From Chitinophaga polysaccharea (lineage in GTDB: Bacteria; Bacteroidota; Bacteroidia; Chitinophagales; Chitinophagaceae): a stretch of DNA of 64,000 nucleotides. Shown one piece after another: positions 1 through 64,000 of the stretch (positions within the stretch are counted from its first letter, which is position 1; each line of letters begins with the position of its first letter). Under the pieces are notes generated by a model. That model ran no database searches. It was not told the DNA's origin and worked only from the letters and a program-made list of their open reading frames with translations. Where the stretch lies: assembly GCF_902150045.1 (NCBI RefSeq), contig NZ_CABFVU010000001.1, positions 62,001-126,000 on the forward strand, read 5' to 3'. The translations under genes and the position numbers were made by a program.

Positions 1-405
1 TATTTTGCCATGCAGCAAAACGGCGATGACCAAGCTGCTACAGGCGCACAGGCTATGAACCGGAAGTTGCAGCAAAGAAGCCGGTTTACAGACATGGCTG
101 CGTTTATCCTGCCTGGTATTCAAACACAGCTGGCGCTTAATGGCATAGCAGGATCCGATCTGCAGCAGCACCTGCAATTCCAGCAGGCGCTCAGGCATTA
201 TCATGAGCAGCTGCGTTTATATTTCTACCCGTCCATTTTCCGGGAGCAGCCTGTTGAAAGTATCGACTGGAGCCAGTTTAAACTAAAGCGCTATTACGGG
301 GATAACAACGGCAAAATATGGCCATGCATTATTTCACTGGTTGGCTTTACGGGGTTACTTTCCTTTTTGTCTTTATATAATTTCAGAAAGAAGATCTATT
401 CATGA
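1..405 (+). CDS. ABC-2 type permease, DUF3526-like (C-terminal part)
   Basis: The frame is open to the left edge, so this is the C-terminal part of a gene that starts outside the window. About 134 codons remain. A long soluble stretch with FILPGIQTQLALNGIAGSD and a HYHEQLRLYFYPSIF segment is followed by one membrane helix (IISLVGFTGLLSFLSLYNF) and a short basic tail. This pattern fits the last periplasmic loop and final helix of DUF3526 ABC-2 permeases, inner-membrane subunits of exporters of unknown substrate. The stop overlaps the next start as ATGA, so the two genes are probably translated together. The family call is from memory of the motif layout and is moderate. Confidence 0.55.
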   Translation, partial: YFAMQQNGDDQAATGAQAMNRKLQQRSRFTDMAAFILPGIQTQLALNGIAGSDLQQHLQFQQALRHYHEQLRLYFYPSIFREQPVESIDWSQFKLKRYYGDNNGKIWPCIISLVGFTGLLSFLSLYNFRKKIYS

Positions 406-2789
406 AAAGCCTGTTTACCTGTCTCCTGTTTTTCGTTTGCAGCGTCACAAACCTGCCGGCGCAAAGCATTATGGTGAGCGGTAAAGTTACAGATGAGCAA
501 AATGCGCCTGTTCCATTTGCTTCCATTGGGCTGATACATTTAACCGGCAGGCATGTGGTAGCACAGGCGCAAAGCGACAGCACCGGCATGTTTTCCCTTT
601 CTGCGACGCCAGGTAAATACCTGCTCAAAATAACGTGTATTGGTTACCGTGAGTTGCTGAAAGAACTTTCTTTAACACCATCTACGGTAAGTATCGGGCA
701 GCTGGTATTAACAGCCAGCAGTACAAAGCTGGGAGAAATAAGGGTGGCCGGCAGGAAGCCGGTGCTGCAGCAAAGTGGAGGCAAGCTTATTGTAAACCTG
801 TCACAAAGCGCCGCCACTCCCGGCGTATCGGTTCTTGACATGCTGAAAAGGCTGCCCGGTATCAGTGCTGATCAGAACGGGCAGCTCCTGATGCGTGGCT
901 CTTCCGGCATCAATGTGATCATCGACGGTAAACCTACCTATCTCTCCAAAGACCAGCTGGCAAATATGTTATCAGGAATGCCGGCAGATGACATCGCCCG
1001 GGTGGAGATCATGTCCACCTCTACATCAGACATGGATGCTAACGGCAACGCAGGTACGATAAGCATCACTACTAAAAAACAAAAGTCGGCCGGTTATGCG
1101 TTTGATGTAGCCAGCGGCATTGGTAAAAGCAATAAGAATACTTTCTTTACCAATAATATCAGCGGCAACTATAATACCGGCAGGATGAATATATACGGCT
1201 CACTGGATATCAGCTCCAAACACCGGTATTCACTCAACGAAGCCAGCAGCTACACCACCTATAACAACGAAAAGCTGCGGTACGACAGGGCTTCAGACCG
1301 ACCTGTTAAAACAGTTTTCTATACTTATAAACTGGGAACCGACTGGAACATCAGTAAAAAAAGTACGCTTGAATTTTCTTTTGATGGCTACCTCGACAAC
1401 TGGAAACTGAACAGTGAAAGTAATGCAGTGCTCAGCGATATGAATGGCAGGCCCCGGTACAGGTCGCAGTCTTTTATTCAAGCCAAAGAGCCTTACTACT
1501 ACAATACTTTACACAGCAGGTACAGCTACCAGGCAGACAGCACCGGGAAAAGTATTTCGGTTGACGCAGATTATATCCGCTACAGCAATAACTCCGACGG
1601 AGAAGTAAGTACCCGTTTTACGGATATCATTCACGAAGATCTTCTAAACAGCAATCGTTTTAAATTCAGTCAGCCGATATATATTGATATCTTTTCCACC
1701 AGGATAGATGCCGCGCTTCCGTTGAAGCCTGTCACATTAAAGACCGGTTTTAAATTTACCACAGCCCGGGTAAATAATCCCATCCGTTACTGGAATTATA
1801 CCGGTGCTGTTTTTGAGCCGGACGATACACAAACCGGTTCCTTCCGGTACAACGAGCAACTGCTTTCCGCGTATGTTAGCGGGCAAAAAAAATGGCAGCA
1901 TACCAGCCTCGACCTGGGATTACGGCTGGAACATACCGTGGCGGGGCAAAACAGCAGGGAGCTGGATACTGCCTGGAATTATGCCAGCCTGTTTCCCACG
2001 CTTTCACTTACCCGGCAGCTGGGCTCCAAACACCAGCTGGAGCTTTCCGTTGCCCGGCGGATCAACCGCCCATCGTATACAGATCTGAACCCTACCAAAT
2101 GGTTCTATGATGCCGGTTATTACACCAGCGGAACACCGGGTTTAAAACCCGCGTTCAGCTGGAATACCATGCTGGCCTATACCCTGTTAGGCAAATATGT
2201 TTTGCAGCTGGGTTATTCGCACACAAAGGAGGTGATCCTGAAAGAGCTGGTACAGCAGAACGATGGGCTTATCATTAGCCGCGACAACAATTTCCCGTAC
2301 AGTAAACGCTGGGATCTCGGCCTGGTATTACCGGTAAGTATATACCGGTCATGGGAGATAACAGGCATGTTTAACGGCGCTTATAAGGAGCTTCCCATAC
2401 CGGTTTCCGGTGGCTCAAGGATCCATAAGCGCTTCTCGGGTAATATCATCCTGAACCAGCAACTCACGCTTCCACGGGAAGTAACGATGGAGTTGTCGGC
2501 CCGATACAACACAGGAGAGCCGGAAGGATATATGAGATCGTTTGAAAGCTTTTCCTTCGACGGCGGCATCAGCAAAAAATTCCTCGCCAAACGTTTTACC
2601 GCCACCCTTACTTTTACCGATCTCTTTTTCAGCGACCGGGTGAAATCAGTGGCTGTAACGGATCTTATTTACTACCACTTAAAAAACACAAGGGACAGCA
2701 GGCGGGTATTCCTCCTGTTAAAGTATCATTTTGGCGGCGCACTAAAAAAAACAGCAGAGCATCATTCTGATGAAAAGGGACGGTTATGA
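402..2789 (+). CDS. TonB-dependent outer-membrane receptor (CarboxypepD_reg plus OMP_b-brl_3 type)
   Basis: The 795-residue protein has a signal peptide (MKSLFTCLLFFVCSVTNLPAQ region), a carboxypeptidase-regulatory-like beta-sandwich at about 25-110, a plug domain at about 135-225 with GQLLMRGSSGINVIIDGKP and the usual VEIMSTSTSDMDANGNAGTI stretch, then a long aromatic-rich beta-barrel to the C terminus. The typical role is TonB-powered uptake or export across the outer membrane. It overlaps the preceding permease gene by 4 bp, so it may be the outer-membrane part of the same export system. The substrate cannot be told from sequence. No SusD partner follows, which separates it from the SusC proteins later in the window. 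Confidence 0.85.
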   Translation: MKSLFTCLLFFVCSVTNLPAQSIMVSGKVTDEQNAPVPFASIGLIHLTGRHVVAQAQSDSTGMFSLSATPGKYLLKITCIGYRELLKELSLTPSTVSIGQLVLTASSTKLGEIRVAGRKPVLQQSGGKLIVNLSQSAATPGVSVLDMLKRLPGISADQNGQLLMRGSSGINVIIDGKPTYLSKDQLANMLSGMPADDIARVEIMSTSTSDMDANGNAGTISITTKKQKSAGYAFDVASGIGKSNKNTFFTNNISGNYNTGRMNIYGSLDISSKHRYSLNEASSYTTYNNEKLRYDRASDRPVKTVFYTYKLGTDWNISKKSTLEFSFDGYLDNWKLNSESNAVLSDMNGRPRYRSQSFIQAKEPYYYNTLHSRYSYQADSTGKSISVDADYIRYSNNSDGEVSTRFTDIIHEDLLNSNRFKFSQPIYIDIFSTRIDAALPLKPVTLKTGFKFTTARVNNPIRYWNYTGAVFEPDDTQTGSFRYNEQLLSAYVSGQKKWQHTSLDLGLRLEHTVAGQNSRELDTAWNYASLFPTLSLTRQLGSKHQLELSVARRINRPSYTDLNPTKWFYDAGYYTSGTPGLKPAFSWNTMLAYTLLGKYVLQLGYSHTKEVILKELVQQNDGLIISRDNNFPYSKRWDLGLVLPVSIYRSWEITGMFNGAYKELPIPVSGGSRIHKRFSGNIILNQQLTLPREVTMELSARYNTGEPEGYMRSFESFSFDGGISKKFLAKRFTATLTFTDLFFSDRVKSVAVTDLIYYHLKNTRDSRRVFLLLKYHFGGALKKTAEHHSDEKGRL

Positions 2790-2903
2790 TTGCCGGCGGC
2801 CATAGTTTCTTCCTATACACAAATTTAAAATCACACAAATAAAATCAAACTAATCATCTTAATCAACGTAATCCTGCTTCAGGGCAATCGCCCTTCGCTT
2901 AAA

Positions 2904-3461
2904 TCAACGTTTCTTCCCTTTAGGTATCACCAGGCCATTCGCCGGGTTTGCCACAAAAACACCATTTGCTTTTTTATCGGTCGTTTCGGTCAGTTCGGCA
3001 TCATAGGTAATTTTCCCTTTTTTGATTTCATAGAATTTTGAAGAGATGTAATACATGGAGTCCGGAGAAGGATATGTTTCAGTAAGATCAGCGCCGCCAA
3101 ATTCGAGATTGCCGTCATGGTCCCAGTCCTTCACATCTGAGCTTATTGCAGTAAGCAGGGAATCGGCCAGGGAATGGTCTATATTGAATACATACAGTTT
3201 ATTCTTTTTCGGAGCCCCGTTCACTTCCAGGAAAAGAAAAACGGATCTGCCGTTTTCCACCAGGCGGTTACGTTTACTTTTATAATTGATAATGTCTTCA
3301 TGAAGCACAAAAGCTTTATTACCATTTACGAAAATGGTTCCTTTGTACACGGTGATCAGCTGTTGCTGGCTGCTGGTAAAGTGTAGTTCATTAGCGGGTT
3401 TCTGGGCCATGGCCGGCAGAGCGATAAACAGGAACAGGCATAGTTTGAGCAGAGAACGCAT
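2904..3461 (-). CDS. Secreted protein of unknown function
   Basis: The 185-residue product begins with a clear signal peptide (MRSLLKLCLFLFIALPAMAQ) and continues with a mixed alpha/beta domain that I do not recognise. An internal stretch, DHDGNLEFGGADLTE, looks like a calcium-binding or EF-hand-like acidic loop. This resembles periplasmic proteins of Bacteroidota that carry a single DxDxDG-like loop, but the match is too short to name a family. It is convergent with the TonB receptor gene and divergent from the AraC gene. No operon partner is visible. Confidence 0.6.
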   Translation of the reverse strand: MRSLLKLCLFLFIALPAMAQKPANELHFTSSQQQLITVYKGTIFVNGNKAFVLHEDIINYKSKRNRLVENGRSVFLFLEVNGAPKKNKLYVFNIDHSLADSLLTAISSDVKDWDHDGNLEFGGADLTETYPSPDSMYYISSKFYEIKKGKITYDAELTETTDKKANGVFVANPANGLVIPKGKKR

Positions 3462-3550
3462 GGGCGGTTTTTTATGGGAAATTAGTGATAATTTTTTAGT
3501 GCAAAAATATTCTCCTTTAAAATCTTACCTTCAGCTATACAACCAGGCAA

Positions 3551-4339
3551 ATGATTGAAATAAAAAACCTTGACCCAGCCAAGCTTCCCGCCAGCCCCCA
3601 ACGCATCATGAAATATGTGCTGGTATATTGTGCTGCCGGGAAACTGGATGTACAGGTAGATCATACTCCTTTTGTGCTCCATCCCGGCGATGTGATCACC
3701 ATTACCTCCGGCCAGATCCATCATATAGTACCGGGATCTGAAGCCAGGGGATACATACTTGAATTTACACTGGATTTTTTCTGTAAAGATGATAACGATA
3801 TAGAGCTGATCTTTCACAACGGGCTTTTTTGTCACTTCGCCATGAACGAGGTAATTCCTGTGGATAAGGATATCATAGAGGAGCAATTGGCGCTGATCAG
3901 GAATGAATTAACGGAGCAGCCTTACCAATACCTTATATCCGTGCATAGCCGTGTGGCATTAATACTGGTATCCATCAACCGGTCAAAGGTGAAACGCGGT
4001 GATGAGATCTGGAAACCGGAAGCATTGTTCCTGAAATTCCTGGAGGCCGTGAGAAATAATTTTGAGCATAATTACAGCCTTGCACAATTCGCCGCATTGC
4101 TGGGCACTACGGAAGCAAAGCTCAATGAGCAGGCAAAGCTCCATGCGGGGAAAACCGCCCAGAACGTGATCTACGGCCTTGTTACCGCTGAGGCAAAGCG
4201 GCTGCTTACCTATGGCGATCTTACAGTAAAAGAGGTGGCTTATAAGCTCGGCTTCAACGACCCCTTCTATTTTTCCAACTTCTTCAAAAAACAAACAGGG
4301 ATCTCCCCAAAACTATATAAAGAACAAGGCTCTCTGTAA
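3551..4339 (+). CDS. AraC-family transcriptional regulator
   Basis: The 262-residue protein has an N-terminal cupin-like sensor (residues about 10-90, with LHPGDVITITSGQIHHIVPG) and a C-terminal double helix-turn-helix. The second HTH reads KEVAYKLGFNDPFYFSNFFKK, the AraC signature, followed by GISPKLYK. The N-terminal cupin normally binds a small ligand. It lies directly upstream of a small cupin gene on the same strand (79 bp apart) and may control it. The target is inferred from position only. Confidence 0.85.
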   Translation: MIEIKNLDPAKLPASPQRIMKYVLVYCAAGKLDVQVDHTPFVLHPGDVITITSGQIHHIVPGSEARGYILEFTLDFFCKDDNDIELIFHNGLFCHFAMNEVIPVDKDIIEEQLALIRNELTEQPYQYLISVHSRVALILVSINRSKVKRGDEIWKPEALFLKFLEAVRNNFEHNYSLAQFAALLGTTEAKLNEQAKLHAGKTAQNVIYGLVTAEAKRLLTYGDLTVKEVAYKLGFNDPFYFSNFFKKQTGISPKLYKEQGSL

Positions 4340-4418
4340 ATATTACATGTTTTTTGCAGGATTGTCTATTCTCCGGGCCTGTTATAAAACCCATCTTTGT
4401 ATAAATAAATACAAAGTT

Positions 4419-4784
4419 ATGAATACAGATATCAATCACTACATCACCAGGAGCAACCAGGCTGAATGGCAGCCCCTCGTGGAAAAAAACATCCACTATA
4501 AAGGCATATTTGTAAAATCGCTCCGGTATGATGAAGCCTCCGGGCGCTCCAAAACCATCCTGCTCAAATTTGAGCCCGGCGCCCATTATCCTTATCATAA
4601 CCATCCCGGGGGCGAAGAAATCTTTGTGCTGAGCGGCGACGCCGTACTGGAACATGCCACCCTGCGGGAGGGCGACTACCTCTACACGCCGCCCGGGTTC
4701 CGGCATTCTGTTACCAGCCAAACGGGATGTGTGCTATTTTTTGTTATCCCGGAAGAAGTGGAGATCCTGGCGGGTGAAGCATAA
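4419..4784 (+). CDS. Small ChrR-like cupin protein
   Basis: The ATG at 4419 is preferred over an upstream ATG at 4347, which adds an unrelated 24-residue segment. The resulting protein of 121 residues is a single cupin barrel. It has HNHPGGEEIFVLSGD (motif 1, with two His and Glu for a metal) and YTPPGFRHSV (motif 2 with His). This arrangement matches the ChrR-like cupins that sense oxidative stress or act as small dioxygenase-like enzymes. The gene ends 14 bp from the convergent DinB gene. Confidence 0.75.
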   Translation: MNTDINHYITRSNQAEWQPLVEKNIHYKGIFVKSLRYDEASGRSKTILLKFEPGAHYPYHNHPGGEEIFVLSGDAVLEHATLREGDYLYTPPGFRHSVTSQTGCVLFFVIPEEVEILAGEA

Positions 4785-4798
4785 ATACTTCGCCCGTT

Positions 4799-5326
4799 CT
4801 ACCTGAACAGTTTCTCATCAATCCGCTGCTTCTGGCGCAAATGATGCCTCATATGCATCTCTGCAAACTGAAGCCATTCCAGCAAATTAAAAAAATGCAA
4901 TCCCGGATGCTCGGTCTTCCCATCGGCCTGTGGATGGTCCACCGAATACAGTGCATTCACCTCCTCCTTTATATCTGTGAGGCCTTGTAATAGCTCTTCC
5001 TTATCCTTTGGCTGTCTTGAATCCGGGTCATTGGAAGGATTCTCCATCAAGGCATCAGGAAACGCATTATTGGCGAATATCGCTTTGGCATCCTCATGCA
5101 TTTCCTTTTCGCTGTTGGCATTGCTGAGCAGCAGGCAAGTATGCATTTGTTCCACAAACCAGGCGGTGTCTTCTATAATGTGCAGGTATACCTGTCCCAG
5201 CGACCAGGAATTTTCACCGGGTTTACGGCGCAGCATATCCAACGTATAGTCATTGAGGTGATTGATCCATATGTCAATGGTTTTATTGAATTGCTCCAGT
5301 AAAACAGCTGCTTTATTTGTTTCCAT
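4799..5326 (-). CDS. DinB-family protein
   Basis: The 175-residue protein has the DinB-like four-helix layout. Its first helix resembles LLEQFNKTIDIWINHL, a histidine follows in GQVYLHIIEDTAWF, and a C-terminal HMRHHLRQKQRI carries the other conserved histidines. DinB folds usually hold one divalent metal in a three-histidine site and include thiol transferases, but most members are uncharacterised. The gene stands alone between a convergent cupin gene and the efflux operon, which is on the same strand 31 bp downstream of it. Confidence 0.8.
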   Translation of the reverse strand: METNKAAVLLEQFNKTIDIWINHLNDYTLDMLRRKPGENSWSLGQVYLHIIEDTAWFVEQMHTCLLLSNANSEKEMHEDAKAIFANNAFPDALMENPSNDPDSRQPKDKEELLQGLTDIKEEVNALYSVDHPQADGKTEHPGLHFFNLLEWLQFAEMHMRHHLRQKQRIDEKLFR

Positions 5327-5357
5327 TTTTACAGAGATGGTCTGGTCTAAGTTATCA

Positions 5358-6500
5358 CTAATCTTCCATTTTGTTCTTCAATTTTCCCAGCAGGGCATAT
5401 GCGCCCTTTACAACGATCTTTGTTTTCAGCCAGTTGACATTGTCCGGCATCAGCGCTACATTACCATTCTCCCGGTCGCCGGCTGTTACCTGCACCAGGT
5501 GAAAGCTGTTTTCATCGGTGGTGGTAAATACATATTCCTTCCCGTTATAACGCACCAGCGCGTCTTCCGGTACAATGGCCGCAGGCTTATTATCCAGCTC
5601 AAACACAGCATTCAGGAACATGCCCGGCAACAGGTGCAGCATCTGTTTCTCAAAATGACAATGTAGCACGCCACTGCGGTTCTCGTCCACATTACGGGTT
5701 ACCAGTATGGTTTCCACATCGTACCATTCGTCGGGTTTATCTACCAGGCTTACCTTACCATGCATCCCTTTATGAAAGGAATTGATATTCTTTTCAAATA
5801 CGGTGATCGCAGCATGGATATCGTCGGGGTTCACCAGTTCAAACAATACATCGGCCGGATTCACATACTTACCGATGTTCACATTCACCTTGCTCACATA
5901 ACCATTGATAGGCGCATAAATGGGCACAACACCAGAGATAGTACCGGGGCTGAGCTTATCAGGGTTAATATGAATGATACGCAGTTTTGCAGCCAGGGAT
6001 TGTATCAGTACCTCCTGCGTGTTGTATTCACTGAGCGATAACTGGTAACTCTTTTTACTGGTGGCATCTGCCTCGCTCAGCTCTTTTTGCCGCTGCATAT
6101 CCGTTGCCAGGTATTGCATCCTGGCCTTTGCCGTAAGGTAATCCTGCTGCAGCTGTACATAAGCCGGGTCTTCCATCACTGCAATCACCTGGCCTTTTGA
6201 CACCGGTGAGCCCGGCAGCAGCGATGTGCTTTTCAGGTAGCCTCCCAGGGGGAAGCTCACGGAGATCAGGCTTTGAGGAGGCACATCCACCGAGCCGCTG
6301 GCACGCACAGTAGCATGGGTGGTACCTTCCCGGGCAGTAGCTGTTGCAATACCGGCATTTTTCTTTTGCAGGCTGTCGAGCCTCACTATATTCTGCCCGG
6401 TTGCCTCCGTCCCCGTCTTCTGCTCTCCCGGCGTTTCTGCTTTCGGTTTGCAGGACATTCCTGCCACCATTACTAAACTATATATCAATAACCTTTTCAT
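5358..6500 (-). CDS. RND efflux periplasmic adaptor, lipoprotein (CusB/CzcB type)
   Basis: I start the gene at 6500, where MKRLLIYSLVMVAGMSC forms a lipoprotein signal with a lipobox cysteine; an upstream ATG at 6542 adds an unlikely leader. The protein (380 residues) has the membrane-fusion layout: a barrel-sandwich half (VSFPLGGYLKSTSLLPGSPVSKGQV), a helical hairpin (QDYLTAKARMQYLATDMQRQ), the second lipoyl half (ISGVVPIYAPINGYVSKVNV) and beta-barrel domains. It links the inner-membrane pump to the outer-membrane channel in heavy-metal efflux. It starts 4 bp after the stop of the pump gene, so the two are one operon. Confidence 0.88.
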   Translation of the reverse strand: MKRLLIYSLVMVAGMSCKPKAETPGEQKTGTEATGQNIVRLDSLQKKNAGIATATAREGTTHATVRASGSVDVPPQSLISVSFPLGGYLKSTSLLPGSPVSKGQVIAVMEDPAYVQLQQDYLTAKARMQYLATDMQRQKELSEADATSKKSYQLSLSEYNTQEVLIQSLAAKLRIIHINPDKLSPGTISGVVPIYAPINGYVSKVNVNIGKYVNPADVLFELVNPDDIHAAITVFEKNINSFHKGMHGKVSLVDKPDEWYDVETILVTRNVDENRSGVLHCHFEKQMLHLLPGMFLNAVFELDNKPAAIVPEDALVRYNGKEYVFTTTDENSFHLVQVTAGDRENGNVALMPDNVNWLKTKIVVKGAYALLGKLKNKMED

Positions 6501-6504
6501 GTCA

Positions 6505-9500
6505 CTAATTTTGATTGGATGACAATAAATATTCAAGTTCAATTTTGCGCAGGTTCAGTTCCTTTACTGCGTCAAGGTATTCACTCTGCAGGGCAACAGC
6601 ATTATTTATCAGCGTACCCCACTCTATATAACCAATTTCTCCGTTCTTATAGGTAAGGTTAGCAGTCCTTATCATAACATCTGCCTGCGGCAACGCGCTG
6701 CTGGTGTAGTAGTCGACCGCCTGCTGGTACTTCAGGTATTCGCTGTGGTTTTGCTGCAGCTGCGCCCATAGCTTTGTGGCCGCTACTTCCAGCGACAGCG
6801 CCGCAATATCTTCCATACGGGCAGCCGCCTTTACTTTGGCATGCTGCGCCCTGGCAAAAATAGGTATACCTACGCCTACCTGCACCGTAGAAAAGCGGGA
6901 GCCGGGTCCATAATAATGATCCACCTGCTGCTTGTCCATCTGCCAGCCGATAAGCGACTGATTGGAATAACCCAGGTTCCAGTCGGGCAGCAGCTTTGCT
7001 TTTTCAAGACGGGTATTCCCCGCCGCAATGCGCTCCTGCTGCTGGTAAAGCTGCAATACAGGATGCTGTGCCAGCAAGGTGGTATCATAGAGCATCACAT
7101 TAGCGCCCAGTGTATCCGTAGCCGTTATAACACCGCGCTCATTCAATAATGCAGCCAGTTGAACACCGGCTACCTTCTCATCGGCATTGGTCATCCGGAG
7201 CAGCATTTTCAGCTGGTTGGCCTGGTTTTCCAGTGCTGTTTTTTCCAGCAGGTTGGTTTCTCCCTTTTCAAAACGCAGGGCGGCTACCTTCGTGTACCGC
7301 GAATAGGTGCTGTCCATTTTTTCCAGTAGTAAGCGCCTGCTGTTGAGATACTGTAACTGCAGGTAGGCCTGTTTCACCAGGCGGATGATCTCCGCTTTCT
7401 GTAAAGTAGTTTGCCATTTTGCCGCCAGCCATTCCTGTTCAAAAACGTTCTTTTGTTTTTTGTACAGGGCGGGAAGGGAAAATCCCTGGGAGATGGTAAA
7501 CTTATTATCAAAGGAAGTGCTGTTGATATTCCCCAGCTCACCTGTAACTGTAGTCCTGGCAGGATCTACAGATGAATGCCGCAATGCTTCATAGTAAGAT
7601 TCCTGCAAACGGCCCAGCGCAATCTGCCGGTTCTGTTCCGTTGCTATATGAAGCGCCTGCTGCAGGGAAAGCGGTTTGGCTTCCTGCGCCCTGAGCAGAC
7701 CGGGACAGGCCAGCAGCAATAATAATACCGTTAACGGTTTTATTGTTGGCCGTTTCCAGCCCTTTTCCGCCAGGTAATACAGGCAGGGCAGCACCAACAG
7801 GGTAAGCATGGTAGCAGTAATAAGCCCGCCTATCACTACGGTGGCCAGCGGCCGCTGCACTTCTGCTCCGGCGCCCTGGCTCAGCGCCATGGGCAGGAAG
7901 CCCAGCGAGGCTACAGTGGCGGTCATCAGCACGGGCCGGAGGCGGTCATGCGTGGCCCTTAAAATGATCTGCATTGTATCTGTCATACCGTCTTTTTTCA
8001 ATTGATTCATTTCTCCTATTAACACAATCCCGTTTAATACGGCTACGCCGAAGAGCGCAATAAAACCTACACCGGCAGAAATACTGAAAGGCATTCCTCT
8101 CAGCCAGATCGCCAATACTCCTCCTATAGCGGATAAGGGAATAGCGGAGAAGATAAGCACACAGTACTTCAGGTTGTGGAAAGCAAAAAACAACAACAGG
8201 AAAATCAGGAGCAGGGCCACCGGCAAAGCGATGCCCAGGCGCCGGGTAGCATGTTGCAGGTTCTCGTACTGCCCTCCGTAAGTGATGTAATAACCGGAAG
8301 GGAACTTCACACGGCTGCCTACTTTATGCTGCAGCTCCTGCACAATGCTCTGAACATCCCTTCCCCTTACGTTAAACCCTACCGTGATACGTCTCCGGGC
8401 ATCTTCCCGCTGGATCTGGTAAGGTCCATCCTGCAGCTCAATGGTGGCCAGCATATGAAGGGGCACCTGTTGCCCGCCCGGAAGCCCTATCTGCAGGTTG
8501 GAAATTTCATTGATGTCGCGGCGTTGCCGTTCATCCATACGGATCACGAGATCATACCGCTTATCCGCTTCAAACACCAGTCCGGCTACGGCGCCTGCAT
8601 AGGCAGCCTGCAGCGTGTTGTTGATATCATTGATGGAAGCCCCGGAACGGGCAATCGCTTCGCGGTTATAGGTAACCACCAGTTGCGGTATACCGGTTAC
8701 CGTCTCGGTGTAAAGGTCCGTAGCGCCGTTAATGGATTGGATTACTTTACCCAGCTTATCGGCGTAGGCCGACAAGGTATCCAGGTCGTCGCCAAAGATC
8801 TTGCACACCACATCCTGTCTTGCGCCTGTCATCAGCTCATTGAACCGCATCTGCACGGGAAACTGGAAGCCGGTGGCAATACCCGGTACCTCCTCCAGTG
8901 CGGCGCTCATTTTGCCGGCCAGCTCCGGGAAGGACGATGCGCTGGTCCATTCTTTTTTAGGCTTCAGTATCACCATCATATCGGCAGCTTCCATGGGCAT
9001 AGGATCCGTGGGAATTTCACCGGAGCCTATTTTGGTCACCACTTTCTCTACCTCCGGGAATTTATCCAGCAGAACCCTGGCAGATTGCTGCGTAGTGCTG
9101 ATGGTAGTTGTTAAAGAAGAACCTGTAAGCAACCGGGTGTCTACTGCAAAATCCCCTTCCTCCAGCTGGGGGATAAATTCACCGCCCAGCGACATCAGCG
9201 CGGGGATGGCAGCGGCAAATAGTACAAAAGCCATTGCTACCACCATGCGGGGCGTGCGCAAAGCTTTCTTCAGCAAAGGATCATAAAACCGCTGTACGGA
9301 GCGCATCATCTTATCAGCGAAGCTGTCTTTATGACTTAACTTTTTATTCAGCACCAAGGCGCCCATCATCGGCACATAAGTAAGTGATAAGATAAACGCA
9401 CCGATGATAGCGAAAGATACCGTTTGTGCCATGGGCCGGAACATCTTTCCTTCGATGCCCTGCAGGGAAAGGATAGGGAGATAAACGATCAGGATGATGA

Positions 9501-10869
9501 TCTGGCCGAAAGCCGCGCTGTTCATCATCGTTTTCGCAGAGGCCTCTACTTCGCTGTCCATTTGTTCCTGTGTCATCACGGCTGTTCCCCTCAAGGCAGC
9601 GCCTTTGGTAAGCTTATGCATCACCGCTTCAATAATGATCACCGCCCCATCTACCAGCAGGCCAAAATCCAGGGCGCCGAGGCTCATCAGGTTGCCGCTC
9701 ACGCCAAACAGGTTCATCATGATAATGGCAAATAACATGGCCAGCGGGATCACGGAAGCTACTATCAGGCCTGCCCTGATATTACCCATAAATATCACCA
9801 GCACAAATACCACTATCAGCGCACCTTCCAGCAGGTTGCGCTCTACAGTGGAAATAGCATTATCTACCATTTTGGTACGGTCCAGGAAAGGATCGATCAT
9901 CACACCTTCCGGCAATGTTTTTTCTATTTCCTTCACCCTGTTTTTAATCCCTTTTATTACGGCGGCGCTGTTCTCTCCTTTCAGCATCATCACCACTGCT
10001 CCGGCTACTTCGCCCTCATCATTATATACCGTGGCCCCGTACCTCACGGCATGCCCCTGCTTTACGGTGGCTACATCCCTTACCAGCAGCGGCACGCCGC
10101 CGCTTACCTGTTTCACCACGATGTTGCTGATGTCTGTCATATTTTTGGCCAGCCCTTCACTACGGATAAAAACCACGTTAGGGCCTTTCTCAATATAGGC
10201 GCCGCCGGTGTTCTGGTTATTGTCCTGCAGGCATTTAAATACATCCGTTACCGTTAGACCGAAGCTTCTCAGTTTATCAGGGTCAATGGCTACTTCATAT
10301 TGTTTTACCATACCGCCAAAGCTGCTCACATCGGCTACGCCTTCCACGCTCAGCAGCTGTCGCCTTACAATCCAGTCCTGTATATCGCGCAGGGCAGTGA
10401 GATCGTATTTACCTTCGTAACCCGGCCTGGGCTTCACTACGTACTGGAATATTTCACCCAGGCCGGTGGTAACAGGCCCCAGCTGCGGATCTCCCATTCC
10501 CGGCGGGATCTGTGGCCGCACCTGGCCCAGTCGTTCACTGATCTGCTGCCGGGCCCAGTATACATCTGTATGATCGTTGAACACAATGGTAACAAGGCTA
10601 AGCCCGAAGCGTGAAAAGCTCCGCTGCTCAATAATTCCGGGCACATTACGGGTGGCCTGTTCTATGGGTACGGTAATGAACCGCTCCACATCGGGCGCAC
10701 CAAGACCAGGCGCTGAAGTGATCACCAGCACCTGGTTGTTGGTGATGTCAGGAACCGCATCAACAGGCAGCTGTGTTAGGGAGTAACTGCCCCAACCGAT
10801 CAACGCCAGTACAAAGAGGAGAATGATCAGTTTGTTCCTGACGGAAAAATGAATGATCTTATTTAACAT
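6505..10869 (-). CDS. CzcA-type heavy-metal RND pump fused to a TolC-like outer-membrane channel
   Basis: The start at 10869 (MLNKIIHFSVRNKLIILLF) is chosen because it begins the canonical first RND helix; the open frame extends upstream to 11028 without homology. The protein has 1454 residues. Residues 1 to about 1040 are a heavy-metal RND transporter with the proton-relay pattern D401, D407, E414 in GALDFGLLVDGAVIIIEA. The segment QMRFNELMTGARQDV is CzcA-like, which favours divalent cations (Zn, Co, Cd, Ni) over Cu or Ag. Residues about 1060-1454 form an OEP/TolC domain with two repeats. The joint is a hydrophobic stretch, LTVLLLLLACPGLLRAQ, that resembles a signal peptide. Adaptor and channel are thus encoded next to and inside the pump gene. 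Confidence 0.88.
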   Translation of the reverse strand: MLNKIIHFSVRNKLIILLFVLALIGWGSYSLTQLPVDAVPDITNNQVLVITSAPGLGAPDVERFITVPIEQATRNVPGIIEQRSFSRFGLSLVTIVFNDHTDVYWARQQISERLGQVRPQIPPGMGDPQLGPVTTGLGEIFQYVVKPRPGYEGKYDLTALRDIQDWIVRRQLLSVEGVADVSSFGGMVKQYEVAIDPDKLRSFGLTVTDVFKCLQDNNQNTGGAYIEKGPNVVFIRSEGLAKNMTDISNIVVKQVSGGVPLLVRDVATVKQGHAVRYGATVYNDEGEVAGAVVMMLKGENSAAVIKGIKNRVKEIEKTLPEGVMIDPFLDRTKMVDNAISTVERNLLEGALIVVFVLVIFMGNIRAGLIVASVIPLAMLFAIIMMNLFGVSGNLMSLGALDFGLLVDGAVIIIEAVMHKLTKGAALRGTAVMTQEQMDSEVEASAKTMMNSAAFGQIIILIVYLPILSLQGIEGKMFRPMAQTVSFAIIGAFILSLTYVPMMGALVLNKKLSHKDSFADKMMRSVQRFYDPLLKKALRTPRMVVAMAFVLFAAAIPALMSLGGEFIPQLEEGDFAVDTRLLTGSSLTTTISTTQQSARVLLDKFPEVEKVVTKIGSGEIPTDPMPMEAADMMVILKPKKEWTSASSFPELAGKMSAALEEVPGIATGFQFPVQMRFNELMTGARQDVVCKIFGDDLDTLSAYADKLGKVIQSINGATDLYTETVTGIPQLVVTYNREAIARSGASINDINNTLQAAYAGAVAGLVFEADKRYDLVIRMDERQRRDINEISNLQIGLPGGQQVPLHMLATIELQDGPYQIQREDARRRITVGFNVRGRDVQSIVQELQHKVGSRVKFPSGYYITYGGQYENLQHATRRLGIALPVALLLIFLLLFFAFHNLKYCVLIFSAIPLSAIGGVLAIWLRGMPFSISAGVGFIALFGVAVLNGIVLIGEMNQLKKDGMTDTMQIILRATHDRLRPVLMTATVASLGFLPMALSQGAGAEVQRPLATVVIGGLITATMLTLLVLPCLYYLAEKGWKRPTIKPLTVLLLLLACPGLLRAQEAKPLSLQQALHIATEQNRQIALGRLQESYYEALRHSSVDPARTTVTGELGNINSTSFDNKFTISQGFSLPALYKKQKNVFEQEWLAAKWQTTLQKAEIIRLVKQAYLQLQYLNSRRLLLEKMDSTYSRYTKVAALRFEKGETNLLEKTALENQANQLKMLLRMTNADEKVAGVQLAALLNERGVITATDTLGANVMLYDTTLLAQHPVLQLYQQQERIAAGNTRLEKAKLLPDWNLGYSNQSLIGWQMDKQQVDHYYGPGSRFSTVQVGVGIPIFARAQHAKVKAAARMEDIAALSLEVAATKLWAQLQQNHSEYLKYQQAVDYYTSSALPQADVMIRTANLTYKNGEIGYIEWGTLINNAVALQSEYLDAVKELNLRKIELEYLLSSNQN

Positions 10870-11000
10870 GATTATCTGTTGGGCTACATGAATACAACAG
10901 CGCAACTGCCCACAGGGATAGCCTGCGCCGTACGGTGAACGGCAGCAGCAACCATGCGCAGCATTACTGTGATTCAGAAATAAAAATATGTACGCGGATT

Positions 11001-11025
11001 TTGTCTTTTTCAGCTGAAAAGACAA
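11001..11025. promoter_or_regulatory. Near-perfect palindrome upstream of czcA-like gene
   Basis: TTGTCTTTTTCAG (11001-11013) is followed without a loop by CTGAAAAGACAA (11014-11025). The two halves pair except for one extra T. It lies between the 126-residue gene and the pump gene. With no loop and no T-run after it, it looks more like a binding site for a dimeric regulator than a terminator. Confidence 0.4.
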
Positions 11026-11034
11026 CATTCACTC

Positions 11035-11415
11035 TTATACGCGGGGAGGCTGGAAAATGCTGTGTAAAGGAAGATAGGGAGGTATTTCGTCATTCATTAT
11101 TTCCCGCATTACAGGCGCCTCGGCGGGCACTTTAAACGATAGTTGCGGTAAAACAGGTAATATGCTGGGAGGTGTAAGCGTAAAAAAATACAGGCAGGTC
11201 TTAAACGGCAGCTCCATGTCCTGCTGATAATCTGCATCGTAGGGCTGTGGATCTATATAATGCATTTTAAAGAATGAGAAAATGGTAGTGCCGGGGCTTT
11301 CCCCTTTGTGCTTGATATAATGCTCCACCAGCAGCGGCAGTTTTAACACCTGCCCTGCTTCGGTAGTGCCCAGCAGGTAGAGGGCCATTAGAAATATAGC
11401 TACTGCTTTTCTCAC
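11035..11415 (-). CDS. Small conserved protein of metal-efflux operons, unknown function
   Basis: The 126-residue product has an N-terminal hydrophobic segment (AVAIFLMALYLLGTTEA) that may be a signal peptide or anchor. After it come ELLKLP-like text (VLKLPLLVEHYIKHKGE) and an acidic HYIDPQPYDADYQQDMELPFKT segment. Short proteins with the pattern LP..IEHY..H ... MHY......DxxxDxxLPFK recur before CzcA-type pumps in Bacteroidota; I know this by memory and cannot run a search. Its place as the first gene of the operon and its secreted nature suggest a periplasmic accessory, perhaps metal-binding through the His and Asp residues. Confidence 0.65.
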   Translation of the reverse strand: MRKAVAIFLMALYLLGTTEAGQVLKLPLLVEHYIKHKGESPGTTIFSFFKMHYIDPQPYDADYQQDMELPFKTCLYFFTLTPPSILPVLPQLSFKVPAEAPVMREIMNDEIPPYLPLHSIFQPPRV

Positions 11416-11624
11416 GCGGTAAAGTTATAAAAAAAAGCGAGAACCGGTCATCTTCCATTTTCTTTATGCCGGTTATTCAGCAATGATCACCTTTACCCAT
11501 GTTCTGTAAGCGTTTTAACGGTTATTGAAGCCGACCGCTCCATTGAAGCAGCCAATGCCATCTAGCCGCTGCTGCAGCTAACAGCACCAGGAAGAAATTC
11601 TTCAGTAAAAAGGATATAAAATGT
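11416..11624. other. Intergenic stretch without a clear gene
   Basis: This gap lies upstream of the 126-residue gene and should hold the promoter of the efflux operon on the minus strand. A short plus-strand frame at 11531-11565 reads VIEADRSIEAANAI and then stops. It looks coding-like but is too short to call. No strong promoter motif was found. Confidence 0.3.
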
Positions 11625-11660
11625 AAAGCGTCTTACAGCATCTTTACTGTAAGACGCTTT
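11625..11660 (-). terminator. Intrinsic terminator after the TPR gene
   Basis: Arms AAAGCGTCTTACAG (11625-11638) and CTGTAAGACGCTTT (11647-11660) pair over 14 bp around an 8-nt loop. The minus-strand TPR gene ends 16 bp before it. A and T tracts flank both sides, so it could act in either direction. Confidence 0.75.
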
Positions 11661-11675
11661 TTATACGGCATCCAC

Positions 11676-12077
11676 TCATGGGGTCTTCATTCGTTTTAAA
11701 ACAATCGCTTTCCTGCGCTTCCAACCGGTGATCACCGGGTCCTCGCTGGTCATTTTACCTTTGGCGTCTATCTGCCCCAGGCTTTTTGCCAGCGCCTGGC
11801 TTAACTTCGCGGCCTTCCGGTGCGCTTTCATCCAGGAGGCCCGGGTTTGATGCGCATGATCTTCCAGCGACTTTATCCCTTTGTTGATAATCTCCAGTTC
11901 TTTTTTATACGCCTTTTGTTTACGGTAAATGATCATTAACCGGTTGTAAGCAGCAATGGTAAGCGGATCGTTGGAAAGTGCCTCGTTATACTTTGCAATG
12001 GCGCCTGTAAAATCATCCTCCGACTCCAGTTGCCTGGCCTGCTCCAGTAGGCTTTTATGTGAAACCTTCTCTGCCAT
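11676..12077 (-). CDS. Small TPR-repeat protein
   Basis: The 133-residue protein carries two tetratricopeptide units: LLEQARQLESEDDFTGAIAKYNEAL followed by PLTIAAYNRLMIIYRKQKAY and a partial third repeat. The C-terminal third is basic (WKRRKAIVLKRMKTP). TPR proteins act as scaffolds for protein partners, but no partner is evident. It is 12 bp downstream of the DUF3606 gene and likely shares a transcript with it. Confidence 0.75.
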   Translation of the reverse strand: MAEKVSHKSLLEQARQLESEDDFTGAIAKYNEALSNDPLTIAAYNRLMIIYRKQKAYKKELEIINKGIKSLEDHAHQTRASWMKAHRKAAKLSQALAKSLGQIDAKGKMTSEDPVITGWKRRKAIVLKRMKTP

Positions 12078-12089
12078 GAACCGATTTCA

Positions 12090-12272
12090 TTAATGACCTT
12101 GCAGGTAGTTGATAATATCCTGTCGCATAGGACCAGCGTTTTTAATGGCGTCTTTAATTTCCTGGTGGGTTTTAGCCGAAAACTGCTGATGCAGGTATTC
12201 TACCTCAGACGGATCCTGACTGTCTACACGGATATCATCCTGTTTTCCAACATTTTTTTTATCATCTGCCAT
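12090..12272 (-). CDS. DUF3606 domain protein
   Basis: This 60-residue protein starts MADDKKNVGKQDDIRVDSQDP and ends with an amphipathic helix pair (VEYLHQQFSAKTHQEIKDAI and RQDIINYLQGH). The pattern (K-x-G-x-x-D, R-V-D/N, then a short helix-turn-helix-like fold) is that of DUF3606, small proteins of unknown function often found in stress-related sets in Gram-negative bacteria. It is cotranscribed with the TPR gene by position. Confidence 0.8.
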   Translation of the reverse strand: MADDKKNVGKQDDIRVDSQDPSEVEYLHQQFSAKTHQEIKDAIKNAGPMRQDIINYLQGH

Positions 12273-12330
12273 AACAATGAAATTTAAGTGAAAGATGAAA
12301 TTGTTCTATCTCCCAGTGTCACAAATTACA

Positions 12331-12435
12331 TGCCCTGCCGGATGATAGTCGTGATGCTGTAATTGCAGCGGGGCCATGTACAGTATTGGAGAAACAGCGC
12401 CTCAAAATGTAGCGCCTGTACATCGCTGTCGGGCA
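12331..12435. other. Nested inverted repeats in a divergent intergenic region
   Basis: Three pairs of arms nest: TGCCC (12331) with GGGCA (12431), CAGCG (12366) with CGCTG (12424), and ATGTACAG (12376) with CTGTACAT (12416). An inner GCGC pair (12397 and 12412) closes the top. The region is 105 bp and lies between the divergent DUF3606 and membrane-protein genes. It could be a structured leader or a dyad-rich control region. A minus-strand frame also stays open here, so a gene remnant cannot be excluded. Confidence 0.35.
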
Positions 12436-12509
12436 GAAAGGCAAGCCAAAGGGTGGTATTGCTAAACGGATTATTATTTGATAGGCATTGATATACTAAC
12501 CCGTATCTT

Positions 12510-12953
12510 ATGTTTTATCTGAAAGCGATCGCGGCAGGCATATCCGGAACTCTGCTGATGACAGGGGCCTTATATCTTCTTACAGCAATTACAGGAAAAA
12601 ATTACAAGGTGGTTGGCGTACTTGCGACCATGGTTACCAATCATACCAGGGCTGGTGGCGGGCTCACACATAAACCGGCTGATCTTGTTACCGGTATTGT
12701 GCTGCATTATCTCATCGGGGTATTTTTCGCGTTTATCTATTTTTACCTGTGGAAAGCAGGTGTAGGAGATCTGACCATTCGTTATACTATTATACTTGGT
12801 TTATTAACCGGCATTTTTGCCATGGGGTGGTGGCTGGCATTTATCCGGCTTCATCCAAATCCTCCGGCAGTTCCGGTGGTGTCGTACGTAACAGCTGTGG
12901 GCCTGAGCCATGTTTTATTCAGCCTGGGAGTGATGATTATTTATCGTTTATAA
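12510..12953 (+). CDS. Small integral membrane protein, unknown function
   Basis: The 147-residue product has four predicted membrane helices (about 5-25, 62-84, 92-112, 122-144). The first loop includes THKPADLVTGIVLHYLIGVFF with a conserved-looking histidine. The protein is glycine-rich and has no enzymatic motif. The gene is monocistronic and ends at a strong hairpin terminator shared with the convergent NmrA gene. Confidence 0.7.
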   Translation: MFYLKAIAAGISGTLLMTGALYLLTAITGKNYKVVGVLATMVTNHTRAGGGLTHKPADLVTGIVLHYLIGVFFAFIYFYLWKAGVGDLTIRYTIILGLLTGIFAMGWWLAFIRLHPNPPAVPVVSYVTAVGLSHVLFSLGVMIIYRL

Positions 12954-12994
12954 AAAAACAGCGCTGTATGGAATACTACAGCGCTGTTTTTTTT
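12952..12994. terminator. Bidirectional intrinsic terminator
   Basis: Arms CAGCGCTGTA (12959-12968) and TACAGCGCTG (12977-12986) pair over 10 bp with an A-run before and a T-run after. It serves the converging genes on both sides. Confidence 0.9.
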
Positions 12995-12995
12995 A

Positions 12996-13832
12996 TTAGT
13001 TCCAGACGCCGGTAGCGGCTGTTTTCCGGGCATATTCGGAAAAATCCCGTGGAGCGCGGCCTAATGCACGTTGCACTCCATCGCTGAGATGGGCATTACG
13101 GCCATCCAGCACTTCAGTAAACAGGTAGGTAACCAGCCAGATGAAATCGTCGGGGATATTATATTCAACGAGCATGGCCTTATAAGCGTCTGTTGAAATG
13201 GCTTCATACCGGATAGGCTTGCCTGCCGCTTTGGCTATTTCCTTTACAGCTGCTTCAAAGGTCATCAACCGGGGGCCGGTGAGCTCGTACAGCTCACCGT
13301 TATGGCGGTCGTCTGTAAGTGCTGCCACCGCTACATCCGCAATATCATCCACGTCAATAAAAGGCTCTGCCACGTTTCCGGCAGAAAGGGCCACATGGCC
13401 GGCCTGCAGCGGCTCCAGCAGGTATCCTTCACTGAAGTTCTGGCTGAACCAGGCGCACCGCACTACCGTCCAGCTGATACCGCTGTTCATAATGATCTGC
13501 TCGCATGCCTGCGCTTCTTTTTCTCCCCGGCCAGACAGCAATACTATTTTCTGTACACCACTGCCCACAGCCGCATCAATAAAGGCACGGATAGTTTCCG
13601 TTGCCCCGGGTATGGCCAGATCGGGGTGATAGCTGAGATACACGGCGTGTACACCTTGCAGGGCCGGTTTCCAGGTAGACTGGTCTTCCCAGGCAAAAGA
13701 AGGATCAGCAGAACGTGACCCTATACGAACAGGCCAGCCCATTTCTGTAAGTTGCGCGGCTACCCTGCTGCCGGTTTTACCGGTGCCGCCTAATACGAGT
13801 ACTGTCTGTTTTGTGGTATTTGCTGTTGTCAT
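12996..13832 (-). CDS. NmrA-like NAD(P)-binding protein
   Basis: The 278-residue protein begins with VLVLGGTGKTGSRVA, the glycine-rich NAD(P) loop GxxGxxG of atypical short-chain dehydrogenases. The later segments IVLLSGRGE, WTVVRCAWFSQNF and EPFIDVDDIADVAVAAL are characteristic of the NmrA/QOR2 branch. Members are redox sensors or quinone reductases. The active-site YxxxK of classical SDRs is absent, as usual for NmrA proteins. It stands alone with a terminator at its 3' end. A second member of the family is at 51573. Confidence 0.82.
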   Translation of the reverse strand: MTTANTTKQTVLVLGGTGKTGSRVAAQLTEMGWPVRIGSRSADPSFAWEDQSTWKPALQGVHAVYLSYHPDLAIPGATETIRAFIDAAVGSGVQKIVLLSGRGEKEAQACEQIIMNSGISWTVVRCAWFSQNFSEGYLLEPLQAGHVALSAGNVAEPFIDVDDIADVAVAALTDDRHNGELYELTGPRLMTFEAAVKEIAKAAGKPIRYEAISTDAYKAMLVEYNIPDDFIWLVTYLFTEVLDGRNAHLSDGVQRALGRAPRDFSEYARKTAATGVWN

Positions 13833-13967
13833 GATCTTTTTTTCTCAAAACTACTATGCCGGGCTCCGGGAAAATAGAACAAAACCGACACCGGGTATTT
13901 TTTCCCCGTGCCGGCAGCAAATAAATATGGGCACTGATAATAACCCTCACTGCTGACGCAGCAACCA

Positions 13968-14903
13968 TTACCTGTTATTAGCATTCATCAACCGCTCAAG
14001 TTCTTTGCCGGTAATAGCCAGCACGGTACCATGCCGTATTCCTTCCGGCATGGATAACTGATCCGACACATCCGTCCATGTTTTCATATCGGTGGATTCT
14101 ACGGCGCCATAACGGTGTTGGGTATACTTATCAAAATACACGATCCATTTACCGGCGGTATGCAGTGCGGTGGGTCCTTCCGCCCAGTATTGGCCCGTGA
14201 TGGGCGGGGAAGGTTTACCATAGCCACCGGTCAGAGTATTACTTACGGCAATACGGATATTTTTCTGCGGGGGCATTTTTGTTTCGTCTTTCAGGAACAT
14301 TATAAACCGGCCTTTATCCGGAACTATACTGGCGTCGATAACATTGAAGCCCTGGTCGTATAACAATTTTGCGGGGCTGAAGTGCTGAAAATCTTTCGTG
14401 GTGACGTAATACAGCCGGTGATTATAATTACCATCGCCGGTAGTGTCGCCGGCGGTAAACCGGCCTGGAATAGTGGTGGCCCAATAGATCATATATTCCC
14501 TGCGACGGGCATCATAAGTGATTTCCGGCGCCCAGCAGTTCAGTGCCCCGGGTTCATGCGCCATTACGGGAATTTCCTTTTGGGCGGACCAGTGCAGTAG
14601 ATCGGGCGATGAGGCATAGCCTATTCCTTTCTCCTTCCAGCTAACCGTCCATACCATATGAAAAAGGCCATCTGCCCCGCGGATGATGCAAGGGTCCCTC
14701 ATCAGCTTGTCTCCCCCGGCGGTAGGGGTGAGCAGGGAATGGTCGTTGTTCAGCGCCTGCCATTTATAACCGTCCCGGCTATACGCCAGGTGCAGGCCAT
14801 CCTGCCCGTTATCTTTAAAATAAGCAAATAAATAAACCGCATCCTGCGCGGTTGCACTGGACAGGAGTGCTGATAAAAAAACAAAAACGAGTATTTTCTT
14901 CAT
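13968..14903 (-). CDS. GH43-like five-blade beta-propeller glycosidase, secreted
   Basis: A signal peptide (MKKILVFVFLSALLSSATAQ) precedes a propeller of about 290 residues. Repeats such as LHLAYSRDGYKWQALN, RDPCIIRGADGLFHMVWT, GIGYASSPDLLHW and YYVTTKDFQHFSPAKLL have the blade pattern of clan GH-F. NVIDASIVPDKGRFIMF and YWAEGPTAL could hold the acidic Asp and the general-acid Glu of GH43. It would act in the periplasm on arabino- or xylo-oligosaccharides. The exact subfamily is uncertain, and the nearest GH genes are 15 kb away, so it is not clearly part of a utilisation locus. Confidence 0.75.
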   Translation of the reverse strand: MKKILVFVFLSALLSSATAQDAVYLFAYFKDNGQDGLHLAYSRDGYKWQALNNDHSLLTPTAGGDKLMRDPCIIRGADGLFHMVWTVSWKEKGIGYASSPDLLHWSAQKEIPVMAHEPGALNCWAPEITYDARRREYMIYWATTIPGRFTAGDTTGDGNYNHRLYYVTTKDFQHFSPAKLLYDQGFNVIDASIVPDKGRFIMFLKDETKMPPQKNIRIAVSNTLTGGYGKPSPPITGQYWAEGPTALHTAGKWIVYFDKYTQHRYGAVESTDMKTWTDVSDQLSMPEGIRHGTVLAITGKELERLMNANNR

Positions 14904-15024
14904 AAAGGACGAATATCCTTAAATATACGGCCAGGGAGCATTTTTTTAAGGAGAGCATATATTATTTCTGTCAACTTCCTATATTTACCCTCAATTTATC
15001 CAACCGCTGCTATCCCAACTGCTC

Positions 15025-16110
15025 ATGAAAAAAACTATTACCCGCGGAAACATGTTCCGTCAGCTAAAGGCGGACCTCGGAGGTAAGGATTCTTACCGCG
15101 GAGTTACGCTTACCTATACATGGCTGGCAAACCAGTTTGGTCACTTTTCACTCGGATTTATTCCCGCTTTCATTGTATACCTGGTACTGAAGAATCATAT
15201 GGATGAAGCCCGCGCCGCACTTACTGCAGCCTGGAGCATCAGCGCACTGTGGCTGGTTTTTGAGGCCATTAACTTCCTGTGGCCACTGACCATCGGGAAA
15301 AAAGGGGGTGTAAAATCATATGTATTCCAGCCGGCATGGGGCAATGTGGCTTTTGATACCGTTACAGATCTGCTGTTCTTCTGGCTCGGTGCATTTTTCT
15401 GCTCCCTGCTTTGCAAAGATACCACAATTGCCAGGGTGGTGGTAGTGGTAACCGGTGTGCTGCTGCTGTATCCTACCTATTACTGGTATCTTACTAAAAT
15501 GTACCTGCAAACGCCGGGCTATCCATTCCAGTTCCGGCTTAGCCAGTGGAGCACCGAACAAATTGCCCCGGAAGATATAAACCTGATCAGGCGGTTCCTC
15601 GACAGTAATACACAGGGCATGCACCTGTTCCTGTTTGGCCCCAAGAACAGCGGCAAAACCAGCCTGAGTGTGGCTATTGCCACGGAGCTGTCTATCCGCC
15701 ACTACTCCGCCGTTTATACTTCCGCCATGAAGCTGTACTGCATGTTTTATGAACAGGACGACGACACCACGGCGGATGTGCTGTGGACCTGGAGAAAGGC
15801 ATCGATCCTGGTAATAGATGATATTAACCCCGGCGATCCTGTTAAGGAAGACCTGATTACTTCAGAGAGGTTCCTCAGTTTCGTGGATGGCTCATCCACC
15901 AACGATATTAACAGGACCGCACTGAAAGACACCAACGTAATATGGGTGCTGGGCAATGATGATGAGGACCGGAAACTATCTGCCACCTGGCAGAATATGC
16001 TGCACAGTATAGGAGTAGAAAGGGAAAAAATGCTTTTCCTTAACCTGGAAAAATATGCGCCGAAGAAAAAACCGGCTAAGGCAGAATATGGTTTGCAAAT
16101 GCAAAGCTGA
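15025..16110 (+). CDS. Membrane protein with four helices fused to a P-loop ATPase
   Basis: The 361-residue product has four hydrophobic helices (about 38-56, 67-89, 110-130, 136-156). These are followed by a cytosolic NTPase domain with Walker A GPKNSGKT at 205-212 and Walker B ILVIDD at 261-266. A sensor-like VIWVLGNDD lies near 305-313. The ATPase half resembles DnaA/IstB-type AAA+ loaders in size and order, but no arginine finger was located. I do not recognise the whole architecture. Candidate roles are membrane-anchored remodelling or a defence function. It overlaps the convergent LuxR gene by 35 bp. Confidence 0.7.
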   Translation: MKKTITRGNMFRQLKADLGGKDSYRGVTLTYTWLANQFGHFSLGFIPAFIVYLVLKNHMDEARAALTAAWSISALWLVFEAINFLWPLTIGKKGGVKSYVFQPAWGNVAFDTVTDLLFFWLGAFFCSLLCKDTTIARVVVVVTGVLLLYPTYYWYLTKMYLQTPGYPFQFRLSQWSTEQIAPEDINLIRRFLDSNTQGMHLFLFGPKNSGKTSLSVAIATELSIRHYSAVYTSAMKLYCMFYEQDDDTTADVLWTWRKASILVIDDINPGDPVKEDLITSERFLSFVDGSSTNDINRTALKDTNVIWVLGNDDEDRKLSATWQNMLHSIGVEREKMLFLNLEKYAPKKKPAKAEYGLQMQS

Positions 16111-16816
16111 TCAGATGGGTCAGGCTTTTTACATTGAAACGCTTATACATCGGTAAGATCCTTTTTTCAATGGCAGACTGTGATACGCCAAACCTTGCCG
16201 CAATTTCCTTAAAAGAATAGCCTTCAGCCACCAGGGAAAGAGCGTCTTTCTCTTTCTCAGAAATGGCATAATAGCGGAACAGCTGCTTATTCAGCTCTTC
16301 TTCGAACTCGGATTTCTCCGGTCCGTATGCCGCATAACGCATTACATTGCCGAATTTGATACTCTCATTTTTCTGGGAGTGGCCTATAATACTGGTCACC
16401 TTTCCCTGCTCGGTTGTAAATACGCCTACTTTGGAAATGAGGGGCACAGGGGTACCATTCTTATGGATCTTTTTCAGTTCTATGGTAAAGCTGTATGGTT
16501 CGTCCCCTATATATTTGTTATGAAGGAACATCAGGGCCTTGTCGTTCAGTTCATTGGAGAAAGGAGCATATTCAGGCGCGGTAATATTTACAATGGTGAG
16601 CATGCTGATCTCATTGTCTGCATAACCCAGCAGGTCTTCCCAGCCGTCGGCATACAGCATCCTGTTCTCCTTAAAAGAATATATATAGATGGCTTCATCC
16701 GCAAACCGGCGGATCGTATTTTTATAATGTAATGCTTCCGGGCTGGTAAGATCAGCCGGTACATCTGTAATAAATGCTTTCGAATAGCTTCCAAACGCCA
16801 ACTTATCAGGATGCAT
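16076..16816 (-). CDS. PAS-domain LuxR-type transcriptional regulator
   Basis: Residues about 35-150 look like a PAS sensor (IYIYSFKENRMLYADGWEDLLGY style start, then HKNGTPVPLISKVGVFTTEQGKV). Residues about 185-243 form a GerE/LuxR HTH (EKEKDALSLVAEGYSFKEIA, then ARFGVSQSAIEKRILPMYKR). It would bind DNA in response to a small molecule, light or redox signal; there is no visible PAS cofactor residue. The start codon faces the promoter of the candidate RNA at 16869, which makes that RNA a possible target. Confidence 0.85.
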   Translation of the reverse strand: MHPDKLAFGSYSKAFITDVPADLTSPEALHYKNTIRRFADEAIYIYSFKENRMLYADGWEDLLGYADNEISMLTIVNITAPEYAPFSNELNDKALMFLHNKYIGDEPYSFTIELKKIHKNGTPVPLISKVGVFTTEQGKVTSIIGHSQKNESIKFGNVMRYAAYGPEKSEFEEELNKQLFRYYAISEKEKDALSLVAEGYSFKEIAARFGVSQSAIEKRILPMYKRFNVKSLTHLISFAFANHILP

Positions 16817-16868
16817 CTTTTTGATGGTAAAAATAATAAAGAATAGCTTAACCTGCGAATTTTCGCAG

Positions 16869-16899
16869 TTGATTCCCCTTCTTCTGCGTTATACTTTTG
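16869..16899 (+). promoter_or_regulatory. Bacteroidota sigma-A promoter of a candidate RNA
   Basis: TTG at 16869-16871 and TACTTTTG at 16892-16899, 20 nt apart, match the Bacteroidota consensus TTG-N19-21-TAnnTTTG exactly. No protein gene follows on this strand before the terminator at 17101. Confidence 0.7.
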
Positions 16900-16905
16900 T
16901 GCCTG

Positions 16906-17138
16906 TAATACAATCCTTTATGGATTAACAGGAATAACAGCTAATGGCCTTTTATCCGGAGATCCCGTCAAATGCAGATCTGGCAACGATCTGTATGACA
17001 GGTGGGATCCCAGTAACACCCCAATGTTAAATTTAAAAGTGTGTCTTAACGCCGTTGTTTCATAACCCGGCCCCATTCAATAAATACAATGTTCCCCAAA
17101 ACCGGTGCAGTAATACAGAACTGCACCGGTTTTTCTTT
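16906..17138 (+). ncRNA. Candidate non-coding RNA, about 230 nt
   Basis: The region is bounded by a consensus promoter (16869-16899) and a strong plus-strand terminator (17101-17138). It holds a compound stem: GATCCC (16961) pairs with GGGATC (17004), GTCA (16967) with TGAC (16996), and CAGATC (16975) with GATCTG (16988) around a 7-nt loop. A 28-codon frame (16944-17030) starts with ATG and ends in TAA. It has two Cys and a GG pair, so a small peptide is possible, but the pairing overlaps the frame. I do not recognise a known family such as tmRNA, SRP, RNase P or 6S. Confidence 0.5.
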
Positions 17139-17139
17139 T
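17101..17139 (+). terminator. Intrinsic terminator facing the plus strand
   Basis: ACCGGTGCAG (17101-17110) and CTGCACCGGT (17121-17130) pair over 10 bp and are followed by TTTTCTTTT. The T-run is on the plus-strand side. The minus-strand side has only three A residues, so it ends the candidate RNA better than the hydrolase gene. Confidence 0.8.
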
Positions 17140-18943
17140 ATTTACCGGCTTCCTTTTCCGCACGGAAAGAGCCATTCGGCTGCATGGAAATTAATGCCAC
17201 CACCTTGTCTTTATCATCCTTTATAAACTTCACCCTGAAGTCTTTCAGTTCCAAGATCCGGAAAGTGGTGTTGTCTGTAGCTTCCAGCGTATACACCGGC
17301 TGGCCCGGTACTTCCATTATCAGCGCTTTGACATCCGAAAGTCTGATCGTTACCGGCACAGACCCTATCTTATAAATACCCTTAAACTGCTCCAGCGAGG
17401 CAGGAGGCAACACTACCGGCCGGGAAACACGCTCAAATATAACCGGGTCGCCGTCATAATTAAAACTTAACCGGTCAATCTCCCCGCTGTTATTCATCAG
17501 GAACTGTATCCGCATATTCGACTTATACTTTACATCGATCACGGTATCCGCAGCGTCGAAGGGAGAGAAGATGTTATAGTCCTCATGGTTCAGGTACCAG
17601 GTTATTTCAGGGAATGTGGCAAACAGGGAATCTTTCTTAACAGAAATATTAAAATCCCCGTAGGCATTATTCTTAAACACTCCCGCAAATGCTGTTAACG
17701 GATGTGTAGCCGGGTGCGGACTGAAAGTGGAATCTGTAAAGGGCTTTGGTCCCTCCTCCCCTTTATGTTGCTTTTCCTTTGGCTTCGCCTCTTCGGCAAC
17801 ACCCAGCAACCGGTCGGTGATCAGGTTGGTGACCTTCGTCGGTATAGCGGAATTATTCTGGTTGCTCAGCACCACGATACCGAAACTGTCTGTTGGATAA
17901 AAGGTAGTTAGCGCAGTAAATCCGTCTATATTCCCGCCATGCTCTACCCGGTAGTGCCCCCGGTAGGAAAACAACATCCAGCCAAGACCATAATCGGCAA
18001 ACTGTACATACGGGTTTTTCTTGTCTGGCAGCCCTCCGGGGATGACCATCTGGGGAGAAATTGCTTCTTTCAGGTAGTCTGCAGGAATGATTTCTTTCCC
18101 GTTATATTTTCCTCCATTGATCCAGGTGATGAGCCATTTAGACATATCTGTTACCGTGCTGTTGATAGCGCCGGCAGGCCCCATGGCAACAATGGCGTGA
18201 TACTTCTTTTCTTTGATCTCGTTTTTATCGGTTAGCTCGTACCCCCGCGACGCTTCTTCCGCAGCCGCCAGGGAAACAGCGCCAATGGACGATTCGCTCA
18301 TACCCAGCGGTTGAAAGAAGCGGTTGGTGATGTTCTGTTCCCACGACTGCCCGGTTAACTTTTCCGCCACCATGCCCTGTACCATAAACATAAAGTTATT
18401 GTATTGCCAGCGGGCCCGTAGCGGCGCATTGGGCTTCATAAAATGTATCCGTTTCAGCAGCGAGTCCCTTGAATCGGTTTCAAAAAGATACCAGGACAGG
18501 TCGTAACGGGAGAAGCCTGTCCGGTGGCACATCATATCACGCAGGGTTACCTGGGTGTTAAGATAAGGATCTGAAAAATCCAGCGCCGGCAGGTAAATGG
18601 TAGCCGGCTTATCAAAATCTACCTTTCCTTCCTTGCGTAACCCGCCCAGCAAGGCACTGGTAAAAGCCTTGGTACAGGAGCCGATAGCAAACCGGGTATG
18701 TGCTGTAATGGGTAATTTACGGGCTACATCCCGGTAGCCGAAGCCCTTTGAAAATATCACCTGGTCTTTTTCCACCACTGCCACCGCAAAGCCAGCCCCA
18801 TTTGCTTCCTGCAAAATACCGGCTAACGCCGCATCTATCTTTTCGAGTCTGTTATTTTTAACGGGAGTTTGGGCAGTAGCCGCTGCCGCCATAGTTAAAC
18901 AACACAGGCTGGAGATCCACCTGTTTATTATAGGTACCATCAT
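17138..18943 (-). CDS. Beta-lactamase-fold serine hydrolase, secreted
   Basis: The 601-residue protein has an N-terminal signal peptide (cut after about residue 24) and a class C-type beta-lactamase/penicillin-binding domain. The catalytic tetrad S89-C-T-K92 and the Y181-N-N183 motif are visible. A C-terminal part (from about 410) is a DUF3471-like beta domain (HPLTAFAGVFKNNAYGDFNI). Such proteins are usually D-aminopeptidases or esterases rather than true lactamases. It is monocistronic; an inverted repeat lies 13 bp upstream of its start. Confidence 0.85.
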   Translation of the reverse strand: MMVPIINRWISSLCCLTMAAAATAQTPVKNNRLEKIDAALAGILQEANGAGFAVAVVEKDQVIFSKGFGYRDVARKLPITAHTRFAIGSCTKAFTSALLGGLRKEGKVDFDKPATIYLPALDFSDPYLNTQVTLRDMMCHRTGFSRYDLSWYLFETDSRDSLLKRIHFMKPNAPLRARWQYNNFMFMVQGMVAEKLTGQSWEQNITNRFFQPLGMSESSIGAVSLAAAEEASRGYELTDKNEIKEKKYHAIVAMGPAGAINSTVTDMSKWLITWINGGKYNGKEIIPADYLKEAISPQMVIPGGLPDKKNPYVQFADYGLGWMLFSYRGHYRVEHGGNIDGFTALTTFYPTDSFGIVVLSNQNNSAIPTKVTNLITDRLLGVAEEAKPKEKQHKGEEGPKPFTDSTFSPHPATHPLTAFAGVFKNNAYGDFNISVKKDSLFATFPEITWYLNHEDYNIFSPFDAADTVIDVKYKSNMRIQFLMNNSGEIDRLSFNYDGDPVIFERVSRPVVLPPASLEQFKGIYKIGSVPVTIRLSDVKALIMEVPGQPVYTLEATDNTTFRILELKDFRVKFIKDDKDKVVALISMQPNGSFRAEKEAGK

Positions 18944-18955
18944 CGGGTTAATGTA

Positions 18956-18977
18956 TTACTGTATAAGATTACAGTAA
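18956..18977. promoter_or_regulatory. Inverted repeat before the serine hydrolase gene
   Basis: TTACTGTA and TACAGTAA are separated by 6 nt. The dyad lies 13-34 bp upstream of the start codon of the minus-strand hydrolase gene, where a repressor could block transcription. No regulator gene is adjacent. Confidence 0.4.
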
Positions 18978-19091
18978 ATAACCGGATTAAGCAAACCCTC
19001 CTCCAGGCCATCTTAAAGTGTTGTTATTTTCGCATGTAACCGGATACAGTAATGGTACGTGAATCCGTCATGCAGGCATAAAAGTCGGGGT

Positions 19092-19301
19092 TACGGGCCG
19101 CTGCTGGATTACGTTACCGCGCTTACAAAAGATAAAAACGTAAGCCCCGCCACTTTTAACCGTATGGCGGAATATTACTCCAACCGGCAGATCTGTGAAA
19201 TCGTTTGGTTGGTGGCCAGCGAACATCTTTACAATATCACCAACATCGGTTTGAATATTCACTCCGATATGCTGTGCGATATCAGTAAAAGAAAATCCTG
19301 A
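19092..19301 (+). pseudogene. Carboxymuconolactone decarboxylase / AhpD family remnant
   Basis: The readable frame gives LLDYVTALTKDKNVSPATF, then NRMAEYYSNRQICEIVWLVA and SEHLYNITNIGLNIHSD, the C-terminal third of CMD-family proteins. The N-terminal part with the CxxC motif is absent, and no start is near. It is therefore a leftover C-terminal fragment. Confidence 0.7.
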
Positions 19302-19374
19302 AGGAGGAATACGCGGGGGAGTTATTTCTCCCGCCATGCGCCTAATCGCCGGACAATGACTATTTTTACGGCCT

Positions 19375-20109
19375 ATGAGTAATTATGCCATTAAAACAGT
19401 GCTTGTACTCGGCGCTAATTCTGATGTAGCCAAAGAAGCAATATTACTATACCTGGAGAAGGGCTACCATGTTATTGCTGCATCCCGCAGCACGGAAGAA
19501 ATTGCGGCGTTTATGAAAGCCCGGAATGCCGCTGCACATCAGCTATCCATCTGTTACTTTGATGCCACTGCATTCAGCGATCATCCGGCATTTTATGCAG
19601 CACTACCCTCCAAACCGCATATCGTGGTATACGCAGCAGGCTTCCAGGTAACCAATGAACAGGCACTGGCAAACTGGGATGGCAGTTACCGGATGATAAA
19701 TGTGCTTTATGCCGGCGCTGTATCCATCCTTAATATCATTGCCACTGATACAGCCAACACGCACCTGGAACGCATCATTGGCCTGTCGTCGCTTTCCGGT
19801 GTACGCGGCCGCAAAAGCAATTTTGTGTACGGGAGCACCAAATCGGCATTTACCCAATACCTGGCAGGGTTACGCCAGTATCTCTTCTCCCGGAAAATTA
19901 TTGTAAATGTAATTATAGCAGGATATATCCGGAGCAAAATGACTGCAGGACTGGATCTCCCGGAATACCTGTTAATGGAGCCGGCCTTTATTGCCCGTAA
20001 AATAGTGAATGCCGGCAGCAGTTTTGCAATAGTGCCCGGGAGCAAATGGAAGATCATTTATTTTATACTGAAGTATCTGCCGGAAAAACTGGTGGCGAAG
20101 CTGCCCTGA
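19375..20109 (+). CDS. SDR-family oxidoreductase
   Basis: The 244-residue protein has the SDR nucleotide loop VLVLGANSDVAKEA, a VYAAGF segment in place of NNAG, and the catalytic S-YxxxK pair (IIGLSSLSG and VYGSTKSAF). A GYIRSKMTAG segment after the active site and a hydrophobic tail (KIIYFILKYLPEKLV) recall the DprE2-like branch that reduces a keto sugar lipid. That analogy rests on a few motifs and the true substrate is unknown. It follows the CMD remnant and precedes an ABC ATPase remnant on the opposite strand. Confidence 0.78.
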   Translation: MSNYAIKTVLVLGANSDVAKEAILLYLEKGYHVIAASRSTEEIAAFMKARNAAAHQLSICYFDATAFSDHPAFYAALPSKPHIVVYAAGFQVTNEQALANWDGSYRMINVLYAGAVSILNIIATDTANTHLERIIGLSSLSGVRGRKSNFVYGSTKSAFTQYLAGLRQYLFSRKIIVNVIIAGYIRSKMTAGLDLPEYLLMEPAFIARKIVNAGSSFAIVPGSKWKIIYFILKYLPEKLVAKLP

Positions 20110-20121
20110 ACCAGCCGGTAT

Positions 20122-20277
20122 CTACACACCGGTTTCTTCATCTATTTTACCATCTGTAAGATGAATAGTATGATCTGACCTCCTGGCAATATCTTCATCA
20201 TGGGTAACCATTAATATCGTTTGCCCTTTTTCTGACGATAATTTTTTAAAGAGATCAAACACCACTGCAGAATTATA
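20122..20277 (-). pseudogene. MacB-type ABC transporter ATPase remnant
   Basis: Reading the minus strand gives VFDLFKKLSSEKGQTILMV, then THDEDIARRSDHTIHLTDG and KIDEETGV before a stop. This is the H-loop and C terminus of an export ABC ATPase of the LolD/MacB type. Everything upstream (Walker A, signature, Walker B) is missing. The fragment ends abruptly at about 20277, where another truncated gene starts on the opposite strand, so a deletion or rearrangement joined them. Confidence 0.75.
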
Positions 20278-20843
20278 CGGACTTTACGGAAGATGAATTC
20301 CTTCCTTTACCGGACCTGGAGCTATTGGCAGGCAACAAACAGCTTATTGAACTCAATAACCTCCTTCCTATACTTTCCGCTGTGATGACAAAGTTTGCCG
20401 TTAACGAAAATAACGGGGGGATTAACTTTGAACAGGAACTGCTGGTAGATATGGTCATTGATTACGTTAAGTATGATCTTTACTGGAATAATTTTTCACA
20501 GATAGATGCTCCCTACAGCAATCTCACAGGGTTTATGAACCGGTTAGACGAGCTCACAAGAAACTTTATTACACATCCCTACATCGCTAATGTAAAAGGG
20601 AATTCCTACCAGGAGCGGCTGATCCAGGCTGTTAGCCAGCTTATTGCCACCAACCAGACAAAGGAAGCCATTAAACTGCTGACAAGAGCGGACAGCATTT
20701 CTACAATAGCACAACAATTAAACTTACCGACCAGCCAGGTGTTCCGGAACTTTGATACGTACAATGATATTTATAATAAGATGAAGCCCACGCAACAGGC
20801 AGGCGATTTTCCGGCCGGAGATCATTATTCTTCCACCTTATAG
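20277..20843 (+). pseudogene. N-terminally truncated gene of unknown function
   Basis: The frame is open from about 20277 (TDFTEDEFLPLPDLELLAG) to a stop at 20843. It has no ATG near the 5' end; the first possible start is TTG at 20325. The about 188 residues are mostly helical, with YQERLIQAVSQLIATNQTKEA and TIAQQLNLPTSQVFRNFDTY. I recognise no family. The 5' end abuts the ABC ATPase fragment, so the gene has probably lost its beginning. It overlaps the convergent membrane-protein gene by 19 bp. A working protein from the TTG start cannot be excluded. Confidence 0.45.
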
Positions 20844-21475
20844 CCCCTCACCTGGCCCAGCAACTCCATTGATCTGATAATAGGATCCCATTCCCGGCCG
20901 CCGAAAATCAGCCGGAACCATTTCTTATCCCTGTTTTCATAGCGGATATTAAAAAACAACCAGACAGCAAGGCTGGTAAATGCCACTGTTACCAATAGCT
21001 GGATCAGTACCAGTAGTGTACCGGCCTGTAGGAGCCCGGCCTCACTCAGGTAAAAGGTTGTCCACACAGGTAGTTGCAGGAAAAGCAACCTCGCTACCCA
21101 AAGTGTGGATGATTTCAACCGCGACAGCTTCTCCTGCACAGCCAGCACCGGCCCATCTATATCTACCTGCTGCACCAGGATCAGCTGGTAGATGTAAATG
21201 CCTATCGCCAGTTTCGTCAGTAATACCTGGATACCAGCCGACACCAGGAAAAATGGGCTGGCACTATGTAATAAACGAACAATCAGCATGTCTACAAAGG
21301 CCACCCAGCATAATCCGATAAAGATGGCAAAAATTTTTACAGGCTTCATAGACACCATAAATCGCTGCACTTTGATCCGGGTAATATCCGTTGCTAATTC
21401 CCGGTTAAGCAGGAGGGTTTCCTCCAATTTCTGATCATAAGACTTCCAGAGATGAATCAATTCTTTGTCTTCCAT
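20825..21475 (-). CDS. Membrane protein encoded with an ECF sigma factor
   Basis: The 216-residue product has a soluble N terminus (MEDKELIHLWKSYDQKLEET) and four hydrophobic helices. In Bacteroidota this pattern (ELxxLWKxYDxKL then helices) belongs to a conserved membrane family found next to ECF sigma genes, probably an anti-sigma or signal relay. The gene begins 4 bp after the stop of the sigma gene, so the two are one operon. Confidence 0.75.
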   Translation of the reverse strand: MEDKELIHLWKSYDQKLEETLLLNRELATDITRIKVQRFMVSMKPVKIFAIFIGLCWVAFVDMLIVRLLHSASPFFLVSAGIQVLLTKLAIGIYIYQLILVQQVDIDGPVLAVQEKLSRLKSSTLWVARLLFLQLPVWTTFYLSEAGLLQAGTLLVLIQLLVTVAFTSLAVWLFFNIRYENRDKKWFRLIFGGREWDPIIRSMELLGQVRGYKVEE

Positions 21476-21479
21476 TTTG

Positions 21480-21980
21480 CTACTTTTTGACGGACGAAAA
21501 TTTCTGTTTTAAGCCCCCTTTGATCCTTGCAATTTTAGTAGCTACATTTGTTTCAGACAACCCCATAATGTTCCCGATCTCCCGGTAACTTTTCTCTTCG
21601 AGGTACAGCAACATCACTGCCTTGTCCAGCTCCCTGAGCTCTGCAATAAAGCGTTGTAACAAGCTAATGTCCTCCGAAGTGTCATCTTTTACATTAGTGT
21701 CTACCAATTGCAGGATTTCTTCCGATAAGGGATTAGAAACCTGCTTGCGACGGGTTCTTTTACGGTGAAATGAAATAGCAACATTTAGTGCAATACGATA
21801 AATCCAGGTAGAATACTTTGCCTCGCCGGTATAGCTGTTAAATGACCGCCACAACTGAACAATGATTTCCTGGACAAGATCTTTCCTGTCCTCCGCCTCC
21901 TGGCAGTAGGAATGGGCTATCTTATAGATAATGCCTTTATTTGCCTGTAGAACAGCAAGAAATAGATCAGTTGGATTCAT
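21480..21980 (-). CDS. ECF sigma factor
   Basis: The 166-residue protein has region 2 (HSYCQEAEDRKDLVQEIIVQLW, with the DLVQE core) and region 4 (LEEKSYREIGNIMGLSETNV, then ATKIARIKGGL). It has no region 3, as expected for the ECF group. It directs RNA polymerase to a small set of promoters that cannot be identified here. The partner membrane protein follows 4 bp downstream. Confidence 0.9.
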   Translation of the reverse strand: MNPTDLFLAVLQANKGIIYKIAHSYCQEAEDRKDLVQEIIVQLWRSFNSYTGEAKYSTWIYRIALNVAISFHRKRTRRKQVSNPLSEEILQLVDTNVKDDTSEDISLLQRFIAELRELDKAVMLLYLEEKSYREIGNIMGLSETNVATKIARIKGGLKQKFSSVKK

Positions 21981-22115
21981 TCTTTGAATGCTATTTCTTA
22001 ATTATTCGCATCAATGGTTAAAAAATCACAGGTGCTGAGATTTTTTTTGGGGGACAAGGGGATCCCCGGAGCCATATCATAAATATAGCTTTTTCGCCAT
22101 TAACGCCGAATCTCC

Positions 22116-22123
22116 TACATTTG
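22116..22123 (+). promoter_or_regulatory. -7 promoter element of the DinB gene
   Basis: TACATTTG matches TAnnTTTG exactly and lies 21 bp before the ATG at 22145. The upstream element at the expected distance is only TTTTC, so it is a partial match. Confidence 0.45.
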
Positions 22124-22144
22124 CCGGAATCATCTTTAAAAAAA

Positions 22145-22645
22145 ATGACCCGATCATTCAGAAAGGGCGCTATCGGCGCACTGCTCGATGAATACGAAAA
22201 AGCGCTCTCAGCACTGAAAGAAGTGATTAAAACAATACCCGATCACGCACTCACTGTTATCATCGATCCTGATACGGCCGATGACAACTGCCGTTCTGTT
22301 CAAACTATTCTGTCGCATGTGGTCAGCTCAGGATTTGGTTACGCTACCAGTATTCACAACCTCCACGGCCATCAGTTGGCAAGACCTGCCAAAGTATTTC
22401 ACCTGAGCATTGGCGAATACATGGAAGACCTGGACCAGGTATTCATCTTCACAGAAAAAGTATTCAGCGCATTTAAAGATAATGAGCTGGAACAAACGGA
22501 TGATGCGCTTAAAATAAAAGCAGGCTGGGGCCAGGTATACGACATAGAACAAATGGCGGAACACGCCATTGTGCATATACTCCGGCACAGGAGGCAAATT
22601 GAAAGAATTAAACTACAGCAGCTCGCGGATGCATTAAACCGGTGA
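22145..22645 (+). CDS. DinB-family protein (second copy)
   Basis: The ATG at 22145 is preferred to a TTG at 22121, which would sit inside the promoter element. The protein of 166 residues has the helical DinB pattern. Its first helix is DEYEKALSALKEVIKTIPD, histidine follows in TILSHVVSSGFGYA, and EQMAEHAIVHILRHRRQIER carries the remaining histidines. The function is likely metal-dependent but unknown. It is monocistronic. Confidence 0.75.
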   Translation: MTRSFRKGAIGALLDEYEKALSALKEVIKTIPDHALTVIIDPDTADDNCRSVQTILSHVVSSGFGYATSIHNLHGHQLARPAKVFHLSIGEYMEDLDQVFIFTEKVFSAFKDNELEQTDDALKIKAGWGQVYDIEQMAEHAIVHILRHRRQIERIKLQQLADALNR

Positions 22646-22710
22646 TTTCATCCCCTGCCGGCGGATCATCCGCATTTACCCGGGGAATTGATTACACGCG
22701 CCCATTTATC

Positions 22711-23253
22711 TTAAAATACAATTCCTACTATAAACAAACTTGCGTTCACCGACTTATCGCCGAATACAACACCCTGGTCTTCTTCCGATACCCTGTCGGG
22801 ATAGCGGTACTTGTATCCGCGGTAAATATAAGAAGCAAACACGCCTATCCTGCTAAAGTGCCAGGCGACACCGGCTCCCACGCCATAAAAGTATTTGCCT
22901 GATTCATTGAAAGTAACTGATTCCTGCCCGCTTCCCGATGGCACCTCTGCCGTGCGGCTTACATTATAACCGTTCCGTCCGAATTGCCCTGCAACATACG
23001 GATCTATATGTCCGAAGCGATGTTTGATCTTCACATCCGCAAATACAGGGATCAATGTATGACCGTTATAGGAAGTGAGCTCTACACCGGGACCCACACT
23101 GATGTTGTGATGCAGTAAATCCACATTGGCGGTTGCCCCGCCTCCGCCACTGCCATCGTGGATCATTCCATAAGCATATCCATATAACAATTTCTCGCGC
23201 TGCGCGAAAGTAAAAAGCGGTAAGCAGAGTAAAAAGAGCAGTATATTTTTCAT
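22711..23253 (-). CDS. Outer-membrane beta-barrel protein
   Basis: The start at 23253 begins a clean signal peptide (MKNILLFLLCLPLFTFAQ); an ATG 6 bp upstream is also possible. The mature part of about 160 residues alternates polar and aromatic residues (KYFYGVGAGVAWHFSRIGVF, then ASYIYRGYKYRY) and ends in F, which is typical of eight-stranded barrels. Its role is unknown. A methyltransferase fragment abuts its 5' end. Confidence 0.7.
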   Translation of the reverse strand: MKNILLFLLCLPLFTFAQREKLLYGYAYGMIHDGSGGGGATANVDLLHHNISVGPGVELTSYNGHTLIPVFADVKIKHRFGHIDPYVAGQFGRNGYNVSRTAEVPSGSGQESVTFNESGKYFYGVGAGVAWHFSRIGVFASYIYRGYKYRYPDRVSEEDQGVVFGDKSVNASLFIVGIVF

Positions 23254-23259
23254 GATCAT

Positions 23260-23488
23260 ACGATATTCTGTTCTCTTTTAACAACCAGCCGAATGAGCGC
23301 AGCTTTTTTTGCGCCAGCTCTACGTTGGGAAGGTATCCTTCGGTAGCGAATATACGAAGTTGCTCCTTATCCGGCAATAGGCTTAAAAACTCGCCACCAC
23401 CGGTATCCAGGTCAAGAAGGGTGCAGCCCGGTTTCAGGTAACGGCAAATCATTATAAAATAGTTCCAGGGTAAAGGACTTTCCATCAT
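23260..23488 (-). pseudogene. SAM-dependent methyltransferase remnant
   Basis: The frame reads MICRYLKPGCTLLDLDTGGG followed by EFLSLLPDKEQLRIFATEGY and LPNVELAQKKLRSFG, the SAM-binding motif I and post-I region of a class I methyltransferase. The rest of the fold is missing, and the frame runs into the start of the beta-barrel gene. It is an N-terminal fragment left after a deletion. Confidence 0.7.
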
Positions 23489-23675
23489 CCTACCGGTATT
23501 GGTGAGATACTAAAATCCCACCCCGTTGCTTTTTCTTCCTGCATACATCTTTTTTTAAAGTTACATAACTATGTGATGCCGCAAAAAAGATACCTGATCA
23601 CAATGAAAAGGGATGCTCTCCGTTTATTATATTTACCGGGCAGACCCATAAATATCTTTCAAAAAAAATACTACT

Positions 23676-24785
23676 ATGACCTATATTCAACGCAGGCATT
23701 TTCTGAGAGCAGCCTCCCTCAGTGCGTTGGCAGGCGCCCTTCCATGGGCATCAAAAGCTGCACCACGGCGCAACAATGTGAATCCCGAAAAAGACAGCGA
23801 AAGGGTTTATTTTATCAACGACGGTATCTTCTACAAACCGGTGGATTATATTGAACAACTTCAACTTATCCAGCAACAACACGCTATCACAAGAGATTTT
23901 TACGGCAGCGATGGTACCATGAAAGAGCTGCTGGACAAATGCTGCGAAATAACCGGCAAAGAAGCCGCTATATATATGCCTTCCGGCACTCTGGCCAACC
24001 AGCTGGCATTACAGGTGCTTTCCGGTGATCATCCCAAAGTGATAGTACAGGAAAGCAGCCACGTTTACCGCGATGAAGCCGATGCAGCGCAAACCATCTT
24101 TAACAAGCGGCTGATCCCATTGGGAAAAGACAAAGCTGCATTCACATTGGAAGAGCTGAAGCAGGCCATCAGCTGGCATAAAGCAGAAGAAGCATTTGAA
24201 GCACCCATCGGCGCGTTATCTATAGAAACGCCGGTAAGAAGATGCTCCAATAGTTTTTTTCCTTTGGAAGATATCAACACTATTACCGCCTATTGCCGGG
24301 AACTGGGCATTAAGACCCACCTGGATGGAGCGCGGTTGCATATTTCCGCTGCATTTACCGGTACTAAAGTAATCGACTATACGAAAACATTTGACACTAA
24401 AATGCCACACCTGCTGAAAGTGCATGGAGGCGGTATTTTTACAAACTGGGGGAATGCTGCTATGGCACTACACCACTTACAGGATATTGACAAAGTGTTA
24501 GAGGAATCTATCCGGAAATCCAATGCACTCTTTAAAGAACTGAACAAGATCATCGGGATAAAAATAAGCCCGAAGGAAAGAGGCACCAATATTTTTGACC
24601 TGTACTTTGATCAACAGATCGACACCATAAAAACCGCAAAATGGCTGCGGGAAGAGAAAGGGATCATTGTGGGCCAGCCACAGTCGTACGGCGCTTCGCG
24701 TATGACCGTCAACCCCACTATCCTGAGAAAGGATAATGCCGCTATTACAGACGCCTTTTCAAAAGCGCTGCGCAGCCATAGCTGA
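23676..24785 (+). CDS. Threonine-aldolase-like PLP enzyme lacking the lysine segment
   Basis: The 369-residue protein has a Tat-type signal (Q-R-R-H-F-L at 5-10) and the beta-eliminating lyase fold: PSGTLANQLAL (PLP phosphate pocket), SSHVYRDEADAA (His stacked on PLP) and THLDGARLHIS (Asp for the pyridine nitrogen). In relatives, the segment after FDT carries the Schiff-base lysine, typically in an SLYKY motif, and about 26 residues before the KM/HLLKxHGG block. Here FDT (239-241) joins directly to KMPHLLKVHGGG. The catalytic lysine therefore appears to be deleted in frame, unless K242 or K248 replaces it. The product may be inactive. Confidence 0.7.
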   Translation: MTYIQRRHFLRAASLSALAGALPWASKAAPRRNNVNPEKDSERVYFINDGIFYKPVDYIEQLQLIQQQHAITRDFYGSDGTMKELLDKCCEITGKEAAIYMPSGTLANQLALQVLSGDHPKVIVQESSHVYRDEADAAQTIFNKRLIPLGKDKAAFTLEELKQAISWHKAEEAFEAPIGALSIETPVRRCSNSFFPLEDINTITAYCRELGIKTHLDGARLHISAAFTGTKVIDYTKTFDTKMPHLLKVHGGGIFTNWGNAAMALHHLQDIDKVLEESIRKSNALFKELNKIIGIKISPKERGTNIFDLYFDQQIDTIKTAKWLREEKGIIVGQPQSYGASRMTVNPTILRKDNAAITDAFSKALRSHS

Positions 24786-25063
24786 GGTTATCTTTTTAAT
24801 GGCATCACTGCCGCAACGCCGCTGGGATCGCTGTATAACATGCCGAAGTTTGCGCTGGAAGGTTTTACAGCGGGATTATACTATGAATTGAAACCACTCA
24901 ATGTTGAATTGCGGCTCATCGAACAGGGCGGTACGACCTCGCTACCCGCAACAACAAGCAATTCCGCACGGTTATCAGCAATACGGGCAACCAGCTGATG
25001 GTGCTGGGAAATTCAGCTCCTATAGAAGCATACCAGGAACAAATGTCGCAGCAATTTCAATAA
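24786..25063 (+). pseudogene. SDR oxidoreductase remnant (C-terminal half)
   Basis: Directly after the aldolase stop the same strand reads GYLFNGITAATPLGSLYNMP and KFALEGFTAGLYYELKPLNV, then ELRLIEQGG, the SDR active-site half (S, YxxxK, and the IEPGG-like motif). A frame change near 24930 is needed to reach the C-terminal YDLATRNNKQFRTVISNTGN and the stop at about 25061. There is no 5' half. The end of the fragment overlaps the stop of the minus-strand sigma gene. Confidence 0.65.
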
Positions 25064-26292
25064 GTCAGCAAATCCAGCTTTTGCCGGATAGTTCGTTTAT
25101 CCGTTTCCGTTTTAGCGAGTAATAATGCTTTCTGAAGATGGGCAACGGCAAGGGTACTGTTGATGCCGGTATACAATTCACCGAGGAGCACAAAATAATA
25201 ATGGTTATCCGTTAGCTGCAGCTTCTCCGCTTCTGCTATGGCGGCTTCCTTTCCATTGGCTTTTGACAATGCATACGTTCTGTTCAGCGCGGCCACCGGC
25301 GAATAGCTGATCTGCAGCAAACGGTTATACAGTTGCAGGATACTTTCCCACTTTTCCGGTGTGTCCTGCTTTTGTGTATTCCAATAGGCAATGGTAGCTT
25401 CCAGGTGGTAACGGGATAGTTTCTTTTCGCCGCCCGAAGCTTCATGCAGGAACCACGCCCCCCTGGCGATCAGCGTTTCATTCCACAACGATTCATCCTG
25501 GTCCTGGTAAAGGATAATTTCACCGTTCTCATTCCTGCGGGCTTCAAAGCGGGAAGCATGAAAACACATCAGTGCAAGCAATGCCTTTACCTCCGGCGTA
25601 TTGGTGGCCGCATTTCCGATCAGCAGGTAAGTAAGCCGCATAGCCTCCAGGCATAAGTCTTCCCGTAGCACAGCATCCTGGCTTTCCGAATAATATCCTT
25701 CATTAAAAAGCAGGTACAGGGTGGTAAGCACGCTGTCCAGCCGTTTGGGGATCTCTGTTTCCGGTGGAAATGTGATCTCCACTTTTTCCTCCCGCAACTT
25801 CTCCTTCGCCCGGAACAGGCGCTTATTGATAATTTCCTTATTAGTTAAAAAAGCATTGGCAATTTCTGTGATCCCAAAACCGCAGAGTATGCGAAGTGCA
25901 AGCCCTATCTGCGCTTCTTCAGAAATACAGGGATGGCAAATGGCAAAGATCATCTGCAACTGGCTGTCGGTGATATTCTCTTCCGATAAATCAATCTCCG
26001 GCACTTCTATTCCGGATGTCCTGTTTCTTAGCTGGACAGCAATTTTTTCTGCAAACAACTTATTACGCTGAAAATAATTCTTCGCTTTGTTTTTGGCCAC
26101 GAGATACAACCAGGCTGTTGGATTTTCAGGAACGCCTTTATAGGGCCATATTTCCATGGCCGACAGGAAGGTTTCCGCGGCAATATCTTCCGCTACTTCC
26201 ATGTGCGCTATACCAAAAGCCTTGCAAAGCACAGCTATGATTTTCCGGAACTCTGTCCGGAACAGGTGCGGTATTAAGCCAGGTTGTTCCAT
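25057..26292 (-). CDS. ECF42-type RNA polymerase sigma factor
   Basis: At 411 residues it is longer than most ECF factors. Region 2 (AEDIAAETFLSAMEIWPYKG) and region 4 (GFGITEIANAFLTNKEIINK, then RLFRAKEKLR) are followed by a C-terminal TPR-like helical domain (LNRTYALSKANGKEAAIAEA and HYYFVLLGELYTGI). This is the architecture of group ECF42, whose genes are next to YCII/DGPF proteins instead of an anti-sigma factor. The YCII partner is encoded upstream on the same strand. The start codon sits directly after a hairpin with a T8 run. Confidence 0.88.
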   Translation of the reverse strand: MEQPGLIPHLFRTEFRKIIAVLCKAFGIAHMEVAEDIAAETFLSAMEIWPYKGVPENPTAWLYLVAKNKAKNYFQRNKLFAEKIAVQLRNRTSGIEVPEIDLSEENITDSQLQMIFAICHPCISEEAQIGLALRILCGFGITEIANAFLTNKEIINKRLFRAKEKLREEKVEITFPPETEIPKRLDSVLTTLYLLFNEGYYSESQDAVLREDLCLEAMRLTYLLIGNAATNTPEVKALLALMCFHASRFEARRNENGEIILYQDQDESLWNETLIARGAWFLHEASGGEKKLSRYHLEATIAYWNTQKQDTPEKWESILQLYNRLLQISYSPVAALNRTYALSKANGKEAAIAEAEKLQLTDNHYYFVLLGELYTGINSTLAVAHLQKALLLAKTETDKRTIRQKLDLLTY

Positions 26293-26391
26293 AAAAAAAA
26301 CATGAGGGGTATCAAAAGTAATCTGATGGTACTGAGGGTTATTTTCCTGCTACCTGAAATACCAGGGAGAAATTACTTTTGATATCCCCTC
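26293..26391 (-). terminator. Terminator-like hairpin abutting the sigma factor start
   Basis: Arms GAGGGGTATCAAAAGTAAT (26304-26322) and ATTACTTTTGATATCCCCTC (26372-26391) pair with one bulged T. In the minus direction the hairpin is followed by ATG and then eight T, and the sigma-factor ATG comes next. It lies between the YCII gene and the sigma gene, so it could attenuate sigma expression. Confidence 0.7.
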
Positions 26392-26401
26392 CGTATAATT
26401 T

Positions 26402-26743
26402 TTAATGACGCTCCACCTTCCTTACTTCCACGGTATTGCCGTCGCCCTGTAATACGGGGCTTCCTTTTGCAAACTCCACCGCTTCTTCTATGGATGCAGC
26501 TTTCACAATAATGTACCCGCCGATAGTTTCTTTAATTTCACCGAAAGGCCCGTTGGTCACTACGTTGTTGTGATGCACCACCCTGCTGTCGGCAAAAGGC
26601 AGACCGTTCCCTTCCACAAATTTGTTTTGCGCGGCAATCCCGCCGATCCAATCCATTGTTTGTTTCATCCAAACCTGGATTTGTTCCGGGGAGGCTACTT
26701 TATTGCCATCCTCGTGTCTGAAAATCAACATGAATTCTTCCAT
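26402..26743 (-). CDS. YCII / DGPF domain protein
   Basis: The 113-residue protein has the YCII fold with the motif NGPFGEIKETIGGYIIVKA, in which the DGPF-like core is NGPF. EEFMLIFRHED forms the first strand. In ECF42 loci this protein is the usual partner of the sigma factor; its biochemical role is unknown, though the fold is related to muconolactone isomerases. It is the first gene of the pair, separated from the sigma gene by a hairpin. Confidence 0.88.
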   Translation of the reverse strand: MEEFMLIFRHEDGNKVASPEQIQVWMKQTMDWIGGIAAQNKFVEGNGLPFADSRVVHHNNVVTNGPFGEIKETIGGYIIVKAASIEEAVEFAKGSPVLQGDGNTVEVRKVERH

Positions 26744-26865
26744 CTTTTTAAGTTTTAAGTGTGATAATATACCTTATAACAAATGGAATGGCAGCAATTG
26801 GACATGCCTGCCCAAATATAATTAACAGAAGTGGAATATGGCTCATGCTGCTTTCGTGAGGAATA

Positions 26866-28782
26866 CTATAGCCCGTTATTGGCTGGGCTTCCTAAGCGAT
26901 AAACGCGGAAACCATCATCGAACACAGCTCCAGTCTCTGTTCTAATGGCTTTGGCGGCCCTGTGGATCCGCTCCTTCCCTATTTCACAAATATTTTTATA
27001 GCCTGCATGATAAGCTTCACTGTCTTCATCCGTAGGTTGGGGCTCCTGAACCAGGATAAATTTCCGCTGTTTCCCGGTGAGCGCTGCTACTGAATACACT
27101 GCATGTGCTGTAGTGGCGGACCCTGAAAAGAAATCCAGTATTATATCATCTTCATCTGTAGCAAGGGCAATTAATTCAGCGATCAGGGATACCGGTTTTG
27201 AATACTCAAATATTTTCTCCCCGAACAATTTGCTCATATCTTTTTTTGCGTTATCGTTTGAGAAACGGTTATCAATAAGATCAAGGCTGGAGAAGGATTT
27301 TGTCCTTTCTTTCATTTCCACGGAATACCGGTCGCCCGCACGGGAAATGGTAGCTTTCTCGTATGTTTTGGTATAGATCCGGTAACCGTTCCTTGATCGC
27401 TTCAGCACTACAAAACCGTTCTTTCTTCCAAATTCATATAGCTCTTTACTCCATCTCCAGCAGAAATCACTTTTAGGATTTCGTTGCTGTCTTTTGAGCA
27501 TTTCCTCACGGGTGACATTTCCGGGGCGCAATACCTGCCCTTCTATTTCAATTTCATAATCCATGGAAGGAGAATACTGAATGGAGCTGTAATCCAGGGT
27601 CTGGCTTAATTTATACCGGCCTCTTTCTGCTTCATACTCATCCGAATGAACATACCCTGCAGCATCAAAACGGGAAGTGTTAAAACGGGTGGAGGGCGAC
27701 CTGCGGTAGCACAACACATAATCATTATTCCTGGCGATCATGCTGGTTGATTTACCGGCTTTTTTTGTGATGCGTGGCAGGCAACTTACAAAGTTCATCT
27801 CCCCGAAAATTTCATCACAGATCCTCCTTAAATTGGGTAGTTCGCGGTCGTCAATAGAAATAAAGATGATACCGTCTTCCCGCAATAATGTACCGGCCAG
27901 CTTCAGGCGGGGGTACATCATAGACAGCCAGCTGGCATGATACCTGCCACTGGCTTCGGGATCCGGCATTGCTTCATCCTGCTCACTGAGCATATGATAG
28001 CTGGCGCTGCTTTGCCTGAAATTATCGTGGTATACAAATTTCCGCCCGGTATTATAAGGAGGGTCGATATAAATCATTTTGATGCTGCCGGTATATTGCT
28101 GATGCAGCAGTTTCAGCACTTCAAGATTATCTCCTTCAATATAGATATTCTCCGTTCCATCAAAATTCACCCCATCTGTTTTCACCGCATGCAACACCTG
28201 TGTGGCCGGCAAGCCGGCAATGGCCATAGCTGCGCGTTTCCCCGGCCATTCCAGGCTGTATCTTTCCTTTGGGCCTTCCTGTTGCAGCAGCCAGTCGGCT
28301 TTCTGCAACACCATATTATAGGTATTCCATACCGCTTCGCCTACTTTGGTTGTGCCTGCCATATCCGGGTTGATCCTAAATCCCAGTTGCGTGTAACAGG
28401 CCACGGCATTGTGGTTCCATTCGAATACGTTCAGATCAACCGCCGTATGCTCCGTTGTGCTGAATAAACGGTTCACCATTTCCTTTACCACCTGCTTGCC
28501 CAAGCCCTTGTTGCGCATGCTTTTTTCCCCGATCAGGATACGCGACAGGCGGGGCATCTCTTTTTCGAAATTCAGTTCACAGTGCCCGATCACCTGTCCT
28601 GTTTCCAGCAGGCGGATCTTAAAAGGCTGCTTCTTTGTTTGCTGCAGGTATGCGGTCAGCTGCTCATGGGTTAGCGGGTAAGTAAACAACGGACCTGCAA
28701 ACTGGACCAGTGCTTCTTCATTGTCGACCCACGAGATAAAACGATCAAAATCCGCGGCAGTAAATCTTTCCAGCTGTATCAT
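26866..28782 (-). CDS. GNAT acetyltransferase fused to a Mod-type DNA methyltransferase
   Basis: The 638-residue frame has no stop between two domains. Residues 1-160 are a RimJ/RimL-type GNAT domain with the acetyl-CoA loop R90-N-K-G-L-G95 and NHNAVACYTQLGF. Residues about 174-638 are a beta-class amino-methyltransferase: RYSLEWPGKRAA and ENIYIEGDNLEVLKLL lead to the catalytic DPPYNTG at 240-246, and the SAM motif FFSGSAT is at 551-557. This order and the lead-in are those of type III Mod subunits, which make N6-methyladenine. No res gene is next to it, so it looks like an orphan enzyme. The GNAT replaces the usual short N terminus. Confidence 0.82.
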   Translation of the reverse strand: MIQLERFTAADFDRFISWVDNEEALVQFAGPLFTYPLTHEQLTAYLQQTKKQPFKIRLLETGQVIGHCELNFEKEMPRLSRILIGEKSMRNKGLGKQVVKEMVNRLFSTTEHTAVDLNVFEWNHNAVACYTQLGFRINPDMAGTTKVGEAVWNTYNMVLQKADWLLQQEGPKERYSLEWPGKRAAMAIAGLPATQVLHAVKTDGVNFDGTENIYIEGDNLEVLKLLHQQYTGSIKMIYIDPPYNTGRKFVYHDNFRQSSASYHMLSEQDEAMPDPEASGRYHASWLSMMYPRLKLAGTLLREDGIIFISIDDRELPNLRRICDEIFGEMNFVSCLPRITKKAGKSTSMIARNNDYVLCYRRSPSTRFNTSRFDAAGYVHSDEYEAERGRYKLSQTLDYSSIQYSPSMDYEIEIEGQVLRPGNVTREEMLKRQQRNPKSDFCWRWSKELYEFGRKNGFVVLKRSRNGYRIYTKTYEKATISRAGDRYSVEMKERTKSFSSLDLIDNRFSNDNAKKDMSKLFGEKIFEYSKPVSLIAELIALATDEDDIILDFFSGSATTAHAVYSVAALTGKQRKFILVQEPQPTDEDSEAYHAGYKNICEIGKERIHRAAKAIRTETGAVFDDGFRVYRLGSPANNGL

Positions 28783-28922
28783 ACCCTTAAAAGTAGACCA
28801 TTGCCACTAAAATTACAAATGCCAGGCGGGGTAGCATCCGTCTTCCATCCCCCACTTTCCTTTTATAAAAAATAAGGAAGAAGTACTTCCCTCAAAAAAA
28901 AATTCCCTCAAAAACTTGCAAA

Positions 28923-28936
28923 CTTAAACGTTTAAG
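28923..28936. promoter_or_regulatory. LacI-type operator 1 (before its own gene)
   Basis: CTTAAACGTTTAAG is a perfect 14-bp palindrome with the central CG typical of LacI-family operators. It lies 15 bp upstream of the LacI-type gene start, which suggests self-repression. It could also serve the divergent methyltransferase gene. Confidence 0.75.
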
Positions 28937-28950
28937 CATATTTTTAAAAG

Positions 28951-29970
28951 ATGAAGAAAGTCTCGCTGAAAGATATCGCTACCGAAGCAGGTGTATCCAC
29001 TGCGCTGGTATCTTATGTGCTGACCAACAAGGATAAGAAAGCCCGTGTGGGGGAAGGCATGGCAAAAAAGATCCGCGAAATTGCGCGGAAGCTGAATTAC
29101 CAGCCCAATCACATTGCCCGCAGCCTGAAAAGCGGCAGGTCGTTCACTATTGGCCTGATCGTGGCGGATATTTCCAATCCTTTCTTTGCCAATATTGCAC
29201 GTACCATTGAAGACGAAGCCAAAAAAAATAATTACAACGTGATCTTTGGCAGTTCGGATGAAAACGTGGATAAGTCGCAGGACCTGATCAATGTGCTGGT
29301 AAACCGCCAGGTCGATGGCCTGATCATCACACCTACTGAAGGATCTGAGCAGCAGCTGCAGCAACTGAAGGAACAGAAGATCCCGTTTGTGCTGATCGAC
29401 CGGTTCTTTCCCGGCATTGCAGCCAGCTATATTGCGGTCAACAACCGGGAATCCGCAGCTGGCGCCGTATCGCATCTTATTAAGGCCGGCAGGAAACGGA
29501 TTGGCATGGTGGCGTATAAAACCACCCTGCATCATATCAGCGAGCGGATTGGCGGTTACCAGGATGCATTACAACAACATAAAATAAAGGCCGGCAACAG
29601 TTGGCTGAAGAAAGCAAGATACTCGCATCTGAAAGAAGATATACAGCTGGCTATTGACCAGCTGCTGAAAGGAAAACAGCCGGCAGATGCCATTTTTTTT
29701 GCCACCAACAGCCTGGCCATAGAGGGACTGAAATATATTAACACACTTGGCATACGCATACCGGATGAACTGGCAGTGATCACATTTGACGAAGGAGAAG
29801 CGCTGGACCTGTTTTATGCGCCTGTAACATTTGTAAGGCAGCCGATCCTTGAAATAGGAAAAGCAGCAGTACGTGTGTTGCTGGAGCAGATTGCAGATGA
29901 TACTTCCGCCACTACGGCCATTAGTATTGATACCACGCTGGTAGTAAGGAAATCCTGCGGAAGCCGGTGA
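28951..29970 (+). CDS. LacI-family transcriptional regulator
   Basis: The 339-residue protein begins with the LacI HTH (VSLKDIATEAGVSTALVSYV) and hinge helix (NHIARSLKSGRS). A periplasmic-binding-protein-like sensor follows (FTIGLIVADISNPFFANIAR, then DGLIITPTEG, and TFDEGEALDLFYAPVTFVRQ). It presumably binds a sugar or sugar acid of the downstream pathway and releases DNA. Matching palindromes lie before its own gene, before the GH172 operon (30016) and before the GH116 operon (42452). Confidence 0.92.
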   Translation: MKKVSLKDIATEAGVSTALVSYVLTNKDKKARVGEGMAKKIREIARKLNYQPNHIARSLKSGRSFTIGLIVADISNPFFANIARTIEDEAKKNNYNVIFGSSDENVDKSQDLINVLVNRQVDGLIITPTEGSEQQLQQLKEQKIPFVLIDRFFPGIAASYIAVNNRESAAGAVSHLIKAGRKRIGMVAYKTTLHHISERIGGYQDALQQHKIKAGNSWLKKARYSHLKEDIQLAIDQLLKGKQPADAIFFATNSLAIEGLKYINTLGIRIPDELAVITFDEGEALDLFYAPVTFVRQPILEIGKAAVRVLLEQIADDTSATTAISIDTTLVVRKSCGSR

Positions 29971-30015
29971 TCTTTAAAACACGTATGAAAATGATCCTTT
30001 AAAATATATCATTTT

Positions 30016-30031
30016 GCTTAAACGATAAAGC
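30016..30031. promoter_or_regulatory. LacI-type operator 2 (before the GH172 operon)
   Basis: GCTTAAACGATAAAGC keeps the first half (GCTTAAACG) of operator 1 and an imperfect second half. It directly follows TCATTTTG, a near match to the TAnnTTTG -7 element, so a bound repressor would cover the transcription start of the downstream operon. Confidence 0.7.
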
Positions 30032-30075
30032 AATATTCAGCAAAACCCGTAAACCTAATCATTTAATATTCACGT

Positions 30076-31218
30076 ATGATGAAAAAACTATTGCGCCTTT
30101 CTTTGTTTGCGCTCTTCACATGGACCACTGCCAGCGCCCAGCAACCCTTTAACGGCCTGGAAATGAACATGGGAAATCTGTACCGTTTATCTGATGCAAA
30201 AACCCGTTCTATCAGCCCGGAAAACTTTACCGGCGAACCTGGTAAAGGCGGCATGGCCACCCTGGAACAGGGCAATGCCCGCGGCGCCGCCAGGGAACTG
30301 GGACAGGGATGGAAAGTAAATCCCTATATTCATATTGAACCGGGAAAAACCGTTACCCTCGCTGAAATAACCGGGCCTGGCGCCATCCAGCATATATGGA
30401 TGACTCCCACCGGCAACTGGCGCTATTCCATTATCCGTTTTTACTGGGACGATGAAACCACTCCATCCGTAGAAGTGCCGGTAGGCGATTTCTTTGGCAT
30501 GGGCTGGGGCGAATATGCACCGCTCAACTCACTGGCGGTATGCGTAAACCCGGGCAGCGCCTTTAACTGCTACTGGGCTATGCCTTTCCGGAAGAAATGC
30601 CGCATCACCATGGAAAATATCAATACAGAAAGAATGACGCTGTACTACCAGGTAGATTATACACTTACCAACGTACCGGAAGATGCGGGCTACTTCCATG
30701 CACAGTTCCGCCGCAACAATCCTGTGAAAGACGCCAGCTTTACCATGATCGACGGCGTAAAAGGAAAAGGCCAGTACGTGGGCACCTACATTGCCTGGGG
30801 CGTTAACAACAACGGCTGGTGGGGCGAAGGAGAAATAAAATTCTTTATGGATGGCGATAAACAATATCCTACCATTTGCGGCACCGGTACAGAAGATTAT
30901 TTCTGCGGCTCCTATAACTTCGATAACAAAGGGCGGTACCAGGAATTCTGCACGCCGTACTCAGGGCTGGCGCAGGTAATACGCCCCGATGGCCTGTACA
31001 AATCACAGCAACGGTTTGGCTTATACCGCTGGCATATCATGGACCCCATACGTTTTGAAAAAGAACTGAAGATCACTATACAGGACCTGGGCTGGCGAAG
31101 CGGCGGGCGTTATCTTCCGCAACAGTCTGATATCAGCAGCGTAGTATACTGGTACCAGCGCGAACCACATGCCCCATTCCCCAAACTGCCGGCTATGAAC
31201 GACCTGGAAGTAAACTAA
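30076..31218 (+). CDS. GH172 (DUF2961) glycosidase, secreted
   Basis: A signal peptide (MMKKLLRLSLFALFTWTTASAQ) precedes the DUF2961 jelly-roll domain. Landmarks are EITGPGAIQHIWMTP, WDDETTPSVEVPVGDFFGMG, NCYWAMPF and GTGTEDYFCGSYNF. DUF2961 is now family GH172, whose characterised members release alpha-D-fructofuranose or D-arabinofuranose from glycans. The 380 residues match the usual single-domain size. It is the first gene of an operon of seven. The D-arabinose activity is favoured by the downstream pathway rather than by sequence alone. Confidence 0.88.
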   Translation: MMKKLLRLSLFALFTWTTASAQQPFNGLEMNMGNLYRLSDAKTRSISPENFTGEPGKGGMATLEQGNARGAARELGQGWKVNPYIHIEPGKTVTLAEITGPGAIQHIWMTPTGNWRYSIIRFYWDDETTPSVEVPVGDFFGMGWGEYAPLNSLAVCVNPGSAFNCYWAMPFRKKCRITMENINTERMTLYYQVDYTLTNVPEDAGYFHAQFRRNNPVKDASFTMIDGVKGKGQYVGTYIAWGVNNNGWWGEGEIKFFMDGDKQYPTICGTGTEDYFCGSYNFDNKGRYQEFCTPYSGLAQVIRPDGLYKSQQRFGLYRWHIMDPIRFEKELKITIQDLGWRSGGRYLPQQSDISSVVYWYQREPHAPFPKLPAMNDLEVN

Positions 31219-31228
31219 TCATAATAAT

Positions 31229-32791
31229 ATGAACAGAACATCATTGACAGGATTGCAGATGATAGGCAATAATTTCTCCGGTGAAGGCGACCATACCTTC
31301 CGGGCATTCGCGCCCCTGCAGCAGCAATGGCTGCCGCAGGAATTCAGGGAAGCTACTACCGGCGAAATTGATTCGGCTTTACACCTGGCCGCACAGGCTT
31401 TTAACGTTTATAAAAAAACAACTCCACAACAAAGAGCCGCTTTCCTGCATGCTATTGCAGAAGAAATAATTTCCCTGGGAGATGAATTGATCAACACCGC
31501 CTCCGCGGAAAGCGGGCTCCCATTGCCGAGGTTACAGGGAGAAAGAGACCGCACCACCGGGCAGCTCCGGCTATTCGCGGCCACTATCACGGAAGGCTCC
31601 TGGGTAAATGCGCGGATCACCACGCCCACGCCAGACCTGCGGCAAATGCAGATTCCCATAGGCGTTACCGGTATTTTTGGTGCAAGTAATTTTCCGCTGG
31701 CATTTTCCGTAGCCGGCGGAGATACTGCCGCTGCACTGGCCGCCGGCTGCACTGTTGTATTTAAAGCCCATCCGGCGCATCCGCATACTTCCCACTTAAC
31801 TGCCACGGCTATACGTAAAGCTGTTTTACACACCGGTATGCCCGATGGAGTGTTCTCGCTGGTACACGGCATCTCCCATGAAACGGGGCAGTACCTGGCC
31901 GCGCATCCGCTGGTATCAGCCATTGCCTTTACCGGCTCCTTTAAAGGTGGTAAGGCACTATATGAAACGGCTACACGAAGACCAGTTCCTATTCCCGTTT
32001 ATGCAGAAATGGGCAGTGTAAACCCCGTATTCTTTCTTCCGGGTATTTTACGGGAGAAGGGACCGGCGCTGGCTACCCAGTTCCTTCAGTCGGTTACCCT
32101 GGGCACCGGGCAGTTCTGTACCAACCCCGGGTTATTCATTACCACGGCAGGCAACCCCACCGATGCTTTTATAGATGCACTCCGGCAGGGTATCAGCACA
32201 TTGCCCAACGGCTACATGCTCACCCCCGGTATACTGGAAGCCTATCATAATGGCATTGCCGCATTACGTGCGCAGGGCGTGCAAATACTCGGAGAAGCAG
32301 GCACTGCGCCACAACAAGCCACCCCAAGTTTATTACAGGTAACAGCTGCACAGGCCCTGGAAAACCCAGCTCTCTGCCATGAGGTATTTGGCCCTTCTTC
32401 CCTGCACATTCATGCGGGCAGCATAGAAGAAATATATACCGTGGCACAGCGCCTTGAAGGGCAGCTCACCGCCACTATCCATGGCACAGAAGAGGAACTG
32501 AAAGAACACGCTGCCTTGATTGATATACTCCGGGAAAAAGCCGGCAGGATCATCATCAATGGTTTTCCTACAGGCGTAGCCGTTAGTCATGCGATGGTAC
32601 ATGGAGGCCCCTGGCCAGCTACAACCCCGGCGGCCGGCACCTCAGTAGGTACTGCCGCCATTTACCGCTTCTGCCGCCCCGTATGTTACCAGGACTTCCC
32701 CTCCTATCTGCTTCCACCGGAATTACAGGATGAAAATCCCATGAAGATATGGCGGCAGGTGAATGGCGATATTTCAAAAAATCCCCTCTAA
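31229..32791 (+). CDS. 2,5-dioxovalerate (alpha-ketoglutarate semialdehyde) dehydrogenase
   Basis: The 520-residue aldehyde dehydrogenase has the catalytic Cys297 in GQFCTNPG and Glu260 in YAEMGSVNP. The pattern PIGVTGIFGASNFPLAFSVA is that of NADP-dependent semialdehyde dehydrogenases that oxidise 2,5-dioxovalerate to 2-oxoglutarate. This is the last step of Weimberg-type pentose and uronate pathways. The gene starts 10 bp after GH172 and belongs to the same operon. A start at the next ATG (31259) is possible. Confidence 0.85.
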   Translation: MNRTSLTGLQMIGNNFSGEGDHTFRAFAPLQQQWLPQEFREATTGEIDSALHLAAQAFNVYKKTTPQQRAAFLHAIAEEIISLGDELINTASAESGLPLPRLQGERDRTTGQLRLFAATITEGSWVNARITTPTPDLRQMQIPIGVTGIFGASNFPLAFSVAGGDTAAALAAGCTVVFKAHPAHPHTSHLTATAIRKAVLHTGMPDGVFSLVHGISHETGQYLAAHPLVSAIAFTGSFKGGKALYETATRRPVPIPVYAEMGSVNPVFFLPGILREKGPALATQFLQSVTLGTGQFCTNPGLFITTAGNPTDAFIDALRQGISTLPNGYMLTPGILEAYHNGIAALRAQGVQILGEAGTAPQQATPSLLQVTAAQALENPALCHEVFGPSSLHIHAGSIEEIYTVAQRLEGQLTATIHGTEEELKEHAALIDILREKAGRIIINGFPTGVAVSHAMVHGGPWPATTPAAGTSVGTAAIYRFCRPVCYQDFPSYLLPPELQDENPMKIWRQVNGDISKNPL

Positions 32792-32800
32792 ATATTACAT

Positions 32801-33583
32801 ATGGACCTGGGTTTAAAAGATAAGATCATCATCGTAACCGGCGGCGCTAAAGGCATTGGCGCCGCCATCAGCGCCGTACTGGCACAGGAAGGCGCCATTC
32901 CCGTTATTGTTGGCAGAAGCGAAGCAGATAACCTCCGGCACCTGGAACACATACAGCAGGCCGGTGGCAAAGGCGCACAGGTGACAGCCGAACTTACCGA
33001 TCCGCAGGCATGTGGAAAAGCCGTGGCCACCATAGCAGCGGAATTCGGGCGTATAGACGGACTTGTGAACAATGCCGGTATCAATGATGGCGTTGGACTG
33101 GAGAAAGGTAGCTACGAGGCATTTATACAATCGCTGCATCGTAACCTGGTACATTATTACCTGGTAGCGCATCATGCGCTTCCCTATCTTAAAACATCCA
33201 AAGGACCTATTGTAAATATTACCTCCAAAACCGCGGAAACGGGGCAGGGTAATACTTCCGCCTATGCGGCAGCCAATGGCGGCCGCAATGCGCTTACCAG
33301 GGAATGGGCGGTGGAACTGCTCCCTTTCAGCATCCGTGTAAATGCTATTGTGGTAGCGGAATCATGGACGCCTTTATACGAAAGCTGGATCAACACCTTC
33401 CCCGATAAGGAAGCGAAACTGGCCAGCATCCTGGAACGCATTCCACTTGAGAAACGCATGACCACCCCGGAAGAAATTGCCCAGATGACCGCCTTCCTCC
33501 TGTCGGCGAAATCAAGCCATACCACCGGGCAACTTATTCACGTGGATGGCGGCTATGTACATCTGGACAGAGCCCTGGTGTAA
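32801..33583 (+). CDS. SDR sugar dehydrogenase (L-fucose / D-arabinose type) with altered YxxxK
   Basis: The 260-residue protein has the cofactor loop T13-G-G-A-K-G-I-G20, NNAG at 90-93 and Ser142 of the active site. The segments EWAVELLPFSIRVNA, TPLYESWINTF and TGQLIHVDGGYVHLDRAL resemble L-fucose dehydrogenases of the SDR class. These oxidise C1 of L-fucose and usually D-arabinose, which share the same stereochemistry at C2-C4. The catalytic motif reads Y155-A-A-A-N159: the usual Lys is Asn. From memory this Asn occurs in close relatives, so it may be a lineage trait rather than decay. It is 9 bp after the dehydrogenase gene. Confidence 0.8.
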   Translation: MDLGLKDKIIIVTGGAKGIGAAISAVLAQEGAIPVIVGRSEADNLRHLEHIQQAGGKGAQVTAELTDPQACGKAVATIAAEFGRIDGLVNNAGINDGVGLEKGSYEAFIQSLHRNLVHYYLVAHHALPYLKTSKGPIVNITSKTAETGQGNTSAYAAANGGRNALTREWAVELLPFSIRVNAIVVAESWTPLYESWINTFPDKEAKLASILERIPLEKRMTTPEEIAQMTAFLLSAKSSHTTGQLIHVDGGYVHLDRALV

Positions 33584-33604
33584 ACTCATTTTATTTAAAC
33601 AATA

Positions 33605-35239
33605 ATGAAACAAAGCATCTTACAGATCCATCCGGGAGATAACGTTTGGGTAGCGCTGCAAAATATTGCCGCCGGTACCGCGGTGACCAATGGGCAACAA
33701 ACGGTAACGGCTATACGTGATATTGCCGCCAAACATAAAATAGCGGTACGCCTTATTCCGAAAGATAAACCCGTGATTATGTACGGCGTACTGGTAGGAC
33801 TGGCCAATGAAGATATTCCCGCCGGGGAACTTATCACCACCGGCAATATACGCCATGCTTCCGGGCAGTTCAGCGTGAGCGGGGAACGGCATGCTGAATG
33901 GACGCCACCGGATATATCTCCCTGGAAAAACCGCACCTTCATGGGCTATCATCGCAAAGACGGGCGGGTAGGCACCGGTAACTACTGGGTCATTATTCCC
34001 CTGGTGTTCTGCGAAAACCGTAACGTACAACTGCTGCATGAAATGCTGGTAAAGGAACTGGGCTACCGGGCACCTTCACCGTATGAAGCCATGCTGCAAC
34101 AACTGCTGCAGGATTTCCGGCAGGGCAATACATCTCACAATCCCACCGCTGCACTTACACTCCCTACCCGCACCTTTCCAAATATTGACGGCATCAAACT
34201 GCTCACACATACCATGGGCTGCGGCGGCACAAAAGATGATGCCCGCACTCTCTGCGGCCTGCTGGCAGGTTATATTACACACCCCAACGTGGCCGGCGCA
34301 ACGGTGCTAAGCCTGGGATGCCAGAATGCACAGATCAGTATCCTCAGAGAAGAAATTGAAAAGAGATCACCTGGGTTCGACAGAACAGTGATTTACCTGG
34401 AACAGCAACAGGAAGGTTCAGAAAAAACACTGATGACCAAAGCGCTTCAGCAAACATTTGAAGGACTAACCTTTGCTAACCAATGGCAACGGCAACCGGC
34501 TCCCCTCAGCAAACTATGTATTGGTATGGAATGCGGCGGTTCCGATGGCTTCTCCGGTATATCCGCTAATCCTGCTGTTGGCAAAGTGGCCGATATACTG
34601 GTGGCGCTGGGCGGCTCCGTAATACTATCAGAATTCCCCGAACTGTGCGGTGTGGAACAGGAACTGAGCGACCGCTGCGTGACTACGGATATGGCTGCAC
34701 GATATGTACAGCTGATGCGCGATTATGCCAGCAGGGCGGAAGCAGTGGGATCGGGTTTCGACTCCAATCCTTCCGCCGGTAATATCCGCGACGGCCTGAT
34801 CACCGACGCTATCAAATCGGCCGGGGCAGCCAAAAAAGGCGGCTCCTCTCCTGTAACAGATGTAATAGACTATCCCGGATGGGTACAGCGCCCGGGCCTT
34901 GCCCTGCTGTGCACACCAGGCAGCGATGTGGAGTCCACTACCGCAGAAGTAGGTGCCGGCGCTAACCTGGTATTGTTTACTACCGGTCTTGGTACGCCTA
35001 CCGGCAACCCCGTCACACCAGTCCTTAAACTATCTACCAACACTACCCTTGCCCGAAAAATGCATGATATCATTGACCTGGATACCGGTACCATTATAAG
35101 CGGGGAGGAAACCATACAGGAAGTGACCAACCGCATCATGGAGCTGGTGATAGCTACCGCCAGCGGCCACTATCAGACCAAAGCACAGGTACTGGGGCAG
35201 GACGACTTCATTCCCTGGAAAAGAGGAGTATCACTATAG
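33605..35239 (+). CDS. UxaA-family sugar-acid dehydratase
   Basis: The 544-residue protein joins an N-terminal SAF domain (residues about 10-95, IHPGDNVWVALQNIAAGTAV) to the large UxaA domain. Motifs include GYHRKDGRVGTGNYWVIIP, THTMGCGGTKDD, GCQNAQI, GMECGGSDGFSGISANPAVG and VGSGFDSNPSAGNI. UxaA enzymes dehydrate altronate, galactarate and other sugar acids to 2-keto-3-deoxy acids using a metal. In this operon it would dehydrate the aldonate made by the SDR enzyme (for example D-arabinonate). Substrate assignment is by context. Confidence 0.85.
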   Translation: MKQSILQIHPGDNVWVALQNIAAGTAVTNGQQTVTAIRDIAAKHKIAVRLIPKDKPVIMYGVLVGLANEDIPAGELITTGNIRHASGQFSVSGERHAEWTPPDISPWKNRTFMGYHRKDGRVGTGNYWVIIPLVFCENRNVQLLHEMLVKELGYRAPSPYEAMLQQLLQDFRQGNTSHNPTAALTLPTRTFPNIDGIKLLTHTMGCGGTKDDARTLCGLLAGYITHPNVAGATVLSLGCQNAQISILREEIEKRSPGFDRTVIYLEQQQEGSEKTLMTKALQQTFEGLTFANQWQRQPAPLSKLCIGMECGGSDGFSGISANPAVGKVADILVALGGSVILSEFPELCGVEQELSDRCVTTDMAARYVQLMRDYASRAEAVGSGFDSNPSAGNIRDGLITDAIKSAGAAKKGGSSPVTDVIDYPGWVQRPGLALLCTPGSDVESTTAEVGAGANLVLFTTGLGTPTGNPVTPVLKLSTNTTLARKMHDIIDLDTGTIISGEETIQEVTNRIMELVIATASGHYQTKAQVLGQDDFIPWKRGVSL

Positions 35240-35272
35240 TTTGTTTTTATCACGCTAAAAAATGCCATCGTT

Positions 35273-36505
35273 ATGAAAAATATCCTTCTCTCCGGTTGTA
35301 TTGCTGCAGGACTTTTTGCCTGTAACGGTGCCAGACCAACGAAAGAACAAAAAGATATGAAGCCTGAAAATTTTGGTGAAGATGTAGCCTTCTTACAACA
35401 GCACCTTAAGAATGTAGTAGTATTAAAAAATAGCAGCGACAGTGGCCGGGTAGTAGTGACCGGCGATTACCAGGCCCGCGTTATGACCAGCACCACCGGT
35501 GGTGATAAAGGGAAAAGCTTTGGCTGGATCAACTATAATCTCGTGGCATCACAGCAATATGCGCCGCATATTAATGCTTTCGGCGGTGAAGAACGTTTCT
35601 GGCTGGGGCCTGAAGGCGGACAATACGCCCTCTTCTTTCCACCGGGAAAACCTTTTGATTTTGCCAACTGGCAAACACCCGGCCTCATTGATACTGCGCA
35701 TTATACGGTTACCGCCCAGTCAGAAAACAGCATTAGCTACCAGCAGCAGGGCAGCATTCAAAATTATAAAGGCAGTACTTTTCAATTACAGATCAACAGG
35801 ACCATCCGGCTGCTGAACAATACTGATATCGTTTCAGGTATTGGTTTCCCATTACCCGAAGGGATCCGCAGCGTAGCCTATGAAACAGATAATACCATCA
35901 CTAATAAAGGCGATAGCGCCTGGCAGGAAGAAAACGGGTTGCTCAGCATATGGCTGCTCGGCATGTTTAAACCTTCCGATCAAACCGCTATTGTAGCACC
36001 TTTCAGATCAGGCCCGGACGCTACCAAACATATCACGGATGATTACTTCGGAAAGATCCCTCCGCAAAACTTACAGTTGAAAGACAGCCTTCTATTGTTC
36101 CGCGCCGACGGTAAATCGCGTGGTAAGCTGGGCCTCTCCCCGCTTGTAGCCAAAATAGGCGCCGGTAGTATTGATCTTGAAAACAATACGCTCACCGTTT
36201 TACTTTATGAGGTGGTGCCACAGGGACGCTATGTAAATTCCAAATGGGAGCTGCAGAAAGAACCCTTCAAAGGTGATGCGGTGAATTGCTACAACGACGG
36301 CCCGCTGGCCGATGGCACACAAATGGGACCATTCTACGAAGTAGAATCCTCTTCTGATGCACGGGCATTGAAAGCAGGAGAATCGCTCCGTTACCGGCAA
36401 ACCACCCTGCATTTTGAAGGCGACCGTAAAGCCTTGCAAGCCCTGGCTATGCAGCTTTGGCAGCTGCCGCTGGAAGACGTACAACATTTTCTCACCAACA
36501 AATAA
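35273..36505 (+). CDS. DUF6786-type periplasmic lipoprotein
   Basis: A lipoprotein signal (MKNILLSGCIAAGLFAC, lipobox ending in Cys17) precedes a 390-residue beta-rich domain. Landmarks are YQARVMTSTTGGDKGKSFGW, HINAFGGEERFWLGPEGGQY and NCYNDGPLADGTQMGPFYEV. These match DUF6786 as I remember it, a family common in sugar utilisation loci of Bacteroidota. The fold hints (beta-supersandwich, histidine and glutamate in conserved loops) recall aldose epimerases, but no activity is established. It may bind or epimerise the released sugar in the periplasm. Confidence 0.65.
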   Translation: MKNILLSGCIAAGLFACNGARPTKEQKDMKPENFGEDVAFLQQHLKNVVVLKNSSDSGRVVVTGDYQARVMTSTTGGDKGKSFGWINYNLVASQQYAPHINAFGGEERFWLGPEGGQYALFFPPGKPFDFANWQTPGLIDTAHYTVTAQSENSISYQQQGSIQNYKGSTFQLQINRTIRLLNNTDIVSGIGFPLPEGIRSVAYETDNTITNKGDSAWQEENGLLSIWLLGMFKPSDQTAIVAPFRSGPDATKHITDDYFGKIPPQNLQLKDSLLLFRADGKSRGKLGLSPLVAKIGAGSIDLENNTLTVLLYEVVPQGRYVNSKWELQKEPFKGDAVNCYNDGPLADGTQMGPFYEVESSSDARALKAGESLRYRQTTLHFEGDRKALQALAMQLWQLPLEDVQHFLTNK

Positions 36506-36511
36506 ACTCTT

Positions 36512-37372
36512 ATGAATATCATCCGTATTTATAAAACCACTACTACTTTGCTTATTGCCTCCCAGGGAAAATATTACACTGTTATTGCCGGGTGGAACGA
36601 TTTTGTGAACAGGGAAGGATTATATCAACACGTGCTGGAAGATCTCAAAGGACTGGAGCCTATTGAAACACCGGCAGCAGAAAAAATTCTCGCCACCTCT
36701 CTGTTGCCTCCCATCGGTTCGCAGGAAGTATGGGCCGCCGGAGTTACTTATTACCGGAGCCGCACCGCACGCATGGAAGAGTCTGAAGTTTCCGGCGGCG
36801 CTACTTTTTATGACAAAGTATATGTAGCCGAACGCCCGGAGCTGTTCTTCAAAGCTACGCCGCATCGTGTATCCGGTCATGGGCAAACAGTGTATATCCG
36901 GGCAGATTCGTCCTGGGATGTACCGGAGCCGGAGCTTACATTGTTCATCAGCAGCAAAGGCACCATTGAAGGTTATACTGTAGGCAACGACATGAGCTCC
37001 CGCAGTATAGAAGGAGAAAATCCATTGTATCTGCCGCAGGCAAAAGTATACGAGAAATGCGCCGGGCTTGGCCCCTGCCTGATGGTACTTGATGTGCCGA
37101 TTCCGGCAGATACCATTATACGCATGGCTATTTACAGGAACAATGAAGAACAGTATTCCGACAGTGTGCCCATCAGCCAGATGAAACGGAGTCACCAGGA
37201 ACTGGTGGATTTCCTGTATCGCGGCTGTGCTTTTCCTGAGGGTTGTTTCCTGATGACCGGTACCTGCCTGGTACCCGACAACAGCTTCACATTAAAGGAC
37301 AACGACCGGGTAGAGATCAGCATAGATCATATAGGCCAGCTAACCAATAACATACAGACCTATCGTCTGTAA
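36512..37372 (+). CDS. FAH-family 2-keto-3-deoxy-acid dehydratase or hydrolase
   Basis: The 286-residue protein has the fumarylacetoacetate hydrolase fold. Metal-binding acids sit in [10 protein letters not shown] (two Glu), and [22 protein letters not shown] and [12 protein letters not shown] are typical. In D-arabinose catabolism of archaea an FAH member (2-keto-3-deoxy-D-arabinonate dehydratase) makes 2,5-dioxovalerate. That product is exactly the substrate of the aldehyde dehydrogenase in this operon. An alternative role, cleaving a 2,4-diketo acid in L-fucose breakdown, would leave that dehydrogenase unexplained. It starts 6 bp after the DUF6786 gene. Confidence 0.82.
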
Positions 37373-37387
37373 TAAAAAAAAGTCTTT

Positions 37388-38677
37388 ATGAATTCCACTG
37401 TAGCCGTTAAACCGGAAGTACCTGCATCATCAGCTGCCCGGCAGCTGAAAACCGCTTCCATACTAATTATCAGCCTGTTCTTTTTATGGGCGCTCACCGG
37501 CAACCTGATACCTGTGCTCATACCGCATCTGCGCAAGGCCTGCCAGCTGAACGATTTCCAGTCGGCCTTCATTGACGCTGCCTACTGGATCAGTTATTTC
37601 TTCTTTGCATTACCGGCTGCCTGGGTAATGCGCAAATGGAGTTATAAAACCGGTATCATTACGGGGTTGCTTGTTGCGGCAGCCGGCGCTATGCTATTCT
37701 TCCCTGCGGCAGAGTTACGTTCCTTCGGGCTTTTTCTTTTTGCATTGTTTCTTGTAGCTGCCGGGATGACCTTCCTGGAAACTGCTGCCAATCCGTATAT
37801 CACCATTATGGGAGCGCCGGAAACAGCGGTACAACGGCTCAACTTTGCACAGGCATTCAACGGCCTGGGCGCCTTTGTGGCAGCGTTTTTCCTAAGCAAG
37901 GTAATCCTTTCCGGCAAAGAGTTAACGGCAGCAGAAAGCAATAGTATGTTGCCCGAAGCGCTGAATCAATACCTGCTCACAGAAGCCCGTTCCGTGCAGG
38001 TACCTTATCTTGTAATTGCAGGTGTATTACTGCTTACCGCGTTGCTTTTCAGGATAGTTTCATTCCCAAAAATACAGGAAGAGCACAACAACGGGCAGAT
38101 GATCAACCTTCGTGTATTCAGGCATGTTCATTTCCGCTGGGGAGTGATAGCGCAATTTGCATATGTAGGCGCACAGGTATGCATCTCCAGTTTCTTTATC
38201 CGTTATGCCGGTTACAGCGGTCATATGAAGGAGAAGGAAGCTACCACTTACCTGGGCCTGCTGCTGCTTTGCTTTATGACCGGGCGCTATGCGGGTACAT
38301 GGTTCATGCGGAAAATAGCGCCAAAGCAACTGTTGTTCCTCTATAGCGTGGCTTGTGTATTACTATTATGTTATAGTGTAGCCGTTGGCGGTAGAACGGG
38401 TGTTTATTGTTTGCTGGGAGTGGAGTTCTTTATGTCCATCATGTTCCCGACCATATTTTCCCTGGCGATCCATGACCTGGGTAATGAAACAAAATCAGGA
38501 TCAGCTTTTCTTGTAATGTCTATAGTAGGCGGAGCATTGATACCGCTCGCACTGGGAGCAGTGAGCTTTTACAGCAATGTACAGCTCGCATATGTCGTAC
38601 CCCTTGTTTGTTTTGCCGTAGTAGGTTACTATGCGTTGAAACGTGCTGCACCTGTTACTCCACGAGCAGTTCAGTAA
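37388..38677 (+). CDS. FucP-type MFS sugar:H+ symporter
   Basis: The 429-residue protein has 12 hydrophobic helices and the FucP pattern. FFLWALTGNLIPVLIPHLRK is the first helix, then FLETAANPYITIMGAPETAVQRLNFAQAFNGLGA (in two parts) contains the conserved Asn, Pro and Gln residues, and EFFMSIMFPTIFSLAIHDLG is near the end. FucP carries L-fucose and also D-arabinose. It would bring the sugar into the cytoplasm for the operon's enzymes. It is the last gene of the operon and overlaps the convergent gene by 23 bp. Confidence 0.88.
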   Translation: MNSTVAVKPEVPASSAARQLKTASILIISLFFLWALTGNLIPVLIPHLRKACQLNDFQSAFIDAAYWISYFFFALPAAWVMRKWSYKTGIITGLLVAAAGAMLFFPAAELRSFGLFLFALFLVAAGMTFLETAANPYITIMGAPETAVQRLNFAQAFNGLGAFVAAFFLSKVILSGKELTAAESNSMLPEALNQYLLTEARSVQVPYLVIAGVLLLTALLFRIVSFPKIQEEHNNGQMINLRVFRHVHFRWGVIAQFAYVGAQVCISSFFIRYAGYSGHMKEKEATTYLGLLLLCFMTGRYAGTWFMRKIAPKQLLFLYSVACVLLLCYSVAVGGRTGVYCLLGVEFFMSIMFPTIFSLAIHDLGNETKSGSAFLVMSIVGGALIPLALGAVSFYSNVQLAYVVPLVCFAVVGYYALKRAAPVTPRAVQ

Positions 38678-39737
38678 CAGGTTTGCGGGTAAGACCAAAA
38701 TATATTTTCTGCCCGGCGTTATATCTTTCCCGTAATTCAAAATTTTCGAAAGATGGACCGCCGGGTATATTAATATACGCATTAGGATCAGCACTTCCAC
38801 CACTCCAGTACTTTGCCCGTCCGTTTACCCTTACCTGCAGCGAGCTGTCGGCATCGCGGGCTTCTTTCCTCCAATACTGGGTAAGCGTATAAAAAGGACG
38901 GTACCTCCATCCCCAGCGTGCAGCATGTTGTTCATCTTCCGGCCATGCAGCCAGTTCCCTTAACGATTCATCGGGTTGGGCCATCACCAGGTAATCGCCG
39001 CTCTTATTGCGCAGCATCTGCTGCAACGGGTATGGCGCTTTTTCTGTAAAGCCGGTGCCTTCATAGCCGGCATATAACGTTTTCGCATATACGGTTTTAT
39101 CTTTGAGGTACAGCTTTCTCAGCCGCGCATAGTTTCCCATAGTGGCTGTAATGCCGCAACGCTCCATTGGCCTGCCTCCCGGCAGATGAAACGTTTCTAT
39201 GCATAATTCATCCGGCCGGTTGCTACTGATGCTTAAACGGAGATAAGGCCGGGCGCCATTTTCAAATGCCTCCATGAAAACATACAGGCTCAGCGTAGTG
39301 TATTCAGGGTGTTGCGGATCAGGATGGGAAAGCACTCCTCGCGTGCCGGCGGTGGCGGAAAAGCGCCCGGGCTCACTGGTTTCACCGGTCCACATCAGCT
39401 TGCCCCATTTGCCGTCGACCCGCGAAGGTGATATTTCACTGAACTCCATTTTACCATTCACTACCGGTTCTATCGCAATATAGTTGAGATGATAAATGAT
39501 GCCTTTCCATTCATAGCCTATGCGGAGCAATCCCCTGGGGCCGCCGTCATTGCCGGGCCGCGCGCCTTCAATGGCAGCCGGCCACAGGCCAACAACAATA
39601 CCATTGCGGATACCCCACACCGGCGGATCAGCAGCATGGTTGGGCCTGACCCATTGAGGATCTGCCTGGGGCTGCTGCGCGGCAGCAGTGCTAACGGTAA
39701 CGATTATACTAAAAATAACGCGGCAGTAAAAGTTCAT
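38655..39737 (-). CDS. Secreted protein of unknown function, partner of the GH116-like enzyme
   Basis: The 360-residue product has a signal peptide (MNFYCRVIFSIIVTVSTAAAQ) and a domain I do not recognise. Features include WGIRNGIVVGLWPAAIEGAR, GPRGLLRIGYEWKG, SRVDGKWGKLMWTGETSEPG and a beta-rich centre. The two GLW/GPRG loops suggest sugar contacts. It starts 10 bp after the GH116-like gene and is cotranscribed with it under the LacI-type operator at 42452. A carbohydrate-active role is therefore likely but unproven. Confidence 0.6.
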   Translation of the reverse strand: MNFYCRVIFSIIVTVSTAAAQQPQADPQWVRPNHAADPPVWGIRNGIVVGLWPAAIEGARPGNDGGPRGLLRIGYEWKGIIYHLNYIAIEPVVNGKMEFSEISPSRVDGKWGKLMWTGETSEPGRFSATAGTRGVLSHPDPQHPEYTTLSLYVFMEAFENGARPYLRLSISSNRPDELCIETFHLPGGRPMERCGITATMGNYARLRKLYLKDKTVYAKTLYAGYEGTGFTEKAPYPLQQMLRNKSGDYLVMAQPDESLRELAAWPEDEQHAARWGWRYRPFYTLTQYWRKEARDADSSLQVRVNGRAKYWSGGSADPNAYINIPGGPSFENFELRERYNAGQKIYFGLTRKPVTELLVE

Positions 39738-39747
39738 CTTTTTTTAT

Positions 39748-42327
39748 TTAAACAGCAGCCCGTTGCAACGATATCTTTTTCCCTGCCACCATCGCGTGTT
39801 CCGCAGGAATAGTACCATACACTACTGCAAGGGAAGGAGTCCCATTCTTCCAGCTCACAATACCAAAGCCTTTATCTGTAGCCAGGAAGCTGCTGAAATC
39901 ACCGATCTTTGAATCGATATGAATTACCTTATCTACTGCATCATACCGCACGCCGGTAAGCCCTTGCAGCAATCCATAGCTCGACATGGCACGGGCGTAC
40001 CAGTGCCCGCATTCATATTCGTTAAACGGGTTCCGCACTGTGCCATCATATCGCCGACGGCAGGTACGCACAATATCCAGCCCTTTTTCCACTTCCCCCT
40101 GGAACATCAAATGGGAAGCTACCTGGTACTCAATACCGGTCCATACTTCGTTGCTGTATACAAAGGGAAGCGACAGCATGCCTCCTTTGGGCCAGGAACA
40201 AAGCAGCAGTCCCCCTTCATGTCCTAATGCGTAGGTGGAGCGTTGCGGGTTTTCATGTTGCTGCAGGTCCTTTTTCAGGTTGTATTTATGCACAGCCAGC
40301 AAGTGGCTTTTTGTTTTCGCAGTGTCTACGGGTTCAGGCAAGCCGCACACCCGTGCAATCCAGGAGCCCAGTACGCCATCAGAAAGGCAGCCCGCGCCAT
40401 ACTGGTATTTAGGCCCCTCCTTTTTCAGCAACGCCAGCGCTTCCGGTGAGTATTGAGTGCTGAACGACTGTGCCTTCACGGGGTCGGGCGCCTGCAAGCC
40501 GGTCCATTTTATTTGCTGGATAAAGTATTCACCGTTGTACAATTCCGTTTCGATGTATTGCTTTCCCTTTCTATACAGCGTTTTGTATGCGCTTACATCT
40601 TCACCGAGCGAAGTGCCCATTTCCATAAATGCAGTTAGCGCACCCAGGTAAAAACTGGTACACATGCCTGTAGGGCCCCAGAACTCAATATCATAGGTAT
40701 TATGATGCGGTTCTTCCACAATGCCTTTTCTTTTCGGGTCCCAGGTTCGGATACAGTAATCCATGCTCACTTTCACCAGCGGGAACATTTCCTTTAACCA
40801 ATCGTTATCTCCACTGATGCGCCAGTCGCGGTACATTTTCATGATACCACCCAATTGCCCGTCGGCAGCTGAATGAAAATTATGCACCAGCGGCGATATG
40901 GGAATATTAGCCCTGAAGCCCTGGTGCCCTTCTGTATTCTGGTTCTCATGAAACTCTGTATACCGTAAGCTCCTTTCCAGTGCAGGGAACAGGTGAGGTA
41001 CCGCCTGTGCATAGTTCCATACGTGGGTACAGGTACCATGACAGCTGCCCCAGTTGTCGCCCGAGCCTTCCCAGCACCAGAAGCGGCCATCATATTGCCG
41101 CATCACGGTAGCTGATTTCAGTATAGTAAGATTCGCAGCCACTGCTTCCAGCACTTCCGGTGGCAGGGTGCTTTTATAAAAGGTATTGGTAAAGAGAGAT
41201 GTTTTCCGTTGCAGTTCATCATAGTGCGCCAACCAGTAGGCCGCTGCTTCCGAAACGTCTTTAAACCGGCTGCTGTACCAGGGCTTGTAATATTTACCTG
41301 TAGCCGGAACGGCGCCGCCAGGGCTGTCGCCGATATGCAACTTTGAGTCGGGCACATACCAGGTCATCATCAAACGGATCACTTTCTTTTCCCCTGGCTG
41401 TAAACGGAAAGGCACGTACAACGATCCACCCGGCGCATCTTTTTCCACCGGTGCTGTGCTGCGGGTTTCCCCTGCTTTTACTGTATTCCATACCATGGTT
41501 AATGGATCGAACCAGGCGCCGCGGAACCAGCAATGATCCACTATAGTAGAAGGCTCGGCTGTAAAGATGGCAAATTGCCCTTTTTTCTCCGGCGCATCCG
41601 GTAAGGCTTCCTGCGACAAAACAAATCCCTGGGGCATAGCAGTTACGGCATTCCCCTTGTCTCCCTGCTTCATAAAGTTGCGGGCATGATAAGAGAAGAT
41701 ATATTCTTCCGGCTTATTCCCGGTATTGACAAACTGGTATTCCAGGCCGCCAAAGGGCATACTGGCGTGGTCTTCATCGCCCGGTGTGAAAGGGCTCCAG
41801 CCTTTTATAGCCACCTGCAGCGGCAGTGTATTATCACGGAGACGGATATCCGCAAACGGGAAACGTGCATGAAAGGTGGATTCGTTGAACCGCGGCAGGC
41901 CCCAGGTAGCGCCACCGGTGCCGCCCAGCCCTGCATCCCGTTGCCCGAATTTTTTCCAGTTGGGCACGCTTCCTTCCAGCACCCTGGCTCCGTTCGGAAC
42001 ACCTTTAATACTGATGGCAGCAAACATTGCGGGCTCATAGAACATTTCGGGGTTATGGTGTACCGACATATGCGAGATGGCGCCTGTTCCCTCCAGGCAA
42101 AACATACCTGCGCCTATCCCCCCAACGGGGAAGGCTATACGGTTATTATATTTACCGGTATAGGATTCATTAAACCGACGATCACCGGCAGCCTTTTTTT
42201 CTTCCGGTGCAGGTGCAGCTTTCTCTTCTTCTTTTGCAGCGAGCGCTATAGCAGGCACTGTGGTAGCTCCCAGGCAGGCAACAGCCATGTTTTTCAGGAA
42301 AAAACGCCTGTTATTACTTTTTTTCAT
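39748..42327 (-). CDS. GH116-family glycosidase (GBA2-like), exported
   Basis: The 859-residue protein has a twin-arginine signal (NNRRFFLKNMAVACLGA), an N-terminal beta-sandwich (GKYNNRIAFPVGGIGAGMFC, DIRLRDNTLPL) and an alpha/alpha toroid. NWGSCHGTCTHVWNYAQAVP, YDIEFWGPTGMCTSFYLGAL (which should hold the acid/base Asp) and NPFNEYECGHWYARAMSSYG are family landmarks. GH116 members cleave beta-glucosides, beta-xylosides or N-acetylglucosaminides. The substrate here is unknown but should belong to the same polymer as the GH172 substrate, since both operons share an operator. Confidence 0.85.
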   Translation of the reverse strand: MKKSNNRRFFLKNMAVACLGATTVPAIALAAKEEEKAAPAPEEKKAAGDRRFNESYTGKYNNRIAFPVGGIGAGMFCLEGTGAISHMSVHHNPEMFYEPAMFAAISIKGVPNGARVLEGSVPNWKKFGQRDAGLGGTGGATWGLPRFNESTFHARFPFADIRLRDNTLPLQVAIKGWSPFTPGDEDHASMPFGGLEYQFVNTGNKPEEYIFSYHARNFMKQGDKGNAVTAMPQGFVLSQEALPDAPEKKGQFAIFTAEPSTIVDHCWFRGAWFDPLTMVWNTVKAGETRSTAPVEKDAPGGSLYVPFRLQPGEKKVIRLMMTWYVPDSKLHIGDSPGGAVPATGKYYKPWYSSRFKDVSEAAAYWLAHYDELQRKTSLFTNTFYKSTLPPEVLEAVAANLTILKSATVMRQYDGRFWCWEGSGDNWGSCHGTCTHVWNYAQAVPHLFPALERSLRYTEFHENQNTEGHQGFRANIPISPLVHNFHSAADGQLGGIMKMYRDWRISGDNDWLKEMFPLVKVSMDYCIRTWDPKRKGIVEEPHHNTYDIEFWGPTGMCTSFYLGALTAFMEMGTSLGEDVSAYKTLYRKGKQYIETELYNGEYFIQQIKWTGLQAPDPVKAQSFSTQYSPEALALLKKEGPKYQYGAGCLSDGVLGSWIARVCGLPEPVDTAKTKSHLLAVHKYNLKKDLQQHENPQRSTYALGHEGGLLLCSWPKGGMLSLPFVYSNEVWTGIEYQVASHLMFQGEVEKGLDIVRTCRRRYDGTVRNPFNEYECGHWYARAMSSYGLLQGLTGVRYDAVDKVIHIDSKIGDFSSFLATDKGFGIVSWKNGTPSLAVVYGTIPAEHAMVAGKKISLQRAAV

Positions 42328-42451
42328 GTGGTTTTCAAATTTAAAACAGCCGGCAACACTGTATGGTGCCGCATTTCATGATAAAATCAACTATAGGTCT
42401 GTCGGTTAAGCATTTCGTTTTTCGTTGTTCTTCCGTGGATCAGTTCCATCT

Positions 42452-42467
42452 GCTTACACGTTTAAGC
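42452..42467. promoter_or_regulatory. LacI-type operator 3 (before the GH116 operon)
   Basis: GCTTACACGTTTAAGC differs from the operator-1 palindrome at one position. On the minus strand TTTG precedes CTTAAACG, the same arrangement as at operator 2. It is 125 bp upstream of the GH116-like start. The rest of 42328-42570 shows no gene. Confidence 0.72.
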
Positions 42468-42577
42468 AAATTTGTAAGAATGAAACTAAAATATTTTATG
42501 ATAGCATCCTAGTGTTTGAGGAAATTTTATTTTTTGGAAGAAGAATGATTGGGATTATATACTTAATAATAAAAAAA

Positions 42578-42601
42578 ACGGGGATGAATACTCATCCCCG
42601 T
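42578..42601 (-). terminator. Intrinsic terminator of the first susCD operon
   Basis: CGGGGATGA (42579-42587) and TCATCCCCG (42592-42600) pair around a 4-nt loop. On the minus strand a run of eight T follows. It would end the transcript of susD and the group II intron. Confidence 0.85.
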
Positions 42602-42666
42602 GATTCATCTACAACCAAAACAGTCTCAGTAAGTAAACCCGGGCATCTCAGCCCGAGATTCTGTTA

Positions 42667-42700
42667 GAACCGTGCGTAACAGTCTCCCGTTACACGGCTC
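42667..42700 (-). ncRNA. Group II intron domain V
   Basis: On the minus strand the hairpin starts GAGCCGTGTAACG and closes with CGTTACGCACGGTTC-like pairing. The AGC triad, the 34-nt length and the position just before domain VI are standard for bacterial group II introns. Confidence 0.85.
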
Positions 42701-42706
42701 CGGTTA

Positions 42707-43960
42707 TCAAATCGTTGGTTTCGATCCTAAGAGTGCCCAGTGGGCAAAGAGCGTGGGCTGTCGGACGGATATTCCGTGCAACCACCGTATCGCTTTCATT
42801 TCACTGGCTCTCAGGTGCTTGTATTTTCGTCTTGCCCGGCGCGCAAGTTTTACATTGACTATGTGCATATAATTCACAAGTGTTGCTTTGTAAAATTTAC
42901 TGTAGTAATTAATCCAGCCGGTTAATACCGGATTGATCTCTGCCGCTACTTCCTGCAATGTATTCGTCGTTCGTTTCAGCACTTCCCATTTACCCATCTT
43001 CTCATTCATCGAGCGCATCGACCCAATGCTTACTGCCGGTAGCCAGTTGGTAAACCAAACTCCACGTTGACTATTTCGTGCCAATCGTGGTTTGAAGGTG
43101 TAGCCAGGGAAGTCGAAAGACATTTTCGTTACTCCTTGTTGCCTCCTGTTGCTATCCTTGCAGTAGACCACCTGGGTTTTCTCTGGATGCAGTTCTAACC
43201 CACATGTTTTCAGTCGATCACTTAACGATGCTTTCAGGTTTACCGCTTCTACCATACTTCCACAATGAATGATAGCATCGTCTGCGTATCTTTCAAAAGG
43301 ACAGTGCGGGTAGCACTTTTCCAGCCACTTGTCCATACTATAATGCAGTTATAAATTTGCCAGTACAGGACCAATAACTGAACCCTGGGGAACTCCTTTA
43401 GTTCTTTCCTCTATCCTTCCGTCTGATTGCTGCAACGGTGCTTTCAACCATCTTTCAATGTACAGCAGCATCCAGCGAATCTTACAATGTAGTCTGACAG
43501 CCTTCATCAACAAGTCGTGCGGAATGTTGTCAAAGTAACCTTTGATATCAACATCTACTACCCAACTCTGATTCCAGCACCGCTCTCTTGCACGCGACAA
43601 CGCTTGTAGTGCCGACCTTCCAGGCCGGTAACCATAAGAATCATCATGAAAGATCTGCTCTAACCCCGGTTCTAATAAGCCTCTTACTACTGTCTGGGCA
43701 ATTCGGTCCGATATCGTGGGTATACCCAGAGGTCTTAGTCCACCTCCTTTCTTCGGTATCTCTTTCAGTTTCACCGGTGGGGGCATGTAGCTTCCTGAAC
43801 TCATTCGGTTCCATAATTTGTACAGATGATCTCTGTATCCTATATGGAACGATTCCAGATTGATTCCGTCTACTCCACCTGCTCCCTTGTTCGATCTTAC
43901 CTGATAATAGGCTAAACTCACCAATCGGCGACTTATACTAAACGATTTTGTTTTGCTCAT
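42707..43960 (-). pseudogene. Group II intron reverse transcriptase/maturase with a nonsense codon
   Basis: From MSKTKSFSISRRLVSLAYY at 43960 the frame encodes an LtrA-type protein of about 417 codons: RT motifs (GGLRPLGIPTISDRIAQTVV, VVDVDIKGYFDNIPHDLL, KGVPQGSVIGPVLANL), YADDA at the active site, the maturase X domain and the end FAHWALLGSKPTI. A TAA at 43349-43351 interrupts LANL-stop-LHYSMD in the same frame; relatives have Tyr or Phe there, so a single base change explains it. The maturase is probably inactive unless the stop is read through. Confidence 0.85.
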
Positions 43961-44521
43961 TTCAGTACCTCCTGAGCTCCAGCTCAGTTTTCTTCCATGA
44001 AAAAAAAACTTGATAACAGCCTCCCTTCGCTCCATTCCCATTACAGGAACTTCTTTACTACTACGAAGGCTTCTGCCCCTGTGCAGGCCATCGATACTTT
44101 CTATCTTGCTGTCCTTGCAGCTTGATATTTTCTCTTAACATGCCCGCGACAGGTTCTCCTGTTCCCGGTAAACGCCTGTGTTAAGATCACGCTGTCTATA
44201 CGCCGGATGCCACAGCAACAGTAATCAGGTAACTTTGCTGCTTGTCCCAATGACGGTACTGGACATTGGTTTTGACATCTTCTTACCCTTTCGACGCCTC
44301 TATCGACAGTTCACAGTGTTCGTCTTCTTAACACACACCTGACATATTTAATATGCCTTTTCCTTTCATGCTCACTACCACAACTCTTAATTGCAGCAGC
44401 TGAAGGTGGTTTGAGGGCTGCTCCTGAAAACCGCCCCCGATGGGCCTGCCATCATCATTTACCCAGCATTGAATATCTATGATCAAAGAACTAATTTGAT
44501 AACAGCATTCATTCAGGACAC

Positions 44522-46147
44522 TCAATACCCGGGATTCTGCGTTAAATTATTATTCTTTTGTATCTCCGTTCTGGGTATTGGGAAAAGGGTACGGTTAATA
44601 TTATTGGTAGCGGCATGCGACAGCCACGATTTTTTTGTGAATGCGCCAAACCTGATCATATCAGTGCGGCGGTGCCCTTCCTGGTCAAACTCCCAGCCCA
44701 GCTCATCCAGGAACCGGCCGTAAAGCAGATCTTCACCGCCTTCATTACTGAACTTGTTATTTACGGCATCCTTCATACCATATTGATAGGTACTGCCACC
44801 TCTCAGCTGTGCACCGGTTACAACTGCCCTGGAGGGGTTAGTAACAAAATCACGTTGACGGACCTGTGTTACTATGGCGGCGGCCTCATCGGCTTTACCT
44901 AACCGGAGCAGGCTCTCTGCTTTCATCATCAGCACTTCGGCATAACGGAACAAAGGATAATCGTTGCTCAGCCGGTTTGTGGAGCCCATCTTTATTTCAA
45001 ATTTTCCAAGGCGGAAACCATGTACCGATTCTCCTTTCTCCAACCCTGGCAATTCATTTACAAAACTCAGCGGCTTACCGGCAAAATCACCCTGCGCCAC
45101 GTATAACATCTGGCCTGCAGCTGTATACTGCTGCCCTTTGATCCAGTTGTTCTGATACCGTGCATCAGCAGGATCATAGGTGCTGATGAACTGGGGAATA
45201 GCGCAGATACCTCCCCAGGGAGTATTCTTTAAATTGTAGGTGGCCTGGTTCTCCTGCTGCAATGTTTGCATGTGCAGGTCAAACGCATTCCAGTTATTGG
45301 TATAGTCTTCATCCATTGGTATAGCCAGTACTATTTCCTTTGAGCCCTGGTTCTCTGTTAAAAACACATTCTTCTGTGCAGGTTCCAGGATATACCCCGC
45401 CCCGGAATTCATTACACTGTCGCAGGCACTGATGCATTTTTCCCATTGCGGCGTGCCGGTGTATACGCCTGCATTGAGATACATCTTTGCCAGCAGGGTA
45501 AAAGCCGCCCACTTGTTGAACTTACCGTAGGTAGCCTCAGTATTCTCTTTGCTGAGCAAAGGAATATTGTCGGTAAGATCTTTCACAATAAAATCATACA
45601 CCTCTTTGCGCGTATTCTGTTCAGGCAAAAATCCGGTTGGCAGATCAAACTTTGTTACAATAGGTACATTTCCGTAGAAGTCGCACAGGATGGCATAATA
45701 CGATGCACGGAGCACTTTCAGCTCTGCCAGGGTAGCGTCCTTCTCATCAGTGATAGGGATCAGGCCGGATTCAATCTGGTAAATGATCCTGTTGCAGTTA
45801 GTGATTCCTGCATAGGTTCTCGACCAGGTTTGGTTCACCACGTCATCATCGGTAGTCCAGGTATGCCTGTGCAAACGCTGGTATACGCCGTCATCAAACC
45901 ATCCCCATGGGCGTTTTGGAATCACCAGCTGATCACTGGTTACTTCCTGTGCGCGCCAGAGACCATTCCAGTCCAGCAATATGAACCGCCATTGCGAATA
46001 TCCTGCGCCTACGAGCGCCGCTATATCATCCTTTGTAGGATTGAATTTAGTGGAGATGATAGTAGTGTATGGCGTATCTTTTAACTTGGTACAGGCCGAT
46101 AGTAAAATGATGGCCATCAGTACGTTTATTCTGCGAAGCTTTTTCAT
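44522..46147 (-). CDS. SusD/RagB-family glycan-binding lipoprotein (locus 1)
   Basis: The 541-residue protein has a lipobox (LLSAC, Cys19) and SusD-like TPR helices. RAQEVTSDQLVIPKRPWGWF, NQTWSRTYAGITNCNRIIYQ and YPLFRYAEVLMMKAESLLRL are typical, and the protein ends in LTQNPGY, the usual SusD terminus. It binds the glycan at the cell surface and caps the SusC barrel. It starts 19 bp after SusC. A group II intron is inserted directly after its TGA. Confidence 0.92.
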   Translation of the reverse strand: MKKLRRINVLMAIILLSACTKLKDTPYTTIISTKFNPTKDDIAALVGAGYSQWRFILLDWNGLWRAQEVTSDQLVIPKRPWGWFDDGVYQRLHRHTWTTDDDVVNQTWSRTYAGITNCNRIIYQIESGLIPITDEKDATLAELKVLRASYYAILCDFYGNVPIVTKFDLPTGFLPEQNTRKEVYDFIVKDLTDNIPLLSKENTEATYGKFNKWAAFTLLAKMYLNAGVYTGTPQWEKCISACDSVMNSGAGYILEPAQKNVFLTENQGSKEIVLAIPMDEDYTNNWNAFDLHMQTLQQENQATYNLKNTPWGGICAIPQFISTYDPADARYQNNWIKGQQYTAAGQMLYVAQGDFAGKPLSFVNELPGLEKGESVHGFRLGKFEIKMGSTNRLSNDYPLFRYAEVLMMKAESLLRLGKADEAAAIVTQVRQRDFVTNPSRAVVTGAQLRGGSTYQYGMKDAVNNKFSNEGGEDLLYGRFLDELGWEFDQEGHRRTDMIRFGAFTKKSWLSHAATNNINRTLFPIPRTEIQKNNNLTQNPGY

Positions 46148-46166
46148 ACGTGTTTTTTTTGGGAGA

Positions 46167-49100
46167 TTAGAAATTCAGGTTCACACCAACGGTAAACGAA
46201 CGGGTCGACGGATACTTATCGCGGTCATCTATACCCGGATTCAGCCCCAGCCTGTTCACTTCAGGATCCAGGCCTTTATACTTCGTGATAATGAAAGTAT
46301 TCAGCGAGGAAACATAGAAACGCGCCCCTTTGAGATATTTATTTTTTGTTTGGGGAAGAGAATAACCTAAAGTGATATTATCAATCTTCCAGAAATCTCC
46401 GTTCTCCACATAATAACTGTTCAGCTCAAGTGCATTTACGTTCAATACTTTTTTTCCGAAAACAGGATCATAAGCCGATTTCAGGATATTATAATTCTGG
46501 ATGGCAGGGTTCTCCATATACATCCGTTGTGAATTGAGGATCTGGTATCCAAAAGCCCCGCGCATAGTAACACTCAGGTCGAAACGTTTGTAGGAAAAGT
46601 TATTGTTCCATCCGGCATAATATTTCGGCAAACCATTACCAATTACTTTTTTATCTTCAAAAGCATGGGCAAAATTATCATAGTTCACAGGTTTACCATC
46701 TCTTCCTTCGTATATCCATTTCCCGTTATCATCAATATCAATCACCTTATATCCGTAGAAATCACCAATACCTTTACCGATGGTAACGATGCTGGTAAAT
46801 GTTTGTATAGGAATGCCCGCGGCACCGGTAGTGAAGTAAGGCGTAGTGGTTTGGTACAATTCGTTTGAAAGGCTGACTAATTTATTACTGTTAGTAGAGA
46901 AATTGACGCTGGAGCTCCAGGTAAAATCCCTGGCTTTTACCGGCACAAAATTCAGCATCACTTCCACGCCTTTGTTTTCCATTTTACCTACGTTGGCCTT
47001 GGTTCGGCGGTAAAGGTTCGGCGGACTTGGCACTTCGTATTCATACAGCAATCCCCTGATCTGCCGGTTGTATACATCCACATTACCGCTAATGCGGCCT
47101 CTCAGCAAGCTGAAATCCAGCCCGATGTTTGCCTCTGCTTTCTCTTCCCAGCGGATAAACGGGTTGGCATTGGTAGCCGGTATCAGGATGCGGGACCATT
47201 TACCATTGGTATATACATAATCGCCATAGCCGATCAATGGCTGGCTCAGGAACCCATCCTGCGGCGGATTACCGGTGATACCGTATCCAACACGCAACTT
47301 CAGGTCATCAAACAGGCCTTGCTGTTTCATGAAATTTTCGTTGGAGATCCTCCATCCGCCGGATACTGCCCAGAAATTACCCCATGGGTTTTTGGCCCCA
47401 TACAACTGGCTGGCTCCCTCTCTTCTCAAACTGGCCAGCAACAGGTAACGATCCTTGTAGTTATAATTCAGCCTTGTGAAAAAACTGACGAGGTTTGTTT
47501 CTGTTTTATAACTGCTGATATTGGCCAGCTTGTTCTTGATCCCTTCTCCCAAACCAATATTGTTATACCCGAAAACATCTGTTGGAAAATCCTGGTTATC
47601 GGAATAAGATCCGGAAGATTCATTCTCCTGGTAGCCGTATCCGCCCAGTAAAGTAAAATGGTGCTCGTTGAACGACCTGGTATACTCTGCTGTCCACTCG
47701 GTCAGGCGGTCTATAGACAGATCAGAGGCTACAGAGGCAAAACCATTCACACCGCTTTTAATATTGGAGATATGCTTCTTGGATTCCGCGTATCCTTTAT
47801 TGGAGTTAAAACGTGCATAAGAGAATAAGGCCGACAATTTCAGATTATTAATAGGTCTGTAAGTAAGGGTAGCATTCATACGGGAATTTACATTCTTCGC
47901 CTCACCATCGCTTTCATACAGCAATGCCATTGGGTTCTCATAATCGAAGTTGCCGGTTTGCTCATAGAAATCGCCATTTTCGTTACGCACCGGTTCAGTA
48001 GGATTCCTGATCACAGTTTGACGGTAGATCCATCCGTTAAAACTATTATCGCCATTGTTGTTACGGGTATAGTTATTGGTCTGGTTCAGGATACCTACAT
48101 TCAGTTTCAGTTTATCGTTGAACATGCTATGATTCACATCGATCCTGCCGGAGAAGGTATTGTTATCACTTTTCCTGAAGATACCCTGTAACGCGCGGTA
48201 GTTGGCAGATGCCAGATAGTTGGTAGTTGCATTGCCGCCACGGATGGTAAGGTTATGTACCTGTGTGAACGGTGTGCGGGTAGCTTCCTTCAGCCAGTCG
48301 GTGGCGCCGCCTGCATCCCAGGAGGCCAGTCTGGTGCCGGCCTTGATCTGGTCGCGGTAATCCTGCGCAGTAAGCATATCCAGTTTTTTAGAGATGACCT
48401 GCGTAGTAGCATAACCACTGTAATCAACGGAGTTGGAATAGGTGCCTTTGGCTCTTTTTGTAGTGATGATGATAACGCCATTGGAACCTCTCACACCATA
48501 AATGGCAGCGGAGGAGCCATCTTTCAGCACATCCATGGATTCAATATCTTCCGGGGCTACTGTTTTCAGGTCGCCGGGAATACCATCAATAATAACGAGC
48601 GGGTTGGCATTGGCGCCGAATAAAGTGGTGTTGCCACGCAGCAATATCTGGGAGCCATCGGTGGGGTTGCCGCTGGGTGTGGCAATAGTTAAACCGGCCA
48701 CTTTTCCCTGTAGTAACTGACCGGCGTCCAGTACCGGTCCTTTTACAAAGTTCTCCGATTTTACGGTAGCTACCGCACTGGTTACATCGCCCCTGCGCTG
48801 GGTGCCATAACCAATTACCACGGCTTCGCTCAAACTCGCGATGGAAGCCTTCATCACTACATCTACCGATTTTCTGCCGTTTACCGGCATTTCTACCTCC
48901 TGGAAACCCAGGTAGGAGAATACAAGTACAGCATCCGGGGCAACAGTGATATGGTATTTACCATCCACATTGGTGGTTGTTCCTGTTTGCCCGTTCTTAA
49001 TTTTCACGCTCACCCCGGGCAATGGTGCATTCTCTCCATCAGTTACTTTTCCCTGAACAGTTACTTCCTGTACAGGTGCAGCGGTCACCTCGATGATATC

Positions 49101-49478
49101 CTGCGCCGGGGCCTCTTTCTCCACGATAATGATCAGGTTATCCTTCTGCAGGTAACCGAGCTTTGTATGTTTCAGTACCTTGTCCAAAACAACAGACAAC
49201 GGCTGCCCGTTTGCCGATACTGATAGCCGGCTGTATTCCGCTACGAGCTTGTCATTATAAACAAATGAAAGACCGCTTTTCTTTTCCATCTCCGCCAGGA
49301 TATTCTGCAGGGAACGGTTTTCCAGCTGCACACTTATTCTGATGCTACTGGCTGTTTGCCCTGTTAACGCGCCTGCAAACAATAGTTGTGAACACAGGGA
49401 GATAAGGAGGAATATGCTGCAGCCGGCGCGCATCGTTTTCCGGATGGCATAGAGATGACACCAAGTGAATCGCTTCAT
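46167..49478 (-). CDS. SusC/RagA-type TonB-dependent transporter (locus 1)
   Basis: The 1103-residue protein has a signal segment (to about residue 40), an STN domain (SLQNILAEMEKKSGLSFVYN), a carboxypeptidase-like domain (GKVTDGENAPLPGVSVKIKN) and the SusC TonB-box region (VVIGYGTQRRGDVTSAVA). The plug holds DIESMDVLKDGSSAAIYGVR, and a 22-strand barrel ends in VGVNLNF. The STN domain relays a signal to FecR and the sigma factor encoded upstream. The substrate is unknown; the nearest enzymes are the GH116/GH172 operons. Confidence 0.93.
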   Translation of the reverse strand: MKRFTWCHLYAIRKTMRAGCSIFLLISLCSQLLFAGALTGQTASSIRISVQLENRSLQNILAEMEKKSGLSFVYNDKLVAEYSRLSVSANGQPLSVVLDKVLKHTKLGYLQKDNLIIIVEKEAPAQDIIEVTAAPVQEVTVQGKVTDGENAPLPGVSVKIKNGQTGTTTNVDGKYHITVAPDAVLVFSYLGFQEVEMPVNGRKSVDVVMKASIASLSEAVVIGYGTQRRGDVTSAVATVKSENFVKGPVLDAGQLLQGKVAGLTIATPSGNPTDGSQILLRGNTTLFGANANPLVIIDGIPGDLKTVAPEDIESMDVLKDGSSAAIYGVRGSNGVIIITTKRAKGTYSNSVDYSGYATTQVISKKLDMLTAQDYRDQIKAGTRLASWDAGGATDWLKEATRTPFTQVHNLTIRGGNATTNYLASANYRALQGIFRKSDNNTFSGRIDVNHSMFNDKLKLNVGILNQTNNYTRNNNGDNSFNGWIYRQTVIRNPTEPVRNENGDFYEQTGNFDYENPMALLYESDGEAKNVNSRMNATLTYRPINNLKLSALFSYARFNSNKGYAESKKHISNIKSGVNGFASVASDLSIDRLTEWTAEYTRSFNEHHFTLLGGYGYQENESSGSYSDNQDFPTDVFGYNNIGLGEGIKNKLANISSYKTETNLVSFFTRLNYNYKDRYLLLASLRREGASQLYGAKNPWGNFWAVSGGWRISNENFMKQQGLFDDLKLRVGYGITGNPPQDGFLSQPLIGYGDYVYTNGKWSRILIPATNANPFIRWEEKAEANIGLDFSLLRGRISGNVDVYNRQIRGLLYEYEVPSPPNLYRRTKANVGKMENKGVEVMLNFVPVKARDFTWSSSVNFSTNSNKLVSLSNELYQTTTPYFTTGAAGIPIQTFTSIVTIGKGIGDFYGYKVIDIDDNGKWIYEGRDGKPVNYDNFAHAFEDKKVIGNGLPKYYAGWNNNFSYKRFDLSVTMRGAFGYQILNSQRMYMENPAIQNYNILKSAYDPVFGKKVLNVNALELNSYYVENGDFWKIDNITLGYSLPQTKNKYLKGARFYVSSLNTFIITKYKGLDPEVNRLGLNPGIDDRDKYPSTRSFTVGVNLNF

Positions 49479-49512
49479 ACAAGTTAGAGTTTTGGTTAAG
49501 TAAAAGTTGGAT

Positions 49513-50448
49513 TTAGAATTGTACTACTTTATTACGTACAGTCCAGTTAAGTTTGTTGGCTTTAGCGATGGCGAAAAGGATTTTTTCCAATGAATCGGTG
49601 GAACTGAAATTTGCTGTAAAACGTATCCCCTTCGTAGCTTCATCTTTAAAAATAATTTTAACATCATAAATATTCTCCAGCATAATGGCCACGTGCTGCA
49701 GTGTTTCGTTCCTGAACACGAGCTTACCGGTTGTCCACCCGGCGATAGCTGCTGCATTCACCATTTTCTTCTGCCGGGCTCCGTTGCTGCGTTGAATCAC
49801 TGCCTGTTCATCCGGTGTAAGCAGCATTGGTAGCTCCTGCCCGGATGTTCCTACAGCTACTTTTCCACGTATAACCGTTATCGTTACTTCATCCAATGCT
49901 TTATATGCCTGTACATTAAAAGCAGTACCCAGTACTTCTGTTTGTATACCGGCGCTTGTTACAGTAAAGGGATGAGCAGGATCATTTGTTACATCAAAAC
50001 AGGCCTCTCCTTCCTGGAGTGTTATGGTCCTGTTCTCCTTAAAATTCTCCGGGTATCGGATCACTGATCCTGCGTTAAGTATTACCCCGGATCCATCCGG
50101 GAGCAACAGTTTCAGCTGTTTCCCCCTGGCTGCGGACATGGTGATATACCCTACGGTGTTTGTACTATGAAAATGCAGGTATGCCCATGTACCCAACGAT
50201 ATAATAAATATAACGGAAGCGGCTACACGCAATATTAACGGGAGATTAAAAAAATTTTGTCTTTTGATCCGCCGGTCAATACGATCTTTCAACCGGCGCA
50301 TCACCATCTCCCTGTCTACCCCCAGATCCTTTCCGCTGCCTTCTTCCGAAAGACGGTCGAACCACTGTTCCATCCACTCCTTTTGTTCCGGTGTACATTC
50401 CCCCTTCAGGTAACGTTCCAGCAGCGTGTTAAATTCTGTTTCATTCAT
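49513..50448 (-). CDS. FecR-family anti-sigma factor (locus 1)
   Basis: The 311-residue protein has a short cytoplasmic N terminus (EWMEQWFDRLSEEG), one membrane helix (LILRVAASVIFIISLGTWAY) and a periplasmic FecR domain (LLLPDGSGVILNAGSVIRYP, EGEACFDVTNDPAHPFTV, GTAFNVQAYKAL). The C-terminal DUF4974 part (VAIMLENIYDVKIIF) meets the STN domain of SusC. It holds the sigma factor inactive until the transporter is occupied. It lies 35 bp upstream of SusC. Confidence 0.92.
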   Translation of the reverse strand: MNETEFNTLLERYLKGECTPEQKEWMEQWFDRLSEEGSGKDLGVDREMVMRRLKDRIDRRIKRQNFFNLPLILRVAASVIFIISLGTWAYLHFHSTNTVGYITMSAARGKQLKLLLPDGSGVILNAGSVIRYPENFKENRTITLQEGEACFDVTNDPAHPFTVTSAGIQTEVLGTAFNVQAYKALDEVTITVIRGKVAVGTSGQELPMLLTPDEQAVIQRSNGARQKKMVNAAAIAGWTTGKLVFRNETLQHVAIMLENIYDVKIIFKDEATKGIRFTANFSSTDSLEKILFAIAKANKLNWTVRNKVVQF

Positions 50449-50542
50449 AACGGCTGTTTTTCTTTGTATTGGAACACGTGGTTATATAGAAGTGTATAAA
50501 AAGAAGGGATGGTAGTAGATGCTGGCAGTATTTTTTTGAATT

Positions 50543-51097
50543 TTATACATTCAGCTTCAGGTGAAGATATTTGAGGGCATTGCTGATCTGTTTCTTTACT
50601 GTTTTATCGGAGATATTCAGTTTATGTGCAATTTCTTTATGGGAGAGATCTTCTGTTCTGCTCAGGAGAAATACCTGCTTCATTTTCAGGGGCAGTTTAT
50701 CTATTTCACGGTTTACCAACAGGGATAATTCGTTGGCTGCCAGCTGCTGTTCAAAAAGATCATCGGCGTCTGTAAAAAGCAGGCTCCATGACTTGCGGAA
50801 ATGGTTCCTCTTTATTTCCTGGCGGATATACCGGAAGCCCCCATACCTTACGCAGGAATGGAGATAGGAGTACAGGGAGTCTACATTCTCCAGGTTGCGG
50901 CGGCGTTTCCAGAGCGACACAAATATTTCCTGCAGTATATCTTCCGCCTCTGCGGTATCCCTGATCGCCTTTACCAGATAAAAGTACAGCCGCTCCCAGT
51001 AACGCATGTATATCACATCGAAAGCTTCCCCGTTATCTTCTTTCAGCAAATCTAAAAGGATATCGTCTGCATATTGTTGAAGATGCACACCATTCAT
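50543..51097 (-). CDS. ECF sigma factor, FecI-like (locus 1)
   Basis: The start at 51097 (MNGVHLQQYADDILL) is chosen; an upstream ATG at 51169 adds a basic leader without family match. The 184-residue protein has region 2 (DTAEAEDILQEIFVSLWKRR) and region 4 (LSRTEDLSHKEIAHKLNISD, then KTVKKQISNALKYL). It belongs to the Bacteroidota FecI-like group that activates susCD operons. The FecR gene follows 94 bp downstream. Confidence 0.9.
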   Translation of the reverse strand: MNGVHLQQYADDILLDLLKEDNGEAFDVIYMRYWERLYFYLVKAIRDTAEAEDILQEIFVSLWKRRRNLENVDSLYSYLHSCVRYGGFRYIRQEIKRNHFRKSWSLLFTDADDLFEQQLAANELSLLVNREIDKLPLKMKQVFLLSRTEDLSHKEIAHKLNISDKTVKKQISNALKYLHLKLNV

Positions 51098-51170
51098 AAG
51101 TGGAAAATTAACATAAACGTGAAACCTGTCTTTACTTACGGCTTGTCCTTTCTTCCTGGAACCAAGCAAT

Positions 51171-51197
51171 TATTAATTGTCTAATATACAATTAATA
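51171..51197. promoter_or_regulatory. Perfect inverted repeat before sigma gene 1
   Basis: TATTAATTGT and ACAATTAATA are separated by 7 nt. The dyad lies about 75 bp upstream of the sigma-factor start. It is AT-rich, so chance is possible. The rest of the 51198-51405 gap is AT-rich with no gene seen. Confidence 0.4.
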
Positions 51198-51409
51198 CTT
51201 ATTGGCACATTATTTTTTTTCAGGAATTTTTAAAAATTTATGGAAGATAGAATGTGAAGCCTGCACTGCATAGGCGCTTACAGGAGAATTGTCATTTTTT
51301 TGATATAAATGTCGTTTTTACACTAAAAAAGAAAATGTATTAAAAATAAATGAAGGTTTGGGATCCGGTTAAACAGCTGCAGCCTGCACCAGGTATCCAA
51401 ATAAAAAGA

Positions 51410-51435
51410 GGGTGTATCGTACTTTTGATACACCC
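51410..51435 (-). terminator. Intrinsic terminator after the NmrA gene
   Basis: GGGTGTATC (51410-51418) and GATACACCC (51427-51435) pair over 9 bp. On the minus strand TCTTTTTATTT follows. The 51436-51572 spacer before the NmrA stop shows no gene. Confidence 0.8.
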
Positions 51436-51572
51436 CCTGGGGTAAAACAAATGTCAGCGGAAATGCCGGAATTGGGGAATTGTTGCCAGGTAAACTTCTT
51501 ATGGCTTTAAAACCGGTATATCACAGGGAGTGCCAACGTAGCCCCCTTGTAAGCATTCCCCCGGCACCAGGT

Positions 51573-52457
51573 TTATTTAAACCACTCCATATAGTCTTTT
51601 ATAAAACCGGTTGCCGTGCGTGCCGGTTTTTGCAGCAGCCGCGATACATCAGGGCTGATATATGCGGCATCGCCGTTCCGCTGTATTTCAGTATAAACCA
51701 TAAGGGTTTGTATGGCCCACTGCGGCATTCCCTTCTTTTCCATTCTTTCCCTGGCCTCCTCCAGCGTAAGCGGCACATAGGTTACTTTATCGCCTATCAC
51801 CTCTCCTATGATATCAGCCAGCTGCCGGTAATTGAGGGCCTCATCGCCGGTGAGGATATATGTTTTTCCCGCATGTTCCGCCGGGTTCATGAGCACCGTA
51901 AAGGCTGTTTCGGCAATATCCCGGAGGTCGATATACGCCCGGCGTCCATCACCGATGGCTTCGTAAATACCGCGCTCCTCTTTTACCCGTTTTGAAAACT
52001 CTCCCAGCCAGTTCTGCATAAATCCGGTAGGTTGCAGGATGGTCCAGTTCAGACCGGAAGACGTAAGCAGCGTTTCCACTTCTTTGTGCGACTTCCCGAT
52101 GGCCGATGCTGCAATATGTTGCGGCGAGCTTTTCCCGGCGGCGGCGGAGGATAACTTTACAAAATGATTTACCCCGGCCGCCTTAGCTGCCTTGATCACA
52201 TTATGCTGCTCCTCTACAAAACCGGTTCCCATACCGGATACCAGGAAAACTGCCGTACTGTTTTCCATAGTGGCGGCAAGCGTTTCCGGCCGGCTCATGT
52301 CGGCAGCCATCCATTTTACAAAAGGCAGGCTTTCCGCCCTGCTGAGATCCCTGGTTACTGCGATAGTGGGTACTTCTGCACGCGATAAATACCCGAGCAA
52401 TGCTTTGCCTATTTTCCCTGTTGCACCGAATACAGTGCGGTACTGTGTGTTTTCCAT
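51573..52457 (-). CDS. NmrA-family NAD(P)H-binding reductase
   Basis: The start at 52457 (MENTQYRTVFGATGKIGKAL) is preferred to one 9 bp upstream. The 294-residue protein has the GxxGxxG loop, FVKLSSAAAGKSSPQ, WTILQPTGFMQNWL and YIDLRDIAETAFTVL, as in NmrA/QOR2-type quinone reductases. It is divergent from an AraC gene 93 bp away, a usual regulator-target arrangement. It is a relative of the gene at 12996. Confidence 0.82.
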   Translation of the reverse strand: MENTQYRTVFGATGKIGKALLGYLSRAEVPTIAVTRDLSRAESLPFVKWMAADMSRPETLAATMENSTAVFLVSGMGTGFVEEQHNVIKAAKAAGVNHFVKLSSAAAGKSSPQHIAASAIGKSHKEVETLLTSSGLNWTILQPTGFMQNWLGEFSKRVKEERGIYEAIGDGRRAYIDLRDIAETAFTVLMNPAEHAGKTYILTGDEALNYRQLADIIGEVIGDKVTYVPLTLEEARERMEKKGMPQWAIQTLMVYTEIQRNGDAAYISPDVSRLLQKPARTATGFIKDYMEWFK

Positions 52458-52550
52458 TTTAATCATTTAATTTTACTCACCCAAAGTTACCGCCCCGCAA
52501 TTCCGGCAGATAACGCTTGAGGAACTCTCATCAACGCAAAAAGAAGTATT

Positions 52551-53477
52551 ATGATCCGCAGATGCCAGGTAACCCGTAACGCAGATCAGCCTCCTGTACA
52601 GGAAAAACAACTGCATATACAAGACCCTTCCGGCTTTCGCATACAGCTGGAAGAGATCTCTTTTAACGGGTTGGATCTCCGCTGGGGCAGTTATGTGAAC
52701 CACGAGCCACGGGTGCTTTCTTTCAGGCCGGATAAAAAGGCCATCGTATCGCATTTCAGGATACAGGATGCTGGTGCGGCCAGCACACATACCATCAGGG
52801 AAAAACAATTCGTGGTATACCGTGAATCGCCGGAATCACATGAGCTTTACATTCCCCCTACGAACCATAAAACACGCTCTTTTTTTGAACTGATTGTTAC
52901 CGACGATTTCTTTGATCATATTTTCACTGAGGAAAGCCGGTTTTTGGAACGTTTCCGGCAATATCACACCTTTAACATCCCTTCACAGGAATTTACCGCG
53001 CAAATGTTACCGGCCATGCACCATATCATCAACGATATGCAACATGCCCCATACAGCGGTGCGCTGAAGGCCACTTACCTGGAAACCAAAGCCACGGAGC
53101 TGTTCCTTATGCAGGTACTGCAACTGGATCAGCCATTGCCTGCCGCAACAGGCCTGTCGGCTGCCGATATAGAAAGGCTTCACAGTATCAAACATTACAT
53201 CGATGCGCACTATGAACAGCCGCTTTCCATAATAGAGCTGGCCCGTACAGCCGGCATTAACCAGATGAAGCTGAAAAACGGCTTTAAAGCCCTGTTCAAC
53301 AACACGGTGTTCGGCTATATTTCCGGGCTGAGGATGCAGGAAGCCAAACGGTTACTGCTGGAAGAAAAAATGTATGTAAACGAGGTGGCCGACAGGATGG
53401 GCTATAAATATCCGCACCACTTTACCGCAGCCTTCCGGAAAAAATTCGGCCTGCTTCCGAAAGACCTCAGAAACTAA
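52551..53477 (+). CDS. AraC-family transcriptional regulator
   Basis: The 308-residue protein has an unassigned N-terminal sensor (residues 1-200) and a C-terminal AraC HTH pair (LSIIELARTAGINQMKLKNG, then MYVNEVADRMGYKYPHHFTA and FRKKFGLLPKDLR). It is divergent from the NmrA reductase gene and probably controls it. A hairpin follows its stop. Confidence 0.88.
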   Translation: MIRRCQVTRNADQPPVQEKQLHIQDPSGFRIQLEEISFNGLDLRWGSYVNHEPRVLSFRPDKKAIVSHFRIQDAGAASTHTIREKQFVVYRESPESHELYIPPTNHKTRSFFELIVTDDFFDHIFTEESRFLERFRQYHTFNIPSQEFTAQMLPAMHHIINDMQHAPYSGALKATYLETKATELFLMQVLQLDQPLPAATGLSAADIERLHSIKHYIDAHYEQPLSIIELARTAGINQMKLKNGFKALFNNTVFGYISGLRMQEAKRLLLEEKMYVNEVADRMGYKYPHHFTAAFRKKFGLLPKDLRN

Positions 53478-53505
53478 GCTGCCCGCTGTAAATACAACGG
53501 GCAGC
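53478..53505. terminator. Hairpin after the AraC gene
   Basis: GCTGCCCG (53478-53485) pairs with CGGGCAGC (53498-53505), and TGTA (53487) with TACA (53493) inside it. It begins immediately after the AraC stop. No T-run follows in either direction, so terminator function is tentative. Confidence 0.45.
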
Positions 53506-53540
53506 CGGAAAAAATATCACGAAATCATCTCCGGAAATCA

Positions 53541-54588
53541 GTAAGTAAACCCGGGCATCTCAGCCCGAGATTCTGTTAGAACCGTGCGTAACAGTCTCCC
53601 GTTACACGGCTCCGGTTATCAAATCGTTGGTTTCGATCCTAAGAGTGCCCAGTGGGCAAAGAGCGTGGGCTGTCGGACGGATATTCCGTGCAACCACCGT
53701 ATCGCTTTCATTTCACTGGCTCTCAGGTGCTTGTATTTTCGTCTTGCCCGGCGCGCAAGTTTTACATTGACTATGTGCATATAATTCACAAGTGTTGCTT
53801 TGTAAAATTTACTGTAGTAATTAATCCAGCCGGTTAATACCGGATTGATCTCTGCCGCTACTTCCTGCAATGTATTCGTCGTTCGTTTCAGCACTTCCCA
53901 TTTACCCATCTTCTCATTCATCGAGCGCATCGACCCAATGCTTACTGCCGGTAGCCAGTTGGTAAACCAAACTCCACGTTGACTATTTCGCGCCAATCAT
54001 GGTTTGAAGGTGTAGCCAGGGAAGTCGAAAGACATTTTCGTTACTCCTTGTTGCCTCCTGTTGCTATCCTTGCAGTAGACCTCCTGGGTTTTCTCTGGAT
54101 GCAGTTCTAACCCACATGTTTTCAGTCGATCACTTAACGATGCTTTCAGGTTTACCGCTTCTACCATACTTCCACAATGAATTGCAGCTTGATATTTTCT
54201 CTTAACATGCCCGCGACAGGTTCTCCTGTTCCCGGTAAACGCCTGTGTTAAGATCACGCTGTCTATACGCCGGATGCCACAGCAACAGTAATCAGGTAAC
54301 TTTGCTGCTTGTCCCAATGACGGTACTGGACATTGGTTTTGACATCTTCTTACCCTTTCGACGCCTCTATCGACAGTTCACAGTGTTCGTCTTCTTAACA
54401 CACACCTGACATATTTAATATGCCTTTTCCTTTCATGCTCACTACCACAACTCTTAATTGCAGCAGCTGAAGGTGGTTTGAGGGCTGCTCCTGAAAACCG
54501 CCCCCGATGGGCCTGCCATCATCATTTACCCAGCATTGAATATCTATGATCAAAGAACTAATTTGATAACAGCATTCATTCAGGACAC
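53541..54588 (-). mobile_element. Group II intron, copy 2 (845-bp internal deletion)
   Basis: This 1,048-bp unit is nearly identical to copy 1 at both ends: it begins at GTGTCC directly after the susD2 TGA and ends at TTAC before unrelated sequence. The segment matching 43270-44114 of copy 1 is missing; the junction is at about 54182. Domain V (53579-53612), domain VI and the EBS1-like TCGATA are kept. The loss removes part of domains II-III and most of the reverse transcriptase, so it cannot splice by itself. Confidence 0.85.
53619..54182 (-). pseudogene. Reverse transcriptase remnant in intron copy 2
   Basis: The frame keeps only the part after YADD (IHCGSMVEAVNLKASLSDRL) through the maturase domain. 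A CGA to TGA change at 53997-53999 adds a stop after GYTFKP. The polymerase core is gone with the deletion. Confidence 0.85.
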
Positions 54589-56289
54589 TCAATACCCCGG
54601 ATTTTGTACTATCAACGGATCTGTTTGTGTTTCTATATAAGGGATTGGCCACAGGTAATCCCTTGTGGCATTAAACGTGCGCACTTCTATTACCCGCATA
54701 TCTGCCCTGTTGGGTACTGCACTGTAATCAGCAATACCGTTGGCATCTATCTTCGGGGCGGCAGCCAGCAGCCCCCTGGGCACACGCCCGTATAACGGGC
54801 CTTTCATTACTTTATCAGCAATTTTCCACCGGCGGATATCAAACATCCGGAACCCTTCCATGGCCAGTTCATACAGCCGCTCCTTCCTTACTGCAGAGCG
54901 TAAGGCCGCCTGGGTGCTTCCAGGCGGGATCACCGGCATATTTACGCCAGGCCTGCCCCTCACCGCATTGATGGCCTGGTATACCGTGCCATCCAGCTCA
55001 TTGGCCTCTATCTTCGCTTCTGCATAAATAAGCAGGATCTCTGCATACCGCGCCAGGATGATGCTCAGGGTCGACTGCCGCGTGTTGTCTTTATCTTTCA
55101 GATCCACATACTTACGCCAGCAATAACCGCTGAAAGATGCATAGGCATTGGTGGCATCCTGGTTGGCAATCCGGGTAGCCGGCGTAGTATTGTAATTCCA
55201 GCACATGAGACTGTCCTTATGCGTTTCAAACTGGTAATTAAAAAATACAGATCCCGGCAGCGCAATGGTGTAGCCCAGCCGCGGATCACGGTTGGCAAAA
55301 GGTTGCTGCGGGTTGAACAACGGCGACTGATCGATGGTGAGGCCATCGGTACATTCGTAGCTGTCGACCAGCGACTGTGTCGGGATCTTATTCGAAGCGC
55401 CGCCGGCATTCCTGCACAGCAGCGGGTATGGCCCGGCCCAGTTGATAACCGGCAGCTGGTATTGCAGGGCCATGATCACTTCAGGTGAATTTTTTCCGTC
55501 GTAGCTGAATAACCGGGGATAGCTGTCGTCCAGCCTGTACACGTTCAGATCCATCACTGCTTTGGCTGCATCCGCGGCAACTTTCCACTGTTCATTATAC
55601 AGCGCAGCCCTTGCTTTTATGGTGAGTGCGGCGCCTTTGGTGGCACGACCGTAATCAGTAGCGGTATAGCTAACCGGCAACGAGGCGGCTGCACTATCCA
55701 GCTCATCGAATACAAATTTAAGCACGGCTGCTTTTTCGCTTCGGGGTACCTGTGAATTTTCCAGTGTAAGCGTATGCGTTACCAATGGCACGCCACCAAA
55801 CATCGCCAACAACTGCTGGTACATAAATGCACGTACAAAACGGGTTTCCCCCATGCTGCGCCTGTACAGCACCGGGTCGGTTACCGGCCGTACCTTCTCT
55901 GCATTGTCCAGTATATAGTTGCATCGTCCTATCACTTTATAGTATGCAGTCCATATGCCTTGTGTAAATGTATTGTTGGCATCGTGGTTTCCCATGCCTA
56001 TTTTCTGCAGGTCGCTGTTATTCCGTTCGTAGCCGATATCGCTGGCAGCATCAAACAGCAGCACCGGTGGAAAACCATCCAGTTGTGACGGATCAGCGTC
56101 TTTGTCATTTGGTTTATTCAACCCTTTATACAGGCCGTTTACTGCTACCAGCAATTCGTCCTGGTTATTAAAAAAAGCGTCATCGGAAGGACCATTTAAA
56201 GGATCTTTATCGAGATATGATTTGTTACAGGCAAATGTACCTGTAAGGGCTACAGCCACGATCACCCAACAAGTGAAATACTTTCTCAT
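54589..56289 (-). CDS. SusD/RagB-family lipoprotein (locus 2)
   Basis: The 566-residue protein has a lipobox (GTFAC, Cys21), SusD helices (NQDELLVAVNGLYKGLNKPN, ETRFVRAFMYQQLLAMFGGV, ARYAEILLIYAEAKIEANEL) and the terminus IVQNPGY. It forms the surface lid of the SusC transporter encoded 11 bp upstream. The intron copy 2 follows its TGA. Confidence 0.92.
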   Translation of the reverse strand: MRKYFTCWVIVAVALTGTFACNKSYLDKDPLNGPSDDAFFNNQDELLVAVNGLYKGLNKPNDKDADPSQLDGFPPVLLFDAASDIGYERNNSDLQKIGMGNHDANNTFTQGIWTAYYKVIGRCNYILDNAEKVRPVTDPVLYRRSMGETRFVRAFMYQQLLAMFGGVPLVTHTLTLENSQVPRSEKAAVLKFVFDELDSAAASLPVSYTATDYGRATKGAALTIKARAALYNEQWKVAADAAKAVMDLNVYRLDDSYPRLFSYDGKNSPEVIMALQYQLPVINWAGPYPLLCRNAGGASNKIPTQSLVDSYECTDGLTIDQSPLFNPQQPFANRDPRLGYTIALPGSVFFNYQFETHKDSLMCWNYNTTPATRIANQDATNAYASFSGYCWRKYVDLKDKDNTRQSTLSIILARYAEILLIYAEAKIEANELDGTVYQAINAVRGRPGVNMPVIPPGSTQAALRSAVRKERLYELAMEGFRMFDIRRWKIADKVMKGPLYGRVPRGLLAAAPKIDANGIADYSAVPNRADMRVIEVRTFNATRDYLWPIPYIETQTDPLIVQNPGY

Positions 56290-56300
56290 GATTGCTGTTT

Positions 56301-59300
56301 TTAGAAATTTACATTAACGCCAAAACTGTACACCTTTACAATGGCATAGCTATCGGCCACGCCCACAGCAGTTTCCACATCGTATCCTTTCCAGAATTTA
56401 CTGGCGGTAAACAGGTTGGAGCCGTTTACAAACACCCGCAGGCTGTTGAGCCGTACTGCCTTTACCAGGTGGGCTGGCAGGGTATACCCCATCTGCAGGT
56501 TCTTCAGGCGCAGGTAGGCCGCGCTCTTCATCCAGAAGCTGGAGATCTGCTGGTTGTTGGTACCGCCAAATACCAGCCTGGGAAATGCGGCATCCTTGTG
56601 TTCCGGTGTCCAGTAATCCTTGAAGCGTTCCTGTGCCGTACCGCCAACGGAGCTTACATAGAACGGCATGATACCGGCGCCATAGATCAGGCCGTCTACC
56701 TTCCCTACTCCCTGCAGGAAAGCGCCTATATCGAAGCCTTTCCACGATGCGTTCAGGTTAACGCCATAGGTATAGCGGGGCACTGTGTTACCGAGGATCA
56801 CTTTATCGCTTTCATTGATAATGCCGTCGCCGTTCTGGTCTTTGTATTTGATATCACCTGGTGCAATAGTACCAAACTGTGTAGCATGTTTGGCCACTTC
56901 ATCATCGCTCTGAAAAAATCCTTCTGCCTGCAGGCCGAAAATTGAGTTCACCGGGTATCCTTCCCTGCTCACCGTTACGGCCGACTGGTTAATACCGTGC
57001 ATGTCCACTACTTTATTTATCACATCAGAAACGTTAACGCCGATGTTATATTTAAAATCGCGTATTTTCCCGTCGTAATTAAGGCCCAGCTCCCAGCCTT
57101 TGTTACTTACCTTACCCGCGTTCTGGTAAGGTGCCTTTAATCCTGTTATCAACGGAATATTGAGCAGCAGCAGGATATCTTTTGTTTTGCTTACATAATA
57201 ATCTGCTGTTATGGAGAGATGGGAAAACAGGGTTACATCAAATCCTACATCACTCATCTCGGTACTTTCCCAGGTGATATTCTTATTCGCCAGTGCATCC
57301 AGCATGGCCGTATTTACAATTTGCCCGCCTATCACATAAGGACTCAGGTTCACTACCGTAGCCGAAGGATAGGTGCCAATGTTCTGGTTCCCCAGCCGGC
57401 CCCATGATGCACGCAGCTTCAGTTCATTCACCGCCGGTTTCAGCGACGCCATAAACGGTTCTTCCGAAATACGCCATCCCGCGGAAGCGGATGGGAACAC
57501 GCCCCATTTGCGGCCCTCTGCAAAACGGGAGGATCCGTCGTAACGGGTATTTATCTCCAGCAAATATTTTTCCTTATAGTTATAATTGATCCTGCCGAAA
57601 AAAGAGCGCAGCGACCATTCCTCGCCGGTGCCGCTGTTGTTCATATTAATAGCAGATCCGGCATTCAGCACAGGATAATCGGGCAGAATATAGTTATCCC
57701 TGTATGCAGAAAATGAGTCGCGGCGATAGCTGTTCTGCTCAGCGCCTGCCAGTATCTTCAGATCATGCACGCCAATTTTCTTCTGAAAGGTGAGCGTACC
57801 ACGCAGGTTATTATAAAACTCCCGCTGGCTGGAAACATCCAGGGTACTTACCTGTGGCTGTTTATAGCTGGGGGTGCCATCCGGGTGATAGGTTTGCAGC
57901 ACTTTGTTAAACTTGTTCCTGTAGGTTTGCACATATTTAGGTGCAATGTTAATGGAAGCGGTAAGCCATTCTACCGGTTGATAATTCAGGGAGGTATTAA
58001 TGCTGCCCCAGGGCGCGCTTACCCGGTTCAAACCGCCGATCTTTGCGGCTGCAGCAGGATTGGCTCCTACCCATCCTTCGCCGGTGGTGCCATTGGAATT
58101 TACCGCGAGCTGGTTAGGGGAAATATTGTTCATGTAGGCAAACACCACATCGGCGCCCAGTGCAGGCTCCGTGGTAACAGGACTGATATACTGCAGATCG
58201 AACTGCATGTTTAACTTCTTCGAAAAAACAACATCGGTATTACTGCGTATGGTAAGGCGTTTAAACTCTGTATGGTCAATCACTCCTTTCTGATCGAAAT
58301 ACCCCAGCGATACCAGCATCTTTACTTTGTCTGTACCACCGTTTACTGTTAAGAAATGGCTTTGCTGAAAACCGGAGCCTGTGAGCACCGCTTTCTGCCA
58401 GTCGGTATTGGGCAGCGAATCGGAGCTGCCGTTGCCCTGGCGACGGTACTTCTCCAGTAATTCATCCGAATATAAAGGCGAGCGGCCGGAATTTTTATAG
58501 GCTTCGTTGGCGAGCAGCATATAATCCAGCGCATTGGTAAGCGCCGGCAGGTTGGTAGGTTTTTGCCAGCCCACATAATTGTTATAGTTAACTGATAGCT
58601 TATTGCTTTTACCTCTTTTGGTGGTCACGAGTATTACGCCATTTGCAGCGCGTGAACCATAGATAGAGGCTGATGCCGCATCTTTAAGCACGGTAACCGA
58701 GGCGATCACATTGGGATCAATATTATTAATAGAACCTTCCACTCCATCTATAAGCACCAGCGGGTCGGGATTCTTCAGGGTGCCCCAGCCGCGGATACGC
58801 ACTGTTCCACCATCTCCCCCCGGCTTACCGTTGCCCTGCGTAATGGTAACGCCGGGCATGGTGCCCTGGAGCCCTGCAGTGGTTTGGCCCACCGGCCTGG
58901 CGGCCAGCACTTCACCTGACACCGTAGCTACAGCGCCGGTCAGGTTTACTTTCTTCTGTGTACTGTATCCTACTACCACCACTTCCACCAATGATTTGGG
59001 GGTAACGGACAAAGGTATACGAAAAAAAATTTCGCCTTTTACCGGTTGCTGTTTAGTAAGATAGCCGATACTGGAAAAGGAGAGCACATCATCGTCTGTA
59101 ACGCCAGGCAGGGAAAATTTCCCGTTCTCATCCGTGAGCACTCCTTTTGCCGTGCCTTTTATACCCACCGTTACACCGGGTAAACCTGTGCCGGCACTAT
59201 CGGTAACAATACCGCTAATGGTTTTGGCCGGTGATCCGTTGGCGGGTGGTGGCAGCTTTGTGCCGGGCGCCGGGCTCTTTTTGATAACCACGGTGCCATA

Positions 59301-59627
59301 CTTGATCAGGTAAGTCAGGGGCAGATCTTTCAGGCAGATCTTCAATGCTTCTTCCAGTGATTTGTTGGTGATATTCACGCTCAGTGGCGGTGTATCTGCC
59401 AGCAGCTTTTCATCGCATATAAACTGGTAACCGGTTTGTTTGCTGATGAGATCAAATACTTTGTCGAGCGGCATTTTGTTAACAGAGAGCTTCACGGTTT
59501 GTGCGCCGGCGTTAAGGGATGCAGCCAGCAGCAGCCAGGTGATGAGCCCCATCACCATCCATGTTCGTTGTGTAGCCGGCATACGGCTCCTCCTCCCGTG
59601 GGAGTGGGCAATAGTGAACAATTCCAT
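56301..59627 (-). CDS. SusC/RagA-type TonB-dependent transporter (locus 2)
   Basis: The 1108-residue protein has a signal segment near residues 25-45, an STN domain (MPLDKVFDLISKQTGYQFIC), a carboxypeptidase-like domain (GIVTDSAGTGLPGVTVGIKG), VVVGYSTQKKVNLTGAVATV, a plug with VTVLKDAASASIYGSRAANG and a barrel ending in FGVNVNF. It takes up an unknown oligosaccharide and signals through FecR. The start at 59627 gives a long leader; an ATG 15 codons later is possible. Confidence 0.93.
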   Translation of the reverse strand: MELFTIAHSHGRRSRMPATQRTWMVMGLITWLLLAASLNAGAQTVKLSVNKMPLDKVFDLISKQTGYQFICDEKLLADTPPLSVNITNKSLEEALKICLKDLPLTYLIKYGTVVIKKSPAPGTKLPPPANGSPAKTISGIVTDSAGTGLPGVTVGIKGTAKGVLTDENGKFSLPGVTDDDVLSFSSIGYLTKQQPVKGEIFFRIPLSVTPKSLVEVVVVGYSTQKKVNLTGAVATVSGEVLAARPVGQTTAGLQGTMPGVTITQGNGKPGGDGGTVRIRGWGTLKNPDPLVLIDGVEGSINNIDPNVIASVTVLKDAASASIYGSRAANGVILVTTKRGKSNKLSVNYNNYVGWQKPTNLPALTNALDYMLLANEAYKNSGRSPLYSDELLEKYRRQGNGSSDSLPNTDWQKAVLTGSGFQQSHFLTVNGGTDKVKMLVSLGYFDQKGVIDHTEFKRLTIRSNTDVVFSKKLNMQFDLQYISPVTTEPALGADVVFAYMNNISPNQLAVNSNGTTGEGWVGANPAAAAKIGGLNRVSAPWGSINTSLNYQPVEWLTASINIAPKYVQTYRNKFNKVLQTYHPDGTPSYKQPQVSTLDVSSQREFYNNLRGTLTFQKKIGVHDLKILAGAEQNSYRRDSFSAYRDNYILPDYPVLNAGSAINMNNSGTGEEWSLRSFFGRINYNYKEKYLLEINTRYDGSSRFAEGRKWGVFPSASAGWRISEEPFMASLKPAVNELKLRASWGRLGNQNIGTYPSATVVNLSPYVIGGQIVNTAMLDALANKNITWESTEMSDVGFDVTLFSHLSITADYYVSKTKDILLLLNIPLITGLKAPYQNAGKVSNKGWELGLNYDGKIRDFKYNIGVNVSDVINKVVDMHGINQSAVTVSREGYPVNSIFGLQAEGFFQSDDEVAKHATQFGTIAPGDIKYKDQNGDGIINESDKVILGNTVPRYTYGVNLNASWKGFDIGAFLQGVGKVDGLIYGAGIMPFYVSSVGGTAQERFKDYWTPEHKDAAFPRLVFGGTNNQQISSFWMKSAAYLRLKNLQMGYTLPAHLVKAVRLNSLRVFVNGSNLFTASKFWKGYDVETAVGVADSYAIVKVYSFGVNVNF

Positions 59628-59678
59628 ACTACCTTTTGGTTGAGATTTAATAAATGATAAGTGGAGTAATGTCCTGGT

Positions 59679-60941
59679 TTAGTTTATAGTGACGGGCATT
59701 ACGGTGATACGGTTTCCATTGATGGTGAAATGCACCCTTCCTGTTTGTTCCATTAATTCCAGCAGTTGCTCAATGTTTTCTTTGCGGGTCATACTGCCAT
59801 ACATCCTGATACCTGAAACATCGCCTTTGTATTCGATCTCCACATCATACCAGCGTGCAATCTGCCGCATGATCACCGGGATCTCGGCTTTGCGGAACCT
59901 GAACTGTCCTTCTTTCCAGGCCATCACTTCTTCCATTTCCGGATGGGTAATTAAAAAACGGTCTTCTTTCCCTGCTATACTCGCCTGCTGGCCGGGTTTC
60001 ATCATAACCGAAGCAGCACCCTGTGTTACACGGACAGCGCCTTCCAGCAAGGTGGTTTTTATGCTGGCTTCATCGGCATAAGCCATTACATTAAACTGAG
60101 TGCCCAGCACTTTCACTTCAATGCCGGATGTTTGCACAATAAATGGCTTTTCCGCATGCTGTGCAATTTCAAAATATGCTTCGCCGGTGAGCATTACCGT
60201 TCTGCTGTTGCCGGTAAATGCAACGGGAAATTTCAGTGAAGAAGCAGCATTCATCCAAACCTGGCTGCCATCGGGTAATACCACCTGGTATTGCCCGCCT
60301 TTGGGTGTGCGGATGGTATTATACTCAGGAGCGGCGTTGCTGTTACCGTTGACAGCGTGATAAGCCAGCCGGCCACTGTCGAGTTTTATGATCTTTGTAC
60401 TGCCCTGCTGGCCTACAGTGCCTGCGCCAGCTTCATCCAGCACAATAGTACTGCCATCTGCAAGGATCAGCTCTGCTTTATGACCACCCGGTTTTATCTC
60501 CGTACTTTTCTTCAGCACTAACGTTTTTGGCTGTACGTAATAATAGCGCCAGGTATAAACGCCCGCCAGGATACAAGCCAGCACTGCGGCCGCGGCCATT
60601 GTTCTATAAAAGGTGCGCAGATTTTTCCTGGAGAGATGGCGGAGGTTATCTTCTTCCGGCATCGCTTGCTGCGCAGTAATATCCGTTTCTCCAGGATCAT
60701 CTCTCCGTACCAATGCCTGCCGTAATGCAGCAGTTGCCATCACTTTATCGAACTGCTGCTGTAAATCAGGGTCCGGAGGAGTGGTGTACCTGTTTTCCGC
60801 AAGTATGCCTGCAATCATTTCTTCCAGTGCCGGCCCGGTATGTTCCGTTTGCATCAATACCTGCAGGCGCCTGCTTTCCCCAGGGGTGAGCCGGTTGCCG
60901 AGATATTTCTCCAATAAATCTTTTAACTCATCATGTAACAT
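59679..60941 (-). CDS. FecR-family anti-sigma factor (locus 2)
   Basis: The 420-residue protein is longer than that of locus 1. It has a cytoplasmic part of about 110 residues, a membrane helix (FYRTMAAAAVLACILAGVYT), the FecR domain (AELILADGSTIVLDEAGAGT, LPDGSQVWMNAASSLKFPVA, GEAYFEIAQHAEKPFIV, GTQFNVMAYADEASI) and DUF4974 (IMRQIARWYDVEIEYKGDVS). A promoter matching those of the sigma gene lies about 50 bp upstream. Confidence 0.92.
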   Translation of the reverse strand: MLHDELKDLLEKYLGNRLTPGESRRLQVLMQTEHTGPALEEMIAGILAENRYTTPPDPDLQQQFDKVMATAALRQALVRRDDPGETDITAQQAMPEEDNLRHLSRKNLRTFYRTMAAAAVLACILAGVYTWRYYYVQPKTLVLKKSTEIKPGGHKAELILADGSTIVLDEAGAGTVGQQGSTKIIKLDSGRLAYHAVNGNSNAAPEYNTIRTPKGGQYQVVLPDGSQVWMNAASSLKFPVAFTGNSRTVMLTGEAYFEIAQHAEKPFIVQTSGIEVKVLGTQFNVMAYADEASIKTTLLEGAVRVTQGAASVMMKPGQQASIAGKEDRFLITHPEMEEVMAWKEGQFRFRKAEIPVIMRQIARWYDVEIEYKGDVSGIRMYGSMTRKENIEQLLELMEQTGRVHFTINGNRITVMPVTIN

Positions 60942-60989
60942 AAAACCGGGTGCAAAAACAACACTCTCATGAAGGGTTGTAATAATAAA

Positions 60990-61015
60990 GACGAAAAAAG
61001 AATGAACGGGAATCC
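60990..61015 (-). promoter_or_regulatory. ECF-type promoter before fecR (locus 2)
   Basis: On the minus strand GGATTC (61015-61010), 16 nt, then CGTC (60993-60990) followed by TTTAT. Two other copies with the same spacing are at 61690 and 63778. Confidence 0.6.
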
Positions 61016-61063
61016 TTTATTACCGGAAAATTGTTATACTTCGTTTACCCGGTAACGTTATAC

Positions 61064-61630
61064 TCATGTAACATGCTCCGCTCTTCTGCCCATATATTTC
61101 CGGATGGCTGCAATAGACCTTGCAATGTAATTTTTGGAAGTTACCCGGGAGATATTCATCTGCCGGGCAATTTCATCGTGCGACATGCCCTGGAAACGGC
61201 TCAGGCGGAAAGCCAGCTGCAGCTGGGTGGGCAACTGGTTAATAGCTGCATGCAGCTGGCCTTCTACATCTTTCAGCTCCAGTTTATCCTGTGCGGATGG
61301 AAGGTCGGATGCCATGGATACATGCTGCCCTTCTTCCTGTACAGTAGGTAATACCCTTTTCCTGAACTCATCCAGGATGAGATTCTTTGCGGTGGTATAC
61401 AGGAAAGCATCGAAACGCTGTACTCCCTGCAACCGCTCCCGGTTCATCCATATTTTGATAAAGATCTCCTGTGTCAGGTCTTCTGCAAGCACAGGCGACC
61501 TAACAAACTGCAGGGCATTGGCGTACATCCGGCTCCAGTAATGGTTAAATAACCGCTGGAAGGCAGGCTGATCCCCTGCTGCCACACGCAGTAACAGCTC
61601 TTTTTCATTATGTGGACTATCTTTCGGCAA
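61064..61630 (-). CDS. ECF sigma factor, FecI-like (locus 2)
   Basis: The 188-residue protein has region 2 (SPVLAEDLTQEIFIKIWMNR) and region 4 (LSRFQGMSHDEIARQMNISR, then VTSKNYIARSIAAIRKYM). It should activate the susCD operon downstream. A promoter of the same type as those before fecR and the FAD oxidoreductase gene lies 60-85 bp upstream, so it probably drives its own transcription. Confidence 0.92.
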   Translation of the reverse strand: MPKDSPHNEKELLLRVAAGDQPAFQRLFNHYWSRMYANALQFVRSPVLAEDLTQEIFIKIWMNRERLQGVQRFDAFLYTTAKNLILDEFRKRVLPTVQEEGQHVSMASDLPSAQDKLELKDVEGQLHAAINQLPTQLQLAFRLSRFQGMSHDEIARQMNISRVTSKNYIARSIAAIRKYMGRRAEHVT

Positions 61631-61689
61631 GGAAGGTCATGGAATTTATTACAAAATAATCATTTCGCGGAATTACCAGTATTTATAAA

Positions 61690-61715
61690 GACGGTAAAAA
61701 AAATAGCCCGAATCC
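61690..61715 (-). promoter_or_regulatory. ECF-type promoter before sigma gene 2
   Basis: On the minus strand GGATTC (61715-61710), 16 nt, then CGTC (61693-61690) followed by TTTAT. It lies in the gap between the FAD oxidoreductase stop and the sigma start. Confidence 0.6.
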
Positions 61716-61743
61716 TTCCTGCTTCTCTTTTTTACTTAAATAT

Positions 61744-63732
61744 TCACCTGGGCACAAATAATACCGCATCTGCCGCCACAATCCCCTCTGTTTTGTGATT
61801 ACCTATTTCCACATAGGCGCCGGTACCGGCCTTCAGCTGGTAGGTGCCCAGGCTTACCCATTCTCCCGATGTTTGCCCCTCTACTTTTATACTGGCTGCT
61901 GTAATTTCTACTTCTTTCACTGTGCTGCCATCAAACACCTTTACATGCGCATTGCCATCCAAACCGGGCAGGCGGGGCACATAGGTAAATACTTCATACT
62001 TACCGGCCCGCTCAATGGCCGGTGAAAAGCGCGCTGATTTGGGTACCGCCCCTTTGCTGTCGTCCGTGAGCATAGTAGGGCCATAACAGCCATGCACCAT
62101 TTTTTTCCAGTCCCCTTTCACCGTTACATGCTGGGCATCGTTGTCGTCCACCAGTATTTCGGCAGGACTGTTATCTGCCAGCGGATTAGTGCGCAGCATA
62201 GTCTGCACTTTCTGTACATCTGCTTCCTGTACGGGAACACGCTGATCGATGGATACCACTGCTGCTGTGGCAGCGGACTGCGCCAGCACCATAAACACCG
62301 GCTCCATACGGATAGAGCCATAGGCAATATGCGAGGCCGATAAACAAACCGGTACCAGCACATTTTTTGCGTCTTCCGGCTTTGGGATAATAGACCTGTA
62401 AGATACCGGGTATGGCCCGAAGCCCCCTTTCTGCACATCTCCCTCATTTTTCACCATCCCATTTACCACTATGCGCTGGCAGTTATGGGAGTCCATTGTA
62501 TAAGCGGCCATCCCCACGGCATCATTTACTTTTTCCCGGCCTTCGCAATTGGCCTGGGTCATCACGTAAGCGCCTATCATACGTCTTGCTTCACGTATAT
62601 ACAGCTGCGGCGACCAGTGCCCATTGTCGGTGTACTCATCTTTCGGGTATCCCCATTGCAACATTTCCTTACGGAGATGGGCGGGTATCCGTTCATCATG
62701 CCCTATAAAATATAGCAGCCCTTTAGTATAAAGCTCGTGCTCACGTACGATCTCTTTCCGGGTAGCGGGATCTGCTTCCGGGTAGTTGTAGTTCGTCCCG
62801 ATCATATCAGTGGAAAAAGCCCCGTAATTGTTGATGTCCGTTTTCCCGTTGGGCATGAGGTCTATCTTGAGATTGGGTTTCAGCGCTTCCGGTTTGGTGG
62901 CGTTCAGGAGACGGATCAGGAGCTCATAGCGCGACGGATCATAGTCTTCCGGTTTGGTAATAGGAATACGGTTTTCCGGGCGGTTGCTCAGGCATATCCT
63001 GAAATTATACGCCTGTACCTTTTTATCGCCGGAGCCTTGCGCTGCCAGCGTTTCGCTGCTGATACCCCATAACAGTCCGCTTTCAGGCTTGCCTGGTATT
63101 TTGTACGGGTCCACCCCATCGGGGAACTGGTGTTTATCGAGGAGCTGCACGCCGTTATAGGTTTCCTGGTACTGCGCGTTGGCTTCCCGGCCTATTGTAT
63201 AGGAGATACCGGCTTTTGCCATCAGGTCGCCTTCATAGGAGCAATCTATAAACATTTTGGCTTTCACCACCTGGGCAGCGGGGCCGTCTACTGTTATTTC
63301 CGTAACATACCCGTTTTGTTTTACTGCCTTGCTGATAGTATACCCATAAAGTACCTCTACGCCGGCAGCTTTGATATACTGCTGGAAGATAGCCTCCGCA
63401 ACGTGAGGCTCAAAGATCCACTGTTCCAGTTTCCCGTAATGGGCGCCGATCCGGCGGTAAAAATCGCGCGATAACCCGGTGATGGCATATTTGTTACCAA
63501 TATCGGTATAGCCCAATCCACCGGATGTAAGGCCTCCCAGGTGTTTTTCCGGTGATACCAGCAATACTGTTTTGTGTAACTGTTTTGCCGTATAAGCTGC
63601 TATTACCCCCGCAGAGGTGCCGCCGTATACGCAGATATCCACCTCCCTGGGAGGAGCCATAAATCCGTAACTGCCAAGCGGAAGGAGATAAGCTGTACAT
63701 AAAACGAGGATAGAAAAGAGTTTGATTTTCAT
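61744..63732 (-). CDS. FAD-dependent oxidoreductase with C-terminal golvesin-like domain, exported
   Basis: After a signal peptide (to about residue 24) comes the dinucleotide loop VDICVYGGTSAGVIAAYTAK and HLGGLTSGGLGYTD, as in PF12831-type FAD oxidoreductases. CSYEGDLMAKAGISY and the segment with YIREARRMIGAYVMTQANCE are also typical. The last 130 residues (AGKYEVFTYVPRLPGLDGNA, then GEWVSLGTYQLKAGTGAYVE) match golvesin/xanthan-lyase-like beta domains that bind sugars. It may oxidise a glycan component in the periplasm. Its own ECF-type promoter ties it to the downstream sigma-FecR-SusCD locus. Confidence 0.85.
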   Translation of the reverse strand: MKIKLFSILVLCTAYLLPLGSYGFMAPPREVDICVYGGTSAGVIAAYTAKQLHKTVLLVSPEKHLGGLTSGGLGYTDIGNKYAITGLSRDFYRRIGAHYGKLEQWIFEPHVAEAIFQQYIKAAGVEVLYGYTISKAVKQNGYVTEITVDGPAAQVVKAKMFIDCSYEGDLMAKAGISYTIGREANAQYQETYNGVQLLDKHQFPDGVDPYKIPGKPESGLLWGISSETLAAQGSGDKKVQAYNFRICLSNRPENRIPITKPEDYDPSRYELLIRLLNATKPEALKPNLKIDLMPNGKTDINNYGAFSTDMIGTNYNYPEADPATRKEIVREHELYTKGLLYFIGHDERIPAHLRKEMLQWGYPKDEYTDNGHWSPQLYIREARRMIGAYVMTQANCEGREKVNDAVGMAAYTMDSHNCQRIVVNGMVKNEGDVQKGGFGPYPVSYRSIIPKPEDAKNVLVPVCLSASHIAYGSIRMEPVFMVLAQSAATAAVVSIDQRVPVQEADVQKVQTMLRTNPLADNSPAEILVDDNDAQHVTVKGDWKKMVHGCYGPTMLTDDSKGAVPKSARFSPAIERAGKYEVFTYVPRLPGLDGNAHVKVFDGSTVKEVEITAASIKVEGQTSGEWVSLGTYQLKAGTGAYVEIGNHKTEGIVAADAVLFVPR

Positions 63733-63777
63733 ACGTGAATAAATAACCGCCCTTTGGAAGACCGCTATATGTATAAA

Positions 63778-63803
63778 GACGGAAAAAAATGTAACAGGAA
63801 TGC
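63778..63803 (-). promoter_or_regulatory. ECF-type promoter before the FAD oxidoreductase gene
   Basis: On the minus strand GCATTC (63803-63798), 16 nt, then CGTC (63781-63778) followed by TTTAT. It differs from the other two copies at one base of the -35 element. The start codon is about 46 bp downstream. Confidence 0.6.
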
Positions 63804-63837
63804 GTCTGCATGAAAAAAAATTATGACAGCCGCTTAG

Positions 63838-63845
63838 TATCTTTG
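63838..63845 (+). promoter_or_regulatory. -7 promoter element of folD
   Basis: TATCTTTG matches TAnnTTTG and lies 28 bp before the folD start. No TTG is present at the usual upstream distance. Confidence 0.45.
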
Positions 63846-63873
63846 TGATCTTCTACAAGATAAACACCTGCAT

Positions 63874-64000
63874 ATGACAGCTACGACAATACTGCTCGAC
63901 GGAAAAGCATTATCCAAACAAATGGAAGCGGAATTAAAGACCAGGGTGCAGCGCATCATTGAAAAAACGGGGGTAGTGCCGGTACTGGCCACCATCCTTG
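63874..64000 (+). CDS. folD: Bifunctional methylenetetrahydrofolate dehydrogenase/cyclohydrolase (N-terminal part)
   Basis: The first 42 codons read MTATTILLDGKALSKQMEAE and continue with VPVLATIL at the edge of the window. This is the FolD N terminus, with the LDGKxxS start and VPxLAxI(L) strand. FolD interconverts methylene-, methenyl- and formyl-tetrahydrofolate in the cytoplasm. The gene runs off the right edge. It is divergent from the FAD oxidoreductase gene. Confidence 0.88.
   Translation, partial: MTATTILLDGKALSKQMEAELKTRVQRIIEKTGVVPVLATIL

Follow-up and report, generated by a model that had tools for sequence, protein, structure and literature searches.

Gene content of the locus

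The window analysed here is a stretch of 64,000 nucleotides from Chitinophaga polysaccharea (G000:C1:62001-126000). It carries on its minus strand a module of five genes, encoding, in this order, an FAD-dependent oxidoreductase, an ECF sigma factor, a FecR-like regulator, a SusC/RagA transporter and a SusD/RagB lipoprotein, separated by gaps of 113, 122, 51 and 11 bp (Table 1). Profile matches bore out the identities assigned to the first three genes in a first-pass annotation of this DNA. The sigma factor contains region 2 (PF04542, 1.6e-15) and region 4.2 (PF08281, 5.2e-15) as its only domains and is 188 aa long, as is characteristic of ECF (group IV) sigma factors, which measure about 190 aa. 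It scored 127.4 bits against TIGR02985, a Bacteroidota sigma subfamily, narrowly above the cut-off of 126.4, and 60.2 bits against NF041727, the equivalog model for the ferric citrate sigma factor FecI, well short of the cut-off of 260. The two partners expected for surface signalling of the FecI type are present: the adjacent regulator has both FecR and FecR_C domains, and the gene set includes a TonB-dependent transporter with an STN domain (SusC residues 67-117). Polysaccharide utilization loci combine a SusCD pair, found here, with degrading enzymes, which are absent from the five genes that four species share in this arrangement; as this module includes no glycoside hydrolase or lyase, glycan import is an assumption.

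Table 1. Genes and predicted promoters of the module, with positions in the window
Feature	Positions	Strand	Basis
P(FAD), predicted ECF-type promoter	63773..63803	-	GCATTC-N16-CGTCTTTAT
FAD-dependent oxidoreductase	61744..63732	-	PF12831 9.1e-108; Golvesin_C 3.3e-20 (Pfam)
P(sigma), predicted ECF-type autopromoter	61685..61715	-	GGATTC-N16-CGTCTTTAT
ECF sigma factor, 188 aa, TTG start	61064..61630	-	Sigma70_r2, r4_2; TIGR02985
P(fecR), predicted ECF-type promoter, likely also driving susC and susD	60985..61015	-	GGATTC-N16-CGTCTTTAT
FecR-like anti-sigma factor/sigma regulator	59679..60941	-	FecR 3.5e-24; FecR_C 1.1e-19
SusC/RagA TonB-dependent transporter, N-terminal STN signalling domain	56301..59627	-	TIGR04056 936.8 bits; STN 1.9e-08
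SusD/RagB surface lipoprotein	54589..56289	-	SusD_RagB 4.2e-46

Several other features of the surrounding DNA and of the sigma proteins were recorded. A second set of sigma factor, FecR, SusC and SusD genes (44522-51169) follows after 3.4 kb on the same strand, with no GGATTC/CGTCTTTAT sites. ORF fragments resembling the reverse transcriptase/maturase of group II introns were observed at 53619-54317, directly behind susD, and at 42707-44041; C. ginsengisegetis has no such insertion behind susD. A short, strongly hydrophobic C-terminal tail (e.g. ...DIVSFLLFLLLLLK), possibly a contact with the membrane or with FecR, is present in 43 of the 101 ECF sigma ORFs of the genome. The orthologues of C. 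hostae and Chitinophaga sp. BIN2 have this tail, and the sigma factors of the window and of C. ginsengisegetis lack it.

Promoter-like sites upstream of three genes

The first-pass annotation had placed three sites on the minus strand, upstream of the oxidoreductase, sigma factor and fecR genes, and all three were recovered exactly. The full pattern, G[GC]ATTC-N16-CGTCTTTAT, occurs exactly three times in the whole 7.62 Mb genome, always at this locus, and allowing one mismatch yielded a single additional site genome-wide. CGTC ends 45 bp before the start codon of the oxidoreductase gene, 59 bp before that of the sigma gene and 48 bp before that of fecR. Since the fecR-susC gap contains no matching site, the promoter predicted before fecR is probably also that of susCD, a role that had been left out when this promoter was proposed.

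Within the window, even the core GSATTC-N16-CGTC was overrepresented (three occurrences versus 0.16 expected, with a maximum of two among 100 shuffles). Across the genome, the short core G[GC]ATTC-N16-CGTC, which had been suggested for a genome scan, gave 21 matches versus 22 for the reversed control. The short core is thus unspecific, and a scan based on it would mislead; specificity is provided by the extended -10 element. The core lacking TTTAT was therefore dropped as a scan motif, as was a looser one-mismatch pattern, also at background level (20 matches versus 26 in the reversed control). Several matches to GCATTC-N16-CGTC, such as that at G000:C1:478005-478030 in the genome of the window, share a GCATTCAGCCATAC...CCGTC appearance; such background matches appear to reflect a conserved FecR coding motif, DG.xVWxNA, read on the opposite strand.

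Shuffled sequences gave RNA folds at least as good as those predicted for the three leaders. The part of the sigma leader directly preceding the TTG start (window positions 61631-61659, minus strand), TTATTTTGTAATAAATTCCATGACCTTCC, is identical in four species, and the sigma start is overlapped by a short reading frame that begins with ATG and is out of frame; this leader has no stable RNA fold.

Conservation in related species

The nearest named relative found for the genome of the window was C. ginsengisegetis. The same gene order, adjoining folD, was found in this species (L046), C. hostae (L047) and Chitinophaga sp. BIN2 (L048, apparently one and the same contig as L158), and the sigma proteins of these three species are 76-91% identical to that of the window. 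In the alignment of the leaders from the four species, GGATTC and CGTCTTTA are retained before both the sigma gene and fecR, with changes at most spacer letters, and both elements and their 16-bp spacing are maintained throughout. The site before the oxidoreductase gene is the least conserved: CGTCTTTA and ATTC are kept, the latter preceded by two variable letters (GC, AC, GC, GA), giving a -35 element of ACATTC in C. ginsengisegetis, GAATTC in isolate BIN2 and GCATTC in the remaining species. Judging from the alignment, the leader pattern is a classic promoter footprint. The short core does occur at background level and the case for promoters is built on sequence, but repeats arising by chance or from duplicated DNA with no promoter function are a highly improbable explanation, given a two-block structure that is conserved across diverged spacers and identically placed and oriented in the four species, and a full pattern with almost no background.

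Association of the sites with the sigma factor

The sigma factor was detected (E ≤ 1e-90) in four of 79 Chitinophaga genomes, and a further three contain a 57%-identical relative; among 394 sampled Chitinophagaceae genomes, none other than that of the window gave a match at E ≤ 1e-55. The exact pattern GSATTM-N16-CGTCTTTAT had 22 matches in the 79 Chitinophaga genomes. Eleven of the 12 intergenic matches lie upstream of oxidoreductase, sigma or fecR genes belonging to this sigma factor or to its 57%-identical relative (seven genomes), and the other ten matches are all located inside ORFs, in other genomes lacking the sigma factor. The one intergenic match elsewhere is an exact GGATTA-N16-CGTCTTTAT in C. 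hostae (L222, 4196-4226; G023:C18), directly before a set of genes for an MFS transporter, a GMC oxidoreductase and a Gfo/Idh/MocA protein. Its spacer is similar to those of the GGATTA promoters that precede fecR in other species. The 24 homologous MFS loci retrieved all lacked a site with fewer than two mismatches, so this match may be due to chance.

The 57%-identical relatives have GGATTA-N16-CGTCTTTAT before fecR only, together with a nearly identical recognition helix, and in more distant sigma factors (46% identical) the helix is a different one and fecR is preceded by GCTCCC-N16-CGTCTTTAT. The region-4.2 helix and the -35 element can thus be paired as NISRVTSKNYIARS with GGATTC, NISKVTSRNYIARS with GGATTA and GISRESVKSHIVRA with GCTCCC, a pairing drawn from few independent sigma types. 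As the -35 element varies with the helix that reads it and CGTCTTTAT remains constant, the three sites of the window are best read as cognate promoters of this sigma factor. The earlier proposals that the sites are ECF-type promoters of a regulon including the sigma gene itself, and that the sigma gene and fecR have separate promoters, are supported by the retention of the sites in four species, by their co-occurrence with the sigma gene and by the -35/region-4.2 pairing.

The restriction of the GGATTA site to fecR in the 57%-identical relatives, together with the drift of the -35 element before the oxidoreductase gene, would fit a situation in which the fecR promoter is the functional target, with weak or vestigial sites at the other two genes and the sigma factor produced mostly from another promoter. 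We consider this unlikely, because the sigma site has kept both of its elements in all four species despite its diverged spacer, and no housekeeping-type site of Bacteroidota (TTG-N17-23-TANNTTTG) was found in the locus.

The predicted autopromoter among the sigma-fecR loci of the genome

The ECF sigma loci of the genome were collected, and 79 were found to have a fecR-like gene behind the sigma gene. For each, a shared two-block motif was sought between the region upstream of the sigma gene and that upstream of its own fecR, with all mismatched pairs serving as the null distribution; the plain match count was backed by a composition-weighted version, with orthologous loci as positive controls. 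The locus of the window yielded p = 0.0003 and was the only one of the 79 with p < 0.01, and values of p < 0.05 were reached by three loci, versus four expected. The orthologous loci from other species all gave p ≤ 0.004; in the composition-weighted test, the best-scoring match for BIN2 (L048/L158) aligned around the same GGATTC in a shifted register. At the sensitivity of this test, the predicted autopromoter appears to be confined to the locus of the window. CGTCTT was modestly enriched in the sigma-fecR gaps (seven forward and one reverse, versus 2.9 expected). This enrichment suggests that fecR is repeatedly preceded by a sigma-dependent promoter at such loci and that the one before the sigma gene is an addition. 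Absence of autoregulation of the sigma gene is a usual, but not strict, trait of FecI-type systems, and the presence of a conserved, matching site before the sigma gene argues against such an absence here.

The genome contains about 100 ECF sigma genes, CGTC-type -10 elements are common to other sigma loci, and CGTCTT is found in a few other fecR upstream regions. Other ECF sigma factors may therefore cross-recognise the sites, and could even be their main readers, making the sigma gene the target of a cascade rather than self-activating. This last possibility is improbable: the combination of a GGATTC -35 element with CGTCTTTAT is found nowhere else in the genome, exact intergenic matches in the 79 genomes are almost exclusively at this sigma factor or its nearest relative, and the -35 element differs where region 4.2 differs. 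The sigma factor of the window very probably activates its own gene, fecR with the import system, and the redox enzyme.

The FAD-dependent oxidoreductase

The N-terminal stretch of the oxidoreductase resembles a signal peptide, and only its C-terminal domain matched a solved structure, that of a Paenibacillus xanthan lyase (6f2p). Homologues (E ≤ 1e-150) were found in 55 of the 79 Chitinophaga genomes. At 15 of the 21 non-orthologous loci examined, susD lies directly upstream of the homologue; three of the 21 (L165, L175 and L176), two of which are among the 15, have sigma and fecR genes directly downstream. In the window, the gene is located upstream of the sigma gene and has its own predicted promoter. 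The inclusion of this enzyme had been taken to suggest a function beyond glycan import; this argument is weak, because close homologues are usually found directly behind susD, marking the enzyme as an ordinary SusCD partner. A literature search for PF12831 enzymes in such loci returned nothing. The genome of the window also encodes a paralogous FAD oxidoreductase, 63% identical, adjoining an MFS transporter (G000:C1:1778539-1781780), and the C. hostae MFS protein mentioned above is most closely related to this transporter (80%).

Discussion

The module is likely to be a surface-signalling set of the FecI/FecR/TonB-transporter kind, with a sigma factor that would recognise three G[GC]ATTC-N16-CGTCTTTAT promoters, including that of its own gene. 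By analogy with this family, the binding or transport of a substrate by SusCD would be signalled by way of the STN domain to FecR, located in the inner membrane, and FecR would release or activate the sigma factor. The active sigma factor would then transcribe its own gene, fecR-susC-susD from the fecR promoter, and the gene for the oxidoreductase, which probably is exported and acts on the same substrate. We infer the transcription, the signal and the substrate in this scheme from the locus and its protein families. Self-transcription of the sigma gene should amplify the response, and co-induction of FecR would act as a brake and reset the system. Positive feedback had been proposed for this locus; the site before the sigma gene is indeed present, but the net sign is a matter of inference, with the fecR promoter also producing the anti-sigma factor. 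As FecR would rise with the sigma factor, the feedback may be amplifying, homeostatic or both.

The arrangement resembles that of FecI/FecR/FecA of E. coli and related iron systems, in which an ECF sigma factor, a FecR-like regulator and a TonB-dependent transporter with an STN domain are encoded together and the sigma factor drives the transporter genes. In those systems, fecIR transcription is not autoregulated, and such sigma factors do not activate the genes encoding themselves or the anti-sigma factor (PMC9249621), a contrasting case being that of HasI, which acts on hasS (PMC9249621). Here, by contrast, sites are present before both the sigma gene and fecR, and the partner is a SusCD pair with an FAD enzyme. 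The module of sigma factor, FecR-like anti-sigma factor, SusC and SusD is also that of the SusCD-linked ECF systems of Bacteroides. The target promoters of Bacteroides ECF sigma factors are poorly defined, whereas conservation defines a precise two-block promoter here; as a motif search for SigW-1 sites in a regulon study of B. thetaiotaomicron was not significant (PMC12596196), a defined promoter for a sigma factor of this kind has some value. Transcription of the sigma factor's own operon from promoters with a -35 element and a CGTC-type element is, moreover, a feature of autoregulated ECF sigma factors, such as RpoE. ECF operons are mostly autoregulated, with around 55% of ECFs predicted to be so (PMC8103513), and FecI-like ECFs are named as exceptions (PMC8103513). 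The sigma factor of the window is linked to FecR and a TonB-dependent transporter and yet looks autoregulated; with its own upstream site, it would combine a FecI-type system with the autoregulation usual among ECF sigma factors.

The conserved, precise promoter and its sigma factor form a directly testable pair in a phylum, Bacteroidota, in which the promoters of SusCD-linked ECF sigma factors are poorly known, and the sequence pairs connect the letters of the -35 element with residues of region 4.2. One cell also offers a natural comparison between a single system predicted to be autoregulated and about 78 apparently non-autoregulated ones. We tentatively suggest, as a possibility rather than the expected outcome, that rewiring within a single small lineage of Chitinophaga has turned a FecI-type sigma factor into a true self-activating switch, with a separate copy of its promoter for each of the sigma factor, the anti-sigma factor with the transporter, and the enzyme; induction of this nutrient system might then be hysteretic or all-or-none, unlike that of the other sigma-fecR loci of the cell.
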